Of a DNA stretch of 64,000 bases, positions 1 to 64,000 are shown piece by piece (position 1 is the first letter of the stretch; the number at the start of each line of letters is the position of its first letter). The notes under the pieces were generated by a model. The model ran no database searches, was not told the origin of the DNA, and was given only the letters and a program-made list of their open reading frames with translations. The translations under genes and the position numbers were made by a program. This stretch comes from Sedimentisphaera salicampi (GTDB lineage Bacteria; Planctomycetota; Phycisphaerae; Sedimentisphaerales; Sedimentisphaeraceae). The stretch is from positions 2,528,995 to 2,592,994 of the forward strand of contig NZ_CP021023.1 of assembly GCF_002117005.1 (NCBI RefSeq). Reading direction: 5' to 3'.

Positions 1-1057
1 GTTTATTCTTTTTGGCGAGCTTGTCGCTGTAGGTAACAATTAGCCTTCTGTTCTTGCCGTAATCAAAGCTTCTCAGCGGAGCAGCGGATTCTGTAATCTT
101 TGATTTCCATTGGTCAGTGAGGCTTTTAAGCCTCGCTGCTACGATATACTCAACTTCCTGCTCTTGAAGGTAGTCAAGATTAGGCTTGCTAAGCATCGCG
201 CTGTCTGCGGTGAAGATAACGCGTTTGAGGTTGTATTTCTCTTTGATCTTAGGGATAACAGTATGCAGAGTATGCCCTTCATACTGATTGCCGGGGAACA
301 CCTCATAACCAACTGGAAGCCCCTCTGAGGTTGAGAGAAGGCCAAGCACAACCTGCGGCTGATTGAACTTCATATCCTTGCTGTAGCCGTTCTTTTTGAG
401 CTCATCTTCAGTAAATGATTCAAAATACAGGGTGGTGCAGTCGTAAAACAGAAGGCTAATCTCATCTCCAAGAAGACCTTTAGCAGCCTTGTGAGCGTGG
501 TTTTGAGCCTTGTTGATAATATCGTCTGTTATTCCGTCCATCATCCTGTAAACACTGTCAAGAGAGAGGCTGATGCCGAAGTCTTTGGAGAGATCCTGAA
601 CACTGTTGCGCTTGCTGACCGGATTTGCAAGCCTTGCCATGGTAATGTGGCGAAGGTTTCTGCGAGCAGCCTCTTTGCGTTTATCAAAAAGATTGTTAAA
701 TCCGAGCTCGTCATAGATGCTTCCGAACACCTCATGGATGCCGGTGGTGATGCGTGCCTGCTCCTTAATATCCTTCAGATTTACGTTTATAGGCTCATCA
801 TCGATCTTTTTGCGGGCTTCTATAGCAGCCTCTGCAAGCTGCTCAGGCTTGAAAAGTGCCGGCGTTATCTCCGCCTCAAGTTTAGCCTTCTCGAATTCGG
901 CGAGATCTTTGAGACGGGTAACATCCTCTTCTGTGAAGGCAGTGCCCATATGACGTACTATACGCTGGCGAGGCTGATTCTTCTCGTTGCGATAGCTCGC
1001 AACAATCTGAACAGATCTCTTTGGGCTGTTTTTTGATTTTTTTACTCGTATAAACAT
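1..1057 (-). CDS. IS1634-like transposase, 3' end beyond window
   Basis: An uninterrupted minus-strand reading frame opens with ATG at 1055-1057 and runs 352 codons to the window edge without a stop. The N-terminus (SYRNEKNQPRQRIVRHMGTA, about residues 21-40), the motif LYFESFTEDELKKNGYS (about 210-226) and the segment GLPVGYEVFPGNQYEGHTL (about 246-264) are typical of IS1634-family DDE transposases. D206 (in LLFYDCTTL) and D285 (in IFTADSAML) fit the first two catalytic acids; the Glu would lie outside the window. The frame is fully open so far, so nothing suggests decay. Which terminal repeats it uses cannot be checked because the other element end is missing. An IS4-superfamily relative is the alternative. 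Confidence 0.85.
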   Translation of the reverse strand, partial: MFIRVKKSKNSPKRSVQIVASYRNEKNQPRQRIVRHMGTAFTEEDVTRLKDLAEFEKAKLEAEITPALFKPEQLAEAAIEARKKIDDEPINVNLKDIKEQARITTGIHEVFGSIYDELGFNNLFDKRKEAARRNLRHITMARLANPVSKRNSVQDLSKDFGISLSLDSVYRMMDGITDDIINKAQNHAHKAAKGLLGDEISLLFYDCTTLYFESFTEDELKKNGYSKDMKFNQPQVVLGLLSTSEGLPVGYEVFPGNQYEGHTLHTVIPKIKEKYNLKRVIFTADSAMLSKPNLDYLQEQEVEYIVAARLKSLTDQWKSKITESAAPLRSFDYGKNRRLIVTYSDKLAKKNK

Positions 1058-1152
1058 AAACACAGATTATACGAAATAAAAATATTATGTCAATATAAAA
1101 ATAAAATTAGGCACTACAAGGAAGCCAGCCCAAAACACCACCCGTAACAGCC

Positions 1153-2379
1153 TCAAAACGCACTTTTCGATGAGTTTTCCGCAATACAACCGCCGAAGTC
1201 AGGATAAATCTCGCTGCCTGCAAGGAGGAATGCCCCGAGGGCATAATCCTCAAAATTCGGCTTTTTATCAAAGCCTACAGGCTGCCCGTCTGAGGGTTGT
1301 TTGCCTGTGCTCTGAACGTATCCGAGAAAGCCGTTTTCATGCAGGGCGTTTTCTATCATTCCAGTCCAGCCTTTGCCGGCTGAGGACATATAATCAGAGG
1401 GGTCGAGCACGCTGTTATTTATCCCCCAAGCCATTCCGTAAACAAAGAAAGCGGTTCCGCTTAGCTCTCTGCCGCCGAAATGCTGGGGGTCGTGGAGGCT
1501 TACGTTCCAGAACCCGTCTCCCCGCTGAGCCTCCTTAATCGCCTTAGACATATCTTTGAAATCCTTGATGTATTCGTTCCTGTGCGGTGCGTCTTCCGGA
1601 AGCACATCCAGCACTCTTGCAAGCGCAGCATACACCCAGCCGTTTCCGCGGGACCAGTAGCAGTTTTTCCCGTTCGGGGTAGTGTAAGGCGGGTCGAAAT
1701 CCTTATCTCTCCACCACAATCCGTGTTCGGGGTTGTAGAGCCCGTTATCGCCGTGTTTGTTTCTGGTATAAGAATACATCTCATACATCCTCTCGAAATA
1801 CTTATCATCCCCGCATACCACCCCGAGCTTTGCAAAAACGGGCATCGCCATTTGAATCGCATCGATCCAGTTCCAGTCGTCAATTTTTTCGCTGCTCACC
1901 ATACGATCAATGCTTTTTTTGATTTTGGCAATCCTTTCGGGCTTTGGCTCAATCTGATAGAGCTCGATATATGTTTGTCCGCAGCATTGATTGTCTGCGT
2001 TTCGGGTTTTCGTACCTCCCCACATGCCCCAATCGTGCGATTTTCCCCACTCTACGGCATAATCGTAATACTTTTTCCTGAGTTTCTCCTTCGGCTCGAT
2101 TTGGTAAAGAGCCATAAGGCCTTCGTAGTATGTCCCGCGTGTCCAGATGTTGCTCGGTCTTCGTTTGTCTGTAACAGTATCCTCGCCCGGGTTCGGCCAT
2201 TTCTCCATGAAATAATCATTTGCAATCCGCATCGTGCTTAAGATACCCTCTTTCTTATATACGCTCATATCTGCGTTTGCGAGCCACAGAAATGAATCGT
2301 TTGCACCGAAAACAATTGAGCTTGAGGCGATAAGAAGTGTGAAACAAAATGATAAAACTGTGAGATAGTTTGTCCGCAT
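1153..2379 (-). CDS. Secreted GH105 unsaturated rhamnogalacturonyl/uronyl hydrolase
   Basis: Predicted glycoside hydrolase family 105 (YteR/YesR-like), which removes the unsaturated uronic acid left at the non-reducing end by polysaccharide lyases. A signal peptide covers about residues 1-25 (LSFCFTLLIASSSIVFGA). The alpha/alpha-barrel signatures are visible: WTRGTYYEGLMALY (79-92), DWNWIDAIQMAMP (168-180, with D173 at the position of the YteR general acid) and YWSRGNGWVYAALARVL (241-257). At 408 residues it is normal length plus a signal peptide. It is monocistronic here, between an IS transposase and dus. A substrate such as ulvan, pectin or a glycosaminoglycan cannot be chosen from sequence; the two sulfatases elsewhere in the window suggest sulfated polyuronides. 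GH88 is the nearest alternative. Confidence 0.88.
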   Translation of the reverse strand: MRTNYLTVLSFCFTLLIASSSIVFGANDSFLWLANADMSVYKKEGILSTMRIANDYFMEKWPNPGEDTVTDKRRPSNIWTRGTYYEGLMALYQIEPKEKLRKKYYDYAVEWGKSHDWGMWGGTKTRNADNQCCGQTYIELYQIEPKPERIAKIKKSIDRMVSSEKIDDWNWIDAIQMAMPVFAKLGVVCGDDKYFERMYEMYSYTRNKHGDNGLYNPEHGLWWRDKDFDPPYTTPNGKNCYWSRGNGWVYAALARVLDVLPEDAPHRNEYIKDFKDMSKAIKEAQRGDGFWNVSLHDPQHFGGRELSGTAFFVYGMAWGINNSVLDPSDYMSSAGKGWTGMIENALHENGFLGYVQSTGKQPSDGQPVGFDKKPNFEDYALGAFLLAGSEIYPDFGGCIAENSSKSAF

Positions 2380-2526
2380 TTCTAAACCCTTTAATAAAAA
2401 ACCATATCAAAATTTTTGAGCCTGTTGAACCACCCTCTGTCAAAGGCTCATTTACCGCAGACAGAGCTTACAAAAAAACTTATCTCTCTGCAATAAAAAA
2501 TTGGCCGCCGATTTCCCGAATTTCGC

Positions 2527-2554
2527 TTGACTTAACCCTCCTTCTAAATCTAAT
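2527..2554 (+). promoter_or_regulatory. Candidate sigma70 promoter giving a leaderless dus mRNA
   Basis: TTGACT (2527-2532) is separated by 16 bases from TCTAAT (2549-2554); each hexamer matches the sigma70 consensus at 5 of 6 positions. The ATG of the downstream dus gene starts at 2563, so transcription would begin at or within a base or two of the start codon. No Shine-Dalgarno sequence precedes that ATG. Confidence 0.45.
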
Positions 2555-2562
2555 ACCCCGCT

Positions 2563-3534
2563 ATGCTGAAAATCGGAAACTTAGAACTCTCCTGCCCGCT
2601 TATAGCCGCTCCTCTCAGCGGCTATACAAACTGGGCAATGCGAAATATATGCAGGGACTTCGGGGCAGAGCTTACATTCCCCGGGGTGTTCCTGGCTAAA
2701 TCCGCTGCGATGCCGAAGGTGCTCAGCAAGCAGTGCTTCCGGCCATACCCGGGCGAGGAGCTTCTAGGCGCCCAGATTATGGGCACAGACCCTGAGATTA
2801 TGGCAAAGGCAGCGAAAGACCTCGAACAGACCGGCTACAACCTGATAGATCTCAATTTTGCCTGCCCCGCACCGAAGGTTTTGAGGCGGGGAAGAGGCGG
2901 TCATATGCTCGGAAAGCCAGAGGCTGTAGGCGAGATTTTAGATAGAGTGCGGGGGAGCATAGACCTGCCGATATCGGTGAAGCTCAGAATAGGATACGAC
3001 AAAACCGCCGAATCGCTGGAGAGCTTCTATCAAATCTGCGAAACGCTAACCCGGCTCGGAGCAGATGCTCTTGTTATCCACGGGCGCACAACGCTTCAGA
3101 AATATTCCGGCTCTGCAAACTGGCAGCCGATATATGAAATAAAACGCCTCCATCCGGAGCTTACAGTAATAGGCAGCGGCGATATCTTCACCCCCGAGGC
3201 AGCGGCAGAAAAGCTTGATGCCGGGATAGACGGCGTTCTGCTTGCAAGGGGGGTTGTGGGCAATCCTTGGCTTATCAGCGAGGCAAGGGCGATTGTTGAA
3301 GGCAGAGAAAAGCCCGCCCCGCCTACGGTGCAGGAGGCCGGCGAGGTGATGCTCAGGCATATCAGTATGCTCCAGCAGATTCAGGAGGAAGGAAGGGTAA
3401 CCAGATTCTTCCGCAAGTTCGCCTCGCAGTACTGCAAGCGGCATCCGCAAAGGAAGAAGGTGGTGCTGGAGATTATGGCTGCAGAAATCGAATCAGAGCT
3501 TATCGAGATAATAAAGCGAAATTTCGGCTGCTGA
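2563..3534 (+). CDS. tRNA-dihydrouridine synthase (Dus family)
   Basis: FMN enzyme reducing uridines in the tRNA D-loop to dihydrouridine with NADPH. The TIM-barrel opening LIAAPLSGYTNWAMRNICRD (13-32), the catalytic-Cys motif LNFACPAPKVLRRGRGGHML (97-116, C101), KLRIGYD, ALVIHGRT and the FMN-phosphate loop GSGDIFTPEAA identify the family. Length (323 aa) is normal. The motif reads NFACP where NxGCP is usual, but the Cys is kept. No ribosome-binding site is seen before ATG 2563, and the promoter-like hexamers end 8 bases upstream, suggesting a leaderless mRNA. The Dus subtype cannot be fixed; it resembles DusB/DusC. Confidence 0.9.
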   Translation: MLKIGNLELSCPLIAAPLSGYTNWAMRNICRDFGAELTFPGVFLAKSAAMPKVLSKQCFRPYPGEELLGAQIMGTDPEIMAKAAKDLEQTGYNLIDLNFACPAPKVLRRGRGGHMLGKPEAVGEILDRVRGSIDLPISVKLRIGYDKTAESLESFYQICETLTRLGADALVIHGRTTLQKYSGSANWQPIYEIKRLHPELTVIGSGDIFTPEAAAEKLDAGIDGVLLARGVVGNPWLISEARAIVEGREKPAPPTVQEAGEVMLRHISMLQQIQEEGRVTRFFRKFASQYCKRHPQRKKVVLEIMAAEIESELIEIIKRNFGC

Positions 3535-3677
3535 AATAATCTGTTTTAAGTTGAAATTCGTGCAATTAACATATGCGTTTTTTGGGAATAATTCGTTTAC
3601 TAATATCGTCTGTTAAGATAAAATAATACAAGTCAAAAAATTTTTAAGCGATTTTTTATGTCTTTAAGGAGAAAAGT

Positions 3678-4586
3678 ATGAAACCATTCGGTCTGCTTTT
3701 ATTTACATTAGCAGCTCTCTCAGTATGGGCAGCAGAGCCGCAAGAGGTTCTCGAGGATTATAAAATCCAGTTTTATGAATCCGGTGTGGAGTATCATTTC
3801 TACGACGGCGTTGAATATTTGGGCAAAGACAGAGAAGAAAAGCTCGACATTTATTCCCCTGTCAGCACCATAACCAAAAAGCGTCCTGCTGTGCTTTTCA
3901 TCCATGGCGGTGCTTGGAGAGCCGGCCACAGAAAGATGAAAAATGCACGAGACTGGGCGAGATTCTTCGTGGAGCAGGGGTATGTGGCAGTAAGCATAGA
4001 CTATAAGCTCAGTGAGTTTGAAGGGAGAGGGCGAAAAAGAAAGAAGATTGAAGGCGCATGGAGGCAGAACATCTACGACTGCAAAAGCGCCCTTCGCTTT
4101 ATGAAATCGGGAATTTTGAATATAGACAGCGAAAGGATAGCTGTAATGGGCTCCTCTGCCGGCGGGCATCTTGCAATGCTCTTAGGCTATTCAGCAGAAA
4201 GTAAGGAGCTCAATAAAGGCGGGCTGTATAAGGATAAGAGCAATGATGTAAGCTGCATAATCAATTTCTACGGCGTTCCGGATGTGAGAACGCAGGGCGG
4301 GGAGATGTTTATTGATTCATCAAGGGATGAAAGCCCGGAAGAATGGGCGCTTGCCTCGCCTGTGGAACATCTAGCGGGAAGCGAGCCTCCTATACTGATT
4401 GTCCACGGAGCGAAAGACAGAGTGGTTGATATCGAACAATCAAGGGATTTAGTGAAGCTGCTCAAGGAGAAAGAGCTTCCATTTGAGTATGAATTTATTG
4501 AAGACGCCGGCCACGGTTTCTCAGTCCGAGCTGCAAAGACAAACCTTATGCCTGTAGTGGGCAGTTTCCTAAGGGAAAACTTTTAA
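3678..4586 (+). CDS. Secreted alpha/beta-hydrolase (carboxylesterase, BD-FAE-like)
   Basis: Serine esterase of the alpha/beta-hydrolase fold, probably deacylating carbohydrate esters outside the cytoplasm. A signal peptide covers residues 1-19 (LLLFTLAALSVWAA). The oxyanion-hole motif HGGAW is at 76-80, the nucleophile elbow GSSAG at 158-162 (S160), and the other triad residues are probably D247 (HGAKDRVVD) and H279 (DAGHGF). AAGGAG at 3666-3671 supports ATG 3678. It lies between dus and a convergent acyltransferase. Together with GH105 and the sulfatases it would fit removal of ester decorations from plant or algal polysaccharide. Peptidase S9-like activity is a less likely alternative. Confidence 0.82.
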   Translation: MKPFGLLLFTLAALSVWAAEPQEVLEDYKIQFYESGVEYHFYDGVEYLGKDREEKLDIYSPVSTITKKRPAVLFIHGGAWRAGHRKMKNARDWARFFVEQGYVAVSIDYKLSEFEGRGRKRKKIEGAWRQNIYDCKSALRFMKSGILNIDSERIAVMGSSAGGHLAMLLGYSAESKELNKGGLYKDKSNDVSCIINFYGVPDVRTQGGEMFIDSSRDESPEEWALASPVEHLAGSEPPILIVHGAKDRVVDIEQSRDLVKLLKEKELPFEYEFIEDAGHGFSVRAAKTNLMPVVGSFLRENF

Positions 4587-4641
4587 GCAAAAACAATTTC
4601 AGAATTTTCCGCAAGCTGTCTATTTAAGCCCGGCAGGTTTT

Positions 4642-5667
4642 TCAGCTTCCAAGCATAATCTTGGACAGCAGGCGGGATTTTCTCAGGATCTGGCCGAATA
4701 TAAACGAGCCGATTCCCGAAGCTGCGTAGATAATTATCAGCATAAGCCAGCTGTATTCTTCAGGGATGCCAACCTTGGAAAGGATAACTCCGCAAACCAT
4801 TCCTGCTATAAGGTGATAGAGGTAAACATCGTAAGAAAATCTTCCCAGCTTTGAGAAAAACGCCTTTATCATACCGCCCCTGCCTGCTATGCATGAGGCC
4901 AGATAGAACATTCCGAGCATACCTGTAAAGCTGAATAAAAGCTTCATAAGCCTGAGAACTTCAAAAGTAACCCAAGACTGCCCCGCACTTACCCATTCAG
5001 ACACCTGCATACACCCCGCTGCTGCGATAGCTGTAAAACTCAGGGCAGCAAGCATATTGCCCCGCCTATTGATTTCCAGCCTTGCGAAAACATAGTAACC
5101 GAATAAAACGAACATCAGATACCATCTTGTCCGCTCAAGCTCAAGGAAACAGGCATATTCGTGCTTTGGAAGAGAAGCGGGCATCATACAAATCGCAAAA
5201 ACAACAATGAGAGTAAGCTTAGACTTATCACAAAGTCTTATAATAAATGGAAAGATCAGAAATATGTTCATAAGCGTTATCAGAAACCACCCATGCCCGG
5301 CGGGACTGCTTAGGGGGTAAAATATCATTCTGTAAAAAACATCCCCGGCCTCACTCAGCGAAGACTCACCTATTGCCAGTTCACCTGTGAACGTAATTGC
5401 CGTTATCACAAACAAAGGAATAATGAGCCGCATAAATTTTTTCTTCTCGAATGAGAGGTAATTATTCGGCGAAAACTTTTCCCGTCCTCCCAGAGCAAGC
5501 ATAAAGCCGGCTGCTGTAAAAAATACAGGCATATGGAAGGTGGAAAAGCATTTACTGGTGATAACCAAGGGCCAGCCAAAATACTCTGTAACCTCAATTG
5601 CATGCTCCAGCATAACCAGAAGTATCGCAAGTGCCCTTGCGCAGTCTATGTATTTCAGTCTTTCCAA
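4642..5667 (-). CDS. Acyltransferase family 3 integral membrane protein
   Basis: Polytopic membrane O-acyltransferase (Acyl_transf_3), a family that moves acetyl or other acyl groups onto extracytoplasmic sugars. The N-terminal signature YIDCARALAILLVMLEHA (6-23) contains the conserved R and the catalytic-type H near the first helix. About ten hydrophobic segments follow, and the length (341 aa) is typical. It converges with the upstream esterase gene but nothing shows joint regulation. The acceptor could be an exopolysaccharide, O-antigen or cell-wall glycan; the sequence does not decide. Confidence 0.83.
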   Translation of the reverse strand: MERLKYIDCARALAILLVMLEHAIEVTEYFGWPLVITSKCFSTFHMPVFFTAAGFMLALGGREKFSPNNYLSFEKKKFMRLIIPLFVITAITFTGELAIGESSLSEAGDVFYRMIFYPLSSPAGHGWFLITLMNIFLIFPFIIRLCDKSKLTLIVVFAICMMPASLPKHEYACFLELERTRWYLMFVLFGYYVFARLEINRRGNMLAALSFTAIAAAGCMQVSEWVSAGQSWVTFEVLRLMKLLFSFTGMLGMFYLASCIAGRGGMIKAFFSKLGRFSYDVYLYHLIAGMVCGVILSKVGIPEEYSWLMLIIIYAASGIGSFIFGQILRKSRLLSKIMLGS

Positions 5668-5803
5668 AAACGCTTCCTCTTACATAGTAATCATAAAGAT
5701 AAATATAATCTGACTCATACAAATAATCAAGACTTTTTGGTCGCCTATTTCACAGGGTGTGCGACATTCTTTTTTTTTGCAAAGCTTTTTAAAACCGAGT
5801 CTA

Positions 5804-5916
5804 TCCGCCGCAGGCGGACAGACGCAAAGAAAATATATTTAATCCACTGATTACACCGATTACACAGAGGTTTTTAAATATAATATATCAGTCTTCCTCT
5901 CCGCCGCAGGCGGACA
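5804..5916. repeat. Two copies of a 17-bp hairpin repeat
   Basis: TCCGCCGCAGGCGGACA occurs at 5804-5820 and again at 5900-5916. Each copy folds as TCCGCC-GCA-GGCGGA. Flanking sequence differs, so these look like dispersed REP-like hairpins and not one tandem duplication. Confidence 0.6.
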
Positions 5917-6161
5917 GGCTCGGTATAAATCAAATTCACTTTGGAGGGGGACAGATCATGCTATATGGCTTACTGATTTATTTGAATACCCTAATTGGCA
6001 AACCAACAGCGATTTTGAAATTTACGGCATTCCGACTGCTTGGGCACCTTCGTGCGCATAGTGAACTGCGTAGTAAGATAAAGGATTAAATCCGTGCAAT
6101 TTCGTGTAATCTTTGTGAATTGAATTTTCCCATGGCTTTTGTTTTATGCAGTGGAAAAATA

Positions 6162-6192
6162 AAAGCCCCGCAGTTGGTTCTGCCGGGGCTTT
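6162..6192 (-). terminator. Rho-independent terminator of iorAB
   Basis: On the minus strand AAAGCCCCG pairs with CGGGGCTTT across a short loop and is followed by TTTTATTTTT. It lies 27 bases downstream of the iorB stop codon. Confidence 0.8.
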
Positions 6193-6218
6193 GGGGTTCG
6201 TTGATTTATCGCTTTCGG

Positions 6219-6797
6219 TTAAATATCTCTTCCGGTTTTGAAGGCCTTGATGTTTAGGTCTATAAATTTCGGCTTCACGCTGATCTTCACCGCCTCAAGC
6301 CAAGCCTCTTCGCTGAGTTTATCGAGGCCTTTAGAGAGAGCCCCGAGCAGCACAACATTCGCCGCCCGGACGTTCCCGAGCTTTCTTGCCTCTTCTGAGG
6401 CGTTTATGTAGATGAGGTTTTCGAATTTATCTCTGAGCAGCTTTTCCGCATCTGCCGGATATTCGCCCATACCCATCGATACAGTAACCGGCACCATCAT
6501 CTGGCTGTTCACCGCCACGAGTCCGCCTTCGCAGAGGTAGTCTGCGTATCTCAGGGCTGAGATTCTCTCCAGCCCTCCGAGCACCTTCGCCTCGCCCTTT
6601 GCCGCAAGCGGGCTGTAAACCTTCTCGCCGAAGCGGACGTGCGCTATCACAGAACCGCCTCTCTGAGCCATCCCGTGCACTTCGTTTGTTTTAACATCGA
6701 AGCCGGAAATCTTCGCAGCCTGAGCAACGATTTCGCTTGCGAGCAGGATCCCCTGCCCGCCTACGCCTGCAAGTACTACGCTTGTTGTATCACTCAT
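6219..6797 (-). CDS. iorB: Indolepyruvate:ferredoxin oxidoreductase, beta subunit
   Basis: Gamma-domain subunit of the two-subunit 2-oxoacid:ferredoxin oxidoreductase that oxidatively decarboxylates aryl pyruvates from aromatic amino acids. The motif VLAGVGGQGILLASEIVA and the block TNEVHGMAQRGGSVIAHVRFG are diagnostic; length (192 aa) is normal. ATG 6797 is preferred over the GTG at 6803 because GGAGGT (6802-6807) overlaps that GTG. It overlaps the end of iorA by 8 bases, so the pair is translationally coupled. The enzyme is oxygen-sensitive, which fits an anaerobe; it can also run toward amino-acid synthesis. Confidence 0.92.
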   Translation of the reverse strand: MSDTTSVVLAGVGGQGILLASEIVAQAAKISGFDVKTNEVHGMAQRGGSVIAHVRFGEKVYSPLAAKGEAKVLGGLERISALRYADYLCEGGLVAVNSQMMVPVTVSMGMGEYPADAEKLLRDKFENLIYINASEEARKLGNVRAANVVLLGALSKGLDKLSEEAWLEAVKISVKPKFIDLNIKAFKTGRDI

Positions 6798-8541
6798 TTT
6801 CACCTCCGCTGATTGCTCCGAATTTACATACCTGCCTGCACAGCCCGCAGCCGGTGCAGAGAATTGAGCTGATAGCCGGTTTCTCGCCTTCGGATGCCTC
6901 GATAGCCGGGCAGCCGAGCTTGAGACACATACGGCAGTTTTTGCATAGCTCGCTGTCTATCTCAAACGCCGGTTTTACGCCGCTTCTGTCGTGAAGTATG
7001 CAGGGGGCTTTTGATATCACAAGGCTCGCCTCATCGGCGTTTATCTCTTCGTCCAGGGCCTTCTGCGTTGCTTCCTGATCGTACGGGTTAAGTGTTCTGA
7101 TTCGTTTGATCCCGCATGCTCTGCCTATATCCTCAATGGAAGCCTCCACAGTCGGCTCGCCCATAAGCGTGCGTCCTGTGCCCGGGTGGTCCTGATGGCC
7201 TGTCATTGCGGTGGTGCGGTTGTCAACCACGATGATCGTAGATTTGCCCTTGTTGTATGCTATATCCAGAAGGCCTGTTATGCCGGAGTGGAAGAATGTG
7301 GAATCGCCAACGATCCCCACAACCTTCTTTTTCTCGCCGGCCTTGTCGAGTCCGTGGGCCATGGAAACGCCTCCGCCCATGCAGAGGATAATATCCAGCC
7401 TTTCCAGCGGCTTGAACGCACCGAGTGAATAGCAGCCGATATCTCCTGCCACAACCACATCGTGTTTTGTGAGTGCGTAGAAAACGCCTCTGTGCGGGCA
7501 GCCTGCGCAAAGCACCGGCGGCCTTCCCGGCAGCTTGTCTGCCATATTTTCGTAGGCATATTTTTCAACTGGCCGGCCTTCAAGCTTTGCCCTTGATTCA
7601 CGAAGCGAGCTTATGCTAAGCTCGCCAATCCCGCTTACAACATCGCGCCCGTGGCATTTAATGCCCAGCGCCTTGATGTGCTCTTCAAGCAGCGGGTCGA
7701 GCTCTTCTACTACAAGAAGCTTTTCAACATAGCCTGCGAATTTCTTTATCATATCGTCCGGCCAAGGTTGAGAAAAGCCCAGCTTCAGCACTGAAGCCTC
7801 AGGCCATGCTTCCTTAACATACTGATATGTTATCCCGCAGGCTATGATTCCGAGGCTCTTATCGCCCATCTCAATCCTGTTTGCAGGGCTGCTTTCTGTT
7901 TCCGCCTTGAGTTCAGGTGTGCGTTTTTCCACTTTCAGCCGCATCTGCCTTGAGAATGCAGGGACAGTAACAAACCTCTGTACATCTTTCTGGAAGCCTT
8001 TGCTTTTATGTTCCTTTCTTTCGCCCAGCTCCACGAGGCTCCTTGAATGGCTCACCCTTGTTGTGCTTCTGAGTATTACGGGTGTTTTGTGCTTTTCAGA
8101 AACCTCCATTGCCATTGGGATGAAGTCTTTCGCCTCCTGACTGCTGGACGGCTCAAAGATAGGCAGTCTGGCAAATTTTGCATAGTTTCGGGTGTCCTGT
8201 TCATTTTGGGAGGAGTGCATGCCCGGGTCGTCTGCAACGCAGATCACCAGTCCGCCTTCAACGCCGATATAGGCAAGCGTCATCAGAGGGTCCGCCGCCA
8301 CATTCAGCCCAACATGCTTCATCGTAACGATGCTTCTCGTCCCGCCCATCGCTGCGGCCGCACCTACCTCGAGAGCCACTTTCTCATTTGGAGCCCATTC
8401 GAGGTAAATGTCGTCTTTGTACTTTACAGCATTCTCCAGAATTTCGGTGGATGGAGTGCCCGGGTAGCCTGCCGCTAAGACTGCTCCGGCCTCGTATGCA
8501 CCTCTGGCAATGGCTGCATTACCTGATAAAAGTTCCGCCAA
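6790..8541 (-). CDS. iorA: Indolepyruvate:ferredoxin oxidoreductase, alpha subunit
   Basis: Catalytic TPP-binding subunit (583 aa). The N-terminal pyrimidine-binding domain begins LLSGNAAIARGAYEAGAVLAAGYPGTPSTEI; the central TPP/Mg domain shows GDIGCYSLGAF and GIVGDSTFFHSGITGLLDIA. The C-terminus carries two [4Fe-4S] ferredoxin motifs (CKNCRMCLKLGCP and CTGCGLCRQVCKFG). The start is TTG at 8541: AAGGAG lies 7 bases upstream and no better in-frame ATG exists. Transcribed first in the iorAB operon, divergent from aroA. Reduced ferredoxin made here could feed the ferredoxin-tailed aldo/keto reductase at 20.9 kb, but that link is only inference. Confidence 0.93.
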   Translation of the reverse strand: MAELLSGNAAIARGAYEAGAVLAAGYPGTPSTEILENAVKYKDDIYLEWAPNEKVALEVGAAAAMGGTRSIVTMKHVGLNVAADPLMTLAYIGVEGGLVICVADDPGMHSSQNEQDTRNYAKFARLPIFEPSSSQEAKDFIPMAMEVSEKHKTPVILRSTTRVSHSRSLVELGERKEHKSKGFQKDVQRFVTVPAFSRQMRLKVEKRTPELKAETESSPANRIEMGDKSLGIIACGITYQYVKEAWPEASVLKLGFSQPWPDDMIKKFAGYVEKLLVVEELDPLLEEHIKALGIKCHGRDVVSGIGELSISSLRESRAKLEGRPVEKYAYENMADKLPGRPPVLCAGCPHRGVFYALTKHDVVVAGDIGCYSLGAFKPLERLDIILCMGGGVSMAHGLDKAGEKKKVVGIVGDSTFFHSGITGLLDIAYNKGKSTIIVVDNRTTAMTGHQDHPGTGRTLMGEPTVEASIEDIGRACGIKRIRTLNPYDQEATQKALDEEINADEASLVISKAPCILHDRSGVKPAFEIDSELCKNCRMCLKLGCPAIEASEGEKPAISSILCTGCGLCRQVCKFGAISGGENE

Positions 8542-8717
8542 GATTTGTCTCCTTTTCTTTTTTTAATTTTTTCAGCCGGCGTAATATACTGATTTTTTGC
8601 TGTTTTTGAAATAATCTTTTAAATATGAAAATTGAAGAAGCGAGTTTCTCTGGGTTGTTTTGCCTGCTGTAATATGTATTATTCTATGTAAATGTTCGAA
8701 AATTAAAGGTGCTTATT

Positions 8718-10013
8718 ATGAAAATTAAATCCAGCGCATCCCGTCTTTCGGGTAAGGTAAAGATTCCCGGGTCTAAGTCTCATACGATAAGGGCTGCCGC
8801 TATTGCCGGCTTTGCCAAGGGGGAGAGCTTGATTCGCAGTCCGCTTGTTAGCAGCGATACAATAAGTGCATTGAATGCCTTCGAGGCAATGGGGGCAAAG
8901 ATAAACAGGTGCAATGATGAGTTTTGGAAGATTTCGGGAGTTGCGGGCAGGCCATCTGCTCCGGCTGGTGAGATTGATGTGGGCAATTCAGGTACAACTC
9001 TCCGCCTCGCCGCAGGCCTAGCAGCCTTAAATGATGGAGGCAGGGCGGTAAGGTTCACAGGAGACCATCAGATTTGCTCGCGACCGCTTCAGCCACTGCT
9101 GGATTCGCTCAGCGACCTTGGAGCAGAAGCGGTTTCGATAAACAGCGACGGCTGTGCGCCTGTAGAGATAAAAGGAACGCTCAAAGGCGGCCGAACAAGC
9201 ATCGAATGCAGAACAAGCCAGTATCTTTCGAGCCTTTTCCTCTGCTGCCCGCTTGCAGAGCAGAGCAGTGAGATAGAAGTGCCTCTGCTGTATGAGCCTG
9301 ATTACGTGGGCATCACACTCGACTGGCTTGATAAGCAGGGAATCCAGTATTCCTGCACGGAAGATTTTTCAAATGTTCGTATTGAAGGCAGCCAGAGCTA
9401 CAGAAGATTTGATGAGACCGTGCCGGCAGATTTCTCGAGCGCTTCATTCTTTCTGTGTGCTGCGGCGCTTTGCGGCGAAGATGTGGTAATCGAAGGGCTG
9501 GACTATTCAGACAGTCAGCCGGATAAGGCGGTTGCAGAGTATCTAAGGAAGATGGGAGCGGATATAGAGATTAACGAAAACGGCAGCACCGCCGTTAGGG
9601 CGTCTTCGCTGACGGGCATTGATATAGATATGAACCGCACCCCCGATGCGCTTCCGATTATGGCAGTTACAGCTGCTTTGGCAGATGGAACAACCCGCCT
9701 TTATAATGTAGCTCAGGCAAGGAACAAGGAAACAGACCGAATAAAATGTATGGCAGAAGTTCTCAGTAAGATTGGTGCTGATATAGAGGAGCTCCCTGAT
9801 GGGCTCATTATAAGAGGCGGTAATAAGCTTTCTTCAGGCGAGGTGAGCGGTCATTACGATCACCGCATAATTATGTCTATGGCTGTGGCAGCGATTGCAG
9901 GCGGGATTGAGCTCGATATAGACACCGCTGAGGCCGTTGACGTTACATTCCCCACATTCCCTGAGCTGATGAGAAGCATTGGCGGCAAGATCGATAGGGT
10001 TGAGCAGAATTAG
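8718..10013 (+). CDS. aroA: 3-phosphoshikimate 1-carboxyvinyltransferase (EPSP synthase)
   Basis: Shikimate-pathway enzyme joining shikimate-3-phosphate and PEP. PGSKSHTIRAAAIAGFAKG near the N-terminus, the DVGNSGTTLRLAAGLAAL block, a central TSQYLSSLFLCCPLAE and the C-terminal HYDHRIIMSMAVAAIAGG are all present. Length (431 aa) is normal. ATG 8718 is chosen over GTG 8709 because AAAGG (8705-8709) lies about 8 bases before it. The 3' end overlaps the convergent membrane-protein gene by 4 bases. It sits divergent to iorAB, so two aromatic-metabolism functions are neighbours. Confidence 0.94.
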   Translation: MKIKSSASRLSGKVKIPGSKSHTIRAAAIAGFAKGESLIRSPLVSSDTISALNAFEAMGAKINRCNDEFWKISGVAGRPSAPAGEIDVGNSGTTLRLAAGLAALNDGGRAVRFTGDHQICSRPLQPLLDSLSDLGAEAVSINSDGCAPVEIKGTLKGGRTSIECRTSQYLSSLFLCCPLAEQSSEIEVPLLYEPDYVGITLDWLDKQGIQYSCTEDFSNVRIEGSQSYRRFDETVPADFSSASFFLCAAALCGEDVVIEGLDYSDSQPDKAVAEYLRKMGADIEINENGSTAVRASSLTGIDIDMNRTPDALPIMAVTAALADGTTRLYNVAQARNKETDRIKCMAEVLSKIGADIEELPDGLIIRGGNKLSSGEVSGHYDHRIIMSMAVAAIAGGIELDIDTAEAVDVTFPTFPELMRSIGGKIDRVEQN

Positions 10014-10690
10014 CTCTCCTCTTTTTCTTTCTCCTTTTTCTTTTCTCTCAGCGGGAATTCACGCATCTGCATCAAAACCCCTCCAAGAGCAGGCAAAACG
10101 AACATCAGGATATAAACCCCGCTGCCGGAGATCTGATCGAAAAGTTCTTCTGCGTTTATGCCTGTGTAATCAGAGCTCATCCTGAGCACTCCCCAAATCC
10201 CTGCAATAAGGAAGTATGCCCCTGCTGAGCTGGTTATAAGGATTATAGCTGCCCTGAAGAGATAGTAGCCCAAGAGCCCGCCGAGTATCAGGCCGGCAAA
10301 AAACACAGCTATGATGTACTTCTCGGGCATAGCCTGATCTATCCAGAACATACAGCTTAAGGCGGAAAATATAATGCAGCTCAGAAGCGAAACGGCAAAT
10401 CTCAGTACTGGAAAAGAGAAAAATAAAAAAATTATTGAAAAAATTATGCCTGTCAGAACCGGGCTTCCCAAAAATTCTCCGAGCTTAAAACCGAGGAATA
10501 AACCGGTAACAGTAAAAGTTACCGCTGTTATAACTTTAAAAAATTTCCAGCCCCAGCATAAATACAAAACCCCTATTGTCATATATACTATTAGGGGTAT
10601 AATGGCTTCTGTGGCCGTTAATGCCCAGAATTCCTCAGGTTTGAGGCTGTTTGAGGCAGAATCGAAAAATGAGTATATTTTTTCTTGCAT
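10010..10690 (-). CDS. Polytopic membrane protein, TMEM198/DUF4203-like
   Basis: A 226-residue protein with about seven hydrophobic helices and a charged lysine/glutamate-rich tail (EKKKEKEKEES). The Gly-rich helices VTGLFLGFKLGEFLG and FFAGLILGGLLGYYLFRAAI are reminiscent of TMEM198/DUF4203 membrane proteins. No catalytic motif is visible and no function is assigned. Its last 4 bases overlap the end of aroA on the other strand. No clear ribosome-binding site precedes ATG 10690. Confidence 0.65.
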   Translation of the reverse strand: MQEKIYSFFDSASNSLKPEEFWALTATEAIIPLIVYMTIGVLYLCWGWKFFKVITAVTFTVTGLFLGFKLGEFLGSPVLTGIIFSIIFLFFSFPVLRFAVSLLSCIIFSALSCMFWIDQAMPEKYIIAVFFAGLILGGLLGYYLFRAAIILITSSAGAYFLIAGIWGVLRMSSDYTGINAEELFDQISGSGVYILMFVLPALGGVLMQMREFPLREKKKEKEKEES

Positions 10691-10809
10691 TTTATTTTTT
10701 TTATAATAAAGTGTTAATAATAGGCTAACTCAGATACTGAAAATCCTTTGCTGAAGGAATTATAACAATTTTTAATGAAATAAAAAATCAACTTTTTAAA
10801 AATTTTTGC

Positions 10810-10838
10810 TTGAATAGCTGTTTCAAAAGTTGTATATT
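10810..10838 (+). promoter_or_regulatory. Candidate promoter of the PEP-CTERM/giant-protein operon
   Basis: TTGAAT (10810-10815), 17-base spacer, TATATT (10833-10838), within a strongly AT-rich 190-base intergenic region. A leader of roughly 35 bases would precede the ribosome-binding site AAGAGG and ATG 10880. Confidence 0.4.
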
Positions 10839-10879
10839 GAGTAGCAAACGAAATTATACTAATCTGTAAGAGGTTGAAA

Positions 10880-11512
10880 ATGAGTGCAAAAAGTTTTATT
10901 GGCCGTAGCGGCTTGGTTTTGATTGCGGTTCTGCTGGCAAGCGGAACAGCGATGGCAAAACGCTACATGCTCTACACCGACTCGACACTCGCACAGGCCG
11001 GCGTGGTAACTCCTTCGGTGAGTCAGGCTCACTACTACGAAGAAGGCGAAGTGGTTACTATCGCAGCTCAGCCATATAAAGGGTATGAGTTTGTGTGCTG
11101 GATTGGCGATGTAGAAAACCCAGACAGCAGATCTACCCGAGTGGTTATGGACGGACCGAGGTACGTGGTAGCGTCTTTTCAGGTGGCTGAATCAGACGAG
11201 GCTGTTGAGGTAGGAATTAAAAGTTTGGAAGAAGGCGGAAGGAGCCGCAACATACCTGCTCCAAACATCGGATATAACGATTCAATCAGCAGTACAGACT
11301 ACAGCAGCAGTGTGGAGAGTTATCTCGCGGCAGCAGAAAGCCCGGGTACACTTTCCAAGCCTGATGTTACTAATGTCAGCGCTCCTGATTACAGAAGGCC
11401 TTCTGATGTGAATCCAAATCCGATCATCCCTGAACCTGCTACAGTTACATTACTGGCGGCAGGAGCTGCAGGGCTCGCGGCGAGAAGATTAAGAAAAAAG
11501 AATTCCAACTAA
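10880..11512 (+). CDS. Secreted PEP-CTERM anchor-domain protein with one divergent InlB-like repeat
   Basis: A 210-residue exported protein of unknown function. The signal peptide (LVLIAVLLASGTAMA) is followed by a single divergent InlB-B/bacterial-repeat unit (GYEFVCWIGDVENP ... PRYVVASF, roughly residues 65-100), a low-complexity Ser/Asn/Pro stretch, and a C-terminal PEP-CTERM signal: IPEPATVTLLAAGAAGLAA then RRLRKKNSN. PEP-CTERM tails are cut by exosortase and tether proteins to the envelope or exopolysaccharide; no exosortase gene is in the window. AAGAGG (10868-10873) selects ATG 10880 over the TTG at 10874. Its stop overlaps the region leading into the giant repeat protein, 35 bases downstream, so the two probably form an operon. 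Confidence 0.8.
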   Translation: MSAKSFIGRSGLVLIAVLLASGTAMAKRYMLYTDSTLAQAGVVTPSVSQAHYYEEGEVVTIAAQPYKGYEFVCWIGDVENPDSRSTRVVMDGPRYVVASFQVAESDEAVEVGIKSLEEGGRSRNIPAPNIGYNDSISSTDYSSSVESYLAAAESPGTLSKPDVTNVSAPDYRRPSDVNPNPIIPEPATVTLLAAGAAGLAARRLRKKNSN

Positions 11513-11547
11513 TGCTGTTTGTTATAAATAGATGCATGGAGATTAAA

Positions 11548-14500
11548 ATGAAAAGATTCAAATTAGTTTCTCTCAGTATTATGGCTCTGGCCTCTATCGC
11601 ACTTGCCTTCTCAGGCGGCGATGGCTCACAGGCTAATCCTTATCAGGTTGCCAATACGGACGATTTGCAGGAAATAGCGACTAACAATCCTAACTCCGGC
11701 GATTACTTCGTTCTTACAAGCAGCATCACAGGTGTTGACTTTGTTATTGGCGGTAGCTTTAATGGTAGTTTTGATGGAAACGGCAACAGTATTGACGTTT
11801 CTTATCAAGGTAATCTCACAGGTGATGACGCTCTGTTCCAAGAGCTAGGGCCGCAGGGGGTTATCAAGAATTTACTCGTAAATGTTGACTACGACCTCAA
11901 CGCTTACAGCGGTAACTGGGGTTTTGTAGCAGGTGTTGCCGGTTTCAATAACGGCGGCCTGATCGACAACTGCTCGGTTGCCGGTTCAATCAGCGCTATG
12001 GACACAGGCCTTGCTGTGGGCGGTATCACCGCTTCAAACGCAGGTACTGTTCAGAATTGCGAGTCTGAGGTGTCTATCGCAACAGACTACGGCTGCAATG
12101 CAGGCGGTATCGCAGGTCAGTCGGTAGGTATGATTGAAGAATGCTCATTCATGGGGAATATGGATGTGGCAGATTCCGGATTTGCGAGCATAGACGACCA
12201 AGAAAACCCGACAATAGCGGGCGGTATCGTTGGTTACGCTTATGACGGTGCTGAGAATACCAACCTTTCTGTTAATGCTGAAATCATCGCTGATGCAAGC
12301 GGTGTGGTAGCAGGCGGCGTTGTTGGTTATCTCGAGTCCGGCACAGTAACCGGCGCTGAAATGGCAGGCGGAAGCATTACAGTTCCATCCGCTCCTTTCA
12401 CCGGCTCAATTGTCGGCGGTATCGCAGGCCAGGCGCTTGACAGCTCAATTCAGCAGGCCGTACTCGCTGAGTCTGCCTCAGTAATAGGCGGTCGCTACAG
12501 CGATACAGGCGGTATCGTGGGCTACAGCGGAATTTCAACTGCCGGCGCAAGCGCAGCAGTTAGCGAAGCTGCTTCTCTTGGCTACGTTGAAACAGGCTAC
12601 CTCGGCTATGCAGGCGGAGTTGCCGGACGCAATTCAAGCGGAATGGTAACAAACTGCTATGCAGCGGGTAATGTTGTGGCCAATGAGACAAGCGGCGATA
12701 ACACAGTACTTGGCGGTGTAGTTGGCCTAAACGAAACAGATAACCAAAACGGCGGCGAAGCCCCTGTTCAGTACGTGCACTATGCAGGCACTATAATGGA
12801 CAAGCCGGACGGCGAAGGATACCTCGGTGCAGTAATAGGCTGGAATAATGGGGGAAGCCTTGACAGCGCTCACTACGACAGCGACTTGGCAGGCGTTAGC
12901 GAGTTTATCGGCTGGGGCGACCAGAACGAGACAAGCTCAACAGCTCTTACCTCAGCCCAGATGGCGCAGGAGGGAAATTTCCCGAACTTCAATTTCGCTC
13001 AAATTTGGTCTATGGGAGCTGCCTATCCGGTACTCACGTTCCAGATTGGCGGAGCCTCTATGACATACAATCTGGATCAGGGGTACAACTGGATTTCATT
13101 CCCTGTTCTCCCGGATGATGATTCACTCGAAAACGTACTTGCTGACTACAGCAATATTGCTCAGGACTTCGACTCAATCGTATCTGCAGCAGGCGAAACT
13201 GCTCAGTACTATCAGGGAGTCTGGTATGGTACGCTCGAAGTTATCGAGCCGGGTAAGATGTATATACTTAACAGCGGAGCTGGCGGAAGCTTTGATGTAA
13301 ATGGTTTCCCTGTTGACCCGCAGACAGAGATTACTCTCGTTTCCGGCTGGAACTGGATCGGTTCTACGCTTCAGGATCCTGTAAGCCTTGATGATGCTTT
13401 CCAGAACGCTCAGCTCAGCGATTTCGATACAATCGTTGCTCCGAGCGGCCAGACTGCCCAGTATTATCAGGGAGCTTGGTATGGAACGCTGGATACGTTA
13501 GTGCCCGGTGTTGGGTATAAACTTAACGCAGCAACAGCACAGTCTTTTTTTTTTGATGGTGCCGTAGCTCCAGCAAGCCAGTCCGACCCGCAGCTTTCTG
13601 GCGAAATTCGCCCAGCTGGGGCACCTGACTGGACTTCACCCACTGGCCTCCAGAACAATATGATAATCACGGCTTACGTGGTTGACGAAAATATGCAGCA
13701 GATTGCCGTCGCAGACGGCAGTCTGCTTTCTGCTTGGACCCCGGGAGGAGAAATTGCAGGAGTTACAGAAATAACTGACGGGCCATCCAAGAAATACTTC
13801 CCGCTTACGGTTTTCAGCAATGAAACAGAATTGGAGGGAATGACCTTAAAGGTTTATGACGCAGCAGCAGACGCTGTTCACAATATACAGGGTGCCTTTA
13901 AGTTTGAATCAAACAGTTCGGTCGGTAATGTGGTTAACCCTGTTGAAAAACAGATAACGCAGGGAACAACAACCTATACTGTTACATTTGATGCCGGCGA
14001 TCATGGAACAATAACAGCCGGCGATGCAGTTCAGGAAATAGAAGAAGGCGGCTCAGCAACAGCTCCGACAATTGAAGCAGATGAAGGCTGGCAATTTACC
14101 GGATGGGACATTGATTTTACAAACGTTCAATCCAGTATTACTGTAACAGCTCAGTATGAGCTTGTAAGCGGTTATTACGTTGTAACATTTAGTGAGGGAA
14201 CTCACGGTACTATAACCGCAGGCGATACCGAGCAGATTGTTTACGAGGGCGGCTCAGCAACAGCTCCGACAATTGAAGCAGATGAAGGCTGGGAGCATAC
14301 CGGCTGGGATACAGCTTTCGATAATGTAACAGAAGACTTAACTGTAACAGCCACATACTCAGAAATTCCGCAGTACACAGTTACATTTGAAGCGGGAGCC
14401 AACGGAAGCATAACAGCAGGCGATGAAGTGCAGACTGTTTATGAAGGCGACGACGCAGCTGCTCCAACAGTTACTGCAAATGCAGGCTGGGATTTCACAG

Positions 14501-17500
14501 GCTGGGACACAGATTTTACAAACGTCCAGTCCGACCTTACAGTTACTGCAGAATATACAGAAGAGATTTACACAGTAACTTTCGCAGCTGGAGCTAACGG
14601 AACAATTACAGCCGGCGATGCGGTACAGAACATTCCTTACGGCGGCTCAGCGACAGCTCCAACAATTGAAGCGGATGCAGGCTGGGAGTTTGTAGGCTGG
14701 GACACCGCTTTTGATAATGTTACAAGCGAGCTTACAGTTACAGCTCAGTATGAGCTTAAGACTTACACGGTAACTTTCGTTGCCGGCGAGAACGGAACAA
14801 TTACTTCAGGTAATGAAACGCAGGAAGTTGACCACGGCTCAGCAGCAGCAGAGCCGACCGTTGAGCCTGCTGAAGGTTATGTTTTCGAAGCCTGGGATAA
14901 GGCATTTAATAACGTTACAAGTAATCTTACTGTTAATGCCACTTATTCATCTTTACCTGAGTATATAGTAACTTTCGAATCGGGCCCGCATGGTACTATA
15001 ACTAGCGGACAAGGCGTTCAAGTTGTTTACGAAGGCGGCTCAGCGACAGCTCCAACAATTGAAGCTAATGAGGGCTGGGAGTTTGCAGGCTGGGACACAG
15101 CTTTTGATAATGTTACAAGCGAAATAACTGTAACAGCCACATACTCAGAAATTCCGCAGTACACAGTTACATTTGATGCGGGAGCCAACGGAAGCGTAAC
15201 AGCAGGCGATGCAGTGCAGACTGTTTACGAAGGCGAAGACGCTGTTGAGCCGACAATTGAAGCCAGCGAAGGCTGGGAATTCATCGGCTGGGATGCAGAC
15301 TTCACAAACGTTCAGTCTGACCTGACAGTAACAGCACAGTATGAGCAGATTACATATACCGTAACGTTTATGCCGGGTGCTAACGGTACTATAACCGCAG
15401 GCGACACCGAGCAGACAATCGCTTACGGCGGCTCAGCGACAGCTCCGACGATTGAAGCTAACGAAGGCTTGGAGCATACCGGCTGGGATACAGCTTTTGA
15501 TAACGTTACAAGCGACATAACTGTAACAGCCACATACTCAGAAATTCCGCAGTACACAGTTACATTTGATGCGGGAGCCAACGGAAGCGTAACAGCAGGC
15601 GATGCAGTGCAGACTGTTTACGAAGGCGAAGACGCAGTTGAGCCGACAGTTACAGCGAATACCGGCTGGGAATTCATCGGCTGGGATGCAGACTTCACAA
15701 ACGTTCAGTCTGACCTGACAGTAACAGCACAGTATGAGCAGATTACATATACCGTAACGTTTATGCAGGGTGCTAACGGTACTATAACCGCAGGCGACAC
15801 CGAGCAGACAATCGCTTACGGCGGCTCAGCGACAGCCCCGACTGTTGAAGCAGACGAAGGTTGGGAGCATACCGGCTGGGATACAGCTTTTGATAACGTT
15901 ACAAGCGACATAACTGTAACAGCCACATACTCAGAAATTCCGCAGTACACAGTTACATTTGATGCGGGAGCCAACGGAAGCGTAACAGCAGGCGATGCAG
16001 TGCAGAGTGTTTACGAAGGCGAAGACGCTGTTGAGCCGACAATTGAAGCCAGCGAAGGCTGGGAATTTACAGGCTGGGATGCAGACTTCACAAACGTTCA
16101 GTCTGACCTGACAGTAACAGCACAGTATGAGCAGATTACATATACCGTAACGTTTATGCCGGGTGCTAACGGTACTATAACCGCAGGCGACACCGAGCAG
16201 ACAATCGCTTACGGCGGCTCAGCGACAGCTCCGACTGTTGAAGCAGACGAAGGCTGGGAGTTTGCAGGCTGGGATATGATCTTCGATAATGTTACCAGCG
16301 ACCTCACAGTAACAGCTGTTTACAGCGAGCTGCCTGATGTTTACACCGTAAACTTCTATGCAGGCGATTACGGGGAGATACTCTCAGGTTCAAGCCAGCA
16401 GGTAGATGAAGGCGAGGCGGCAGAGCTTCCAATGCTCGTGCCGGACTTCCAGTACAGATTTGAAGGCTGGTATAACGGCGATACAAGGTATTCACTTTCC
16501 GAGCTGCAGAATGTAACAGAAAATATGGAGCTCACGGCTGCATATTCTCTCCAGCCGGATCCGGAACCTGCAGATGCAGATTTCAACGGCGATAAGTATG
16601 TAGGTCCTGAGGATCTTGCGGTTATGCTTGATTCCTATCTGACGGCTGAAGGTTCGCTCGCAAGCGAAACCGCAGCAGAGCTCTTTGCAGGCGATCAGTT
16701 CGGCGATATAGACAGCAACCAGTGGGTTGACAACGGCGACTTCTATCTATTCAGCAATAACTGGCTCAAGAGTTTTGAAGACAGCTTTACATACAATCTC
16801 GTACAGGGATACAACTGGATCTCATTCCCTGTTCTGCCTGAAGACAAGAGCCTTGCCAATGTAATGGAAGGTTACGAAGAGATTGTAGAGAACTTCGATA
16901 ATATAACAGCCTCTAACGGCAAAACAGCTCAGTATTATAACGGCCAGTGGTACGGAACGCTTCAGAATATTGTACCTACAAGAATGTATGTGCTTTACAG
17001 TGCAAACGGCGGTACGTTTGAAGTTTCCGGAAGCGAGGTAGGACCTGATGGAGCTATGAATCTTTATCAGGGCTGGAACTGGCTGCCGTTCTTCCAGAAG
17101 CAGAGCATGTCTGTGCAGGATGCCTTCCAGCATCTTGATGTCCAAGACTTGGATCAGATTATAGCACCGAATGGTGAGGTTGCTCAGTACTACGGAAATC
17201 AGTGGTACGGAACTCTCGATACGCTTGAGCCGGGTGTTGGATATAAATTCAACGTATCTAAAGCTCAGGGATTCAGCTATACACATCAGGTTTCTCCGCT
17301 TGAAGCAATGTCTATCGAGACAGCCGCTGTTAATAAACCTAACTGGGATGCTCCGCAAGGGCTTTCAAACCAGATGAAGGTTTATGCCAAGATCGTTGAT
17401 GAAAATGGCGATCCGATAGCAACAGCAAACGGCAGCGAGCTTTCTGCTTGGACTCCGGACAACCCGAGCAACATTGCCGGTGCTACCGACAAGGTGATTC

Positions 17501-19797
17501 TCGGTCCTGCCGGAAATCACTTCCAGCTCGTTATTTTCAGCGATAAGAACTCGGTTCCGGGTATGGATCTGAAGGTTTATGATGCCGATTCAGATAAAAT
17601 CTACGATATCGTTCAAACGGTAGATTTCCAGAAGGACACCGAGCTGGGCAATGTTGTTACCCTTCAGGTTTACAGCACAGATGCCGGTATGCCGGTTAAT
17701 GTGCCGGACTGGGAGAGTCCTACGGGGCTGATGAACAGCATGAAGGTTTACGCCAAGGTTGTTGATCAGAATGGCGACCAGATCGCAACAGCTGATAACA
17801 GTCAGCTCTCAGCATGGACACCCGCAGGACAGGTTGCAGGTGTTACAGATGAAGTTGTCTCCGGACCGGTTGATGATCACTTCCAGCTTGTAGTGTACAG
17901 CGATGAAACATCTGTTCCGGGCATGGGACTGAAGGTTTACGATGCTGACGCTGATCAGGTTTATGAGATTATCCAGAGGCTGGACTTCGAGGCAGACACC
18001 GATCTTGGTAATGTCCTCACTCTTCAGGTTTACACAATCGGTGAAAACGCACCGGACTGGCAGTCTCCAAGCGGCCTGAATAATCAAATGCAGGTTTACG
18101 CTATGGTTACCCAGGGCGGCGTTCAGATCGCTAAGCCGGACGGAAGCCTTCTTGCTGCAATAACTCCTTCTGGAAACATTGCAGGCGTAGCTGAAGTGGC
18201 AGCGAATCCTTCAGGAACTAAATACTTCCCGCTCACAATTTTCAGCGACGAGGATTCATTTACAGGGCTGATATTCAAGGTTTACGATGCAGCAACTGAT
18301 ACCGTTTACGATATAAACGAAACGCTTGACTTCCAGGCCGATGCTCAAATAGGAAACGTAACCTCTCTTGAAGAGTTCACGGTTTCAGGCGAGCAGGCGA
18401 ATTCTTACGACGTAAACTTTATGTCTGGGGAGAATGGAACACTTCTGGGGCAGACCAGTCAAACCGTTGATCTTGGCGAGAATGCCACTGAGCCGATTGT
18501 TGAAGCAGACGAGGGCTGGGAATTCATCGGCTGGGACGGCAGCTTTGAAAATGTTATCTCAGACCGTACGCTCACTGCTCAATATACCGATGTTATTTAT
18601 ACGGTAGTATTCCAGGCAGGCGATAACGGAGCCATAACAGCAGGCGATGAGCTGCAGACAGTTCCATCAGGCGGCGATGCGGTAGAGCCTACTATTACAG
18701 CGGATGCTGGATATACCTTCACAGGCTGGAATGCTGATTTTACTAATGTAACATCAGATTTAACAGTAACAGCTCAGTACGAAGTAACCGGATACACCGT
18801 GGACTTCCTCCCGGGAGAGAACGGAAGCATAACAGCAGGTGATGATTCGCAGATTGTACCTCACGGACAGGCTGCTGCAGAGCCTACTGTAACAGCGGAT
18901 GCCGGATATACCTTCACGGGCTGGGACACAGCTTTCGATAACGTTACAAGCGACCTTACAGTAACCGCTCTGTACGAAACAGCTGAGTTTACTGTAACAT
19001 TCCTGCCGGGCGACAAGGGACTTATAACTGCAGGCGATTCGGTACAGACCGTTGTTTACGGCGGGGCTGCTGCAGAGCCAACAGTTACGCCTATAGTCGG
19101 CTATGAATTTGACGGCTGGGATATTGCATTCGATAACGTTACAAGCGACTTAACAGTAACCGCTCAGTATAAAGAAGGTACCGGCGACGAAGATGAAGAT
19201 GGAACTGAAGAAGATCCTTGGATAATTGACGACCCAACAGACTGGCAGAAGATTATTGATGCACCTTCAGACCACTTCAAGGTTACCGGGGATGTTGATT
19301 TCGGATCAAATCCTCTAACTAACCCGCTTAAAGTGCCTTTTACCGGTCATCTGTACTCAGAAACCGGCGCAACCCTGTCTTACGGATTTGATGCCTCTGG
19401 CCTTGATTACGTAGGCTTGTTTGCTGTAGTATCCAACGGAGCTCTCATAGAGAACCTCGATTTCGACGTTGACGTAACCGGCCGCAATGTAGTCGGGGGT
19501 GTTGCTGGCTATTTCGCAGACAGCACTATCAGCAACTGCTCAATAAGCGGCAATGTAACCGGCGAGAAGTTCGTTGGCTCGTTTGTCGGAGAGAACAGAG
19601 GCCAGATTATTGGCTGCAGCTCTGATGTAACATTGAGCGGCGATGATGTAGTCGGCGGTATCGCCGGAACCAACAGAGGTTCTGTGAGCGGCTGCAGCTA
19701 CAGCGGTATTTATACAGGCGGAACAGTGGGAATCGTTGGGTCGAGCCCATCCGGTTCTGTATCTGATTCTGATGTAGTTACAGGCGGCGGCGAATAA
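11548..19797 (+). CDS. Giant secreted repeat protein (GLUG, InlB-B repeats, dockerin-like)
   Basis: A 2749-residue exported protein with signal peptide LVSLSIMALASIALAF. GGAG at 11538-11541 sets ATG 11548 over the ATG at 11512. Order by approximate residue: GLUG-type Gly-rich repeats (30-500); a 'YNWISFPVLP' module pair (505-670); one 'SAWTPGG-IAGV-LKVYDA' module (690-790); thirteen InlB-B/Flg_new repeats of about 65 aa, each with YTVTF...GWxFxGWD...TVTA (810-1670); a dockerin-like EF-hand pair (DFNGDKYVGPEDL, DIDSNQWVDNGDF; 1674-1744); a second WISFPVLP pair (1747-1914); three more LKVYDA modules (1930-2280); four InlB-B repeats (2286-2540); terminal GLUG repeats (2551-2749). There is no PEP-CTERM or LPXTG tail and no catalytic motif. 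It is probably an adhesin or surface scaffold, by analogy with repeat content only. Near-identical 393-bp units show recent internal expansion. Confidence 0.85.
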   Translation: MKRFKLVSLSIMALASIALAFSGGDGSQANPYQVANTDDLQEIATNNPNSGDYFVLTSSITGVDFVIGGSFNGSFDGNGNSIDVSYQGNLTGDDALFQELGPQGVIKNLLVNVDYDLNAYSGNWGFVAGVAGFNNGGLIDNCSVAGSISAMDTGLAVGGITASNAGTVQNCESEVSIATDYGCNAGGIAGQSVGMIEECSFMGNMDVADSGFASIDDQENPTIAGGIVGYAYDGAENTNLSVNAEIIADASGVVAGGVVGYLESGTVTGAEMAGGSITVPSAPFTGSIVGGIAGQALDSSIQQAVLAESASVIGGRYSDTGGIVGYSGISTAGASAAVSEAASLGYVETGYLGYAGGVAGRNSSGMVTNCYAAGNVVANETSGDNTVLGGVVGLNETDNQNGGEAPVQYVHYAGTIMDKPDGEGYLGAVIGWNNGGSLDSAHYDSDLAGVSEFIGWGDQNETSSTALTSAQMAQEGNFPNFNFAQIWSMGAAYPVLTFQIGGASMTYNLDQGYNWISFPVLPDDDSLENVLADYSNIAQDFDSIVSAAGETAQYYQGVWYGTLEVIEPGKMYILNSGAGGSFDVNGFPVDPQTEITLVSGWNWIGSTLQDPVSLDDAFQNAQLSDFDTIVAPSGQTAQYYQGAWYGTLDTLVPGVGYKLNAATAQSFFFDGAVAPASQSDPQLSGEIRPAGAPDWTSPTGLQNNMIITAYVVDENMQQIAVADGSLLSAWTPGGEIAGVTEITDGPSKKYFPLTVFSNETELEGMTLKVYDAAADAVHNIQGAFKFESNSSVGNVVNPVEKQITQGTTTYTVTFDAGDHGTITAGDAVQEIEEGGSATAPTIEADEGWQFTGWDIDFTNVQSSITVTAQYELVSGYYVVTFSEGTHGTITAGDTEQIVYEGGSATAPTIEADEGWEHTGWDTAFDNVTEDLTVTATYSEIPQYTVTFEAGANGSITAGDEVQTVYEGDDAAAPTVTANAGWDFTGWDTDFTNVQSDLTVTAEYTEEIYTVTFAAGANGTITAGDAVQNIPYGGSATAPTIEADAGWEFVGWDTAFDNVTSELTVTAQYELKTYTVTFVAGENGTITSGNETQEVDHGSAAAEPTVEPAEGYVFEAWDKAFNNVTSNLTVNATYSSLPEYIVTFESGPHGTITSGQGVQVVYEGGSATAPTIEANEGWEFAGWDTAFDNVTSEITVTATYSEIPQYTVTFDAGANGSVTAGDAVQTVYEGEDAVEPTIEASEGWEFIGWDADFTNVQSDLTVTAQYEQITYTVTFMPGANGTITAGDTEQTIAYGGSATAPTIEANEGLEHTGWDTAFDNVTSDITVTATYSEIPQYTVTFDAGANGSVTAGDAVQTVYEGEDAVEPTVTANTGWEFIGWDADFTNVQSDLTVTAQYEQITYTVTFMQGANGTITAGDTEQTIAYGGSATAPTVEADEGWEHTGWDTAFDNVTSDITVTATYSEIPQYTVTFDAGANGSVTAGDAVQSVYEGEDAVEPTIEASEGWEFTGWDADFTNVQSDLTVTAQYEQITYTVTFMPGANGTITAGDTEQTIAYGGSATAPTVEADEGWEFAGWDMIFDNVTSDLTVTAVYSELPDVYTVNFYAGDYGEILSGSSQQVDEGEAAELPMLVPDFQYRFEGWYNGDTRYSLSELQNVTENMELTAAYSLQPDPEPADADFNGDKYVGPEDLAVMLDSYLTAEGSLASETAAELFAGDQFGDIDSNQWVDNGDFYLFSNNWLKSFEDSFTYNLVQGYNWISFPVLPEDKSLANVMEGYEEIVENFDNITASNGKTAQYYNGQWYGTLQNIVPTRMYVLYSANGGTFEVSGSEVGPDGAMNLYQGWNWLPFFQKQSMSVQDAFQHLDVQDLDQIIAPNGEVAQYYGNQWYGTLDTLEPGVGYKFNVSKAQGFSYTHQVSPLEAMSIETAAVNKPNWDAPQGLSNQMKVYAKIVDENGDPIATANGSELSAWTPDNPSNIAGATDKVILGPAGNHFQLVIFSDKNSVPGMDLKVYDADSDKIYDIVQTVDFQKDTELGNVVTLQVYSTDAGMPVNVPDWESPTGLMNSMKVYAKVVDQNGDQIATADNSQLSAWTPAGQVAGVTDEVVSGPVDDHFQLVVYSDETSVPGMGLKVYDADADQVYEIIQRLDFEADTDLGNVLTLQVYTIGENAPDWQSPSGLNNQMQVYAMVTQGGVQIAKPDGSLLAAITPSGNIAGVAEVAANPSGTKYFPLTIFSDEDSFTGLIFKVYDAATDTVYDINETLDFQADAQIGNVTSLEEFTVSGEQANSYDVNFMSGENGTLLGQTSQTVDLGENATEPIVEADEGWEFIGWDGSFENVISDRTLTAQYTDVIYTVVFQAGDNGAITAGDELQTVPSGGDAVEPTITADAGYTFTGWNADFTNVTSDLTVTAQYEVTGYTVDFLPGENGSITAGDDSQIVPHGQAAAEPTVTADAGYTFTGWDTAFDNVTSDLTVTALYETAEFTVTFLPGDKGLITAGDSVQTVVYGGAAAEPTVTPIVGYEFDGWDIAFDNVTSDLTVTAQYKEGTGDEDEDGTEEDPWIIDDPTDWQKIIDAPSDHFKVTGDVDFGSNPLTNPLKVPFTGHLYSETGATLSYGFDASGLDYVGLFAVVSNGALIENLDFDVDVTGRNVVGGVAGYFADSTISNCSISGNVTGEKFVGSFVGENRGQIIGCSSDVTLSGDDVVGGIAGTNRGSVSGCSYSGIYTGGTVGIVGSSPSGSVSDSDVVTGGGE
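13545..13554 (+). repeat. Ten-T homopolymer within the giant gene
   Basis: Ten consecutive T residues encode the Ser-Phe-Phe-Phe of QSFFFDG. The equivalent place in the second copy of this module (about 17,270) has no such run. One-base slippage here would truncate the protein near residue 670. Confidence 0.7.
14365..16330 (+). repeat. Higher-order 393-bp tandem repeat inside the giant gene
   Basis: The 20-mer ATTCCGCAGTACACAGTTAC begins at 14365, 15151, 15544 and 15937. Spacings are 786, 393 and 393 bases, that is exact multiples of 393. Each 393-bp unit encodes two InlB-B repeats (66 + 65 residues). The units beginning 15151, 15544 and 15937 are almost identical at DNA level, whereas the two units from 14365 to 15150 are more diverged. 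Confidence 0.85.
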
Positions 19798-19904
19798 TAG
19801 GAAACTTTAAACTTGTTTAACTCGCAAATGTGGAGCAAGGTAAATGATAGCTTTTGCAAGTTGCGTATAAACTGTTGTTAGTAACTTTAAACAGGGAATA
19901 AATT

Positions 19905-20810
19905 ATGAAGATTACAAAATTAGTATCTATTCTTGCGGTAGTGTTCGCTGTATCGCTTGCAGGCGCAGCAGAAGACTTCGAGTTTAATGTCAGCTCTACT
20001 TTTATGAGCAAATACCTATGGCATGGCTTTGATATGTACGATGACAGGCCTGCTGTAAAGACAACATTGAATGTAGCTCATCAGGAGAGCGGAGCTTATG
20101 CAGAATTGAGTTATGTTATGCCTACCGGGTCCGCTTCTGCTTACGATGATCAGTTCCAGGGTCTTGCCAACACAAACACAGGCTATCCGGTTGGTCAGAG
20201 CGATGAGTGGGACTATACCTTCGGAATGGAGGGTTCTATGATGCAGGGCGATGCTATGCAGATGGATGCGGACCTCTCTTACACCTATTACAACTTTGGT
20301 GATGTGAGCAGGTATGAGACATTCAACACAATGGCAGGCCCGATCAATCAGCGTACGCTTGACTGGTCTGGCGAAGACAGAGACCTCCAGGAGCTTTCTC
20401 TCGGGATTGAGTTTCCGAATATGATCTCTGAATATATTGTTCCGCATTACAGGCTTTCATATATCTTTGAAGCCGGCGGATACGGAGGCGGCCCTAATTC
20501 TGATCTCGATCAGGAGGTTCCGTTTGGCCAAGGCGTTAACTACTTCGAGCATACCATCGGCATCAAAACAATGATGGATATTGATATGATGCCTCTGCAC
20601 GGCTGTGTTGATGCGATCTACGAAGACGGCAGAAATGATGCAGCAGATGAAGGGTTCAAGAGAATCCTCACCGGCCTTGGCACGCAGATGGTAGTAGGTC
20701 CTGGTATGGTTAAGCCGGCAGTTTACTATCAGTTCGCTCTCGATGATGAGATGGGCAATATGGTAGATGACGACTGGTTCGCCGCTATCACCTACTCAAT
20801 TGATTTCTAA
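19905..20810 (+). CDS. Outer-membrane beta-barrel, TorF/Gcw_chp-like putative porin
   Basis: A 301-residue exported protein: signal peptide LVSILAVVFAVSLAGAA, then alternating-residue strands and a terminal Phe (ITYSIDF), as expected of a BAM-inserted barrel. The opening FNVSSTFMSKYLWHGFDMYDDRPAVK resembles the start of TorF/Gcw_chp (TIGR02001-type) proteins, where a 'S.Y.wRG....dkPAvq' pattern is conserved. Probably a porin or channel of unknown substrate. It follows the giant repeat protein on the same strand after 107 bases and ends in a strong terminator, so it may be the last gene of that surface operon or separately transcribed. The family match is from memory and should be checked. Confidence 0.68.
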   Translation: MKITKLVSILAVVFAVSLAGAAEDFEFNVSSTFMSKYLWHGFDMYDDRPAVKTTLNVAHQESGAYAELSYVMPTGSASAYDDQFQGLANTNTGYPVGQSDEWDYTFGMEGSMMQGDAMQMDADLSYTYYNFGDVSRYETFNTMAGPINQRTLDWSGEDRDLQELSLGIEFPNMISEYIVPHYRLSYIFEAGGYGGGPNSDLDQEVPFGQGVNYFEHTIGIKTMMDIDMMPLHGCVDAIYEDGRNDAADEGFKRILTGLGTQMVVGPGMVKPAVYYQFALDDEMGNMVDDDWFAAITYSIDF

Positions 20811-20834
20811 AAGAAAAACCAAAACGAATTTAAG

Positions 20835-20866
20835 GCCCGTTTGCATTATGCAGGCGGGCTTTTTTT
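20835..20866 (+). terminator. Rho-independent terminator after the outer-membrane barrel gene
   Basis: GCCCGTTTGCA pairs with TGCAGGCGGGC over a TTA loop (11 pairs, two of them G-U), followed by seven T. Confidence 0.88.
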
Positions 20867-20944
20867 CGGCTCATTTTTGAAATTTTGCTTATAGAGATTA
20901 GAATAGTAAGCTGAAATTGCAGGTATCATAGAGTTAGGAAAATA

Positions 20945-21889
20945 ATGAAGAAAAATGTTTTAGGGAATACGGGTATTGAGGTAACAGAGCTCTGCTTCGG
21001 CGCTCTGCCGATGGGGCCTCTTCAGAAGGACCAGCCGGTGGATTTCAACGCACGCCTCACAGCAGAAGCGATAAATCGAGGCATAAATTTTATCGATACC
21101 GCCCAGATGTATCAGACTTACGCCCCAATCCGCGAGGCAATGAAGCTCACTGGCAAACGCCCAGTAATCGCCACAAAATCCACTGCTCCGGATTTCGACA
21201 GTATGCAGGCTGCGATAGACGAGGCCATCGAGCAGCTCGAAATCGATTACATAGACATCTTCCATATGCACGCAGCACGGGCGACGCCTGAAATATTCCA
21301 GCAGAGAAGGGGGGCACTTGAATGCCTTAAAGAGAATAAGCGAGCCGGCAAGGTTCTATCTGTCGGTATAAGCTGCCACGGCCCCGAAGTTGTATCGGCG
21401 GCCGCAGAGCAGGATGATATAGATGTGGTGTTCGCTCTTATCAGCCTCGGCGGAATCGGCATCATAAACGGCACCCGCGGGGATATGGAGCAAGCGATAG
21501 AGAAATGCAGCGATGCCGGCAAAGGCGTTTATCTGATGAAGGTTCTCGGCGGCGGGAATTATGTGGATAAATACTCAGACTGTCTCGAATACGCCCGCAG
21601 CCTGAAAGGCTATCACTCAATCTCAATCGGGATGGTGAGCCTTGAGGAGATAGACTGCAACGTAAAGTATTTCTCCGGTCAGAGAGAAAACCTGCCCGCT
21701 CTGCAGGGCTGCAGCAAGAGTTTTCAGGTTGTCCGCATTGTATGCACGGCCTGCGGGAAGTGCATCGAAACCTGCCCGAACAGCGCCATCTCAATGCAGG
21801 ATGGCAAGGCCGATATCAGCAGCGAGAATTGCCTGCAATGCGGTTATTGCGTATCTGCGTGTCCGCAGTTTGCCATCAGGAAGGTTTAG
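20945..21889 (+). CDS. Aldo/keto reductase with C-terminal 2[4Fe-4S] ferredoxin domain
   Basis: A 314-residue fusion. The N-terminal TIM barrel opens VLGNTGIEVTELCFGALPMG and contains GINFIDTAQMYQTY, where D and Y match aldo/keto reductase catalytic positions, and a Lys in VIATKS. The C-terminus bears two cluster motifs, CTACGKCIETCP and CLQCGYCVSACP. This architecture is common in anaerobes and suggests an electron link between ferredoxin and a carbonyl or NAD(P)H, though the substrate is unknown. AGGAA before ATG 20945 supports the start. Its end overlaps the convergent PHP phosphatase by 14 bases. Confidence 0.87.
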   Translation: MKKNVLGNTGIEVTELCFGALPMGPLQKDQPVDFNARLTAEAINRGINFIDTAQMYQTYAPIREAMKLTGKRPVIATKSTAPDFDSMQAAIDEAIEQLEIDYIDIFHMHAARATPEIFQQRRGALECLKENKRAGKVLSVGISCHGPEVVSAAAEQDDIDVVFALISLGGIGIINGTRGDMEQAIEKCSDAGKGVYLMKVLGGGNYVDKYSDCLEYARSLKGYHSISIGMVSLEEIDCNVKYFSGQRENLPALQGCSKSFQVVRIVCTACGKCIETCPNSAISMQDGKADISSENCLQCGYCVSACPQFAIRKV

Positions 21890-22664
21890 CTGCCTGTGTG
21901 CGAACCGGATCAACCACCGAAACACCCATTCTCTCAGCCAGATCGAGGCAGCGTTCGAAACCGATATCTATATGCTCAGGGCAGTGCGCATCAGAATTGA
22001 TAACACCTTTCGCTCCGCAGTTTGCTGCAATCTTCCAGAAATTATCGTTGGGATAGCCCGAAAAATCATCACGGCAGAAGCCGTAGCCGTTTATCTCCAA
22101 AGCCACCCCCGAATTAGCGGCCGCGGTGCAAATCCTCTCGCTGCATCTTTCTGCATAGCTGTCCCAGCTTGGGTATCTGGCGAGAAACAAATCCGGATGA
22201 GCAGCGAAATCAAAAATCTTCGTCTTGATCCCCTCAACAAACAAATCGGTATAGCTCTTCAACGCATCTTTCCCCATTGGGAAGGCATGTGTGCTTATTT
22301 CCTCGCCGCCCAGCGGATAGAAATGCAGTGCTATAGCGAGGTATTCAATGCCGAATTCCTCTCGAAGCGTATCGTTATAAAATTTCTCGTATCTAGGAAA
22401 GTATTCGCATTCCATCCCCGAATACACCTCTAACCTGCCGGTAAATTCTTTCTTCGCATCCTCAATCTTTTCGCAATAGTCCGGCAGCTCATCCATTTCC
22501 ATCCGCACAGACGCCCATTTCCCGTCCGGCAGGGGAGTATGGTCGCTTATTCCAATCGCTTTGAGACCTGCTTTCTCTGCTGCGGAGCAGTAGTCTGCCG
22601 CATCGCCTAAAGCGTGTTTGCATCTATATGTATGTGTATGGTAGTTTGTTGTATTCTGTTTCAT
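21876..22664 (-). CDS. PHP-domain phosphatase, histidinol-phosphatase (HisK/HisJ) family
   Basis: Metal-dependent PHP hydrolase of 262 aa. The metal-binding motifs are visible: YHTHTYRCKHA at the N-terminus, GISDHTPLP, GMECEYFP, the FAAHPDLFL block and a late NSDAHCPEHI. HisJ-type histidinol-phosphatase is the best match, performing the penultimate-stage dephosphorylation in histidine synthesis, but other PHP phosphoesterases look similar and no his gene is nearby. ATG 22664 is preferred to TTG 22679, which would place the AAAGAG ribosome site inside the coding sequence. The 3' end overlaps the aldo/keto reductase gene tail to tail. Confidence 0.78.
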   Translation of the reverse strand: MKQNTTNYHTHTYRCKHALGDAADYCSAAEKAGLKAIGISDHTPLPDGKWASVRMEMDELPDYCEKIEDAKKEFTGRLEVYSGMECEYFPRYEKFYNDTLREEFGIEYLAIALHFYPLGGEEISTHAFPMGKDALKSYTDLFVEGIKTKIFDFAAHPDLFLARYPSWDSYAERCSERICTAAANSGVALEINGYGFCRDDFSGYPNDNFWKIAANCGAKGVINSDAHCPEHIDIGFERCLDLAERMGVSVVDPVRTQAAKPS

Positions 22665-23126
22665 AATCTCTTTCTTCAAAATTTCAAGCTCACTGTATTT
22701 TACAGAATATTCCTCGAACTGCTAAGAGAATTGCTTGGATTAACGCTATTCTAATCAATCTACTGTGTGCGGCAAGCATGACGAAATTGCCGATGTCAAT
22801 CGTTCCATTTCCAACATGGCCGAAATCTGGATCTCACTCTGCAAAAGAACTGCACGCTGCAGAAAGACTCAGGAGAGCACTCATCAGCACCTTTTAAAAT
22901 TTATAACTCTTCAAAATCAATCAATAATACAGATTAATTTCAAGTAAATTTAGCGGAGATTAGATGCTGAGGTAATTGCGAAATAAGGATGGTTAATCAT
23001 TTTTTGAATCACCCACTTATTTTGCATATTGCAGTAAAAATTGTAAAATGGCTGATAAGCTGCATAATTTTTCCGCAAAAGATGTTGTTTTATACTATTT
23101 TATCATCAGATTAAACTTAGAGCTGT
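22665..23126. other. 462-base intergenic region without a convincing gene
   Basis: The right part (22900-23110) is AT-rich and probably holds the nudix promoter, but no hexamer pair stands out. In the left part the minus strand between about 22760 and 22890 has a protein-like phrase (DPDFGHVGNGTIDIGNFVML) interrupted by a stop just upstream; it could be a dockerin-like relic but this is weak. Confidence 0.4.
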
Positions 23127-23591
23127 ATGGCAGAAATGGGAGAATATACATACAAATGGCCGAGACCGATGGTAACTGTGGATACGCTTGTATTCTCCGC
23201 CGCCGACGGGGAGGTTAGCATTCTTCTGGTTCGACGGGGCAAAGAGCCTTTCAAGGATAAATGGGCGGTTCCGGGCGGTTTTCTTGAAATGGATGAAGAC
23301 TTAATGGAAGGTGCCCTCAGAGAGCTGAAAGAGGAAACAGGACTGAGCTTGGATGCGGCTGAGCAGTTTGCAGCATTCGGCCGCCCGGGAAGAGACCCCC
23401 GCGGCAGATTGATAACTGTATGCTATATTGCAGTGGTTACAGGCAGAAGGCCTGAGGTTCAGGGTGCAGACGACGCAGCAGAGGCTCGCTGGATTCCAGC
23501 AGAAAAGCTCGGCGAGCTGGATTTCGCCTTCGACCATTATATGATCGTAACGAAGGCCTTTGAGAGCCTGCCCGAACTAAAGCAGAAGTAA
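23127..23591 (+). CDS. Nudix hydrolase, ADP-ribose/nucleoside-diphosphate pyrophosphatase type
   Basis: A 154-residue nudix protein that hydrolyses a nucleoside diphosphate linked to another group. The nudix box runs GGFLEMDEDLMEGALRELKE then ETGL (about residues 51-74) with all REUXEE acids present. DTLVFSAADGEVSILLVRRG and KWAVPGGFLE match the ADP-ribose pyrophosphatase/NrtR-like branch, but no DNA-binding tail is present. It begins a same-strand run with a GGDEF protein 2 bases downstream and a glycosyltransferase, likely one operon. The exact substrate is not determinable. Confidence 0.88.
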   Translation: MAEMGEYTYKWPRPMVTVDTLVFSAADGEVSILLVRRGKEPFKDKWAVPGGFLEMDEDLMEGALRELKEETGLSLDAAEQFAAFGRPGRDPRGRLITVCYIAVVTGRRPEVQGADDAAEARWIPAEKLGELDFAFDHYMIVTKAFESLPELKQK

Positions 23592-23593
23592 AT

Positions 23594-24529
23594 ATGAAAA
23601 CAGAAGACGATATACTGATAGTTGCCCCTGAAGGCAGATATTGGGGACTGCCGGATAATATTGCAGGCAGGCTTGCTGTTTCAGAATGCCCGGCTTGGGG
23701 GCAGTCCAGAGCAAAGCAGCCCTCAAAGATTTTCTTCATTCTCGATTCAGCCGCTGATTTCGGATTTACCAAACTGGCAGAAACAGCATCAAATTTCCCC
23801 GAGGCTTCAATCTATCTTCTTGGCGAAACTATTTTCGAGCCGATAATGCAGAGAGTATCGGATAAGGGCGTATGCAGCGGCTACTATATTCTCCCTCTCA
23901 CAGAATCTGAATTCAGCCAGATACTTGAGAACGGTAAGCTTGATTCAGTTGAATCAAATTCATACGAAGCGAGAATCCGCAAGCTCAGCACAATTGCCTA
24001 CTGCGACGAACTTACAGGCCTTAGAAGACGGCGATTTTTCACAGAAGCGGGCAATCAGATTTTAAGGCTCAGCGAATGCTGCGAAATTGCTGTTTCAGTT
24101 TTTCTTTTCGATATAGACGATTTCAAGAAATACAACGATCAGTATGGCCATTTAGCTGGGGACCAGATCATAAAAGATACGTCCAACGCCCTTAGAAATT
24201 CCTTCCGTCCCCACGATCTGCTCGCAAGGATTGGCGGGGATGAGTTTGCTGTTATGATATGGGATTTCGAAATCAAAAACGAATCTATCGAAACTGGCGG
24301 AGATGAAAGACGTCATTACTACAAACATCCAGTTAAAAGCTCGGAGATATCAAGGAGAATCAGCGAAAATGTTGTTGAGGTGGAAACATCCCGCGGCCGG
24401 CTAACCCTCAGCGGCGGGATGGCTTCCTTTCCCGAGGGAGGCAGCGATCTGCATAAACTCCTTGAATCCGCAGACAACGCCCTTATGAAGGCCAAGAAAA
24501 GCGGCAAACATACAATACTTTTTTCGTAA
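23594..24529 (+). CDS. GGDEF diguanylate cyclase with unrecognised N-terminal domain
   Basis: Predicted synthase of cyclic di-GMP. The GGDEF domain occupies about residues 130-310: DELTGLRRRRFF, FLFDIDDFKKYNDQYGHLAG, then RIGGDEFAVM. The inhibitory I-site RxxD (RPHD) lies exactly five residues before GGDEF, so product feedback is expected. An insertion of about 25 residues (NESIETGGDERRHYYKHPVK) follows the active site. The first 125 residues are cytoplasmic with no transmembrane helix and may be a degenerate receiver-like sensor. It starts 2 bases after the nudix stop, implying co-transcription. Confidence 0.88.
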   Translation: MKTEDDILIVAPEGRYWGLPDNIAGRLAVSECPAWGQSRAKQPSKIFFILDSAADFGFTKLAETASNFPEASIYLLGETIFEPIMQRVSDKGVCSGYYILPLTESEFSQILENGKLDSVESNSYEARIRKLSTIAYCDELTGLRRRRFFTEAGNQILRLSECCEIAVSVFLFDIDDFKKYNDQYGHLAGDQIIKDTSNALRNSFRPHDLLARIGGDEFAVMIWDFEIKNESIETGGDERRHYYKHPVKSSEISRRISENVVEVETSRGRLTLSGGMASFPEGGSDLHKLLESADNALMKAKKSGKHTILFS

Positions 24530-24544
24530 AACTAATCAGCCCCA

Positions 24545-25645
24545 ATGGAAAAAAAACTAAGCGTACTGATAATAGAGCCCTATTTTGATGGCAGCCACAA
24601 GGCGTTTATAGAAGCATTCTGCGAAAACTCCCAGCACAATACTCGTTTGCTCTCAATGCCGGCGAGGAAATGGAAATGGCGAATGCGGGGAAGCGCTTTC
24701 GAGATGGCAAAAAGGCTTTCTGAGCTGAAATCCCAAGGGCACGGATTTGATGCAATCTTCTGCTCCGATATGCTTAACCTTGCAGAGCTCAAAGGGATCT
24801 GCCCGGAAGCGAATGTGCCATCTGTTATTTATTTCCATGAGAATCAGTTCACCTATCCCAATCAGATTAAAGATAAGAGGGATTTTCAGTTTGGAATAAC
24901 CAACCTCTCAAGCGCTCTGGCGGCTGAAAAGGTGCTTTTCAATTCGAGATATCATTTAGAAGATTTTCTCAGCGAATCAGAGAAGGTTCTCAAAAAGATG
25001 CCGGACTTCAAGTGCCTCGAAATTCTCGGTAGAATCAGGGATAAGTCTCAAGTTGCATATCCGGGGATCTGCAGGAATATTGAAAGCAGGATACCGTTTC
25101 GAGATGTTCCGCAAATATCTTGGGCAGCAAGATGGGAACACGATAAAAACCCCGAAGACTTCTTCCTTGCCGCAAGGATTCTAAGAGAGCAGGGGTATAA
25201 ATTCAGGATGAATGTTTTAGGCCAGAGCTTTGCAAACGCACCTGCAATTTTCAATCAGGCAAAGGCTGAATTTGCAGATGTTATAGAGAATTGGGGCTTT
25301 AAAGAATCAAAGCGGGAGTATCTGGAGGTTCTCAAAGGCAGCGATATATTTGTATCCACTGCCAATCACGAATTCTTCGGGATATCAGCTCTGGAAGGGG
25401 CTGCTGCAGGATGCGCTGCCGCCGTTCCAAACAGGCTAGCATATCCTGAAACATTCAATAACAGCGAACTGCTGCTCTACGGAAGCAGCGCAGAAGACCT
25501 TGCCGAGAGGCTCAAAAGCCTCATCGCAGACAAAGGCTTGCGCGAAAAGAACGCCCGAGAGGCAATAGACATCGCTGCCCAATTCGACCTTAGAAAGACC
25601 GCCAATCTCATAGACTATGAGCTTCTCAATGCCGTTCTGCTATGA
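24545..25645 (+). CDS. Glycosyltransferase similar to tRNA-queuosine mannosyltransferase (GTDC1/DUF3524)
   Basis: A 366-residue GT-B-fold enzyme. The first half matches the DUF3524 domain of eukaryotic GTDC1/QTMAN: LIIEPYFDGSHKAFIEAF, SMPARKWKWRMRGSAF, SVIYFHENQFTYP, RDFQFGITNLSSALAAEKVLFNS. The second half has the usual GT4 nucleotide-sugar region (NHEFFGISALEGAAAGCAAAVPN, with the E and G conserved). In animals the enzyme mannosylates queuosine in tRNA-Asp; a bacterial role on tRNA is suggested by homology, not shown. It is the last gene of the nudix-GGDEF run. A plain GT4 glycosyltransferase is the alternative. Confidence 0.83.
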   Translation: MEKKLSVLIIEPYFDGSHKAFIEAFCENSQHNTRLLSMPARKWKWRMRGSAFEMAKRLSELKSQGHGFDAIFCSDMLNLAELKGICPEANVPSVIYFHENQFTYPNQIKDKRDFQFGITNLSSALAAEKVLFNSRYHLEDFLSESEKVLKKMPDFKCLEILGRIRDKSQVAYPGICRNIESRIPFRDVPQISWAARWEHDKNPEDFFLAARILREQGYKFRMNVLGQSFANAPAIFNQAKAEFADVIENWGFKESKREYLEVLKGSDIFVSTANHEFFGISALEGAAAGCAAAVPNRLAYPETFNNSELLLYGSSAEDLAERLKSLIADKGLREKNAREAIDIAAQFDLRKTANLIDYELLNAVLL

Positions 25646-25704
25646 GAAAAGAAGGGACGGCCGTTGCGCCGCCCCTTGCAAGGAGTGGTAATAGGTAATT
25701 AGTG

Positions 25705-27399
25705 TTATGGTGTAATTTTTTCGAAAGGCCACATTACAACTCCGCCGTCTAGAATCTTCACATTCTTCCAGCCAGCGTTTTCGAGTATCAGCCCTGCCTC
25801 GTATCCTCTGAGGGATATTTTGCAGAAAACAATAATCTGCGTGTTTTTATCTTCGGGCACTTCATCAAGCCTCTTGCGGAGCATACCCAGCGGTATATTC
25901 ACTGCCCCGGGTATCCGCACTTCATTGAATTCCCCCTCGCTCCTTACATCGAGCAGGAACATATCTTCTCCGTCGTCAATTTTTTCTTTGAGCTGGCGTG
26001 GTGAGATGCCTTCCATATCTCCGTCGAGTTTGTTCCGCATAACGTTGGCCGCTGTGAGGAGGTTGTCCATAGCCGGCGAGAAGGGCGGGGCGTAGCAGAG
26101 ATCGAGATTAGAAATTTGCTCCATAGTCATACCGGCAGATATTGCCGCTGCTGCTGCATCCACCCTCTTATCGCCTGCCCCAGGCCCTATTGCCTGAAGT
26201 CCCAGAAGCCGGCCGGATTTCTTATCGGCCACCAGTTTGAGCATCAGCATCTTCGCCTCGGGCATAAAATGCGCCTTATCCGGCGAAGGCGAAAGCACTG
26301 TTTCCACCTCATAGCCTGCGCTTGCGGCCTGCTCTTCGCTCAGGCCGGTACGTGCTACGCAGAAATCGAATACCTTGCAAACTGCGCTTCCAAGAATCCC
26401 GGGAAACGAATCCTTCCTGCCTGAGATATTATTAGCCGCCACTCTGCCCTGCTTGTTGGCAGTGGAGCCCAGCGGCACATAGCACTTGTCTTTGGTGATG
26501 AGGTTCTCCATCTCAACGCAGTCCCCTGCGGCGTAGATGTCGGGGTCAGTTGTCTGCATTTGGTCATTAACCTTAATCGTGCCACCAACTCCAAGCTCAA
26601 GCCCTGCGTCCTTGGCAAGCTTAGTATTCGGGCGAACCCCTACCGCCATAATAACCATATCGGTGCATATCTTCCCGTTGGAAGTCTGCACGGCCTGAAC
26701 AACGCCTGATTCGCCCTCAACCTTTTCAACCTTCGTTCCTGTGAGCACCTTAACGCCCTTGGCCTCCATATGCTGCTCAACGAGCTTTGCCATTTCCCAG
26801 TCTAACATAGTTAGGATCTGGGGCATCATCTCAACCATCGTTACCCTGCAGCCGGTATGCACTAGCGATTCAGTAATCTCTACGCCGATAAGCCCGCCAC
26901 CGATTATCACTGCATCTCTTGCCTTATGCTCTGCGAGCATTGCCTTTATGCCCTCTGCATCATCAACGCCGTGAAGCGTGAATACGTTCTTCAGGTCTGT
27001 CCCTTCTATCGGAGGGATAAAAGGTGAAGCACCTGTTGCAAGCACAAGTTTGTCGTAATCAAGCGAAATCTCGTTTCCCGTTCTTATATCCTTTGCGTAA
27101 ACCTTTTTTCCGCTGCGGTCTATCGATACGGCCTCTGTCTGCTCGAGCACGTGCACGTTTTTTACATTCCTGAAAAACACAGGATCACGCACAACCCCCA
27201 CCGGCGTGCTCATAAGCTCTGCCTGATCTTCCACCACACCTGAAACGTAGTACGGAAGTCCGCAGCCTGCATACGAAAGGAACCTGCCCTTCTCGACGCA
27301 GGTTACCTCTGCCTCAGGCATAAGCCTTATAATCTTCGAAGCCACTTTCGGCCCCGCGGCCACTGCACCGATAACCACTACCTTCATACCTTTTCCCAT
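25705..27399 (-). CDS. CoA-disulfide reductase/rhodanese fusion (NADH-dependent persulfide reductase type)
   Basis: FAD pyridine-nucleotide-disulfide oxidoreductase of 564 aa with a C-terminal rhodanese domain. The FAD motif is VVVIGAVAAGPKVASK; the single catalytic Cys typical of CoA-disulfide reductases is in SYAGCGLPYY (C46); the NAD fold is VIIGGGLIGVEITESL; the second FAD site is DIYAAGDCVE. The rhodanese module (about 470-562) keeps its Cys in IIVFCKISLRGYEAG. Fusions of this form reduce CoA disulfide or CoA/polysulfide persulfides. The second ATG (27399) is preferred because AAAGGAG abuts the first ATG and is 6 bases before the second. It lies 14 bases after the thioredoxin-like gene, so they form an operon. 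Confidence 0.9.
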   Translation of the reverse strand: MGKGMKVVVIGAVAAGPKVASKIIRLMPEAEVTCVEKGRFLSYAGCGLPYYVSGVVEDQAELMSTPVGVVRDPVFFRNVKNVHVLEQTEAVSIDRSGKKVYAKDIRTGNEISLDYDKLVLATGASPFIPPIEGTDLKNVFTLHGVDDAEGIKAMLAEHKARDAVIIGGGLIGVEITESLVHTGCRVTMVEMMPQILTMLDWEMAKLVEQHMEAKGVKVLTGTKVEKVEGESGVVQAVQTSNGKICTDMVIMAVGVRPNTKLAKDAGLELGVGGTIKVNDQMQTTDPDIYAAGDCVEMENLITKDKCYVPLGSTANKQGRVAANNISGRKDSFPGILGSAVCKVFDFCVARTGLSEEQAASAGYEVETVLSPSPDKAHFMPEAKMLMLKLVADKKSGRLLGLQAIGPGAGDKRVDAAAAAISAGMTMEQISNLDLCYAPPFSPAMDNLLTAANVMRNKLDGDMEGISPRQLKEKIDDGEDMFLLDVRSEGEFNEVRIPGAVNIPLGMLRKRLDEVPEDKNTQIIVFCKISLRGYEAGLILENAGWKNVKILDGGVVMWPFEKITP

Positions 27400-27413
27400 T
27401 GCCATCTCCTTTG

Positions 27414-27749
27414 TTAATTTGATTTTTTGTTAATTCTGTCAACTGCTTTCCATATAGCCTCAGCAGACTGCACACCTATAAGCCGGCATTTAACCCTGCC
27501 TTCTCTGAGAATAAGAATTGTGGGGTATGCAAGAATGTTCCAGCTTATTGCAAGTTCCGGAAAAACTTCAGAGCTTAATTGAGCCGTCCTTAAACCCATT
27601 TCGCGCAGGCTGTCTTCTATTGCATCGAGTATCTCAGCCTGACGCATACACGGACTGCTCCACTCTGCAGCAAACATTACAAGCCATGTGCCGCTTTTAA
27701 TTCTGTTGCTGAGATCTTTTGTGGATGTTTGATTGCTCTCTTGATTCAT
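27414..27749 (-). CDS. Thioredoxin-fold protein with WSSPC instead of WCxxC
   Basis: A 111-residue thioredoxin-like protein. LVMFAAEWSSPCMRQAEILDAI aligns with the thioredoxin active-site strand and helix, and the cis-Pro segment ILAYPTILILREG is present. The first, nucleophilic Cys is replaced by Ser (S31), leaving only C34; another Cys lies near residue 89. It therefore cannot perform normal dithiol exchange and may bind a client or carry a persulfide or mixed disulfide on C34. Upstream gene of a pair with the CoA-disulfide reductase/rhodanese fusion, which suggests a shared thiol or sulfane-sulfur job. AAGG precedes ATG 27749. Confidence 0.72.
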   Translation of the reverse strand: MNQESNQTSTKDLSNRIKSGTWLVMFAAEWSSPCMRQAEILDAIEDSLREMGLRTAQLSSEVFPELAISWNILAYPTILILREGRVKCRLIGVQSAEAIWKAVDRINKKSN

Positions 27750-27783
27750 TTAACAGCCTTGTATAACCATTTGCAGAGAGCTA

Positions 27784-27799
27784 AGAAAGAAGTATGCCA
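27784..27799 (-). promoter_or_regulatory. Weak sigma54-like promoter candidate for the thioredoxin-like operon
   Basis: On the minus strand TGGCATACTTCTTTCT matches the -24/-12 consensus TGGCACGN4TTGCW except that the -12 GC reads TC. A second candidate at 27852-27868 has TGGCA and CGCA but the GG-to-GC spacing is 11 instead of 10. Neither is a clean match; position relative to the palindromes upstream is the main support. Confidence 0.25.
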
Positions 27800-27867
27800 A
27801 AAAATAAAGATGACAGTATGCGATGTGATAAAGCCCTAAAGGCCTTTCATTTGCGGGGAATAATGCC

Positions 27868-27913
27868 ATGCGCTAATTATATATGCGCTAACAATATGCG
27901 GTTAGCGCTAACC
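27868..27913. promoter_or_regulatory. Cluster of GCGCTAA motifs with a perfect 14-bp palindrome
   Basis: ATGCGCTAA occurs at 27868-27876 and ATGCGCTAAC at 27883-27892, followed by the perfect palindrome GGTTAGCGCTAACC at 27900-27913, which contains the stop codon of the sigma54-regulator gene. The cluster lies about 70-115 bases upstream of the sigma54-like site, a usual distance for activator binding. The same motif recurs ahead of the regulator itself (29307-29326). Confidence 0.55.
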
Positions 27914-29275
27914 AGCGTCTATGCCAAAGCGCTTCATTCTCTTGTAGAGCCCAGCCCTTGTTATGCCGAGCAGTTTTGCAGCTTTGGTTTTGTTGCCGTC
28001 TGTCTTTTTCAAAGCCTCAAGAAGTTCAGTTTTGGGATCTGAAGGAAGGCTGGTCTGTTCTTGTTCAAAATCAATTGATTTTGTTTTTACGGCCGGCAGA
28101 GATTCAACTGTGATAGTTTTCTGTCCCTTCAGCGAAACCGCAAACGCATGCTCTATGGAATGCTTAAGCTCGCGTACGTTCCCCGGCCAGTCTCTGCTGA
28201 GGAGATTCTCCATCGCAGAGGGCGAGCAGCCTTCAATGTTTCTGCCGTACTCGGAATTGAACTGATGGATGAAGTGAGTAACCAGATCGGGGATGTCCTC
28301 CCTTCGTTCGGAAAGTGATGGCACGCGCAGATTAACCACATTAAGCCTGTAGTAGAGGTCTTCACGAAAAGTGCCTTCCTGAACCATCTTGTAGAGATTT
28401 CGGTTTGAGGCCGCAATAATTCGCACATCAATCTTGCGCGGGGCAGTTTCTCCTACTCTTGTAATTTCCTTCTCCTGTATCGCCCGCAGTATCTTTACCT
28501 GAGATGTAAGCGGCATCTCGCCAATCTCATCGAGGAAAAGTGTTCCTCCGCCGGCGGCCTCAAAGCATCCCGTACGTGTCTGAACAGCGCCTGTGAAAGC
28601 TCCCTTAGCATGGCCAAACAGCTCTGCCTCAAGAAGAGATTCGGGAAGCGCCCCGCAGTTTACGGCGAGAAAAATCCCCTTAGACCTCAGGCTCTCGTTG
28701 TGGATTGTTTTGGCGATCAGCTCCTTTCCTGTGCCGGTATCCCCTTCAACCACAACATTCGCATCTGTCTGCGAGACCACTTTGATCGTTTCGTAGAGCT
28801 TCTGCATCCTCGCAGACCCGCCAACGAGCTGGCCGAAGCTGCCCCTTCTTGCAATCTCGTGCTTGAGTATACTGATTTCAGTTCTCGCCTGCTTTATCAG
28901 GCTCACATCTATAAGCGCCTCAATAGCACCGATCATCTGCCCTGAATCGTCGTAAACCGGCTTGCTTCGCCTCATGACGGGAACTGTGCTGCCGTCTTTG
29001 CGGATCATCTCGCACTCTACCTCCGCCCCTTCATTACCCGATTCAAGAGGGCAGAAAGTTTTGCGGATTTCAGGGTCTTTGCTCGCACATATATTCATCC
29101 TGAGCTTGTAGCAGGTGCTCCCGAGGATCTCCTCTGCACTGAATCCGGTGAGCTGCTCAGCGGATTTGCTCCAGAATATGATTTTGCGGTTTTTATCAAC
29201 AATAAAAACCGAGCAGGGAACTGTTTCTATAAGGGCTTCCCTGAAATGTGAATTAAGATTGCTTGAACCTGCCAT
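27908..29275 (-). CDS. PAS-domain sigma54-dependent transcriptional activator (Fis-type)
   Basis: A 455-residue bacterial enhancer-binding protein. An N-terminal PAS domain (10-125) holds cysteines C55, C63, C75 and C88 in a CYx6C...FCPLESG arrangement that could bind metal or sense redox. The AAA+ domain has Walker A GDTGTGKE (178-185), the sigma54-contact loop GAFTGA (225-230) and Walker B TLFLDEIGE (245-253). A Fis-type helix-turn-helix ends the protein (about 415-452, NKTKAAKLLGITRAGLYKRM). Downstream on the same strand are the thioredoxin-like and CoA-disulfide-reductase genes; divergent is the sialidase-like gene. Repeated GCGCTAAC motifs flank it on both sides, so it may control itself, the redox operon, or both. 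Confidence 0.92.
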   Translation of the reverse strand: MAGSSNLNSHFREALIETVPCSVFIVDKNRKIIFWSKSAEQLTGFSAEEILGSTCYKLRMNICASKDPEIRKTFCPLESGNEGAEVECEMIRKDGSTVPVMRRSKPVYDDSGQMIGAIEALIDVSLIKQARTEISILKHEIARRGSFGQLVGGSARMQKLYETIKVVSQTDANVVVEGDTGTGKELIAKTIHNESLRSKGIFLAVNCGALPESLLEAELFGHAKGAFTGAVQTRTGCFEAAGGGTLFLDEIGEMPLTSQVKILRAIQEKEITRVGETAPRKIDVRIIAASNRNLYKMVQEGTFREDLYYRLNVVNLRVPSLSERREDIPDLVTHFIHQFNSEYGRNIEGCSPSAMENLLSRDWPGNVRELKHSIEHAFAVSLKGQKTITVESLPAVKTKSIDFEQEQTSLPSDPKTELLEALKKTDGNKTKAAKLLGITRAGLYKRMKRFGIDAG

Positions 29276-29306
29276 AAATTCCTCAAGATATACTTTGCCA
29301 TTTGAA

Positions 29307-29326
29307 TGCGCTAACTCTGCGCCAAC
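29307..29326. promoter_or_regulatory. Putative operator: TGCGCTAAC / TGCGCCAAC direct repeat
   Basis: TGCGCTAAC (29307-29315) and TGCGCCAAC (29318-29326) are spaced one helical turn apart (11 bases) just downstream of the -10 element of the regulator's promoter. The same core forms the palindrome at 27900-27913. The position suggests autoregulation. In copy B of the duplication the equivalent site is reduced to a single degenerate TGCTCTAAC. Confidence 0.5.
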
Positions 29327-29329
29327 TGA

Positions 29330-29357
29330 ATTCTACATCATTAAATCTGACGGTCAA
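29330..29357 (-). promoter_or_regulatory. Sigma70-type promoter of the PAS-sigma54 regulator
   Basis: On the minus strand TTGACC (29352-29357), 16-base spacer, TAGAAT (29330-29335); each hexamer is 5 of 6. Transcription would start inside or next to the GCGCTAAC repeats. Confidence 0.5.
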
Positions 29358-29472
29358 GCAAACAAAATTAAAAAAAGGTCAAACATTACCTCCGCCTGAA
29401 CATTATATACTTAAAATGTCTTCGTTCAATTATCGTGAAACTTTATAAGATGCAATTATATTGAGTCTAATT

Positions 29473-31605
29473 ATGAGAAAATTGGTTTCAGTTTTGCTGT
29501 TAGGGCTTTGCTGCTTTGTTAACGCTGATTTAGCCTCCGTACCGGGCAGCGTTATAAACTATATCGAATCTCCATGGCGTTTTTTCGGTCTGCCGATAAG
29601 TCCGGTTTATGTTTGCGATCCATCTATTGCGGTACTGCCTAACGGCGATTATATTGCCTCTCACGCCCGATTCGGATGGGGTTCTGATTCAAGCGAGACG
29701 GGCAAAACCTCCGTGTTTCGTTCTTCAGATGGAGGCGCAAGCTGGACGCACCTTACCAATCTTAACGGCATTCTCAGGGCAAGCCTTTTTGTTAACAATG
29801 GAGATTTGTATCTTCTGGGAGCATACAACGATGACGGCGGGCAGAATGTGATCCGAAAATCCACTGATAACGGCAGTACATGGACAGACGCTTCCGATTC
29901 CCAAACAGGCCTGCTTGGCAGTCATGGCGGAGGCTCTCGCGTAGGCTCGCCGAATAATCCAGTGGTGTTTAACGGGCGCATCTGGTCTGGAGCCACAAGA
30001 CGACTGATCTCCGCTCCAACCGGCGCAGATTTGCTAAAAGCAAGCTCGTGGACAATGACCAACAAACCTTCCATAAAAGGCCACACACTTGGGAATGAAT
30101 GGAATGGGGCATGGACTGAAGGTCAGGCAGTGGCCTCGCCCCGAAGCGGGGTTTATGTTCTGCCGCAAATGCGTCTGCCCCATACTGCTCGGATAAGAGC
30201 TGTCTCCCAAAGTAAATTAAGCTTTAATGCTTCTAAACCAAATGCTTTGCCCGAGCTGCCTGGAGGGGATAAAAAATTCGGAGCTTCTTACGATCCTGTT
30301 TCAGACAAATTTTATGTGTTGAGCAATCCTGTATTGGATGTGCATAAGGGACAGGGCACTCAGCCTGAGCTTGTTCGCACTGCGGGAGGACTGCTCTGTT
30401 CAGAAGACTTGATAAATTGGGAGCTGAAAAAGATTTTCATCTTCACCGAAAACCTTGACAACAGCTCTTTCGGCGAGGGGTTTCAGTATTTCAATTTTGA
30501 TTTCGATGGGGATGATATGGTGATTGCTTCCCGAACGGCTTTCGATGTTGGCGGCGGCGAGAGAAAACCGCCCAGAGGGCACGACAGCAATCTGCTCACC
30601 TTCCACAGAATTGAAGACTTCAGAAACGCATCGCCTGAACATTTTCTCGCTGTAGATTCAGGCAGCCACGCTATTCTGAGATACGAAAGAACGCAGCATC
30701 AGGATGCCCCTCTTGGCAGTTTCGTTTTGGGCAGCACTTTTGACGGCGAGCCGCTTAACAGCCCCGATGCAGTTGCTCAGGACGATAATGGAGATGTTTA
30801 TGTTCGTCAGCAGAACGGGAAAATACTGCGTTTTGATGCGATGGGCAATTACATTGATTCACCAGCCCAATCGGCTGCGCAGTTCCAGACATCAGATTTG
30901 GCAATCTCTCAGCCTGCTCAGGGAGAAAGAAGCTGGACTAAAAACGGCTCTGGAAATTGGGAAGAATTAACCAACTGGTATTACCGTGGCAGACCGGATA
31001 CAGATTACGAAATCGCAAATTTCGGCAGCGCGGCAGATTCTCCTGCAGCGGCTCAGATGAATAAGGATTACAGCTTTAAGGGTATTCGGTTTAGAAATGA
31101 TTTTTCTTATACTATTGGCGGGTCAGGAAGCATCAGCCTTGAATCAGATGACTATCAGGGCATAATTGAAGTTCAAAGGGGCAGCCACGAGATAGCAGTT
31201 TCTGTTGAGCTCATCAGTCATACCGATATTTCTGCTGATGAGGGTACAGAGCTTCACCTTACAGGTGAAATTAATCTGAATTACAAGAAACTTGCTGTCC
31301 GAGGGGAAGGCAGCGTTCATATTGAAGAATCTTTCATAATGAATAACGGCACTTTAGAAGTGGATGGCTTATCGGCGCTGCACTTTGAACAGGGGAGCCA
31401 AACTTCCATCACCGGCAGATTATTCTTCAATCCGCACGAAAGCATAAGCCTTGAGCCCCACGCATCATTTCAGCTAATCGAAGGTGCAGACCATATGAGC
31501 GGGGAATTCTATCTTGAAATCCTGCCGCAGCTGGAGGAAGGGCTTATGTGGGACACTTCAATGCTCTATACCGAGGGAATTGTAACTATAGTGTACGAGG
31601 AATAA
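29473..31605 (+). CDS. Secreted BNR/sialidase-like protein, copy A (tail lost)
   Basis: A 710-residue exported protein. Signal peptide LVSVLLLGLCCFVNA; beta-propeller with Asp-boxes SSDGGASW and STDNGSTW (about 85-145); an NHL-like stretch (LAVDSGSHAILRYERTQ, near 390-470); then a 'W..NGSGNWEELTNWYY' segment leading into a beta-helix or autotransporter-type region (about 480-700). Members of this fold include sialidases and other exo-glycosidases, but the Arg triad was not identified, so enzymatic activity is unproven. ATG 29473 is preferred to TTG 29461. Compared with copy B it lacks the C-terminal dockerin-like segment: the sequence leaves homology at IVTIV and ends two residues later at the duplication joint. 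Confidence 0.78.
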   Translation: MRKLVSVLLLGLCCFVNADLASVPGSVINYIESPWRFFGLPISPVYVCDPSIAVLPNGDYIASHARFGWGSDSSETGKTSVFRSSDGGASWTHLTNLNGILRASLFVNNGDLYLLGAYNDDGGQNVIRKSTDNGSTWTDASDSQTGLLGSHGGGSRVGSPNNPVVFNGRIWSGATRRLISAPTGADLLKASSWTMTNKPSIKGHTLGNEWNGAWTEGQAVASPRSGVYVLPQMRLPHTARIRAVSQSKLSFNASKPNALPELPGGDKKFGASYDPVSDKFYVLSNPVLDVHKGQGTQPELVRTAGGLLCSEDLINWELKKIFIFTENLDNSSFGEGFQYFNFDFDGDDMVIASRTAFDVGGGERKPPRGHDSNLLTFHRIEDFRNASPEHFLAVDSGSHAILRYERTQHQDAPLGSFVLGSTFDGEPLNSPDAVAQDDNGDVYVRQQNGKILRFDAMGNYIDSPAQSAAQFQTSDLAISQPAQGERSWTKNGSGNWEELTNWYYRGRPDTDYEIANFGSAADSPAAAQMNKDYSFKGIRFRNDFSYTIGGSGSISLESDDYQGIIEVQRGSHEIAVSVELISHTDISADEGTELHLTGEINLNYKKLAVRGEGSVHIEESFIMNNGTLEVDGLSALHFEQGSQTSITGRLFFNPHESISLEPHASFQLIEGADHMSGEFYLEILPQLEEGLMWDTSMLYTEGIVTIVYEE

Positions 31606-31619
31606 TTCAATACTCGTAC
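31593..31619 (+). other. Inverted repeat at the duplication joint
   Basis: GTACGAG and CTCGTAC are separated by 13 bases and bracket the stop codon of copy A. There is no T-tract, so a terminator is unlikely; it may be filler produced when the duplication formed. Confidence 0.35.
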
Positions 31620-31634
31620 TCTGCCTGCTCCCAT

Positions 31635-31709
31635 AACAAAAACCGAGCAGGGAACTGTTTCTATCATGGCTTCCCTGAAATGTGAATTAAGATTGCTTGA
31701 ATCTGCCAT
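31635..31709 (-). pseudogene. Truncated 5' fragment of the sigma54-regulator gene
   Basis: On the minus strand ATG at 31707-31709 begins MADSSNLNSHFREAMIETVP, matching residues 1-20 of the intact regulator with two changes, and the similarity stops after about 25 codons at the duplication joint. It is a by-product of the tandem duplication. Confidence 0.8.
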
Positions 31710-31755
31710 AAATTCCTCAAGATATACTTTGCCATTTGAATGCTCTAACTGAATT

Positions 31756-33263
31756 CACAGCCATCCCATAGGTCCATAGATTTATCGTTGAGGGCTTGTT
31801 TATTGTATTAAAACGCCCTTTTCCTGAAGGATTTCAATCACCCCAGTTTGCATTTTTTTGGCTATTGTTCAATTGTCAGTTATTTGCTCAATACTGCCCA
31901 CTCTTTTTTCACCTCTTTCTTTGCGTAAAATCTTGCTACATATTAAAACCTGGCAAATAAGCCTGCTGAGGGCTTGCAACCATACGCGGTGAACCACGTG
32001 CTGTCCCACAGGCAGCCATAACGCTAAAAACATCCAGCCGGCTGAATAATACACCCCTCAGCAAAGTAAACAATCGACTGAATGTTCCTTTCCATTTGCC
32101 GAGGAAACCTATATACCGTATTAAAATATAAGCAAGCATTGCCGTCCATACTTGCCATAGAATCGCTTCTTGGCTATGCCCTAGGAAATCGCTTAGCTGC
32201 AAAGTCTGCTTTATTTGCTTGAAAAACACCTCTATGCCCCATCGGCATTTATATAGGCCGCAGATACTGCTCGGCGCCCACTGAGTATTGTTAGTGATAA
32301 ATTTCATAAGCTTTTTCTCGCCGTTAACTTCCACATAAGCCTTAACCAAACGGAGCTGCTTCGGGTAGGCCTCATAGCTTTTCGGCATTTCAAGTTCAAT
32401 TAATGCATCGTATTGGATATCACCTTTTGGTTCTGTATTCTGTTTAACAAAACGATATTTCATATTGTCTTTGGCTCTGGTAACCCAGAATAATTCTCGC
32501 CTGTCAAGATCAGCCAGATGCTTAAAATCCACGTAAGCCTTGTCAAAAACCGCTATTTCGCCGCTTTTAAGGTTCTGACAGAGCTGATAAGCCTCTGTCG
32601 AATCATGGGTTGAGGCTTCTTTTACAATAGCAAATTGAGGCAGGAATGTCTGGAGATTAAGCTGCATGTGGCACTTTGCAGCGGCTTTGCGTCTGCGATG
32701 TTTAGCCCAGTCAATACAGTTGGCTACAAGCTGAATCGTTGTTGAATCAACCGCATATATTGCTCTCTTAAAACGCCTTGGAAGGCCGGAGTATTTATGA
32801 CCTCTGCCAAAATTAGGATGCTGGGCTTGGATATGGGACAGCACCTCCCAGAAGAGAGTCTCTGCCATACGAGGATCTCGAACCCTGTTTGCATGAGAAA
32901 GCCCATTCCTGCTTGGTGGGGTTGCACGGCGAATAGGAATCAAAGCTCCGGAATGATTACGCAATGTGTCGGCAACGTCGTTCAGCGAGAGGCTGTGAGC
33001 AATCTGGACATGAAGCATAGATACAATGTGAGACCAGCACGAAAATGTTCGTGATTGCTTGTCAATACCGTAAAACCGGGATAATTTTGAAACAAGATAA
33101 GCAGGAATATATTGGCATATCTGCTTGAGAACTGTATATTGATGCTTAGCGGGTGTCATGAGTTACTCCTAATTTTTGGTTAGTTTGTTGAAATTAGTGT
33201 AACTCATACCCCGCTATTTTCAAAGAAACATCTTATATTTTGTTCTTCTATGGGATGGCTGTG
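31756..33263 (-). mobile_element. Complete IS4-family insertion sequence (1508 bp)
   Basis: The ends are perfect 16-bp inverted repeats: CACAGCCATCCCATAG at 31756-31771 and its reverse complement at 33248-33263. They are flanked by a 9-bp direct target duplication AACTGAATT (31747-31755 and 33264-33272). One transposase gene fills the element on the minus strand. The intact ends, target duplication and open frame indicate a recent insertion. It landed in copy B of the local duplication, between the regulator fragment and the second sialidase-like gene. Confidence 0.93.
31936..33159 (-). CDS. IS4-family transposase (DUF4372 N-terminus, DDE)
   Basis: A 407-residue transposase. The N-terminal FSCWSHIVSMLHVQIAHSLS is the DUF4372 region; the DDE core shows AVDSTTIQL and VFDKAYVDF for the Asp residues and YKCRWGIEVFFKQIK, which fits the IS4 Y-(2)-R-(3)-E-(6)-K signature exactly. 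AGGAG stands 7 bases before ATG 33159. No frameshift or stop is present, so it is probably active. Confidence 0.93.
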   Translation of the reverse strand: MTPAKHQYTVLKQICQYIPAYLVSKLSRFYGIDKQSRTFSCWSHIVSMLHVQIAHSLSLNDVADTLRNHSGALIPIRRATPPSRNGLSHANRVRDPRMAETLFWEVLSHIQAQHPNFGRGHKYSGLPRRFKRAIYAVDSTTIQLVANCIDWAKHRRRKAAAKCHMQLNLQTFLPQFAIVKEASTHDSTEAYQLCQNLKSGEIAVFDKAYVDFKHLADLDRRELFWVTRAKDNMKYRFVKQNTEPKGDIQYDALIELEMPKSYEAYPKQLRLVKAYVEVNGEKKLMKFITNNTQWAPSSICGLYKCRWGIEVFFKQIKQTLQLSDFLGHSQEAILWQVWTAMLAYILIRYIGFLGKWKGTFSRLFTLLRGVLFSRLDVFSVMAACGTARGSPRMVASPQQAYLPGFNM

Positions 33264-33405
33264 AACTGAATTCTAAATCATTAAATCTGCCGGTCAAGCA
33301 AACAAAATTAAAAAAAGGTCAAACATTAACTCCGCCTGAACATTATATAGTAGAAATGTTTTTGAATAATTTTATCAAAGTTTTTCACGCTTTTTGAGGT
33401 TTATC

Positions 33406-35685
33406 ATGAAAAAGTTGGTTTTTGTTTTGTTTTTAAGCTTTTTCTATATGGCTAACGCTGTTAATTTTGATTCCGTACCGGGCAGTGTTATAGACTACAT
33501 TGAAGCTCCTTCACGTTTTTTCGGCGTGCCGGTGAATCCAGTTTACATCTCTGATCCATCCATAACAGTATTGCCTAACGGTGATTACATTGCCTCCCAC
33601 GCCCGTTTTGGATGGGGCTCTGATTCAAGCGAGACGGGCAAAACCTCCGTGTTTCGTTCTTCAGATGGAGGCGCAAGCTGGACGCACCTTACCAATCTTA
33701 ACGGCATTCTCAGGGCAAGCCTTTTTGTTCACAATGGAGATTTGTATCTTCTGGGAGCATACAACGATGACGGCGGGCAGAATGTAATCCGAAAATCCAC
33801 TGATAACGGCAGTACATGGACAGATGCCTCCAATTCGCAAACAGGCTTGCTGGGCAGTCACGGTGTAGGCTCGCCGAATAATCCTGTGGTGTTTAACGGG
33901 CGCATCTGGTCTGGAGCCACAAGACGACTGATCTCCGCCCCAACCGGCGCAGATTTGCTAAAAGCAAGCTCGTGGACAATGACCAACTGGCCTTCAAACA
34001 CCGGCCATCCGCTTGGTGATGAATGGGATGGAGGCTGGACTGAAGGTCAGGCAGTGGCCTCTGCTCAAAGCGGGATTTACATCCTGCCGAAAATTCGCGG
34101 GCTTCCCCATACCGCTCGTATAAGAGCCAGCTCAGCAACAAAACTAAGCTTCAATGCCTCTGCTGAAAACGCCTTCCCGCACTTGCCGGGAGGAGAGAAA
34201 AAATTCGGAGCTTCTTACGATCCTGTTTCAGACAAATTTTATGTGTTGAGCAATCCTGTATTGGATGTGCATAAGGGAGAGGGCACTCCGCCTGAGCTTG
34301 TTCGCACTGCGGGAGGACTGCTCTGTTCAGAAGACTTGATAAATTGGGAGCTGAAAAAGATTTTCATCTTTACCGAAAACCTTGACAACAGCTCTTTCGG
34401 CGAGGGGTTTCAGTATTTCAATTTTGATTTCGATGGGGATGATATGGTGATTGCTTCCCGAACGGCTTTCGATGTTGGCGGCGGCGAGAGAAAACCGCCC
34501 AGAGGGCACGACAGCAATCTGCTCACCTTCCACAGAATTGAAGACTTCAGAAACGCATCGCCTGAGCATTTTCTCGCTGTAGATTCAGGCAGCGACGCTA
34601 TTCTGAGATACGAAAGAACGCAGCATCAGGATGCCCCTCTTGGCAGTTTCGTTTTGGGCAGCACTTTTGACGGCGAGCCGCTTAACAGCCCAGATGCAGT
34701 TGCTCAGGACGATAATGGAGATGTTTATGTTCGTCAGCAGAACGGGAAAATACTGCGTTTTGATGCGATGGGCAATTACATTGATTCACCAGCCCAATCG
34801 CCTGCGCAGTTCCAGACATCAGATTTGGCAATCTCTCAGCCTGCTCAGGGAGAAAGAAGCTGGACTAAAAACGGCTCTGGAAATTGGGAAGAATTAACCA
34901 ACTGGTATTACCGTGGCAGGCCGGATACAGATTACGAAATCGCAAATTTCGGCAGCGCGGCAGATTCTCCTGCAGCGGCTCAGATGAATAAGGATTACAG
35001 CTTTAAAGGAATTCGGTTTAGAAACGATTCGTCTTATACTATTGGCGGGTCAGGAAGCATCAGCCTTGAATCAGATGACTATCAGGGCATAATTGAAGTT
35101 CAAAGGGGCAGCCACGAGATAGCAGTTCCTGTTGAGCTCAGCAGTCATACCGATATTTCTGCTGATGAGGGTACAGAGCTTCACCTTACAGATGAAATTA
35201 ATCTGAATTACAAGAAACTTGCTGTCCGGGGGCAAGGCAGCGTTCATATTGAAGAATCTTTCATAATGAATAACGGCACTTTAGAAGTGGATGGCTTATC
35301 GGCGCTTCACTTTGAACAGGGGTGCCAAACTTACATCACCGGCAGATTATTCTTCAATCCGCACGAAAGCATAAGCCTTGAGCCCCACGCATCATTTCAG
35401 CTAATCGAAGGTGCAGACCATATGAGCGGGGAATTCTATCTTGAAATCCTGCCGCAGCTGGAGGAAGGGCTTATGTGGGACACTTCAATGCTCTATACCG
35501 AGGGAATTGTAACTATAGTTCCAGACGACTCAAAACTGGACTACCTGAATTTTTCACATCTTGCTTATTGGTGGCTTGCCGAGGACTGCTTAAACAAACC
35601 GGGGTGCAGCAGCTCTGATTTCAATCAAGACGGATATATCAATACAGATGATTTGCTGGTTTTAGCGGAAAACTGGCTTGATTGA
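33406..35685 (+). CDS. Secreted BNR/sialidase-like protein with dockerin-like C-terminus, copy B
   Basis: A 759-residue paralogue of the copy-A protein. Signal peptide LVFVLFLSFFYMANA; the same Asp-box propeller, NHL-like stretch and beta-helix region follow. It continues beyond copy A into a dockerin-like tail (DFNQDGYINTDDLLVLAENW) with one clear calcium-loop pattern DxNxDGxIxxxD. TGAGGT before ATG 33406 supports this start rather than TTG 33394. Protein divergence from copy A is confined to the signal region and first 65 residues and to a central block (about 195-275); the rest is nearly identical, suggesting gene conversion. The upstream IS4 insertion may have changed its promoter. Substrate unknown. 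Confidence 0.8.
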   Translation: MKKLVFVLFLSFFYMANAVNFDSVPGSVIDYIEAPSRFFGVPVNPVYISDPSITVLPNGDYIASHARFGWGSDSSETGKTSVFRSSDGGASWTHLTNLNGILRASLFVHNGDLYLLGAYNDDGGQNVIRKSTDNGSTWTDASNSQTGLLGSHGVGSPNNPVVFNGRIWSGATRRLISAPTGADLLKASSWTMTNWPSNTGHPLGDEWDGGWTEGQAVASAQSGIYILPKIRGLPHTARIRASSATKLSFNASAENAFPHLPGGEKKFGASYDPVSDKFYVLSNPVLDVHKGEGTPPELVRTAGGLLCSEDLINWELKKIFIFTENLDNSSFGEGFQYFNFDFDGDDMVIASRTAFDVGGGERKPPRGHDSNLLTFHRIEDFRNASPEHFLAVDSGSDAILRYERTQHQDAPLGSFVLGSTFDGEPLNSPDAVAQDDNGDVYVRQQNGKILRFDAMGNYIDSPAQSPAQFQTSDLAISQPAQGERSWTKNGSGNWEELTNWYYRGRPDTDYEIANFGSAADSPAAAQMNKDYSFKGIRFRNDSSYTIGGSGSISLESDDYQGIIEVQRGSHEIAVPVELSSHTDISADEGTELHLTDEINLNYKKLAVRGQGSVHIEESFIMNNGTLEVDGLSALHFEQGCQTYITGRLFFNPHESISLEPHASFQLIEGADHMSGEFYLEILPQLEEGLMWDTSMLYTEGIVTIVPDDSKLDYLNFSHLAYWWLAEDCLNKPGCSSSDFNQDGYINTDDLLVLAENWLD

Positions 35686-35908
35686 TTTGTCGAAATTGTG
35701 AGTGCTTAATAAATAATTTCGCTGCAGCTGTAATTAACGCTGGGGCTTATATGGGGTAAAATCGCTTATTGGCAAGTCTCCCCTCTTTGCGGCTGAGGCT
35801 TTTTGTCAATTTTCAGGTTCAGCTTCGGATTTGTAAACATCGGCTGAAAAGTTATAATTCACTTAGGATTGAGATAGATTTGTGATTTTTACAGCCTGCA
35901 GAAGGTCT

Positions 35909-37108
35909 ATGCGCAGAAAAAAGAAAATACTCTTAGTTATCAACAGGACAAAGAGCAACGGCCGCGAGCTCTTGAGAGGCATTGTACAATACGGGAAAAA
36001 GAAAGATTATCTGGAGTTTACTGTAATAGACTCTGAAAACTCGCTTTATTTGAATAGAAAGCAGTTTGAAGAATGCGTTATGGAGGCTGCAGATGATGCT
36101 CAAGGCATAATTATGGTAGAGCTTACCTGTCTGGATAAAGTTAAAAAGCTAAATAAACCCATTGTGCATTCATATGTTTACAATTCCCAGATCGAAGATA
36201 AATACACAATCACCACAGACCCTGTTACTGTAAGCAGGGCTGCTTACGAGCACCTTCGCACCATGGGAAATATAAACTTTGCTTATATCGGTTATAAAGG
36301 TGTTGTATGGGCTGATGAAAGGCGAAGCTGCTTCGAGAAGAGCTTGCCTGCTGAAAAACGGCCGCTAAAATATTTATACTATAAACAGCCCAAGAGCACC
36401 GGAATAACCACCAAATCTCTGGAGAAAATAGCTGACTGGCTGAAAACTCTTCCAATACCCACAGGGATTATGGCCTGCAACGACAACTGCGGAGCAGATT
36501 TGATAAGTGCATGCAAAAAAGCCGAGCTGGATGTGCCGGATGATATATCTGTAGTGGCGGTGGATAACGACGATCTTGTATGCGATTTTACATCACCCAC
36601 TCTTTCAAGCATAGATCTCGATACAGACAGCGCAGGCTATGAGGCAGCAGAGCTTATTGATAAGATTACAGAAACCAGAAAAATTCCGCCAAGGATGATT
36701 CGTGTGAAGCCGAGAGAAGTTGTGATTCGCCAGTCAACTGATTTTGTGGCAGTGGAAGACAGAGACGTAGCGGCGGCGCTTCGGTTTATAAGGCTCAATT
36801 CCGACCGTCCGATTCTGGTGCAGGAAGTTTGCGATTTTTCCTGCTGTTCAAGGCAGTATCTGCATAGAAAATTTATGAACGCACTGGGCAAATCGGTACA
36901 TAAATGCATTAAAAGGGCAAGAGTTAAGGCGATCACTACTCTGCTTCTGGAAACTACACTCCCAGTTACCGAAATCGCATATATGCTGAACTTCCCTGAC
37001 TCAAACCATATCTCCAAGTATTTCAAAGATTACGTAGGCCTTACTCCGAAAGAATACCGCCACAAATATCAACCTCTTGGAACAGAAAAATTTGATGACC
37101 TTGATTAG
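35909..37108 (+). CDS. XylR-like regulator: LacI-type sugar-binding domain plus AraC HTH
   Basis: About 399 residues. Residues 1-270 form a periplasmic-binding-protein-like sensor (ILLVINRTKSNGRELLRGI, then GIMACNDNCGADLISACK, PDDISVVAVDNDD). The C-terminal 100 residues are an AraC-type double helix-turn-helix ending PVTEIAYMLNFPDSNHISKYFKDYVGLTPKEYR. This arrangement is that of XylR-type activators that respond to a sugar. It lies 3' of the two sialidase-like genes and could control them, but this is inference from position. The start is uncertain: ATG 35909 has AAGG only 3 bases upstream; GTG 35882 would add nine residues. Confidence 0.86.
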   Translation: MRRKKKILLVINRTKSNGRELLRGIVQYGKKKDYLEFTVIDSENSLYLNRKQFEECVMEAADDAQGIIMVELTCLDKVKKLNKPIVHSYVYNSQIEDKYTITTDPVTVSRAAYEHLRTMGNINFAYIGYKGVVWADERRSCFEKSLPAEKRPLKYLYYKQPKSTGITTKSLEKIADWLKTLPIPTGIMACNDNCGADLISACKKAELDVPDDISVVAVDNDDLVCDFTSPTLSSIDLDTDSAGYEAAELIDKITETRKIPPRMIRVKPREVVIRQSTDFVAVEDRDVAAALRFIRLNSDRPILVQEVCDFSCCSRQYLHRKFMNALGKSVHKCIKRARVKAITTLLLETTLPVTEIAYMLNFPDSNHISKYFKDYVGLTPKEYRHKYQPLGTEKFDDLD

Positions 37109-37328
37109 CCGCTCAGCAGTGCTGAGATTCTCTGAGGATTTACTCACAGCTAATACCCGCTAATTTTCAATGGCAATTTTTGGCAGGATTTTTGCGGAGC
37201 ATCAACTCGCTGAGAAAAATCTGGGGGCAGAGCGGGAAAGATTTTTATTTTGTGATTTATATTTATCGCTGGCGGCTTAGAATATATATGCAAGGTAAAG
37301 AAATGAAACAAATTCAGGACAATTTCGT

Positions 37329-37913
37329 TTGTATTCAGAGCTGAAAAAGAAAAAGGCTGAGCAGAGGGCCGCGATTAAAGAGGCTTTATCAAAGCTTACG
37401 CCGGCACAGGTGCAGGCCAAATCGCTTGAGATTTGCAGTCGGATTGAGCAGCTCAGCTTATACAGGCAGGCAAGGACTGTGATGGGGTATCTGGCTTACG
37501 GCAAAGAGGTTAATCTGGACAGCCTTCTCGCCGATGCGATAAAGCAGGGAAAAACCGCAGCTGTCCCTGAAGTTCAGGCGGAGCGGGGAAAAATGCGTGC
37601 TGTTCGGCTTAATTCGCTTGAAAACTGCATTAAAAAAGATAAATTTGGAATAAGAGTGCCGGAAGAACGCACTGAGGTTTCCCCGGAGCGGTTTGATTTA
37701 ATTCTCCTGCCCGGTCTGGCCTTCGATATTCAATGCAGAAGGCTCGGAAAAGGCGGGGGCTACTACGACCGTTTCCTCAGTACTGCAAGGCTCCAAACGC
37801 TTCGTTGCGGGGTTTGCTTTGAGGTTCAGCTTCTTGAGCAGACCGCAGCGGGGGATAGAGATATTCCGGCAGACACTATAATAACAGAAAAGAGAATATT
37901 AACACGTCCATAA
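37329..37913 (+). CDS. 5-formyltetrahydrofolate cyclo-ligase
   Basis: Folate enzyme (194 aa) converting 5-formyl-THF to 5,10-methenyl-THF with ATP. The C-terminal signature RLGKGGGYYDRFLS with upstream DLILLPGLAFD is diagnostic, and VMGYLAYGKEVNLD matches the substrate loop. The start is TTG at 37329, with AGGA (37316-37319) 9 bases before; the two upstream ATG codons are out of frame. It begins a same-strand run with an L,D-transpeptidase. Confidence 0.9.
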   Translation: MYSELKKKKAEQRAAIKEALSKLTPAQVQAKSLEICSRIEQLSLYRQARTVMGYLAYGKEVNLDSLLADAIKQGKTAAVPEVQAERGKMRAVRLNSLENCIKKDKFGIRVPEERTEVSPERFDLILLPGLAFDIQCRRLGKGGGYYDRFLSTARLQTLRCGVCFEVQLLEQTAAGDRDIPADTIITEKRILTRP

Positions 37914-37928
37914 GACAAAGGATTGACA

Positions 37929-39197
37929 ATGGCAAGGAAGGGCTATGTGCCTTACAGTTCAAGGCAGAAGAAAAAGAACACATTTATTTTTGCAGTTATA
38001 GCAGTAATCATTGCGGCGGGGATATTCTTTGCTTTCAAGGCTCTCAACAAGGCAGAGGAAACAGAGAGCCCCGAATCTTCTCAAACAGCTGAACTGGGAG
38101 AACAATCCGATCCGGCTGAAACTGCAAGCGAGGCTGAACAGCAGGTTTCCACAGAAGAACCCGCAGAATTTGAAGAAGGCTCCGAACAATCCGAACAATC
38201 AGAGCAGGCTCCCCGTTATCTTGTAGGCGAGGCTGAGCAGCAGATTGAAGAGCAAGCCCGTGCTGAACGTGAGATGCCTTTAACCAAAGGCGAAGAGGCC
38301 GGCTATACAGAAAAAGAAGAGCACGAGCAAGCCCCTGCGGATACATCAGAGAGCAAAGAAAAGGATTCAGCCTACAGTGATACGATCGGCAAAGAGGAGC
38401 CCTCAGATTCTGAGTATTCAGAGGGATATTCCGATGAGTCTGACATAATCAGCGACAAAATCTCACAGGCACGTTCGCTTGTTCGCTCAGAAAAGGTTAT
38501 AGAGGCCAGAGATATGCTCAACAACACGCTCAGCAGGTATCCCGATTCTCTTGAGAGACGTGCGCTGAAGGATATGCTCGAGAAGCTCTCGGAGAGCTGG
38601 CTTTTCAGCGAGGAGGTACTCAAGGGCGATCCGCACTGCCATTATTACACCGTAGAGAGAGGCGATATGCTAAGCCGAATAGGTGATGAGTATAATGTGC
38701 CTTGGGAATTTCTATTGAAGATAAACGATATGCTCAGGCCAGAGCAGCTTCGTGCCGGCGAGGATATCAAGGTGGTTAAAGGGCCTTTCAATTTGATAGT
38801 CAACAAGAGCACCTACAATATGGATCTATACCTTGATAATCTCTACGTAAAATCCTACCCAATAGGAATAGGCAGAGAAGAACACGCCACACCGACAGGG
38901 ATGTGGGTTGTAAAACCGGGCGGCAAGATGGTTTCGCCAACTTGGACAGACCCGGACTCCGGCAGGACTTATGACGCTATGGATCCGGACTACCCTCTTG
39001 GAAAGAGATGGATAGCTCTTAAGGGCATCTCCGGGGAGGCAAAGGGCAGAACTGGATTTGCTATTCACGGGACAAGCGAGCCGGAAAGCATTGGGCAGAA
39101 GAGCAGTCGAGGCTGTATAAGGCTCTCCAACGAGGATGTTGTAGAGGTTTACGACCTTATGATGCCGGGCGAATCTCATGTACAGATTATAAATTGA
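37929..39197 (+). CDS. Membrane-anchored LysM L,D-transpeptidase (YkuD)
   Basis: A 422-residue peptidoglycan enzyme. One N-terminal helix (FIFAVIAVIIAAGIFFAF, about 18-35) anchors it; a long Glu/Ser-rich acidic linker (40-175) follows, then a tetratricopeptide-like helix pair, a LysM module (YYTVERGDMLSRIGDEYNVP) and the YkuD catalytic domain. The active site is visible as FAIHGTSEPESIGQKSSRGC followed by IRLSNEDV, with the catalytic Cys in SRGCIRLS. It would form 3-3 crosslinks or attach proteins to peptidoglycan, evidence for a wall in this lineage. AAAGGA before ATG 37929 supports the start over TTG 37923. Confidence 0.92.
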   Translation: MARKGYVPYSSRQKKKNTFIFAVIAVIIAAGIFFAFKALNKAEETESPESSQTAELGEQSDPAETASEAEQQVSTEEPAEFEEGSEQSEQSEQAPRYLVGEAEQQIEEQARAEREMPLTKGEEAGYTEKEEHEQAPADTSESKEKDSAYSDTIGKEEPSDSEYSEGYSDESDIISDKISQARSLVRSEKVIEARDMLNNTLSRYPDSLERRALKDMLEKLSESWLFSEEVLKGDPHCHYYTVERGDMLSRIGDEYNVPWEFLLKINDMLRPEQLRAGEDIKVVKGPFNLIVNKSTYNMDLYLDNLYVKSYPIGIGREEHATPTGMWVVKPGGKMVSPTWTDPDSGRTYDAMDPDYPLGKRWIALKGISGEAKGRTGFAIHGTSEPESIGQKSSRGCIRLSNEDVVEVYDLMMPGESHVQIIN

Positions 39198-39327
39198 TTT
39201 ATTCAAAAAACTGCTGCGGGTGTTTACGGATTTGAAACCGAATTCTAATGCTTTTTTTTGTTTCAATAACCTTAACAGGGATTATAATCTATCGCTTTAC
39301 TAATTTTATGAGTACATTTTTTACTTG

Positions 39328-40578
39328 ATGGTAATTGAACAGAAAAAAATAGATTATATCGCCCTTGCCCTCACTGTGTTTGTGCACGTTGTGCTTCTGG
39401 GCACATTTGCCTTGATACAGTTCTCAAGAGGCGGCTTCAAGGAGCTTTTGAACAACCCTGCTGTGGTAGCGGTTCGAGAGCTGGATTTTTTCAGCTCGGG
39501 AGATTTTATTGTAGATACCCCTTCAGTAAAGCGTTCGGGCTACAGCAGCGCAGGCTTCGGTTCAGGTCAGTTTGATGTTGATGTAAATATGCGCAGCGAG
39601 GGAGTAGCGAGCCTGTCCGGAGCAGGCAGCCTAAGCTCTGTGCTCGGGATTTCAGGGGGCAGCCCTGAAGGTGCGGGCGGTGAAGGCGGCCCCGGCGGAG
39701 GTGCCGGAGGTCAAGGCGGAGCAAGCGGCGCAGGCGGTGCCGGAGGTCTTGGCGGCGCAGCAGCCGGTGAGGGCGGCGGTGCCGGGGGCAGCGAAGGCTC
39801 TGGAACTGGCCAGGGCGGCGGCGAAAGCGGCCAAGGGCAAGGCCAGGCCGGTGAAGGAACCGGCGCAGGCGGTGAAGGAAGCGGTGAAGGCTCCGCAACC
39901 GGCGCAGGTGAAGGCGGCGGAGGCGGAGAAGCCGGCGGAGGGCTCAGAAAACAGGGCACATACCGTGTTTCAGGGCCGAGGCTCAGCGGACAGATCGCAG
40001 GAGTGCCTCAGGCAACTGAAGAACGGCCCGCCACAAAATCCAACAGGATTGAATTTTTCGGAAACGTAGCCAGCGCTAGGAAGGTATGTTTTGTAGTTGA
40101 CTGCTCGGGGAGTATGCTCGGATTTTTCGGTGAGGTTAAACAGAGGCTCAATGAGGCCATAACAAATCTCAAGCAGGATAATTTCTTTGCGATTATAGTT
40201 TTCAGAGGTTCGGACATTTTAGAGCTTGAGCAGGGAAAGCTCATCAGGGCGAGTGATAAAGGCAAGCAAACAGGCCTTCAGATGGTGGAATCTATTCCTA
40301 TGCCTATGGGCGGACCGGATGCCATGGAAGCTGTTAAGAAGGCTATAGAATACAAAGACAGCATCGGCGATCACGCCGGAGTGATATATTTCCTTACAGA
40401 CGGATTCGATTATGCCGGCTTCTCGATGGAAGTTGAGCGGTACAGGAAAGAATATGCGCCGGCTGTAAAGATACATACAATCGGTTTTAGAACTAACAGT
40501 AAAGACGCTGCTATGCTCAGGCGTATGGCCGAGAACAGCGGCGGTAAGTTTACACTTTATTCTGAGGGAGTAAATTAA
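39328..40578 (+). CDS. Envelope VWA-domain protein with Gly-rich linker (TonB/TolA-like position)
   Basis: A 416-residue membrane-anchored protein: one N-terminal helix (IALALTVFVHVVLLGTFALI), a Gly/Ala/Glu low-complexity linker of about 100 residues (110-212), and a C-terminal von Willebrand A domain with the MIDAS motif DCSGSM and later TDGFD. It precedes ExbB- and ExbD-like genes by 1 and about 780 bases, and occupies the place of TonB/TolA in a proton-motive energy-transducing complex. No TonB C-terminal domain is present. A role in transmitting force to a periplasmic or outer-membrane partner is inferred. ATG 39328 immediately follows the alternative TTG 39325. Confidence 0.82.
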   Translation: MVIEQKKIDYIALALTVFVHVVLLGTFALIQFSRGGFKELLNNPAVVAVRELDFFSSGDFIVDTPSVKRSGYSSAGFGSGQFDVDVNMRSEGVASLSGAGSLSSVLGISGGSPEGAGGEGGPGGGAGGQGGASGAGGAGGLGGAAAGEGGGAGGSEGSGTGQGGGESGQGQGQAGEGTGAGGEGSGEGSATGAGEGGGGGEAGGGLRKQGTYRVSGPRLSGQIAGVPQATEERPATKSNRIEFFGNVASARKVCFVVDCSGSMLGFFGEVKQRLNEAITNLKQDNFFAIIVFRGSDILELEQGKLIRASDKGKQTGLQMVESIPMPMGGPDAMEAVKKAIEYKDSIGDHAGVIYFLTDGFDYAGFSMEVERYRKEYAPAVKIHTIGFRTNSKDAAMLRRMAENSGGKFTLYSEGVN

Positions 40579-40579
40579 A

Positions 40580-41356
40580 TTGAAAATGAACAAGAACTGG
40601 ACAAGACTTTGGCTGCTTGTAATAAGCCTTTTCGTACTTATTGGCCTCTCGGCTCAGCTTCAGGCTCAAGGTGAGGAGTCTTCGCTGGATGAAAGCGCCG
40701 TTCTGGAAGGCGATTACGATGAGGGCGTTTCATTCTTGAGGCAGTTTGTTATAGAGGGCGGGCCGATTGTATGGTTTGTACTTATGCCTCTTTCTTTCTA
40801 TTCGTGCTATCAGGCCATTGATTTGAGCATCAAAACCAGCAGGAAAATACTTCTGCCGCAGGAAAATACCGAACAGCTCAAGAAAATTGCGGAGAAGGGA
40901 GATAAAGAGGTGATTAAAAGCGCCGCAGCAAAACAGGATGACTTGCTCAGTTATTCGCTTTCAAGGGCGTTCAACCTCGTAAAAACCAAGGAAGTTGGGT
41001 ATATGGGCCTTCAGCAGATGATTTCTGATGTGCTTCAGGAGAGAACGCTTGAGATTTTGAGAAAGGTTGAAAGGCTGAACCTTACTGGTAACATCTCTCC
41101 TATGGTTGGTCTTTTCGGTACAGTTTTTGGTATGATTAAGTCGTTTAACACGATTGTTGAGGCGGGCGGCCAGCCGGATGCCTCACAGCTTGCGGGCGGT
41201 ATTTCGGTTGCTCTTGTAACCACGTTCTGGGGGCTGTTTGTGGCTATTCCTTCGCTCTTTATCTACGGCTATCTGAGAAATAAACTTGAAGCAATGGCGA
41301 GTGAGGCCGCTGTGGAGGCGGAAACAGTGCTTGATAAGATAGAGGATATCTATTAA
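40580..41356 (+). CDS. MotA/TolQ/ExbB-type proton-channel protein
   Basis: A 258-residue protein with N-terminal signal-like helix (LWLLVISLFVLIGLSAQLQA) and three further transmembrane segments. The ExbB signature in helices 2-3 is GNISPMVGLFGTVFGMIKSF and AGGISVALVTTFWGLFVAIPS. It would form the proton channel with the ExbD-like protein encoded next. The start is either TTG 40580 (AGGGAG 9 bases upstream) or ATG 40586 (15 bases); the former is kept. Its stop overlaps the ATG of the ExbD-like gene. Confidence 0.9.
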   Translation: MKMNKNWTRLWLLVISLFVLIGLSAQLQAQGEESSLDESAVLEGDYDEGVSFLRQFVIEGGPIVWFVLMPLSFYSCYQAIDLSIKTSRKILLPQENTEQLKKIAEKGDKEVIKSAAAKQDDLLSYSLSRAFNLVKTKEVGYMGLQQMISDVLQERTLEILRKVERLNLTGNISPMVGLFGTVFGMIKSFNTIVEAGGQPDASQLAGGISVALVTTFWGLFVAIPSLFIYGYLRNKLEAMASEAAVEAETVLDKIEDIY

Positions 41357-41868
41357 TGCTTCTCGAAAAGCTGAGAAATGCTGCGGGATATTTAGAATTT
41401 AATATTACCGCTATCATTGATATTATCTTTATTCTTATTATCTTCCTGCTTTTCCTCGGGCAGTTTATCGCTTCTGAGAACTATCCTGTGGAAGTGCCCG
41501 AGCAGATGCATAAATCTGTGGCAGATGAAGGCGCCAAACCCGGTGAGGTGGTGCTGAATGTTATGCGGGAGGATGACGGAACGATAATGTGCATCTTTCA
41601 GGATTCAAAACTTGCACTCGAGCCGGGTCGGGGTACTGTGCTCGAGCTTGAAACTATGATTAACAGAGGGATTGAGCTTCTGCACGGGGAGGCATTGATA
41701 AATCTCAGGATGGACAGAGGCCTTGTGTTCAGCGAATACAGGCCAGTTATCACGGCAATAGCAAACAGCAATGCTTCAGAGATGATTATCTCCGGCCTTC
41801 AGGAAAAGAAGGATCGAAGCTCCGCAGTAGGGAATAACTCCCCTCAAACTGACCAAGCAGGAGAGTAG
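41356..41868 (+). CDS. ExbD/TolR-type biopolymer transport protein
   Basis: A 170-residue single-pass membrane protein. The helix AIIDIIFILIIFLLFLGQFI contains the conserved proton-carrying Asp (D22 in AIIDI). The periplasmic domain ends in an acidic, Ser/Gln-rich tail. The ATG overlaps the upstream ExbB-like stop, so synthesis is coupled. Together with the VWA protein it makes a three-gene energy-coupled envelope module with no TonB or TonB-dependent receptor nearby. Confidence 0.88.
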   Translation: MLLEKLRNAAGYLEFNITAIIDIIFILIIFLLFLGQFIASENYPVEVPEQMHKSVADEGAKPGEVVLNVMREDDGTIMCIFQDSKLALEPGRGTVLELETMINRGIELLHGEALINLRMDRGLVFSEYRPVITAIANSNASEMIISGLQEKKDRSSAVGNNSPQTDQAGE

Positions 41869-42084
41869 TCTGTCAATTTGACATTTCCCCTTTAATAAGC
41901 AGGCGGGCAAATAGAATTAGCCGGCAGCAAACCATACCTTCCTTAACAGTTTAAAACCTTTATTAGCAAGACTTTACAGTAAATATTCTGCCATTGCACT
42001 GAGGTTTCTGAATATGCTGGCATTATAGTTGCTTGAATAGTAATCCGTAAATTGTAAAAATCGATATTACAGGAGCAGTAAAAT

Positions 42085-43794
42085 ATGGCAAAAAAAGAAC
42101 TTTCCTTCGAAACCGATGCGAGAGCATCGCTGCTTAGCGGTGTTGAAAAGCTCTCGGCGGCCGTTAAATCAACACTCGGGCCGCGGGGACGCTGCGCAAT
42201 CATAGACAAGGGCTGGGGAAGCCCGACTGTAACCAAAGACGGGGTTACGGTAGCAGAAGAGATCGAGCTGTTCGATAAGAATGAGAATATGGCCGCTTCG
42301 CTTGTTAAGGAAGCTGCGAGCAAAACAAACAAAAAAGCAGGCGACGGCACAACCACTGCTACAGTACTTGCTGAGGCCATCTTCAAAGAGGCCTACAGGA
42401 ATCTTGCAGCTGGCGCAGACCCTATGGCAATGAACAGGGGCATTAAGAAGGCCGTTGATGCTGCTGTAAAGCAGCTTGCTAAGATCTCAAAGCCTGTAAA
42501 CATTGAGAGCAAGAAGGATATTGTGAGCATCGCTTCAATCTCTGCTAACAACGATAAAGAGATCGGCAAGCAGATGGCCGAGGCATTTACGAAGGTTGGC
42601 AAGGACGGAGTGATTACTGTGGAAGAGGGCAAAGGCCTTGAAACCTCAGTCGATTACGTAGAAGGTATGCAGTTTGACCGGGGCTTTTTATCCCCGCATT
42701 TTGCCACCAACAACGACAGTATGCTTTGCGAGATGTCAAAGCCTTACGTACTTATCTATGAGGACAAAATCAGCAATGTGCAGAAGATTGTTCCTCTCCT
42801 TGAAGAGGTTGCCAAGACAAAAAGGCCTCTTCTTATCATTGCAGAAGATGTTGAGGGCGAGGCCCTTGCAACTCTCGTGGTAAACAAGATGAGAGGCGTG
42901 GTTGATGTGTGCGCTGTTAAGGCTCCCGGCTACGGCGACCGCAGGAAGGCAATGCTCGAAGATATTGCTGCCTGCACTGGCGGAGAGGCTGTGATGAAGG
43001 ACTTGGGCGTTGAGCTCGACAGCCTTCAGCTTGCACAGCTCGGACAGGCCAAGAAAATAGTTGTTGATAACGACAGTACAGTAATCGTTGAAGGTGCTGG
43101 GGCTGAAAGCGATATCGAGGCCCGCATAAATATGATTAAGAGCGAGATCGAAGCCACAACAAGCGATTACGATCGTGAGAAGCTTCAGGAAAGAATGGCC
43201 AAGCTAACCGGCGGAGTTGCTCAGATTAACGTTGGCGCCGGCAGCGAAGCCGAGATGAAGGAAAAGAAGGCAAGAATCGAAGACGCCCTTCACGCAACAA
43301 GAGCGGCACTTGAAGAAGGTATTGTAGCAGGCGGAGGCGTTGCCTTTGTTCGCTGCATGGATGCCGTGAAGAAGCTCAAGCTCAAAGGTGATGAAAAAAC
43401 CGGAGCGAATGCTGTTGCCAATGCTCTTAAAATGCCCTGCCACTGCATTGCAGAAAATGCTGGTGCTGTTGCTAATCTCGTTGTTAATAACGTTTTGGAA
43501 GGCGAAGAGGGCTATGGATATAACGCAAACACCGGAAAATACGAAGACCTCATTGAGGCTGGTGTGATTGATCCGGTAAAGGTTACGAGGATTGCCCTTG
43601 AAAACAGTGCAAGCGTTGCAGGCCTGTTGATGACAACAGACTGCGTTGTAACACAGAGCCCTGATGAAGATTCCGGCGCAGGCGCTGGAATGGATCCGTC
43701 CGGCGGCATGGGCGGTATGGGCGGTATGCCCGGCATGGGCGGCATGGGCGGCATGGGAGGAATGGGCGGTATGCCCGGTATGGGAATGATGTAG
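42085..43794 (+). CDS. groEL1: Chaperonin GroEL, paralogue 1 (GGM-tailed)
   Basis: 60-kDa ATP-dependent chaperonin (569 aa). The ATPase motif [14 protein letters not shown], the apical [13 protein letters not shown] and the C-terminal [15 protein letters not shown] are present. It ends with an unusually long GGM/PGM repeat (about 30 residues, [20 protein letters not shown]...). CAGGAG precedes ATG 42085. No CIRCE (TTAGCACTC-N9-GAGTGCTAA) is found in the 216 bases upstream, so HrcA control is not supported. Followed by groES and a second groEL on the same strand. Confidence 0.93.
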
Positions 43795-43870
43795 TCCCTG
43801 CTCCCGATTAGCTTATAGAATTTTTTGACAATACTAACTGTCTGCCAAATATTATACAGGAGATAGAAAA

Positions 43871-44158
43871 ATGAAAATAAAACCTCTCAGTGACAGAGTA
43901 GTGATTGAGCCTTCAGAGGCTGAAGAAGTAACACAGGGCGGGATTATTCTCCCGGATACAGCAAAAGAAAAACCCCTTATGGGCAAGGTTACTGCCGTAG
44001 GCGAGGGTAAAATGCTCAAGAACGGCGAAACTGCTGAAATGAGCGTAAAAGTTGGTGATCTTGTGGCTTTCGGCCGCTTCGCCGGCACCGATTTCAAGGT
44101 TGACGGCAAAGAGTACAAGATTATGCACGAAAGCGATATTCTGGGCGTAATTGAGTAA
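43871..44158 (+). CDS. groES: Co-chaperonin GroES
   Basis: A 95-residue GroES ring subunit. IKPLSDRVVIEPSEAEEVTQ at the start, GGIILPDTAKEKPLMGKVTA containing the mobile loop, and the C-terminal MHESDILGVIE are canonical. AGGAGAT (43859-43865) lies ahead of ATG 43871. It sits between groEL1 and groEL2 and must supply lids to one or both rings. Confidence 0.95.
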   Translation: MKIKPLSDRVVIEPSEAEEVTQGGIILPDTAKEKPLMGKVTAVGEGKMLKNGETAEMSVKVGDLVAFGRFAGTDFKVDGKEYKIMHESDILGVIE

Positions 44159-44186
44159 TTCATTGACACTGACTTAATGGCCTTAG

Positions 44187-45821
<1,635 letters not shown>

Positions 45822-45840
45822 AAGATATTGAATCAGCCAG

Positions 45841-45892
45841 ACCGCAGGGCCTTTAGCTCGGAAATTATTTGAGTTTTGCCCTGCGGTTTTTT
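45841..45892 (+). terminator. Rho-independent terminator after groEL2
   Basis: ACCGCAGGGC pairs with GCCCTGCGGT (10 bp) followed by six T. Confidence 0.9.
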
Positions 45893-46045
45893 CATAAACG
45901 CAGCTTTTCCGAGTTGTTCGGAGTTGCCCGTGTCTCAGGGCTTGGCAAGGCACGCGGGTTTCTTTTGTAAACAGGCGAGGCGGAAATTAGAGCTTGAGCT
46001 CGGCCCTTGAGTCGGGCTGCGAATTAAAAACAACGGGCAGAAGTT

Positions 46046-47203
46046 ATGACAAAAAGAGATTATTACGAAATACTGGGCGTCAGCAAAGACGCAAGCGCAG
46101 ATGAGATAAAAAAGGCTTACAGAAAGCTCGCAGTTAAGTATCACCCTGATAAGAATAAGGGCGATAAAGAGGCTGAGGAGAAATTCAAGGAGTGCGCTGA
46201 GGCATACGAGGTTCTCAGCAATCCCGAGAAACGAAAGAAATACGACCAGTTCGGTCATGAAGGGCTGAGGGGTTCAGGCGTTCATGATTATTCGAATATG
46301 AACGTTGATGATATATTCTCGAACTTCGGTGATATTTTCGGCGATATATTCGGAGGCGGCTTCAGCAGCGGTTTCGGCGGAGGTTTCGGGAGAAGAGCAA
46401 ACCCAAATGCCCCGCGTAAAGGGCTCGACCTTGAAACAAGTGTGGAGCTTACCCTTGAAGAAGCGTCCAAAGAAAGCAAGAGAACGATAGACTTTACCCG
46501 TCAGGATAAGTGCGATAAATGCGGCGGGAGCGGCTGCGAACCCGGAACAAACCCGAAAACCTGTCCAACCTGCGGCGGAAACGGACAGGTTAGCACAACA
46601 CGAATGGGCGGCTTTTTCCAAACTATTTCAACCTGCCCAAACTGTAAAGGCACAGGCAAAGTAATATCCAACCCTTGCAGTAAATGTAAAGGCAGCGGCA
46701 GGATGCCCGTTAAGAGGAAGGTTACTGTTAAGATTCCTGCCGGAATACATGAAGGACAGGCGGTCAGGGTGGCCGGTGAAGGTGAACCGGGAGTGAACGG
46801 AGGCCCTAACGGCGATCTGTACTGCTATGTTGACATAAAGAAGCACCCGTTCCTCGTTAGGGACGGAAACGATCTGATAGCCGTAGTGCCGGTGAGCTTT
46901 ACTCAAGCGGCGCTAGGTGCGAAGATTGATGTTCCAAGCCTTGAAGGCAGAAAACAGCTTACTATACCTGCCGGAACGCAGTATGGGGATGTATTTAGAA
47001 TAAAAGGGCAGGGTATGCCCGATCTCAGGAGCTCGAGAAAGGGCGATGAACTCGTTCGAGTAACTGTGGAAATACCCAAAAAACTGAAACCAAAACAGGA
47101 GCAGCTGCTTAATGATTTTGCACAAACTGAAGATAAGCATGTGTCTCCTGAGAGGGATAATTTTTTCAAAAAGTTGAAAGATTATTTCGGGAATAAAAAA
47201 TGA
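46046..47203 (+). CDS. dnaJ: Hsp40 co-chaperone DnaJ
   Basis: Full-length DnaJ (385 aa). J domain with HPD (KYHPDKNKG, residues 30-38), Gly/Phe region ([15 protein letters not shown]), and four zinc-finger repeats [24 protein letters not shown] and CSKCKGSG. The C-terminal substrate-binding domains follow. Its stop overlaps the grpE start (ATGA), so the two are translationally coupled. dnaK is not in the window. Confidence 0.95.
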
Positions 47204-47913
47204 CAGAAGAAAAAAACAAAAACACTCAAAACCAAGAGCAGAACAAGGCTCAGGATATAAACGCTAAGGCTGAAGAGAAAAAGGCTGATAAGCACAGCGA
47301 GAAGGAACAAAAAAAGCTCAGTAAAAAAGAAAAGATTGAAAAGCTCCAGAAGGAGTATAACGAGCTTGAAGAAAAGTTCCAGAGGCTCAGAGCAGACTAC
47401 GCCAACTATCAAAAGCGCGTTCCGAAGATGATTCAGGACGAGGTGAACTACAAGGTAGAGTCTTTTATAAAGGCTCTTCTGCCCGGGCTGGATAATTTTG
47501 AGCATGCCATAAAGCACTCTGAAAACAGCGAGAATGTAGAAGGCGTTGTTGAAGGTGTTGAGATGGTGTATGCGAACCTGCTGGAGATACTGAAAACTCA
47601 GGGGCTTGAACAGATTGCAGCGAAGGGCGAGCAATTCGACCCGTCTGTACACAGGGCTGTTGTGAATCAGAGCCTTGAAGACAGAGAAGACGGCGTAGTG
47701 CTTGAGGAGATACAAAAAGGCTACCGTATTAAGGATAAAGTTGTTCGTCCGGCAATGGTGGCAGTTAATAAGCTTCAAAAGCAGCCGCAGACTCAGCAAC
47801 AGCCGGCCGGGCAGGAGCAGGAAAATCCGGAGCAGGCAGGCTCCGAGAAAGACGCCTCACAGGAAAATGATAACAACCAGAGCGAGGAGGATAAAAACGA
47901 TGCCGACGTATGA
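47200..47913 (+). CDS. grpE: Nucleotide exchange factor GrpE
   Basis: GrpE (237 aa), releasing ADP from DnaK. A Lys/Glu-rich N-terminus (to about 70) precedes the coiled coil [20 protein letters not shown] and the beta-wing domain ending [20 protein letters not shown]. The acidic Gln/Asn-rich C-terminal extension of about 40 residues is longer than usual. ATG overlaps the dnaJ stop by 4 bases and the fmdB-like gene starts within its last codons. Confidence 0.93.
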
Positions 47914-48226
47914 TTACAGGTGCGCTGAATGCGGGTATGAGTTTGAGAAGTTTCAGCAGATAACCGCCTCGCCTCTCAGGAAGTGCCCAGAGTGCGGGAA
48001 GATGACGCTCAAAAGGCTTATCGGCACAGGCGCCGGAGCAATCTTCAAAGGCTCAGGCTTCTACGAAACCGATTACCGCTCCGAGAGCTATAAGGAAGGC
48101 GAGAAAAAGGCTGCCGAAAAGAAATCAGAGAAAAAGAGCGGGAAGGATTCCGCAAAAAGCGAAAAAACTTCCAGCTCTCAATCAAAATCACAAAGCAGCA
48201 AACCCGCGGATACAAAATCCGCCTGA
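47900..48226 (+). CDS. FmdB-family zinc-ribbon protein
   Basis: A 108-residue small protein. [19 protein letters not shown] with CPECGK further on forms a Cys4 zinc ribbon of the FmdB/CxxC_CXXC_SSSS type; the remainder is a Lys/Ser-rich tail. A longer frame extends upstream, but GAGGAGG (47884-47890) nine bases before ATG 47900 fixes the start there. It overlaps grpE by 14 bases and so is coupled to dnaJ-grpE. Function is unknown; association with a chaperone operon suggests a stress or regulatory role. Confidence 0.85.
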   Translation: MPTYDYRCAECGYEFEKFQQITASPLRKCPECGKMTLKRLIGTGAGAIFKGSGFYETDYRSESYKEGEKKAAEKKSEKKSGKDSAKSEKTSSSQSKSQSSKPADTKSA

Positions 48227-48228
48227 AA

Positions 48229-49854
48229 TTACCCTCGGCTCGCTTTCTTCAGGCCTTCTGGCACTCCCCCGAGCATACTGGCGAGCTTTCTGCCCAGTGA
48301 ATTCAAAATTGGTTCGCTTGAGGAGAGCTCGGCGAGGTTATGCCATTCGTATGGGTCGTTCCTGTGGTCGTATAGCTCCTCAGCTCCGTTGCGATACACA
48401 ATATAGCGGTAGTTGACAGTTCGAACAGACCAGTTCTGCTTCATTGGATCGCTGCCTGTTTCCCTGCCAGCATAGATCATTGAAATAGCCGCCTCTGGGC
48501 CGTCCCAATGCATAGATTTCGGATTCTCAAGGAACGGCTTCATGCTGAATCCATCGAGCTTTGCACCTTTGGAATTTTTGCGTGTGTCTCCTTTGAGCCC
48601 GCAGAGATCTTTGAGGGTAGGGTATATATCAATCAGCGATACAGGATGTTCTGCCCTTGTGCCGGGTTTGGTAAGCCCGGGAGCCCGCACAATCAGAGGA
48701 ACGCGCGTGCTTTCTTCCCAAAGCGAATTTTTGAAAAGATAATCCTTCTCGCCCATATTCCAGCCATGGTCGCTGGTCATCACGACGATTGTATTATCCC
48801 TTAACGAGCTGGCCTCAAGGGCATTCAAAACTTTGCCGATGCAGTCATCCACAGCGGCTACGCTCGCAAGATAGCCCTGCGTGAAGTGCCTGAGCCCCTC
48901 TTCAATGCTTGAATATGATTCTCCGAGCGTTTTGAAATACCTTGGGCCTTTCTGGTCATCATCGTAAACGTCGAGGTAGTGGGTGTCTTCTTTATCGCCC
49001 AGCTTTATCATAGGCACCTTCACATCCTCCACTGGAAACATATCGAAGTATTTCTTCGGAACGTGGAAAGGCGTATGCGGGCGAACAAAGCCTACGCCCA
49101 GCATAAACGGGCGGCTGTCTTTTGATTTCTCAAACTCCCTTATCTTGCCGGCAGCCCAGTCTGCATTTCTTTCGTCCGGCGTTGGGTCTCTGTGTTCGGA
49201 GTCTTCGTATTCCATCTTCTTGTTTTCGCCCCAAGGGTAGCCGTAAATCCAGCCCTTTTCGCCCGATTTATCCTTAGGGAAAGGATCATCGCTGAGCGGG
49301 GCGTATGAGCCGTCAACCGCTCCTATCTCGCTGTAGGGCTCGGGGACGGAAGGATGAGCAATCCTGTTTTCCCCGTCAAAAACGAACGGCCCGTAATCGG
49401 GGTGGTACTTGTGCTGGTTCCATTCATTCGGACGGCAGTGGTGCATAAGCTTGCCAGAGCCGGCTGTTTTGTAGCCGTTTTCGCTGAAGTATTTCATCAG
49501 AGACTTAGAATTTTTCAGCACGGGGTTTTTGAACCACTTATTGAAGAAAAGGTTCTTTGATGATTGCGGATATATCCCTGTTAGAAAGCTCGCGCGGGAG
49601 GGAGCGCATACCGGATTGTTGCTGTATGCCCTTTTGAAGAGCGTGCCCGATTTTGCGAGCTTCTCTATGTTCGGTGTTTTTGCTTGCGGATGGCCCCCCA
49701 TCCCCTGAACGTAGTCGTTGAGGTCGTCGCAGACAATGAGAAGTACGTTAGGCCTTTGCTTTTCACCGGCCGAAGCCCCCGAAGGCCAAAGCGAGCCAAA
49801 CCCCGCTGCGGCGGAAAATGATGCTGCACTTTTCAGAAAAGTTCTTCTTTTCAT
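48229..49854 (-). CDS. Tat-exported sulfatase, iduronate-2-sulfatase-like
   Basis: Type I formylglycine sulfatase (541 aa). A twin-arginine signal (KRRTFLKSA) starts the protein. The metal site DDLND (about 43-47) and the FGly site CAPSRASFLTG (C converted to formylglycine) are present; HDGWNMGEKD-type metal His/Asp appear as TSDHGWNMGEKD. The overall layout resembles SulfAtlas S1_7-like iduronate-2-sulfatases. It likely desulfates algal or mucin-type polysaccharide in the periplasm; it needs a maturase that is not in the window. AAGGATT precedes ATG 49854. Converges with the fmdB-like gene after 2 bases. Confidence 0.92.
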   Translation of the reverse strand: MKRRTFLKSAASFSAAAGFGSLWPSGASAGEKQRPNVLLIVCDDLNDYVQGMGGHPQAKTPNIEKLAKSGTLFKRAYSNNPVCAPSRASFLTGIYPQSSKNLFFNKWFKNPVLKNSKSLMKYFSENGYKTAGSGKLMHHCRPNEWNQHKYHPDYGPFVFDGENRIAHPSVPEPYSEIGAVDGSYAPLSDDPFPKDKSGEKGWIYGYPWGENKKMEYEDSEHRDPTPDERNADWAAGKIREFEKSKDSRPFMLGVGFVRPHTPFHVPKKYFDMFPVEDVKVPMIKLGDKEDTHYLDVYDDDQKGPRYFKTLGESYSSIEEGLRHFTQGYLASVAAVDDCIGKVLNALEASSLRDNTIVVMTSDHGWNMGEKDYLFKNSLWEESTRVPLIVRAPGLTKPGTRAEHPVSLIDIYPTLKDLCGLKGDTRKNSKGAKLDGFSMKPFLENPKSMHWDGPEAAISMIYAGRETGSDPMKQNWSVRTVNYRYIVYRNGAEELYDHRNDPYEWHNLAELSSSEPILNSLGRKLASMLGGVPEGLKKASRG

Positions 49855-50028
49855 GAGTATAATCCTTTCCTTAAAACATTTCTTTCAATTAAGTATGTTA
49901 TTAAGCCGCAAATTTTTCTGCTTTTTTGTTGGGAGGCAGTTTTTTTGGCGCCGGCAATCGATTTTTGGAATAAGCTTGAACATCCCGGTTTTAGTTTTAA
50001 AATGCTGTTTTGGCCTGAGAGCTTAATT

Positions 50029-51603
50029 ATGAAGATATTTAGAAAAAAAGTAAATGCCCGAAGGAAGCAGGTACGCAACACGCGGGCTGCGGAGCGGGCA
50101 TCAAAATACAACGAGTTTGTAAGGCAGGGCTATATGGCAGCCGTTATCACGGCGGTTATATTCGCATTTCTCTGCAGCGCGGTTCTTTCCTTCAGTGTAG
50201 AAGGCTCGTTAGTGAGAATAGCCGGCCCGGCTGAATTTCTTGCATACTTCGCCCTGATGCTGCTTATAACAGCCGGGATGGGTGTTTATACATACCTTTT
50301 CCGCCCGAGAATTATCCGCAAAAGGGCAAGGCTTCTCGCCCTCACAGGACTTCTTCTTCTGCTGCTTTTTATAGCAAAAACAGGATCGGGCTCTGAGGAA
50401 TGGGTTTACCTTACAACAGGTACTGGGGTGGTTTCAGCTATGATCCTCACTATCACCTACTCCCAGCGTTATTCGCTCACGATCTCCCTGTTGTATGCCC
50501 TTATGGCTTCGTTTGTACTGCCCGGGCAGGAGGCGGTGGAGCTGTTTCTAACGATGGTTGCGGGGATATTTGCCTGCTGCTTTACGATGAAGGAAATACG
50601 CAACCGCTGGAAGCTAATACAGGTGAGTATGTTCGCTGCTATATGCGTGATGGCGGTATCGGTTTCGATGGGTGTTATCAATCGGCTTGAGGGGCTTGAG
50701 GTAGTCCAGAGGGCTGGAACGGCTGCCTTATCCACGTTCTTTGTAGGCGTGATAATTCAGGGGATTCTGCCGGTGATAGAGAAGGTTTTCGGAGTTGTAA
50801 CGAGCATGACCCTGCTGGACTACTCCGATGCAAACCAGCCCCTTCTCAAGAAGCTCGCTATGGAGGCCCCGGGAACATACAGCCACAGCCTTCTGCTCGG
50901 CTCGCTCGCTGAAAACGCTGCCGAGGCGATCGGGGCAAACGGCCTGCTATGCAGGGTCGGGGCATATTACCACGATATCGGAAAAACCAATAAACCCAAG
51001 TATTTTGTGGAAAATCAGATGGGGCAGGCAAATAAGCACGATACAATTACCCCTGCTATGAGCCAGCTTGTGATTGTGGGGCACGTGAAAGACGGGATTG
51101 AGATTGCCAAGGAATACAACCTCCCGCCTGCGATAAGGCAGTTTATAGAAACCCATCACGGCACAACAATCATCAAATATTTCTACGAAGAAGCCAAAAA
51201 ACAGAGGGGCGAGGAGAACGTTTCGGAAGATGATTTCAGGTATCCAGGGCCGAAACCCAGCACAAGAGAGGCGGCTATCCTGATGCTCTGTGACGGAACA
51301 GAAGGGGCTACGCGAGCCCTCTCCGAACCAACGCCTTCAAAAATATCGGCGGTGGTGCATAATATTCTGATGTCCCGCCTGAGGGATGGGCAGTTTAACG
51401 ACTGCGAGATAACTATAAAAGAGCTGAGCAAGATTGAGAAGGCCTTGGTTAAAAGCCTAACAGCTCATTATCACGGCAGAGTTAAGTATCCCGAAGATAA
51501 AGACGAGGAAAAGAAAGCTGAAAACGGGAATGGTGGAAACGGAAATAAACATTCAACTTCCGAATCTCAGCCTCAGCGAGAGGCGATTCAGAAACCTGAT
51601 TGA
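50029..51603 (+). CDS. Membrane HDIG phosphohydrolase, PgpH-like
   Basis: About 524 aa if ATG 50029 is used; starts at 50002 or 49945 would lengthen it. A basic N-terminus precedes roughly seven transmembrane helices (50-270), then an HD/HDIG domain: LLDYSDANQPLLKKLAMEAP, TYSHSLLLGSL, VGAYYHDIGKTNKPKYFVEN and ETHHGTTII. This resembles PgpH, a c-di-AMP phosphodiesterase, but the large extracellular 7TMR-HDED domain that normally precedes the helices is absent. The 3' end overlaps ybeY by 74 bases, a gene order seen in the family (pgpH-ybeY). Confidence 0.85.
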   Translation: MKIFRKKVNARRKQVRNTRAAERASKYNEFVRQGYMAAVITAVIFAFLCSAVLSFSVEGSLVRIAGPAEFLAYFALMLLITAGMGVYTYLFRPRIIRKRARLLALTGLLLLLLFIAKTGSGSEEWVYLTTGTGVVSAMILTITYSQRYSLTISLLYALMASFVLPGQEAVELFLTMVAGIFACCFTMKEIRNRWKLIQVSMFAAICVMAVSVSMGVINRLEGLEVVQRAGTAALSTFFVGVIIQGILPVIEKVFGVVTSMTLLDYSDANQPLLKKLAMEAPGTYSHSLLLGSLAENAAEAIGANGLLCRVGAYYHDIGKTNKPKYFVENQMGQANKHDTITPAMSQLVIVGHVKDGIEIAKEYNLPPAIRQFIETHHGTTIIKYFYEEAKKQRGEENVSEDDFRYPGPKPSTREAAILMLCDGTEGATRALSEPTPSKISAVVHNILMSRLRDGQFNDCEITIKELSKIEKALVKSLTAHYHGRVKYPEDKDEEKKAENGNGGNGNKHSTSESQPQREAIQKPD

Positions 51604-51994
51604 GTTTACCTGCGAAAGATTCGAGCTTGAAAATGCCTTGATAAGCATTGCGGTAGTGGGCGATGAGGCTGCAAGCGAGGTGCACAGGCTCTTTATGGCT
51701 GACGATAAAACCACAGACGTTATAAGCTTTGACCTAACTGAGCCGGATAGCGGGGAGCTGAATTTCGAGATTATCGTGAATTACGAAATGGCGGAAAGAA
51801 CCGCTCAAGACAGCCCGCATTCATCAGAAGATGAGCTGCTGCTCTACACACTGCACGGCCTGCTGCACAATCTCGGCTTCGACGATACCACCGAAGAGGC
51901 TTTTTATAAAATGCACAAGGAGGAAGATGATATCCTCGAGGAATTCGGTGTAGGCCGCATATTCGGCAATAGGGAATTCGAGCCCAAGGGTTAG
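51530..51994 (+). CDS. ybeY: Endoribonuclease YbeY
   Basis: rRNA-maturation metalloprotein of 154 aa. KTTDVISFDL and the metal motif HGLLHNLGFDD are present. In typical YbeY the motif is HGxLHLxGYDH with three zinc-binding His; here the third position reads Asp (pos. 11 of the motif). Asp could still coordinate zinc, but this is unusual. ATG 51530 lies within the 3' end of the HDIG gene, and the two overlap by 74 bases. Converges with rnd after 2 bases. Confidence 0.85.
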   Translation: MVETEINIQLPNLSLSERRFRNLIEFTCERFELENALISIAVVGDEAASEVHRLFMADDKTTDVISFDLTEPDSGELNFEIIVNYEMAERTAQDSPHSSEDELLLYTLHGLLHNLGFDDTTEEAFYKMHKEEDDILEEFGVGRIFGNREFEPKG

Positions 51995-51996
51995 TT

Positions 51997-53139
51997 TTAG
52001 CCGCTGTGGCTCAGAATGATGCTGATGAACCGGTCTTCAATAATCTCAAGCTGCCAGTCATTAAGCTGGAGTACTTTTCTAAGCTCGGAAACTGTCTGGG
52101 GTTTCCTGCGGGACACTTCCTCAATGCCGGCTTTATTCACAAGTATTGAAGGGTCTATTCTTCTCTCTTCCGCAGCCTGCGCAACAAAGCCCCGAAGCTC
52201 TTTCATAAGAGCCTTGTCGTAGGCAGCAGGCTTATCCTTTTTTACATACTTATCAGGCCAGTTTTCTTGGGGGAGTCTTTTTGCGTAATCGATTCTTTTT
52301 TTCAGCAGACCGTAAAACTCGCCCTTGCATGCTCTGGGAAGAAATTTACTTTTTGAAAGGCTGTATTTGCCATCCCCTGAGAGCTTTTTTGAGAGCTCAA
52401 TCATCGATGAGCTTCTCATCACCTTAAACGGGGGCAGGTCTATCTTTGCGGCAATTTCCTCTCGCCAGCTCCATATTACCTTCAGGTATCTCAGTTCAGT
52501 CGGCTCTAGAACGGAATAGCCTTTCACCCTCCATTTTTCAGGGGAGTTCTTTTCCTTGTATTTCGGCGTGTTCTTTGCCCTGTCTTTCATAGACTGGCTC
52601 ACCCATTCACTTCTGCCCATATCCTCAAGCAGCTCTGTGAGCTTGTCGGCAAGCGGTTTGAGGAAGGCAGTGTCTGCTGCTGCATAAGAGAGCTGCTTCT
52701 CGCTGAGCGGCCTTTTTGTCCAGTCCGAAAGCTGCTGATCTTTTGGATGCTCCACCCCGAGAAACTCTTGGAGCAGATTAGAAAGGCTCGTTTTCTCAAT
52801 ACCTGCAAGTGAGGCGGCCTGCTGTGTATCAAAGATTTTGTGTTTCGGTTTGAAACCGAAATCTTTATCAAGCATTCTCAGGTCGTAGTCGCCGCCGTGA
52901 AGGATTAAAAGCTTTTTTTCGAGCGTTTTAATAAAGCGGGAGAAATCAATATCCTTCAGGGTGTCAACGATGAAACTGCCATTTTCAATGCTTATCTGCA
53001 TAAGGCAAACTCGCTCGTAGTATGCGTGCATTGAATTTCCTTCGATATCCACCGCTGCGAAGCTGGAGGCGGCAATATCTTTTTCGAGCCTGTCAATAAG
53101 GCTTTGGGTGTCTATGTATTTATAAGAAATCATATTCAT
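51997..53139 (-). CDS. rnd: Ribonuclease D
   Basis: 3'-5' exoribonuclease, about 380 aa. DEDDy exonuclease motifs: AVDIEGNSMHAYY (Exo I), LILHGGDYDLRMLDKDFG (Exo II) and QLSYAAADTAFLKPLADK (Exo III, with Y and D). An HRDC domain follows (ELRYLKVIWSWREEIAAK). It trims tRNA and other stable-RNA ends. ATG 53139 is kept; TTG 53175 would add a hydrophobic 12-residue extension with no better ribosome site. Confidence 0.9.
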   Translation of the reverse strand: MNMISYKYIDTQSLIDRLEKDIAASSFAAVDIEGNSMHAYYERVCLMQISIENGSFIVDTLKDIDFSRFIKTLEKKLLILHGGDYDLRMLDKDFGFKPKHKIFDTQQAASLAGIEKTSLSNLLQEFLGVEHPKDQQLSDWTKRPLSEKQLSYAAADTAFLKPLADKLTELLEDMGRSEWVSQSMKDRAKNTPKYKEKNSPEKWRVKGYSVLEPTELRYLKVIWSWREEIAAKIDLPPFKVMRSSSMIELSKKLSGDGKYSLSKSKFLPRACKGEFYGLLKKRIDYAKRLPQENWPDKYVKKDKPAAYDKALMKELRGFVAQAAEERRIDPSILVNKAGIEEVSRRKPQTVSELRKVLQLNDWQLEIIEDRFISIILSHSG

Positions 53140-53203
53140 AAAAAGGATATTACCAGCAATTGCTAAACAAGTCAATCCTGCCTGTTAACTCCCGTAAATT
53201 TTC

Positions 53204-53758
53204 TCAGCCGAAGATGAGGATTTTTATGCCCAGAGCTATAAGTATAATCCCTCCGGCAAATTCGGTTTTATTCTCGAAAAGATGTCCCGCTCTGCAGCCT
53301 AATTCAGTGCCGATAATGCTCAATAAAAATGTTATTACGCCTATAATCGTAACGGCAAACCACACGCTCGCATCAAACAGGGTTATTGTAAAGCCGGCGG
53401 CCAGAGCATCAATGCTGGTGGCAAAAGCAAGAACTATAATTGCCGCTACGTCTGCTCTGACTTTTCCCGCTCTTCCGGTATGAAGCAGTTTGCCAGCTTC
53501 GTATATCATTTTTATCCCCAGAAATGACAGGATCGCAAATGCAAGCAGATTTGCTGCATTCTGAAGGTATTTAGAAAAAAAACCTCCTGCAAAAAAACCG
53601 GCAAGAGGCATTAGAGCCTGAAAAAGCCCGAACATCATGGCCATAAACATTGATCGGGAAAATTTCAGTTCTTTGTATGTTGCCCCGATTGCCAGCGATA
53701 CGGAAAATGCATCCATCGCAAGGCCTAAAGCAAGGGCTGTTATTTCTATATAAGGCAT
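53204..53758 (-). CDS. mntP: Manganese efflux pump MntP
   Basis: Six-helix Mn(II) exporter of 184 aa. The paired repeats begin ALALGLAMDAFSVSLAIGAT and VLAFATSIDALAAGFTITLF, each carrying the conserved metal-binding Asp. ATG 53758 gives a length equal to family members; the longer frame to 53902 would add a spurious hydrophobic segment. No mntP riboswitch or MntR box was recognised upstream. Confidence 0.92.
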   Translation of the reverse strand: MPYIEITALALGLAMDAFSVSLAIGATYKELKFSRSMFMAMMFGLFQALMPLAGFFAGGFFSKYLQNAANLLAFAILSFLGIKMIYEAGKLLHTGRAGKVRADVAAIIVLAFATSIDALAAGFTITLFDASVWFAVTIIGVITFLLSIIGTELGCRAGHLFENKTEFAGGIILIALGIKILIFG

Positions 53759-53941
53759 AGCTGAAATTGTAAACCGGCTGAGGAGAATAATCAAGTAATT
53801 GAAAAATGAGCAAAAAACTGCCAATTGAACAAAAGCCAGAAAAAATGCAAAGTGGGGCGATAGAAATCCTTCAGGAAAAGTGCGTTTTAACACAATAAAC
53901 AAGCCCTCAACGAAAAATATATGAACTTGCGGGATGGCCGG

Positions 53942-53990
53942 GTGATAAGTTTTAAGTAATAAGTGATAAGTTTTAAGTAATAAGTGATAT
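53942..53990 (+). repeat. 21-bp tandem repeat
   Basis: GTGATAAGTTTTAAGTAATA(A) is repeated exactly at 53942-53962 and 53963-53983 and begins a third time (GTGATATGTTTCAAG). Lies between mntP and the HEAT protein in 210 bases of spacer. Confidence 0.7.
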
Positions 53991-54112
53991 GTTTCAAGTT
54001 TTGGGGATTGGGGGATTTGTTTTTAATTGACACCTCGATTAGACAAATTATAATCCTTTGAAAGTAATTATTCGTTTTTAAAGTTCGGCGAACACCTTTT
54101 TGGAGACAATAG

Positions 54113-55882
54113 ATGTCTATTAAAATCTGTAAGATATGTTTGCTGGCGGCAATGCTTTCGTTTACATCGCTGCTCAGCGCTGCTACTACTAAAGAAAACT
54201 GGAACGACTTCCTGCACTACACAGCAATTGGCCGGTATGAGCTTGCAAAGAGCAAGGCCGAGGCGATTATAGAAAGCGAGCCGGATCCGGTAGAGATGCT
54301 TGAGCTCACTCAGGAAAATCCCCGCGGATATTCGATCCTGCTCAGGGTTTACAACAGCAACGAACAGCTCAAAGACGCCGCCTCATCGATTATCGATATT
54401 ATTGAAGAAGGGCGTTACATCAAAAGGACTGACCCGGAAATCATCAGGCAGGAGATTAAACGCCTCAGCACAACTATAAGAGGCCGAATCAAGGCCGAGA
54501 AGCGGCTTCGAAATTCAGGCGAGTTTGCCGTGCCTTATATGCTTGATGCGATTGGCGATGAGTCCCGCAAGGACGAGATGCCTTATATCACAGCAGCCCT
54601 TGGGAAGATGGGCAGGGATGCAGTGAGGCCGCTCTGCGCAGCATTGCAGATGAAGGATGTGGCGGTTAAGTCTGAGGCGGTTCGTGCTCTAGGGAGCATC
54701 GGTTATTCAGAGGCGCTTCCGTATCTCAAGCACGTTTATGAAACTGCTGAAACGGAAGAGCTCAAAAAGCTTGCAGCTAAAAACCTGCAGAAGATCAAGG
54801 GCTCTTCCCTTCAGGTTTCTGCATCTGATCTGTTCTTCGCCCTTGGTGAAGACTACTACTACCATAAGGATTCGCTCAAGCCGAACGCAGAATTTGATTT
54901 TGCAAATGTTTGGTTTTGGGATAAAACTCAGAAAAGACTCTCCCGCGAAAAGGTTGAACGCGGATATTTCTTTGAGCTGATGTGTATGCGCAGCTGTGAG
55001 TGGTCTCTCAAGGCAGATCCCGAAACAGGCGAGGCAATTGCCCTCTGGCTCGACGGCTTCTTCAAGGCTCAGCAGACCGAAATTGCGATGCCTGAGTATT
55101 TCGGTGATGGTCATGCAGACGCTATGACCTATGCTGTAACAGCAGGCCCTGAATACCTCCATCAAGCCCTTTCACGTGCGATAAAGGATAAGAACAACTA
55201 TATCACCCTCAATCTCGTAGAGGCGCTTGCAGCAAGTTCCGGCGAGGCTTCCCTGCTTGAAAGCTTTGGAACGAGCCAGCCGCTTGTGGATGCACTTGAA
55301 TACGATAACACCGCCGTGCAGCTCAGCGCAGCTATCGCTCTGGGCGGGGCGAATCCAACGAGGGATTTCGTTGGCAGCTCACTTATAATCGAGCGTCTCA
55401 GCACTGCGATTATGCAGGAAAGTGCCGAAGAGCTCGGCGAGGATAAGGCCGCAGAATATGCTGACAGGGCATTTGATGTGCTCGATCAGCTCTGCTCTGC
55501 GAGGAATAAGATTGTGGATGTGTCTAAGGCTCAGAAGCCTCTGATCAGGGTTATCCGCTCAGACAGCGATAAATACCGCATTGAAGCGGCTCAGGTGCTC
55601 GCATATCTCAAAACAGCAGAGGCTCAGAAGTCCATTGCGAATGTTGCCTTGAGCGAGGATTTTGATAAATCCGTACGTATGAGCGTGTTCGATTCGCTCA
55701 TCAATTCGGCCAAGCTCAACGGCAGCAAGCTAACAGATGAACAGATAGACAAACTCTATTCAATGACAGCTTCGAGGGCGGTAGATCCTGAGCTGAGAGA
55801 ATCATCAGCCAGTGCTTACGGTTCGCTGAACCTCCCGAGCGAGAAGGTGAAAACTCTGATACTCGATCAGGCCAGAAGCTGA
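54113..55882 (+). CDS. Exported HEAT-repeat protein
   Basis: A 589-residue protein of unknown function: signal peptide ICLLAAMLSFTSLLSA; helical HEAT/PBS repeats appear at about 145-230 (ALGKMGRDAVRPLCAALQMK, KSEAVRALGSIGYSEALPYL) and again from about 360 onward (ALGGANPTRDF and similar). These normally form protein-binding superhelices. TGGAGA precedes ATG 54113. Followed by a strong terminator, so monocistronic. Confidence 0.8.
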   Translation: MSIKICKICLLAAMLSFTSLLSAATTKENWNDFLHYTAIGRYELAKSKAEAIIESEPDPVEMLELTQENPRGYSILLRVYNSNEQLKDAASSIIDIIEEGRYIKRTDPEIIRQEIKRLSTTIRGRIKAEKRLRNSGEFAVPYMLDAIGDESRKDEMPYITAALGKMGRDAVRPLCAALQMKDVAVKSEAVRALGSIGYSEALPYLKHVYETAETEELKKLAAKNLQKIKGSSLQVSASDLFFALGEDYYYHKDSLKPNAEFDFANVWFWDKTQKRLSREKVERGYFFELMCMRSCEWSLKADPETGEAIALWLDGFFKAQQTEIAMPEYFGDGHADAMTYAVTAGPEYLHQALSRAIKDKNNYITLNLVEALAASSGEASLLESFGTSQPLVDALEYDNTAVQLSAAIALGGANPTRDFVGSSLIIERLSTAIMQESAEELGEDKAAEYADRAFDVLDQLCSARNKIVDVSKAQKPLIRVIRSDSDKYRIEAAQVLAYLKTAEAQKSIANVALSEDFDKSVRMSVFDSLINSAKLNGSKLTDEQIDKLYSMTASRAVDPELRESSASAYGSLNLPSEKVKTLILDQARS

Positions 55883-55910
55883 ACTAAGCCAGAATTACAG
55901 GAAATTGAAG

Positions 55911-55958
55911 CAGTGCATCTGCCGGCTGGAAAAGGCTTTGGCGATGCACTGTTTTTTT
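55911..55958 (+). terminator. Rho-independent terminator after the HEAT-repeat gene
   Basis: CAGTGCATC pairs with GATGCACTG around a 23-base GC-rich loop and is followed by seven T. Confidence 0.88.
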
Positions 55959-55969
55959 ATGGATGATTT

Positions 55970-56221
55970 ATGAAAGATGAAAAGGATAAAAACAGCGAAA
56001 GCCATGGCGATTACTACCGCTGGGTAACCGTGGGCATAGAGTATGCGGTTTTAATGATGCTCGGTGCATTTCTCGGCTCGCTTCTGGATAAGATCCAAAA
56101 CACAGAGCCCGGCTTTATCATTATCGGGGCTCTCTCGGGCTTTGCCCTTCAGCTTTATATAGTGCTTAAAAGAAACAGAGAGGATGAGGACTCCGGCGGC
56201 GATTCTGAGGATAAATCCTGA
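55970..56221 (+). CDS. AtpZ/AtpI-like small membrane protein
   Basis: An 83-residue protein with two helices: GIEYAVLMMLGAFLGSLLD and FIIIGALSGFALQLYIVL, joined by the LDKIQNTEPGF turn that is typical of the F0F1-ATPase accessory family (AtpZ; PF09527-like). Such proteins aid c-ring assembly or Mg transport. No other atp gene is in the window, so it stands alone. Acidic tail EDEDSGGDSEDKS. Confidence 0.7.
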   Translation: MKDEKDKNSESHGDYYRWVTVGIEYAVLMMLGAFLGSLLDKIQNTEPGFIIIGALSGFALQLYIVLKRNREDEDSGGDSEDKS

Positions 56222-56346
56222 TTTAGCGTGAAATCATAAACATATCTGTATTTTTTTGTAAAAAATTTAACCATCCTGCTATTTAATAGTAAGGCCGCTG
56301 TGTTTAGCGGGTTTACTAAATAAGATTTAGACTTTTCGGAGGATAT

Positions 56347-58026
56347 ATGAATCGCAGAAAATTCTTGCAGAGGGCCGGTTTTGCAGCAGTTGCTGCTCCG
56401 TTTGCCGGTCATATCAATGCGTTTGGTGCGAATTCTGCAAACATATCAGGGGCAGCCGAGGCCGCCAAAAGGCCGAATATTCTTCTGGTATTGTTTGATG
56501 ATCTGGGCTACAGTGATCTAGGCTGCTACGGCGGCGAACTGCCTACGCCCAATATTGATAAGCTCGCAGAGAGCGGGCTTCGCTACACACATATGACAAA
56601 CTCCGCACGCTGCTGCCCATCAAGGGCGAGCCTCCTTACAGGGCTTCATCCCGGGCAGACCGGCATCCCGAATTTCGGCGGTTCACTCGTTGACAATTGC
56701 GTAACCCTTGGTGAGGCGCTCGGGAAAAGCGGTTATCAGACATATCACGTTGGTAAATGGCACGTTGGAGCAAAAGAGGGCACTCGCCCAACAGACCGCG
56801 GCTTTGATGAATTTTACGGCTTCTATCGAGGCTATGCGCAGGATCAGTGGGAGCCGGACAAATATCACCGACTTCCCGAAGGACGCAAGCCCGAAATTAC
56901 ATACGATAAGGAAAATTTCTACGCCACAGATGCCTTCAACGACTACACCCTTGAGTTCCTCGATCAGGCGAAAAAGAAGGATAAGCCGTGGTTTATGTAT
57001 CTCGCTCACTCCTCGCCTCACTTCCCCGTCCAGGCTCCTTACGAATCAGTGAAGCCTTTGCTTGATACTTACCGCAAGGGCTGGGATAAATTGAGAGAGC
57101 AGAGGTTCGAAAGGCAGAAGGAGATTGGACTGGTAAATCACGACGGCTGGAAACTAACAGACCGCTCGCTCGTGCCGGTTGAGAATAACAACAAGATCGC
57201 AAACGGCTATTCGGGAGAGCCAAACCCCTCTTGGGATTCGCTGCCGGAAGACCGTCAGGAAGATCTCGCCCACAGAATGGCTATATACGCAGCTATGGTT
57301 AAGCACGTGGATGAAGGTATTGGCAAGATCGTTCAGAAGCTCAAAGACCAAGGGGAGTATGAAAATACAATCATAATGGTCCTCTCGGATAACGGTGCAT
57401 GCTATGAATGGGGGCCTTTCGGCTTCGACGGCCGCTCCAGAGCAGGAATAACGAAACTGCACAAGGGCGAAGAGCTCAAGAAGATGGGCGGCCCGGGTAC
57501 GCACCACGCATACGGATCTGCTTGGGCGAATCTTTGCAACACGCCTTTCCGCCTTTACAAGCACTTTACCCATCAGGGCGGTATTGTAACGCCGTTTATC
57601 GTGCACTGGCCTGCAGGACTGAATTCTACAGACCGCTGGGTTCGCGATTATACGCATATTATTGATGTTATGCCGACTCTGCTGGATGTCGCCAAGGCGA
57701 AGTATCCAAGGGTTTATAACGGCAGCAGGATTCAGCCTATGGAGGGTGTGAGCCTTACCAAAACTTTCGAGCCCGGCGGAAAGCTCGAACCTCGCACACT
57801 TTGCTACAATCACCAGAAGGCAAGGGCAATTATAAAGGGCAAATGGAAGATGGTTTGGGGCAAGAGATTCCCCGAGCCGATCGAATGGGAGCTCTATGAT
57901 ATTGAGAAAGACCCCTGCGAGACCGAGAACGTGGCGGATAAGCACCCCGAGGTTGTAAAATCTCTCTCGAATGAGTGGCAAAGGTGGAAAGTGCGAACTA
58001 AGGCTCAATCCAGAGGAAATAAATAA
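56347..58026 (+). CDS. Tat-exported arylsulfatase
   Basis: Type I sulfatase (559 aa). Twin-arginine signal NRRKFLQRAGFAAVAAPFAG; metal site DDLGYSDLGCYGG; FGly site CCPSRASLLTGLHPGQTG (the Cys followed by PSR is modified); GKWHVG; and metal site VLSDNGACYEWGP. It resembles SulfAtlas S1_4-like arylsulfatases. Substrate is a sulfate ester of unknown sugar. GGAGGA precedes ATG 56347. A terminator follows, so it is monocistronic. Confidence 0.92.
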   Translation: MNRRKFLQRAGFAAVAAPFAGHINAFGANSANISGAAEAAKRPNILLVLFDDLGYSDLGCYGGELPTPNIDKLAESGLRYTHMTNSARCCPSRASLLTGLHPGQTGIPNFGGSLVDNCVTLGEALGKSGYQTYHVGKWHVGAKEGTRPTDRGFDEFYGFYRGYAQDQWEPDKYHRLPEGRKPEITYDKENFYATDAFNDYTLEFLDQAKKKDKPWFMYLAHSSPHFPVQAPYESVKPLLDTYRKGWDKLREQRFERQKEIGLVNHDGWKLTDRSLVPVENNNKIANGYSGEPNPSWDSLPEDRQEDLAHRMAIYAAMVKHVDEGIGKIVQKLKDQGEYENTIIMVLSDNGACYEWGPFGFDGRSRAGITKLHKGEELKKMGGPGTHHAYGSAWANLCNTPFRLYKHFTHQGGIVTPFIVHWPAGLNSTDRWVRDYTHIIDVMPTLLDVAKAKYPRVYNGSRIQPMEGVSLTKTFEPGGKLEPRTLCYNHQKARAIIKGKWKMVWGKRFPEPIEWELYDIEKDPCETENVADKHPEVVKSLSNEWQRWKVRTKAQSRGNK

Positions 58027-58039
58027 CGCAGAACATATA

Positions 58040-58072
58040 AATCTCGGGTTTGCTTCAGACCCGAGATTTTTT
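58040..58072 (+). terminator. Rho-independent terminator after the arylsulfatase gene
   Basis: AATCTCGGGT pairs with ACCCGAGATT and is followed by a T-run. Confidence 0.9.
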
Positions 58073-58185
58073 ATACGCCTTTTTCCTGCCGAAACGTTTT
58101 GAAATAATACCTCTGAGAGTTATAATTACCGTCAGGCCGAATATAATCGGCAATTAACGAAAGAATCAATTTTGGCAGGAATCAG

Positions 58186-59214
58186 ATGGCAATAGAGAGA
58201 GTTTTAAGCGCAGAAGAGAAGAACCCGGCGGAAAACAGCTTTAATGCTGCCCTACGCCCTCAGAGCCTTTCGGAGTGTATCGGGCAGGAGAATGTGCGTG
58301 AGAAGCTTCGTATTGCAGTAGAGGCGGCAAGCAGACGAGACGAGCCGCTCGAGCACATACTCTTCTACGGCCCTCCCGGGCTCGGTAAAACCACTTTCGC
58401 CAACATCATAGCCCGTGAGATGAATGCGGCTATCCGCGTTACCTCAGGCCCCGCTCTTGCCAAACAGGGCGATATAATGGGGCTTTTGAGCAATGTCAAT
58501 ACGGGCGATATTGTGTTTATAGACGAAATACACCGCCTGAATTCTGCTGTGGAGGAGTTTATTTATCCCGCTATGGAAGATTTTAAGGTGGATTTCACGG
58601 TTGACAGCGGGCTGCATGCCAAAACGATAAACTTCCCGCTCAAGCGGTTTACGCTTATCGGAGCTACAACAAGGGCAGGGCTGTTGAGTTCTCCTCTTAG
58701 AAGCAGGTTTGGGATGCTCTATCATCTGGAATACTATAAAGTTGATGAGCTTGCGGAAATTGTCAACCGCTCGGCTGATATGCTCGGACTGAAGGGTTCG
58801 CAGGAAGCTATAAGGCTCATTGCTGCGAGGAGCAGACGCACGCCGAGAATTGCAAACCGCCTTCTGAAGAGAGTGCGTGATTATGCACAGGTTAAGGGCT
58901 CCGGCGAACTTACAACGGAGATCGTGAACAAATCGCTTGAGATGGAGCGGATTGATTCTGCCGGCTTAGACCAGCTCGACAGGAGCTTTCTCAAATCGCT
59001 GATCACAGTTTACGGCGGAGGACCTGCGGGCATTGAGGCAATCGCTGCCACGCTGGGCGAGGAAAGGGATACGCTGGAGGATGTTGTAGAGCCGTACCTG
59101 CTGCAGGAAGGCTTCCTCAGAAGAACAAAGCGGGGCAGAGAGGCCACGCCGCTGGCCTATTCTCATTTGGGCATATCTCCTCAAGCTCCAAACAACCAGC
59201 CGCTCTTCGAATAG
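58186..59214 (+). CDS. ruvB: Holliday-junction branch-migration helicase RuvB
   Basis: AAA+ hexameric motor (342 aa). Walker A GPPGLGKTTFA, Walker B FIDEIHRLN, sensor I GATTRAGLLSSPLRSRFG and the C-terminal winged helix (RTKRGREATPLAYSHLG) are typical. AGGAA precedes ATG 58186. ruvA and ruvC are not next to it in this window. Confidence 0.95.
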   Translation: MAIERVLSAEEKNPAENSFNAALRPQSLSECIGQENVREKLRIAVEAASRRDEPLEHILFYGPPGLGKTTFANIIAREMNAAIRVTSGPALAKQGDIMGLLSNVNTGDIVFIDEIHRLNSAVEEFIYPAMEDFKVDFTVDSGLHAKTINFPLKRFTLIGATTRAGLLSSPLRSRFGMLYHLEYYKVDELAEIVNRSADMLGLKGSQEAIRLIAARSRRTPRIANRLLKRVRDYAQVKGSGELTTEIVNKSLEMERIDSAGLDQLDRSFLKSLITVYGGGPAGIEAIAATLGEERDTLEDVVEPYLLQEGFLRRTKRGREATPLAYSHLGISPQAPNNQPLFE

Positions 59215-59245
59215 CTGCGGTATTAAGGTTTTATTAGAATAGGCT

Positions 59246-59740
59246 TTAGGTTTCTGAATCGCTTTTGCTGTTAGGCTGATTTACTCCTTTGGGCATACAG
59301 CCCTGCAGAAAATCTATCCCGCTTTTGATGTCCTGCTCTATATTTTCAACTTCCCTTTCATACATTGTTTCCGGAGTAAATGAGATATCCGGGAGAGCCG
59401 TGCTGAAATTTAAATGTTTGCCGGCATTATTCGCCTGAGCAGGCTTTTGGGGTGTTGTGTTGGAATAGATAAAAAACGCACCGGCAAGCAGGAGTATTCC
59501 TGCTGCTATAGACGAAGCAAATTTCAATTTCGGCAGAGCCCTTCTGGAAGGCTCGGCATTTTGGCTGCTGTCAATTTCGTTTAGTTTATATTCAATTTTT
59601 TTATAAACCTCTTCCTTCTGATTTTGAGATATACCTATATCGCTTTGGTGCATTATCTCATCTATCTGGCTGGCAGTGAGCCTTCTGCGGTGATTTTTGC
59701 TTTCATCCGTTCGCATAAAGCTGAAAAGCTTAATTTTCAT
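59246..59740 (-). CDS. Probable anti-sigma factor (single-pass membrane)
   Basis: A 164-residue protein with a cytoplasmic N-terminus (about 70 residues), one helix (FASSIAAGILLLAGAFFIY, about 74-92) and an extracytoplasmic tail. Its start overlaps the ECF sigma stop by 4 bases, the usual place of a cognate anti-sigma. No zinc-binding HxxxCxxC motif is present, so it is not a ZAS-type anti-sigma; the assignment rests on context and topology. Confidence 0.6.
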   Translation of the reverse strand: MKIKLFSFMRTDESKNHRRRLTASQIDEIMHQSDIGISQNQKEEVYKKIEYKLNEIDSSQNAEPSRRALPKLKFASSIAAGILLLAGAFFIYSNTTPQKPAQANNAGKHLNFSTALPDISFTPETMYEREVENIEQDIKSGIDFLQGCMPKGVNQPNSKSDSET

Positions 59741-60333
59741 AATTTTGCCCTTTCAAAACTAACCCCCTCATCTGATCTAAAAAAACTGTTGTGTCTTTTT
59801 TCCTGCTCGGCATAGAGCTTTTTGGCCATCTTTTTTCGTGAGCGGTAAAGAAGAACTCTTGTAGCTGCGTTTGTTTTGCCCATCACCTTTGCTATCTCAG
59901 ATACGCTCATTTCCTGCTTGTATTTCAGCCATAGAACCAGAAATGCTTCTTCGCCGAGTTTTCTTGCCTTCTGCCACACCCAGCCGTAATCTTCATGGCT
60001 TTGTTCAGTAATCTCAAGATTTCTCTGAGATTCCTCGCTCATTAGAACCGGCTTGCTTTTCCTTGTATTAGACACAAGCGTTCTGTAAGCGATTGTAAAA
60101 ATCCATGTCTTGAAGCTGCTCTTGCTGTCAAACTTTTCAATATTCCTGTATGCCTTAATCATAGTCTCCTGCACAATATCCTCTGCATCATGATAGTTAT
60201 TCGTTTTCGAGGAAACAAATAAAAGCAGCTTTCCTGTAAATCTGTCTGCAAGCTCATCGAAAGCCGCCCGGTTGCCGTTAGAGGCGAACCGGGCAAGCCT
60301 GCTGTCATCAATATTTTTCAGGTTATCGTGCAT
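59737..60333 (-). CDS. ECF-type RNA polymerase sigma factor
   Basis: A 198-residue sigma70-family regulator. Region 2: HDAEDIVQETMIKAYRNIEKF and WIFTIAYRTLVSNTR. Region 4: KYKQEMSVSEIAKVMGKTNA then ATRVLLYRSRKKMAKKL. It is transcribed with a membrane protein downstream and a secreted protein upstream (10 bases from the stop), suggesting an envelope-signal response operon. The divergent secreted coiled-coil gene at 61.5 kb could be a target; no promoter motif was recognised. Confidence 0.92.
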   Translation of the reverse strand: MHDNLKNIDDSRLARFASNGNRAAFDELADRFTGKLLLFVSSKTNNYHDAEDIVQETMIKAYRNIEKFDSKSSFKTWIFTIAYRTLVSNTRKSKPVLMSEESQRNLEITEQSHEDYGWVWQKARKLGEEAFLVLWLKYKQEMSVSEIAKVMGKTNAATRVLLYRSRKKMAKKLYAEQEKRHNSFFRSDEGVSFERAKL

Positions 60334-60342
60334 CGAAGTTTG

Positions 60343-61284
60343 TTACTTATCAGAGTCCTCAGCTTTTTCTTTTTCTGCGTGTCTTTTGATTGCCTTATAA
60401 ACCTTTTCAGATGGTATTTCAATACTCATAAAAAGCTGGTTTTTATCGCGGGTGAGAGTGGTTTTTTCAAGAATTGAAAGAGCATCAGTGTTGTTTTTGC
60501 TTTTCAGCATTAAGAAAGCCTTGATACCGGAAATCATCTTTTCAACCTGCTTGGCAGATTTTTTATCTTTCGTTGTTAGGTCAAGATCTATATATGTTTT
60601 CCCTTCCTTCTCTCCGCTCACAACAGCGAGCATACTGGAATTGTTGAAAATGGCATTTTTCTTGCCGAATTTGTCAAGGTTGCTGATTTCGGTTATCCCG
60701 ATAATCATAAAGGCATCATCGTTTGCTGCTTCAAGAAGAGAGCCGAGAGAAGAAGAACCCGCTGTCTTTAGGCTTTCCCGGTCTTTCGCTTTCATATCAA
60801 TAAACTTCTTAAGAGCCTTTCTGTTCTCTGAAACAACCACCTGTTTCGGGCTTGCGAATATACCGGATTTGAGTCTGTTGTCCTTTTGGTCTCTCCATTG
60901 ATGAATCCTCTCGCTTCTGTAGAGCTCAAGCTCATATTCTTCATTTTCCTCAAGCTGAGAAATTACATGCGGCTTGTCGAACTCTCCATAAACCATTAAA
61001 ACGGCGTTCTGTTTTTTTGAGTCCGGTCCGTACAGCGTGACTCCATGGGTTTGCTCCAGCACATCATACCCGAGGAAATCTGAGAGCCACTCAATCTCTT
61101 CCATTTTGTCTGCGGGTATGTCTCCTTTGCCCATCTCCCAGTATTCGGTTTCGCTGAACCGGTCTGAATTCCAGTGAAAAACCCACTTTGAATCTGCGGG
61201 TATGTGGTTCATTTTCAATTCTGCTGCTGTGGCTGCAGAGCCAATGAATGTAATGGCTATAATTGCAGTTAAAATTTTCTTCAT
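60343..61284 (-). CDS. Exported protein of unknown function, ECF-cluster lead gene
   Basis: A 313-residue secreted protein with signal peptide ILTAIIAITFIGSAATAA. No known domain was recognised; it is mostly hydrophilic, rich in Lys and Glu, with the phrase LKMNHIPADSKWVFHWNSD at the mature N-terminus and a long central mixed alpha/beta region. AAAGGGA precedes ATG 61284. It is first in the operon with the ECF sigma factor and the probable anti-sigma, so it may be sensed by, or act with, that system. Confidence 0.7.
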   Translation of the reverse strand: MKKILTAIIAITFIGSAATAAELKMNHIPADSKWVFHWNSDRFSETEYWEMGKGDIPADKMEEIEWLSDFLGYDVLEQTHGVTLYGPDSKKQNAVLMVYGEFDKPHVISQLEENEEYELELYRSERIHQWRDQKDNRLKSGIFASPKQVVVSENRKALKKFIDMKAKDRESLKTAGSSSLGSLLEAANDDAFMIIGITEISNLDKFGKKNAIFNNSSMLAVVSGEKEGKTYIDLDLTTKDKKSAKQVEKMISGIKAFLMLKSKNNTDALSILEKTTLTRDKNQLFMSIEIPSEKVYKAIKRHAEKEKAEDSDK

Positions 61285-61534
61285 TTTTAATCCCTTTCGT
61301 TAAGTTTGATGCCTGATTTTTGTATATCTTTCCTTAAGGATGATCTCATTTTGTAATACGCTTTGACAGGCTTAAATGTAACATAAAAAAAATAAATTTA
61401 GAATAATCTTGAAAATTTTTTAATATTATTAAACCTTTTGAAATATACCCTGCTCTCTATACGTCTAATATAAGAAAACAGTTTAATATGAATACAAACC
61501 GTATAATTTTATTTTAGTTAATAAGGATTGAAAA

Positions 61535-62077
61535 ATGAAAAAGAAATTAGTGTTTACAATGCTGCTTTTTGCAGTTTTATCAGGCGGACTGTTCGCTGCT
61601 GAAGGAGACCGTGAAGACAGAGGCAGGGCAAGGCCGGACAGAAACAGAAGGCCAAGGCGCGATATGGACGAGATGCGGAAGATGATGCAGCAGCGCATTA
61701 TGACCGCAATCAAGGACAAACTCGCTGTGAACGATGATGAGTGGGCTGTTGTTAAGCCGCGTGTTGAGACGGTGATGGAGCTCAAGCAGAAGGCGCAGCT
61801 TGGTGAAAACAGAGGAATGATGAATGTGTTTAGAAGAAGAGGCGGCCCTGAAAGAAACATCGAGGAGCTTGAAGGTTCACGCAAAGCGGCCGCAGAGCTT
61901 GAAGAGGCATTGGAAAAGGAAAATCCTGATGTAGATGAGATCAAAAAAGAGCTCAGCGAACTGCGTGCTGCAAGGGCCAAGGAGCAGCAGAAGCTTCTTG
62001 AGGCTCAGAAAAAGCTCAAGGAAATTCTTACCGTTGTGCAGGAGGCGCAGATGGTATCAATGGGGCTTCTCAAATAG
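61535..62077 (+). CDS. Exported Arg/Glu-rich coiled-coil protein
   Basis: A 180-residue protein: signal peptide LVFTMLLFAVLSGGLFA, then a basic stretch (RGRARPDRNRRPRRDMDEM) and predicted helices (KELSELRAARAKEQQKLLEA). The size and helical composition recall Spy/CpxP-type periplasmic chaperones, but LTxxQ motifs are not seen. AAGGA precedes ATG 61535. Divergent from the ECF-sigma operon and upstream of gspE. Confidence 0.65.
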   Translation: MKKKLVFTMLLFAVLSGGLFAAEGDREDRGRARPDRNRRPRRDMDEMRKMMQQRIMTAIKDKLAVNDDEWAVVKPRVETVMELKQKAQLGENRGMMNVFRRRGGPERNIEELEGSRKAAAELEEALEKENPDVDEIKKELSELRAARAKEQQKLLEAQKKLKEILTVVQEAQMVSMGLLK

Positions 62078-62096
62078 CTCTGTAAATAAAAAACAG

Positions 62097-62123
62097 TGCC
62101 GGCTGCGTTAATTGCGGCCGGCA
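62097..62123 (+). terminator. Stem-loop before gspE, possible terminator or attenuator
   Basis: TGCCGGCTGC pairs with GCGGCCGGCA (one G-U) over a 7-base loop. The T-run (TTTTT, 62142) is 18 bases away, so termination is uncertain. Confidence 0.4.
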
Positions 62124-62161
62124 GTGAACATAAAAAAACTATTTTTCCGGACCTACTGCTA

Positions 62162-63844
62162 ATGAGTTTTTTATCGCAGAAATTGAAGGAAAAGAGCCTG
62201 ATAAGTGCGTCTCAGGCTCTTGCCGTTGATGAATCAATCTCCAAAAACAACACCATTCTTGGTGCTGTAAGTTCGAATACGGACTTGGATGAACCAAGTT
62301 TGCTGGAGGCGATCGCTGATATTATCGGCTGCAGATACCTGAGCTCTCTGGAAAGTCTCCTGCCCTCTCGAGATATGCTTGCAAAATTCCCAGCGAGGCT
62401 GCTGCTTGAACACTGCATAGCTCCCGTAGAGATTGACGAAAGGCTGCATATTGCCGTGAACGATCCTTTCAACAGCAGAGGGATTGATCAGGTGCGCATA
62501 TCAACAGGACTGGACTGCCCGATTGCGCTTTGCTGCAGGTCTGATATAGACCGCTTTATCAAAACCCATCTCGGCCTGGGCGCCGATACGATCCAGACTA
62601 TGGTAGATGAGGCTGAAAGCAGCGGGCTTACGATACTCAGCGAGATTGAACAGCAGGATATAGACCTTGAAGATGAGGCTGAAGGCGCATCGATAATTCG
62701 ATTTGTCAATCAGCTGCTTACAGAGGCCATAGAAAAGAGAGCAACGGATGTTCATATCGAGCCGTTTGAAGATGAACTGCGTGTGAGATACCGGGTGGAC
62801 GGAGTGCTTCAGGGGGCGTCAGTACCGCCTGAGGTGAAGCAGTTTCAGGCGGCGATTGTTTCACGTATAAAGATTCTCAGCAATCTGGATATAGCCGAGA
62901 AGAGGGTGCCTCAGGACGGAAGAATTAAGGTGCTCCTTTCGGGCAAAGAGGTGGATATCCGTGTTTCGATTATCCCGATGCTCTATGGCGAGGCGGTAGT
63001 ATTGAGGCTGCTGGACTGCTCATCAATGCTGCTTGGGCTTGAGAATATCGGTATGAACCGCGAGGACAGGGAAATTTTCTCTGATGTGATAACGAAGCCG
63101 CACGGGATTATTCTCGTTACCGGTCCGACCGGAAGCGGCAAAACTACCACGCTTTACGCTGCTCTTTCGAAGATAAACGATCTTGAGCGAAAGATTATCA
63201 CTATAGAAGACCCGATCGAATATCAGCTTTACGGCGTAAATCAGATACAGGTGTCTAATAAGCGCGGGCTTACCTTTGCAGCGGGGCTTCGCTCTATTCT
63301 CCGGCACGACCCGGATGTTATTCTTGTGGGCGAAATACGAGATCTTGAGACAGCACGAATCGCTGTGCAGTCATCGCTCACCGGCCATTTGGTATTCAGC
63401 ACACTGCACACAAACGACGCCTCCGGAGCTCTCACAAGGCTTGTGGATATGGGTGTTGAGCCGTATCTTGTGGCTTCTTCGCTTGAAGCTGTGCTCGCCC
63501 AGAGGCTTCTCAGGAAGATCTGCCCATACTGCCGAGAAGAGATTGATAAAGATGAAGCTAATGCCCTCAGGGATAAATACGGCGAGATAATCCCTGAAAC
63601 GCTCTACAAAGGGGCAGGCTGCAGAAACTGCCAGGGGACAGGCTACAGAGGCAGGGCAGGAATCTTTGAGCAGCTTGTTGTAAGCGATGATATAAGAGCT
63701 CTTCTTATGGATAACGCCTCGGTTACAGACATCAAGAAGCAGGCGAAGAAAGAGGGCATGAGAACCCTCAGGGAAGACGTGCAGAGGTATCTTGATGCCG
63801 GCGAGACTACCGTAGAAGAAATGCTCCGAGTAACGAAGGTGTAA
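62162..63844 (+). CDS. gspE: Type II secretion/pilus assembly ATPase
   Basis: Traffic ATPase (560 aa). N-terminal GspE/PilB domain (SFLSQKLKEKSLISASQALA...), Walker A TGPTGSGKTTTLYAAL, Asp box and Walker B DPDVILVGEIRDLETA, His box FSTLHTNDASGAL, and a zinc tetracysteine (CPYC ... CRNC). It powers pseudopilus or type IV pilus assembly. ATG 62162 is chosen; the GTG at 62096 would overlap the stem-loop. gspF starts 9 bases after its stop. Confidence 0.92.
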   Translation: MSFLSQKLKEKSLISASQALAVDESISKNNTILGAVSSNTDLDEPSLLEAIADIIGCRYLSSLESLLPSRDMLAKFPARLLLEHCIAPVEIDERLHIAVNDPFNSRGIDQVRISTGLDCPIALCCRSDIDRFIKTHLGLGADTIQTMVDEAESSGLTILSEIEQQDIDLEDEAEGASIIRFVNQLLTEAIEKRATDVHIEPFEDELRVRYRVDGVLQGASVPPEVKQFQAAIVSRIKILSNLDIAEKRVPQDGRIKVLLSGKEVDIRVSIIPMLYGEAVVLRLLDCSSMLLGLENIGMNREDREIFSDVITKPHGIILVTGPTGSGKTTTLYAALSKINDLERKIITIEDPIEYQLYGVNQIQVSNKRGLTFAAGLRSILRHDPDVILVGEIRDLETARIAVQSSLTGHLVFSTLHTNDASGALTRLVDMGVEPYLVASSLEAVLAQRLLRKICPYCREEIDKDEANALRDKYGEIIPETLYKGAGCRNCQGTGYRGRAGIFEQLVVSDDIRALLMDNASVTDIKKQAKKEGMRTLREDVQRYLDAGETTVEEMLRVTKV

Positions 63845-63853
63845 GGAGGGAAT

Positions 63854-64000
63854 ATGCCTTTATTTGAATACAAAGCTTTCGACAGCTCAGGTGCAGCGGT
63901 GTCCGGAAGGCTCGAGGCGGCAGGACGCAAGGCCGCCTTGGATACTCTTGCAGCAAAAGGGCTTATGCCTTCTGAAATCCAGCAGAACGATAAGCAGTCC
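63854..64000 (+). CDS. gspF: Type II secretion inner-membrane protein, 5' end only
   Basis: GGAGGG (63845-63850) precedes ATG 63854. The 49 visible codons (MPLFEYKAFDSSGAAVSGRL...) match the conserved N-terminus of GspF/PilC (FEYKAxDxxG). The frame runs off the window. Forms an operon with gspE. Confidence 0.85.
   Translation, partial: MPLFEYKAFDSSGAAVSGRLEAAGRKAALDTLAAKGLMPSEIQQNDKQS

Follow-up and report, generated by a model that had tools for sequence, protein, structure and literature searches.

How does one gene come to hold three nearly identical copies of a two-domain unit, by what step were they added, and does the length of the protein change with them? The question is raised by a gene for a giant secreted protein of Sedimentisphaera salicampi that lies in a stretch of 64,000 nucleotides, hereafter the window. 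The reading that best fits our observations, to which we give a probability of roughly 0.75, is that the protein carries a stalk of InlB B-repeats in which a diverged alpha-beta pair of repeats has been copied by RecA-type unequal exchange after the split from a sister species.

The giant protein and its repeats

The gene lies on the forward strand at 11548-19797 and, read from the ATG at 11548, encodes the 2749 residues originally predicted; the frame is open over 2761 codons (11512-19797), and use of the ATG at 11512 would give 2761 aa. The start at 11548 yields a signal-peptide-like N-terminus, followed in order by a GLUG head, paired GWNWIS-type modules, an array of 13 InlB B-repeats, a dockerin-like segment, GWNWIS-type modules once more, a second array of four InlB B-repeats and a GLUG tail, such that GLUG motifs are present at both the N- and C-terminal ends. 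The signal peptide, GWNWIS-module and dockerin-like labels were assigned by reading the sequence, a dockerin half-match scored under the cut-off, and the remaining modules are without a Pfam name. A search of the protein sequence for a cell-surface anchor, including the sortase type, recognised none. Immediately upstream, and abutting the giant gene, a small forward-strand gene (10874-11512) encodes an InlB-B/PEP-CTERM protein that is found at the same location in the sister species with 96% identity; over the N-terminal part of the giant protein the corresponding identity is 88%. The PEP-CTERM signal belongs to this adjoining gene, the giant protein itself having its GLUG head and tail. Both genomes, this one and that of the sister, carry one exosortase gene, in each case away from the PEP-CTERM gene. 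As a secreted, repeat-rich protein with GLUG ends, the giant protein appears adhesin-like and is probably located at the cell surface, with the 13-repeat array most likely forming its stalk. A contig scan for relatives, from which the protein's own genome was left out, returned distant matches only, the best with 55% identity in Verrucomicrobiaceae.

The 13 repeats (A01-A13) occupy 13975-16545 on the forward strand, against 13978-16554 as first proposed. They belong to PF18998, matched by the giant protein over nine stretches (2.1e-69, 229.9 bits against a cut-off of 23.6), and to PF09479, matched over six (2e-59, 198 bits against 27). In a two-repeat model built from the window's own dimers (mean pLDDT 96.8) each repeat is predicted to form a domain of ~65 residues, and this model aligns to the Listeria InlB B-repeat 2y5p with a Foldseek probability of 1.00, a TM-score of 0.65 by target, a Z of 6.1 and an rmsd of 2.0 A over 59 of 72 residues. 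The SHIRT domains of Sgo_0707 gave weaker structural matches (Z 4.8-4.9), and a four-repeat model reached a pLDDT of 95.7 and a pTM of 0.62. Searching PDB sequences with a single sequence returned chance matches only, while a 16-repeat profile found InlB 2y5p weakly. That profile also matched 4q1q (TibA) with an E of 0.0058 over 26 columns, which was taken as chance. A Z below 8 is weak alone, and the sequence profiles agree with the modelled structure in assigning the repeats to the InlB B-repeat family and fold.

Tandem Repeats Finder scores the array as the strongest tandem repeat in the window (period 393, 5.4 copies, 14204-16316, score 2348). Elsewhere in the window, a 9-bp GGCGGCATG repeat of 9.2 copies (43702-43784) ends a 569-aa ORF (42085-43794), where it would presumably encode a Gly-Gly-Met tail resembling that of GroEL, and a 21-bp repeat of 2.8 copies with 94% matches (53942-53999) falls between the ORFs 53204-53902 and 54113-55882.

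The 393-bp unit

The 20-mer ATTCCGCAGTACACAGTTAC occurs exactly at 14365, 15151, 15544 and 15937, spaced in multiples of 393 as originally predicted, and has no fifth copy on the forward strand of the window. The repeats fall into two types, alpha (65 aa) and beta (66 aa), that mostly alternate. A two-repeat unit of 66+65 residues had been proposed for the array; 65 and 66 aa do alternate in repeats 6-11, with repeats 3-4 being 65+65 and 5-6 being 66+66. The alpha repeats A07, A09 and A11 share 93-98% DNA identity and the beta repeats A08 and A10 share 96%, whereas alpha and beta share only 58-62%. Like-type monomers are therefore far more similar than neighbouring ones, the property by which a higher-order repeat is recognised.

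The recently amplified tract comprises three copies of the 393-bp alpha-beta dimer on the forward strand, at 15124 to ~16260; the similarity of the third copy is incomplete at its 3' end. Exact identity at offset 393 begins at ~15124 and marks the start of the tract. Comparing the DNA of unit 1 (15151-15543), unit 2 (15544-15936) and unit 3 (15937-16329), all forward, gives 90-95% identity over the full length and 95-97% over the first 320 bp, with 18-40 differing positions. Units 1 and 2 differ at 18 of 393 bases (95% identity), and units 1 and 3 at 9 of the first 320 (97%) and at 32 of 393 overall, the last ~70 bp of unit 3 being diverged, array-edge sequence. Three near-identical consecutive units had been claimed, and this holds for the first two in full and for the third to ~16256, beyond the first 320 bp of which it diverges. 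The copy of the 20-mer at 14365 lies outside the recent amplification, in an older diverged dimer (repeats 2-3) among the older diverged repeats A02-A04 (14176-14763, forward). At the other end stands a divergent capping repeat, A13 (16342-16545, forward), orthologous one to one with B09 of the sister species and with a counterpart, C10, in a paralogue.

For recombination by RecA, identity over some tens of bases is needed. Between 15124 and 16300, exact matches extend to at most 13 bp at monomer offsets and 10 bp at trimer offsets, against 143 bp at 393 and 164 bp at 786. The two-repeat size of the unit would follow from this, because long exact matches exist only in the dimer register and not in that of the monomer, and homologous exchange is thus likely only in two-repeat steps. 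The differences between units 1 and 2 are themselves unevenly placed. Ten of the 18 fall inside one 28-bp patch of unit 2 (15636-15663), a clustering equalled in 0 of 20,000 shuffles, and the patch has the 'VTAN' variant, which is also that of the paralogue and of the older repeats of alpha type. This clustering shows that patchwise conversion acted alongside unequal exchange.

The sister species and the paralogue

The sister species (G001) belongs to the same genus and is assembled as one contig; one genome per species was compared. Its orthologue of the giant gene is syntenic, with the EPSP synthase and PEP-CTERM genes upstream and the porin-like and aldo/keto reductase genes downstream. The main array has 13 repeats here and 9 in the sister orthologue, and array length therefore differs between the two species as represented by one genome each. 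The span from the first repeat to the cap is 789 aa here and 527 aa in the sister, and the difference of 262 equals 2 x 131 aa. The sister has grown recently on its own account by a 198-bp monomer, as seen in its near-identical repeats B05-B07 and a 368-bp exact match at a 198-bp offset. Also in the sister genome, the N-terminal part of the giant gene has a paralogue whose frame is broken in two where 11 bp are duplicated in tandem (L037, 5205-5231); the gene could be defunct, or the duplication could act as a switch prone to slippage.

Synonymous divergence orders these events. Among A07, A09 and A11 dS is 0.047-0.133 and between A08 and A10 it is 0.089, rough values given the few sites per repeat, while the orthologous flanks differ from the sister by a dS of 0.54-0.58 and the capping repeat by 0.65. 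As the amplified repeats lie far below the orthologous flanks, the amplification followed the separation of the two species; judged by these values, rough in size and clear in order, it is both post-speciation and array-specific. Indeed, in a tree of the repeats the amplified central ones do not pair across species. The second array, A14-A17 (18406-19185, forward), is one-to-one orthologous with that of the sister, the tree pairing A14-B10, A15-B11, A16-B12 and A17-B13 with strong support for three of the four pairs, at a dS of 0.78-1.28. On this pairing the C-terminal array serves as an internal control without turnover, and the one-to-one pairs at the C-terminus, set against the unpaired central repeats, indicate that a stable array and one that is turning over exist within one protein.

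A paralogue (L033) lies 450 kb from the giant gene in the same genome (2086000-2100000, minus strand), in a 2258-aa frame with a separate 393-bp array of 4.3 copies. Its 3' part is 93% identical to the giant gene in DNA (dS 0.22), the two share exact blocks of 200, 177 and 144 bp, and their similarity stops abruptly after CAGATGAAG. Of the two genomes, only its own has close relatives of its GLUG head; the GLUG modules repeat with an 831-bp period. The paralogue is a chimera in which a GLUG head from a genome-specific family is joined to the giant gene's array, GWNWIS-type and dockerin-like parts. Its sequence reads as if a segment of the giant gene had been attached to a GLUG protein, and the two may have exchanged sequence afterwards.

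Mechanism and known systems

We propose the following model for the growth of the array. An ancestral alpha-beta pair would have diverged until alpha and beta shared no recombinogenic stretches of DNA, after which exchange would be confined to alpha with alpha and beta with beta, so that repeats would be gained and lost as 393-bp pairs. Once the two species had parted, unequal exchange of the RecA type between sister chromosomes, accompanied by some conversion in patches, would have produced the three near-identical units of the mid-array, the outer repeats retaining their identity during the central amplification. The likely consequence is a stalk whose length shifts in 131-aa steps, as in the Periscope Proteins discussed below, and which may, as first proposed, still vary between cells or strains of the species. 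RecA is encoded in the genome. Recent tandem amplification in the 393-bp register is well supported by the sequence, and unequal homologous exchange, probably RecA-dependent, is the mechanism we infer to be best. The recent unequal crossing-over of the original prediction accordingly stands as a recent amplification in this register, borne out by low dS, exact blocks in the dimer register and a sister array two units shorter with a different local amplification; what has to be added is that patchwise conversion also acted.

The alternative that fares best, although we consider it unlikely, is RecA-independent replication slippage, in which template switching between copies spaced by 393 bp produced the extra units. 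Slippage readily uses direct repeats that adjoin each other and are identical over long stretches, and it would likewise preserve the register, but the unit length and the exact blocks of 119-164 bp fall comfortably inside the range of homologous recombination, and both the blocks shared with the paralogue and the patchy differences show recombination or conversion acting on the repeats. Somewhat less probable still is that length has not changed recently and that gene conversion made a constant set of old repeats alike where they stood. The clustered 28-bp patch of unit 2 and the sequence common to the giant gene and the paralogue would fit such a process; conversion without change of length can give neither an orthologue shorter by exactly two units nor two species that amplified units of different size. 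We give little credence to collapse or false expansion during assembly. Identical copies could be collapsed, but the array lies in a single 3.19-Mb contig, its longest exact repeat is 164 bp and its reading frame is intact; furthermore, the differences between the units and the comparable array of the separately assembled sister genome argue against a gross artefact. Finally, the notion that selection on the amino-acid sequence keeps the units alike draws on the conserved fold and on the few changes between amplified repeats, which give a dN/dS of 0.3-0.55, but is ruled out as simple protein conservation by the near-identity of synonymous sites too (dS 0.05-0.13), whereas the protein's own C-terminal repeats, of one family with these, share only 49-70% DNA identity.

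Beyond amplification by unequal exchange, we consider it doubtful that the alpha-beta alternation is itself under selection, both avoiding misfolding between identical neighbours and locking recombination to the two-domain step. Such an array could change length fast while never putting identical domains side by side, and the sister array, with its identical adjacent monomers, would be the exception and the test case.

The InlB B-repeat family is common in the order, with members in 115 of 118 genomes. Among 20 arrays surveyed in the order, none of the others had exact repeats longer than 68 bp; most came from fragmented draft genomes, in which near-identical repeats would be lost, and the present array cannot be called rare on this basis. 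Periods near two monomers occur in other arrays of the family (426 bp in L081, 420 bp in L054 and 441 bp in L060), and the two-repeat unit itself is therefore not unique. An InlB-B-type array in a Treponema MAG (L071, 3987-7833) has ~17 monomers of 222 bp and also shows a higher-order period of 1539 bp, about seven monomers. A literature search returned nothing specific on the copy number of InlB B-repeats or on higher-order repeats in bacteria. Change of repeat number in bacterial surface-type proteins is a known process, of which this array is a clear case. With two single-contig sister genomes, several InlB-B arrays and a stable control array within the protein, it can be read directly from both genomes when a surface-type protein gained repeats, in units of what size and in which register. 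This extends the idea of the variable-length repeat protein to an InlB-B protein in a lineage that is probably free-living, and offers a simple rule, testable elsewhere, in which shared exact DNA determines the size of the step.

The higher-order repeats of centromeric alpha satellite similarly consist of diverged monomers amplified as a multi-monomer unit; the array described here is coding, bacterial and of very few copies, and the likeness is one of analogy only. The Listeria InlB B-repeat (2y5p; PF18998/PF09479) is of the same fold and family, but at ~25% identity and in another protein context, with 17 copies in one protein here. The two-domain E-G5 unit of SasG and Aap is about 130 residues long. 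As in those repeats (PMC9704523), the unit of amplification is two domains, although E and G5 are distinct domains and both halves of the unit here are diverged InlB B-repeats. Closest are the Periscope Proteins, among them SasG, Aap, Rib and Sgo_0707, as described in sections of Whelan et al. 2021 (PMC8201768) and of the review PMC9704523: these too have long tandem domain repeats of highly identical DNA in secreted multidomain proteins, and vary in length between relatives with recombination as the proposed cause. The SHIRT domain of Sgo_0707 is moreover among the weaker structural matches (Z 4.9). The domain itself is different, the InlB B-repeat not being named in those sections of PMC8201768 or PMC9704523, and the giant protein is without a sortase anchor or a known N-terminal adhesin domain. 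Periscope Proteins are defined by folded domains of more than 50 residues that follow one another in tandem and are highly identical in DNA. Here these are found in the array middle only, as just part of the array is near-identical, and its variation in repeat number is seen between species where theirs, in the sections cited, is among related strains. The array is best filed as a Periscope-Protein-like, variable InlB B-repeat stalk, of an ordinary kind and unusually well documented.
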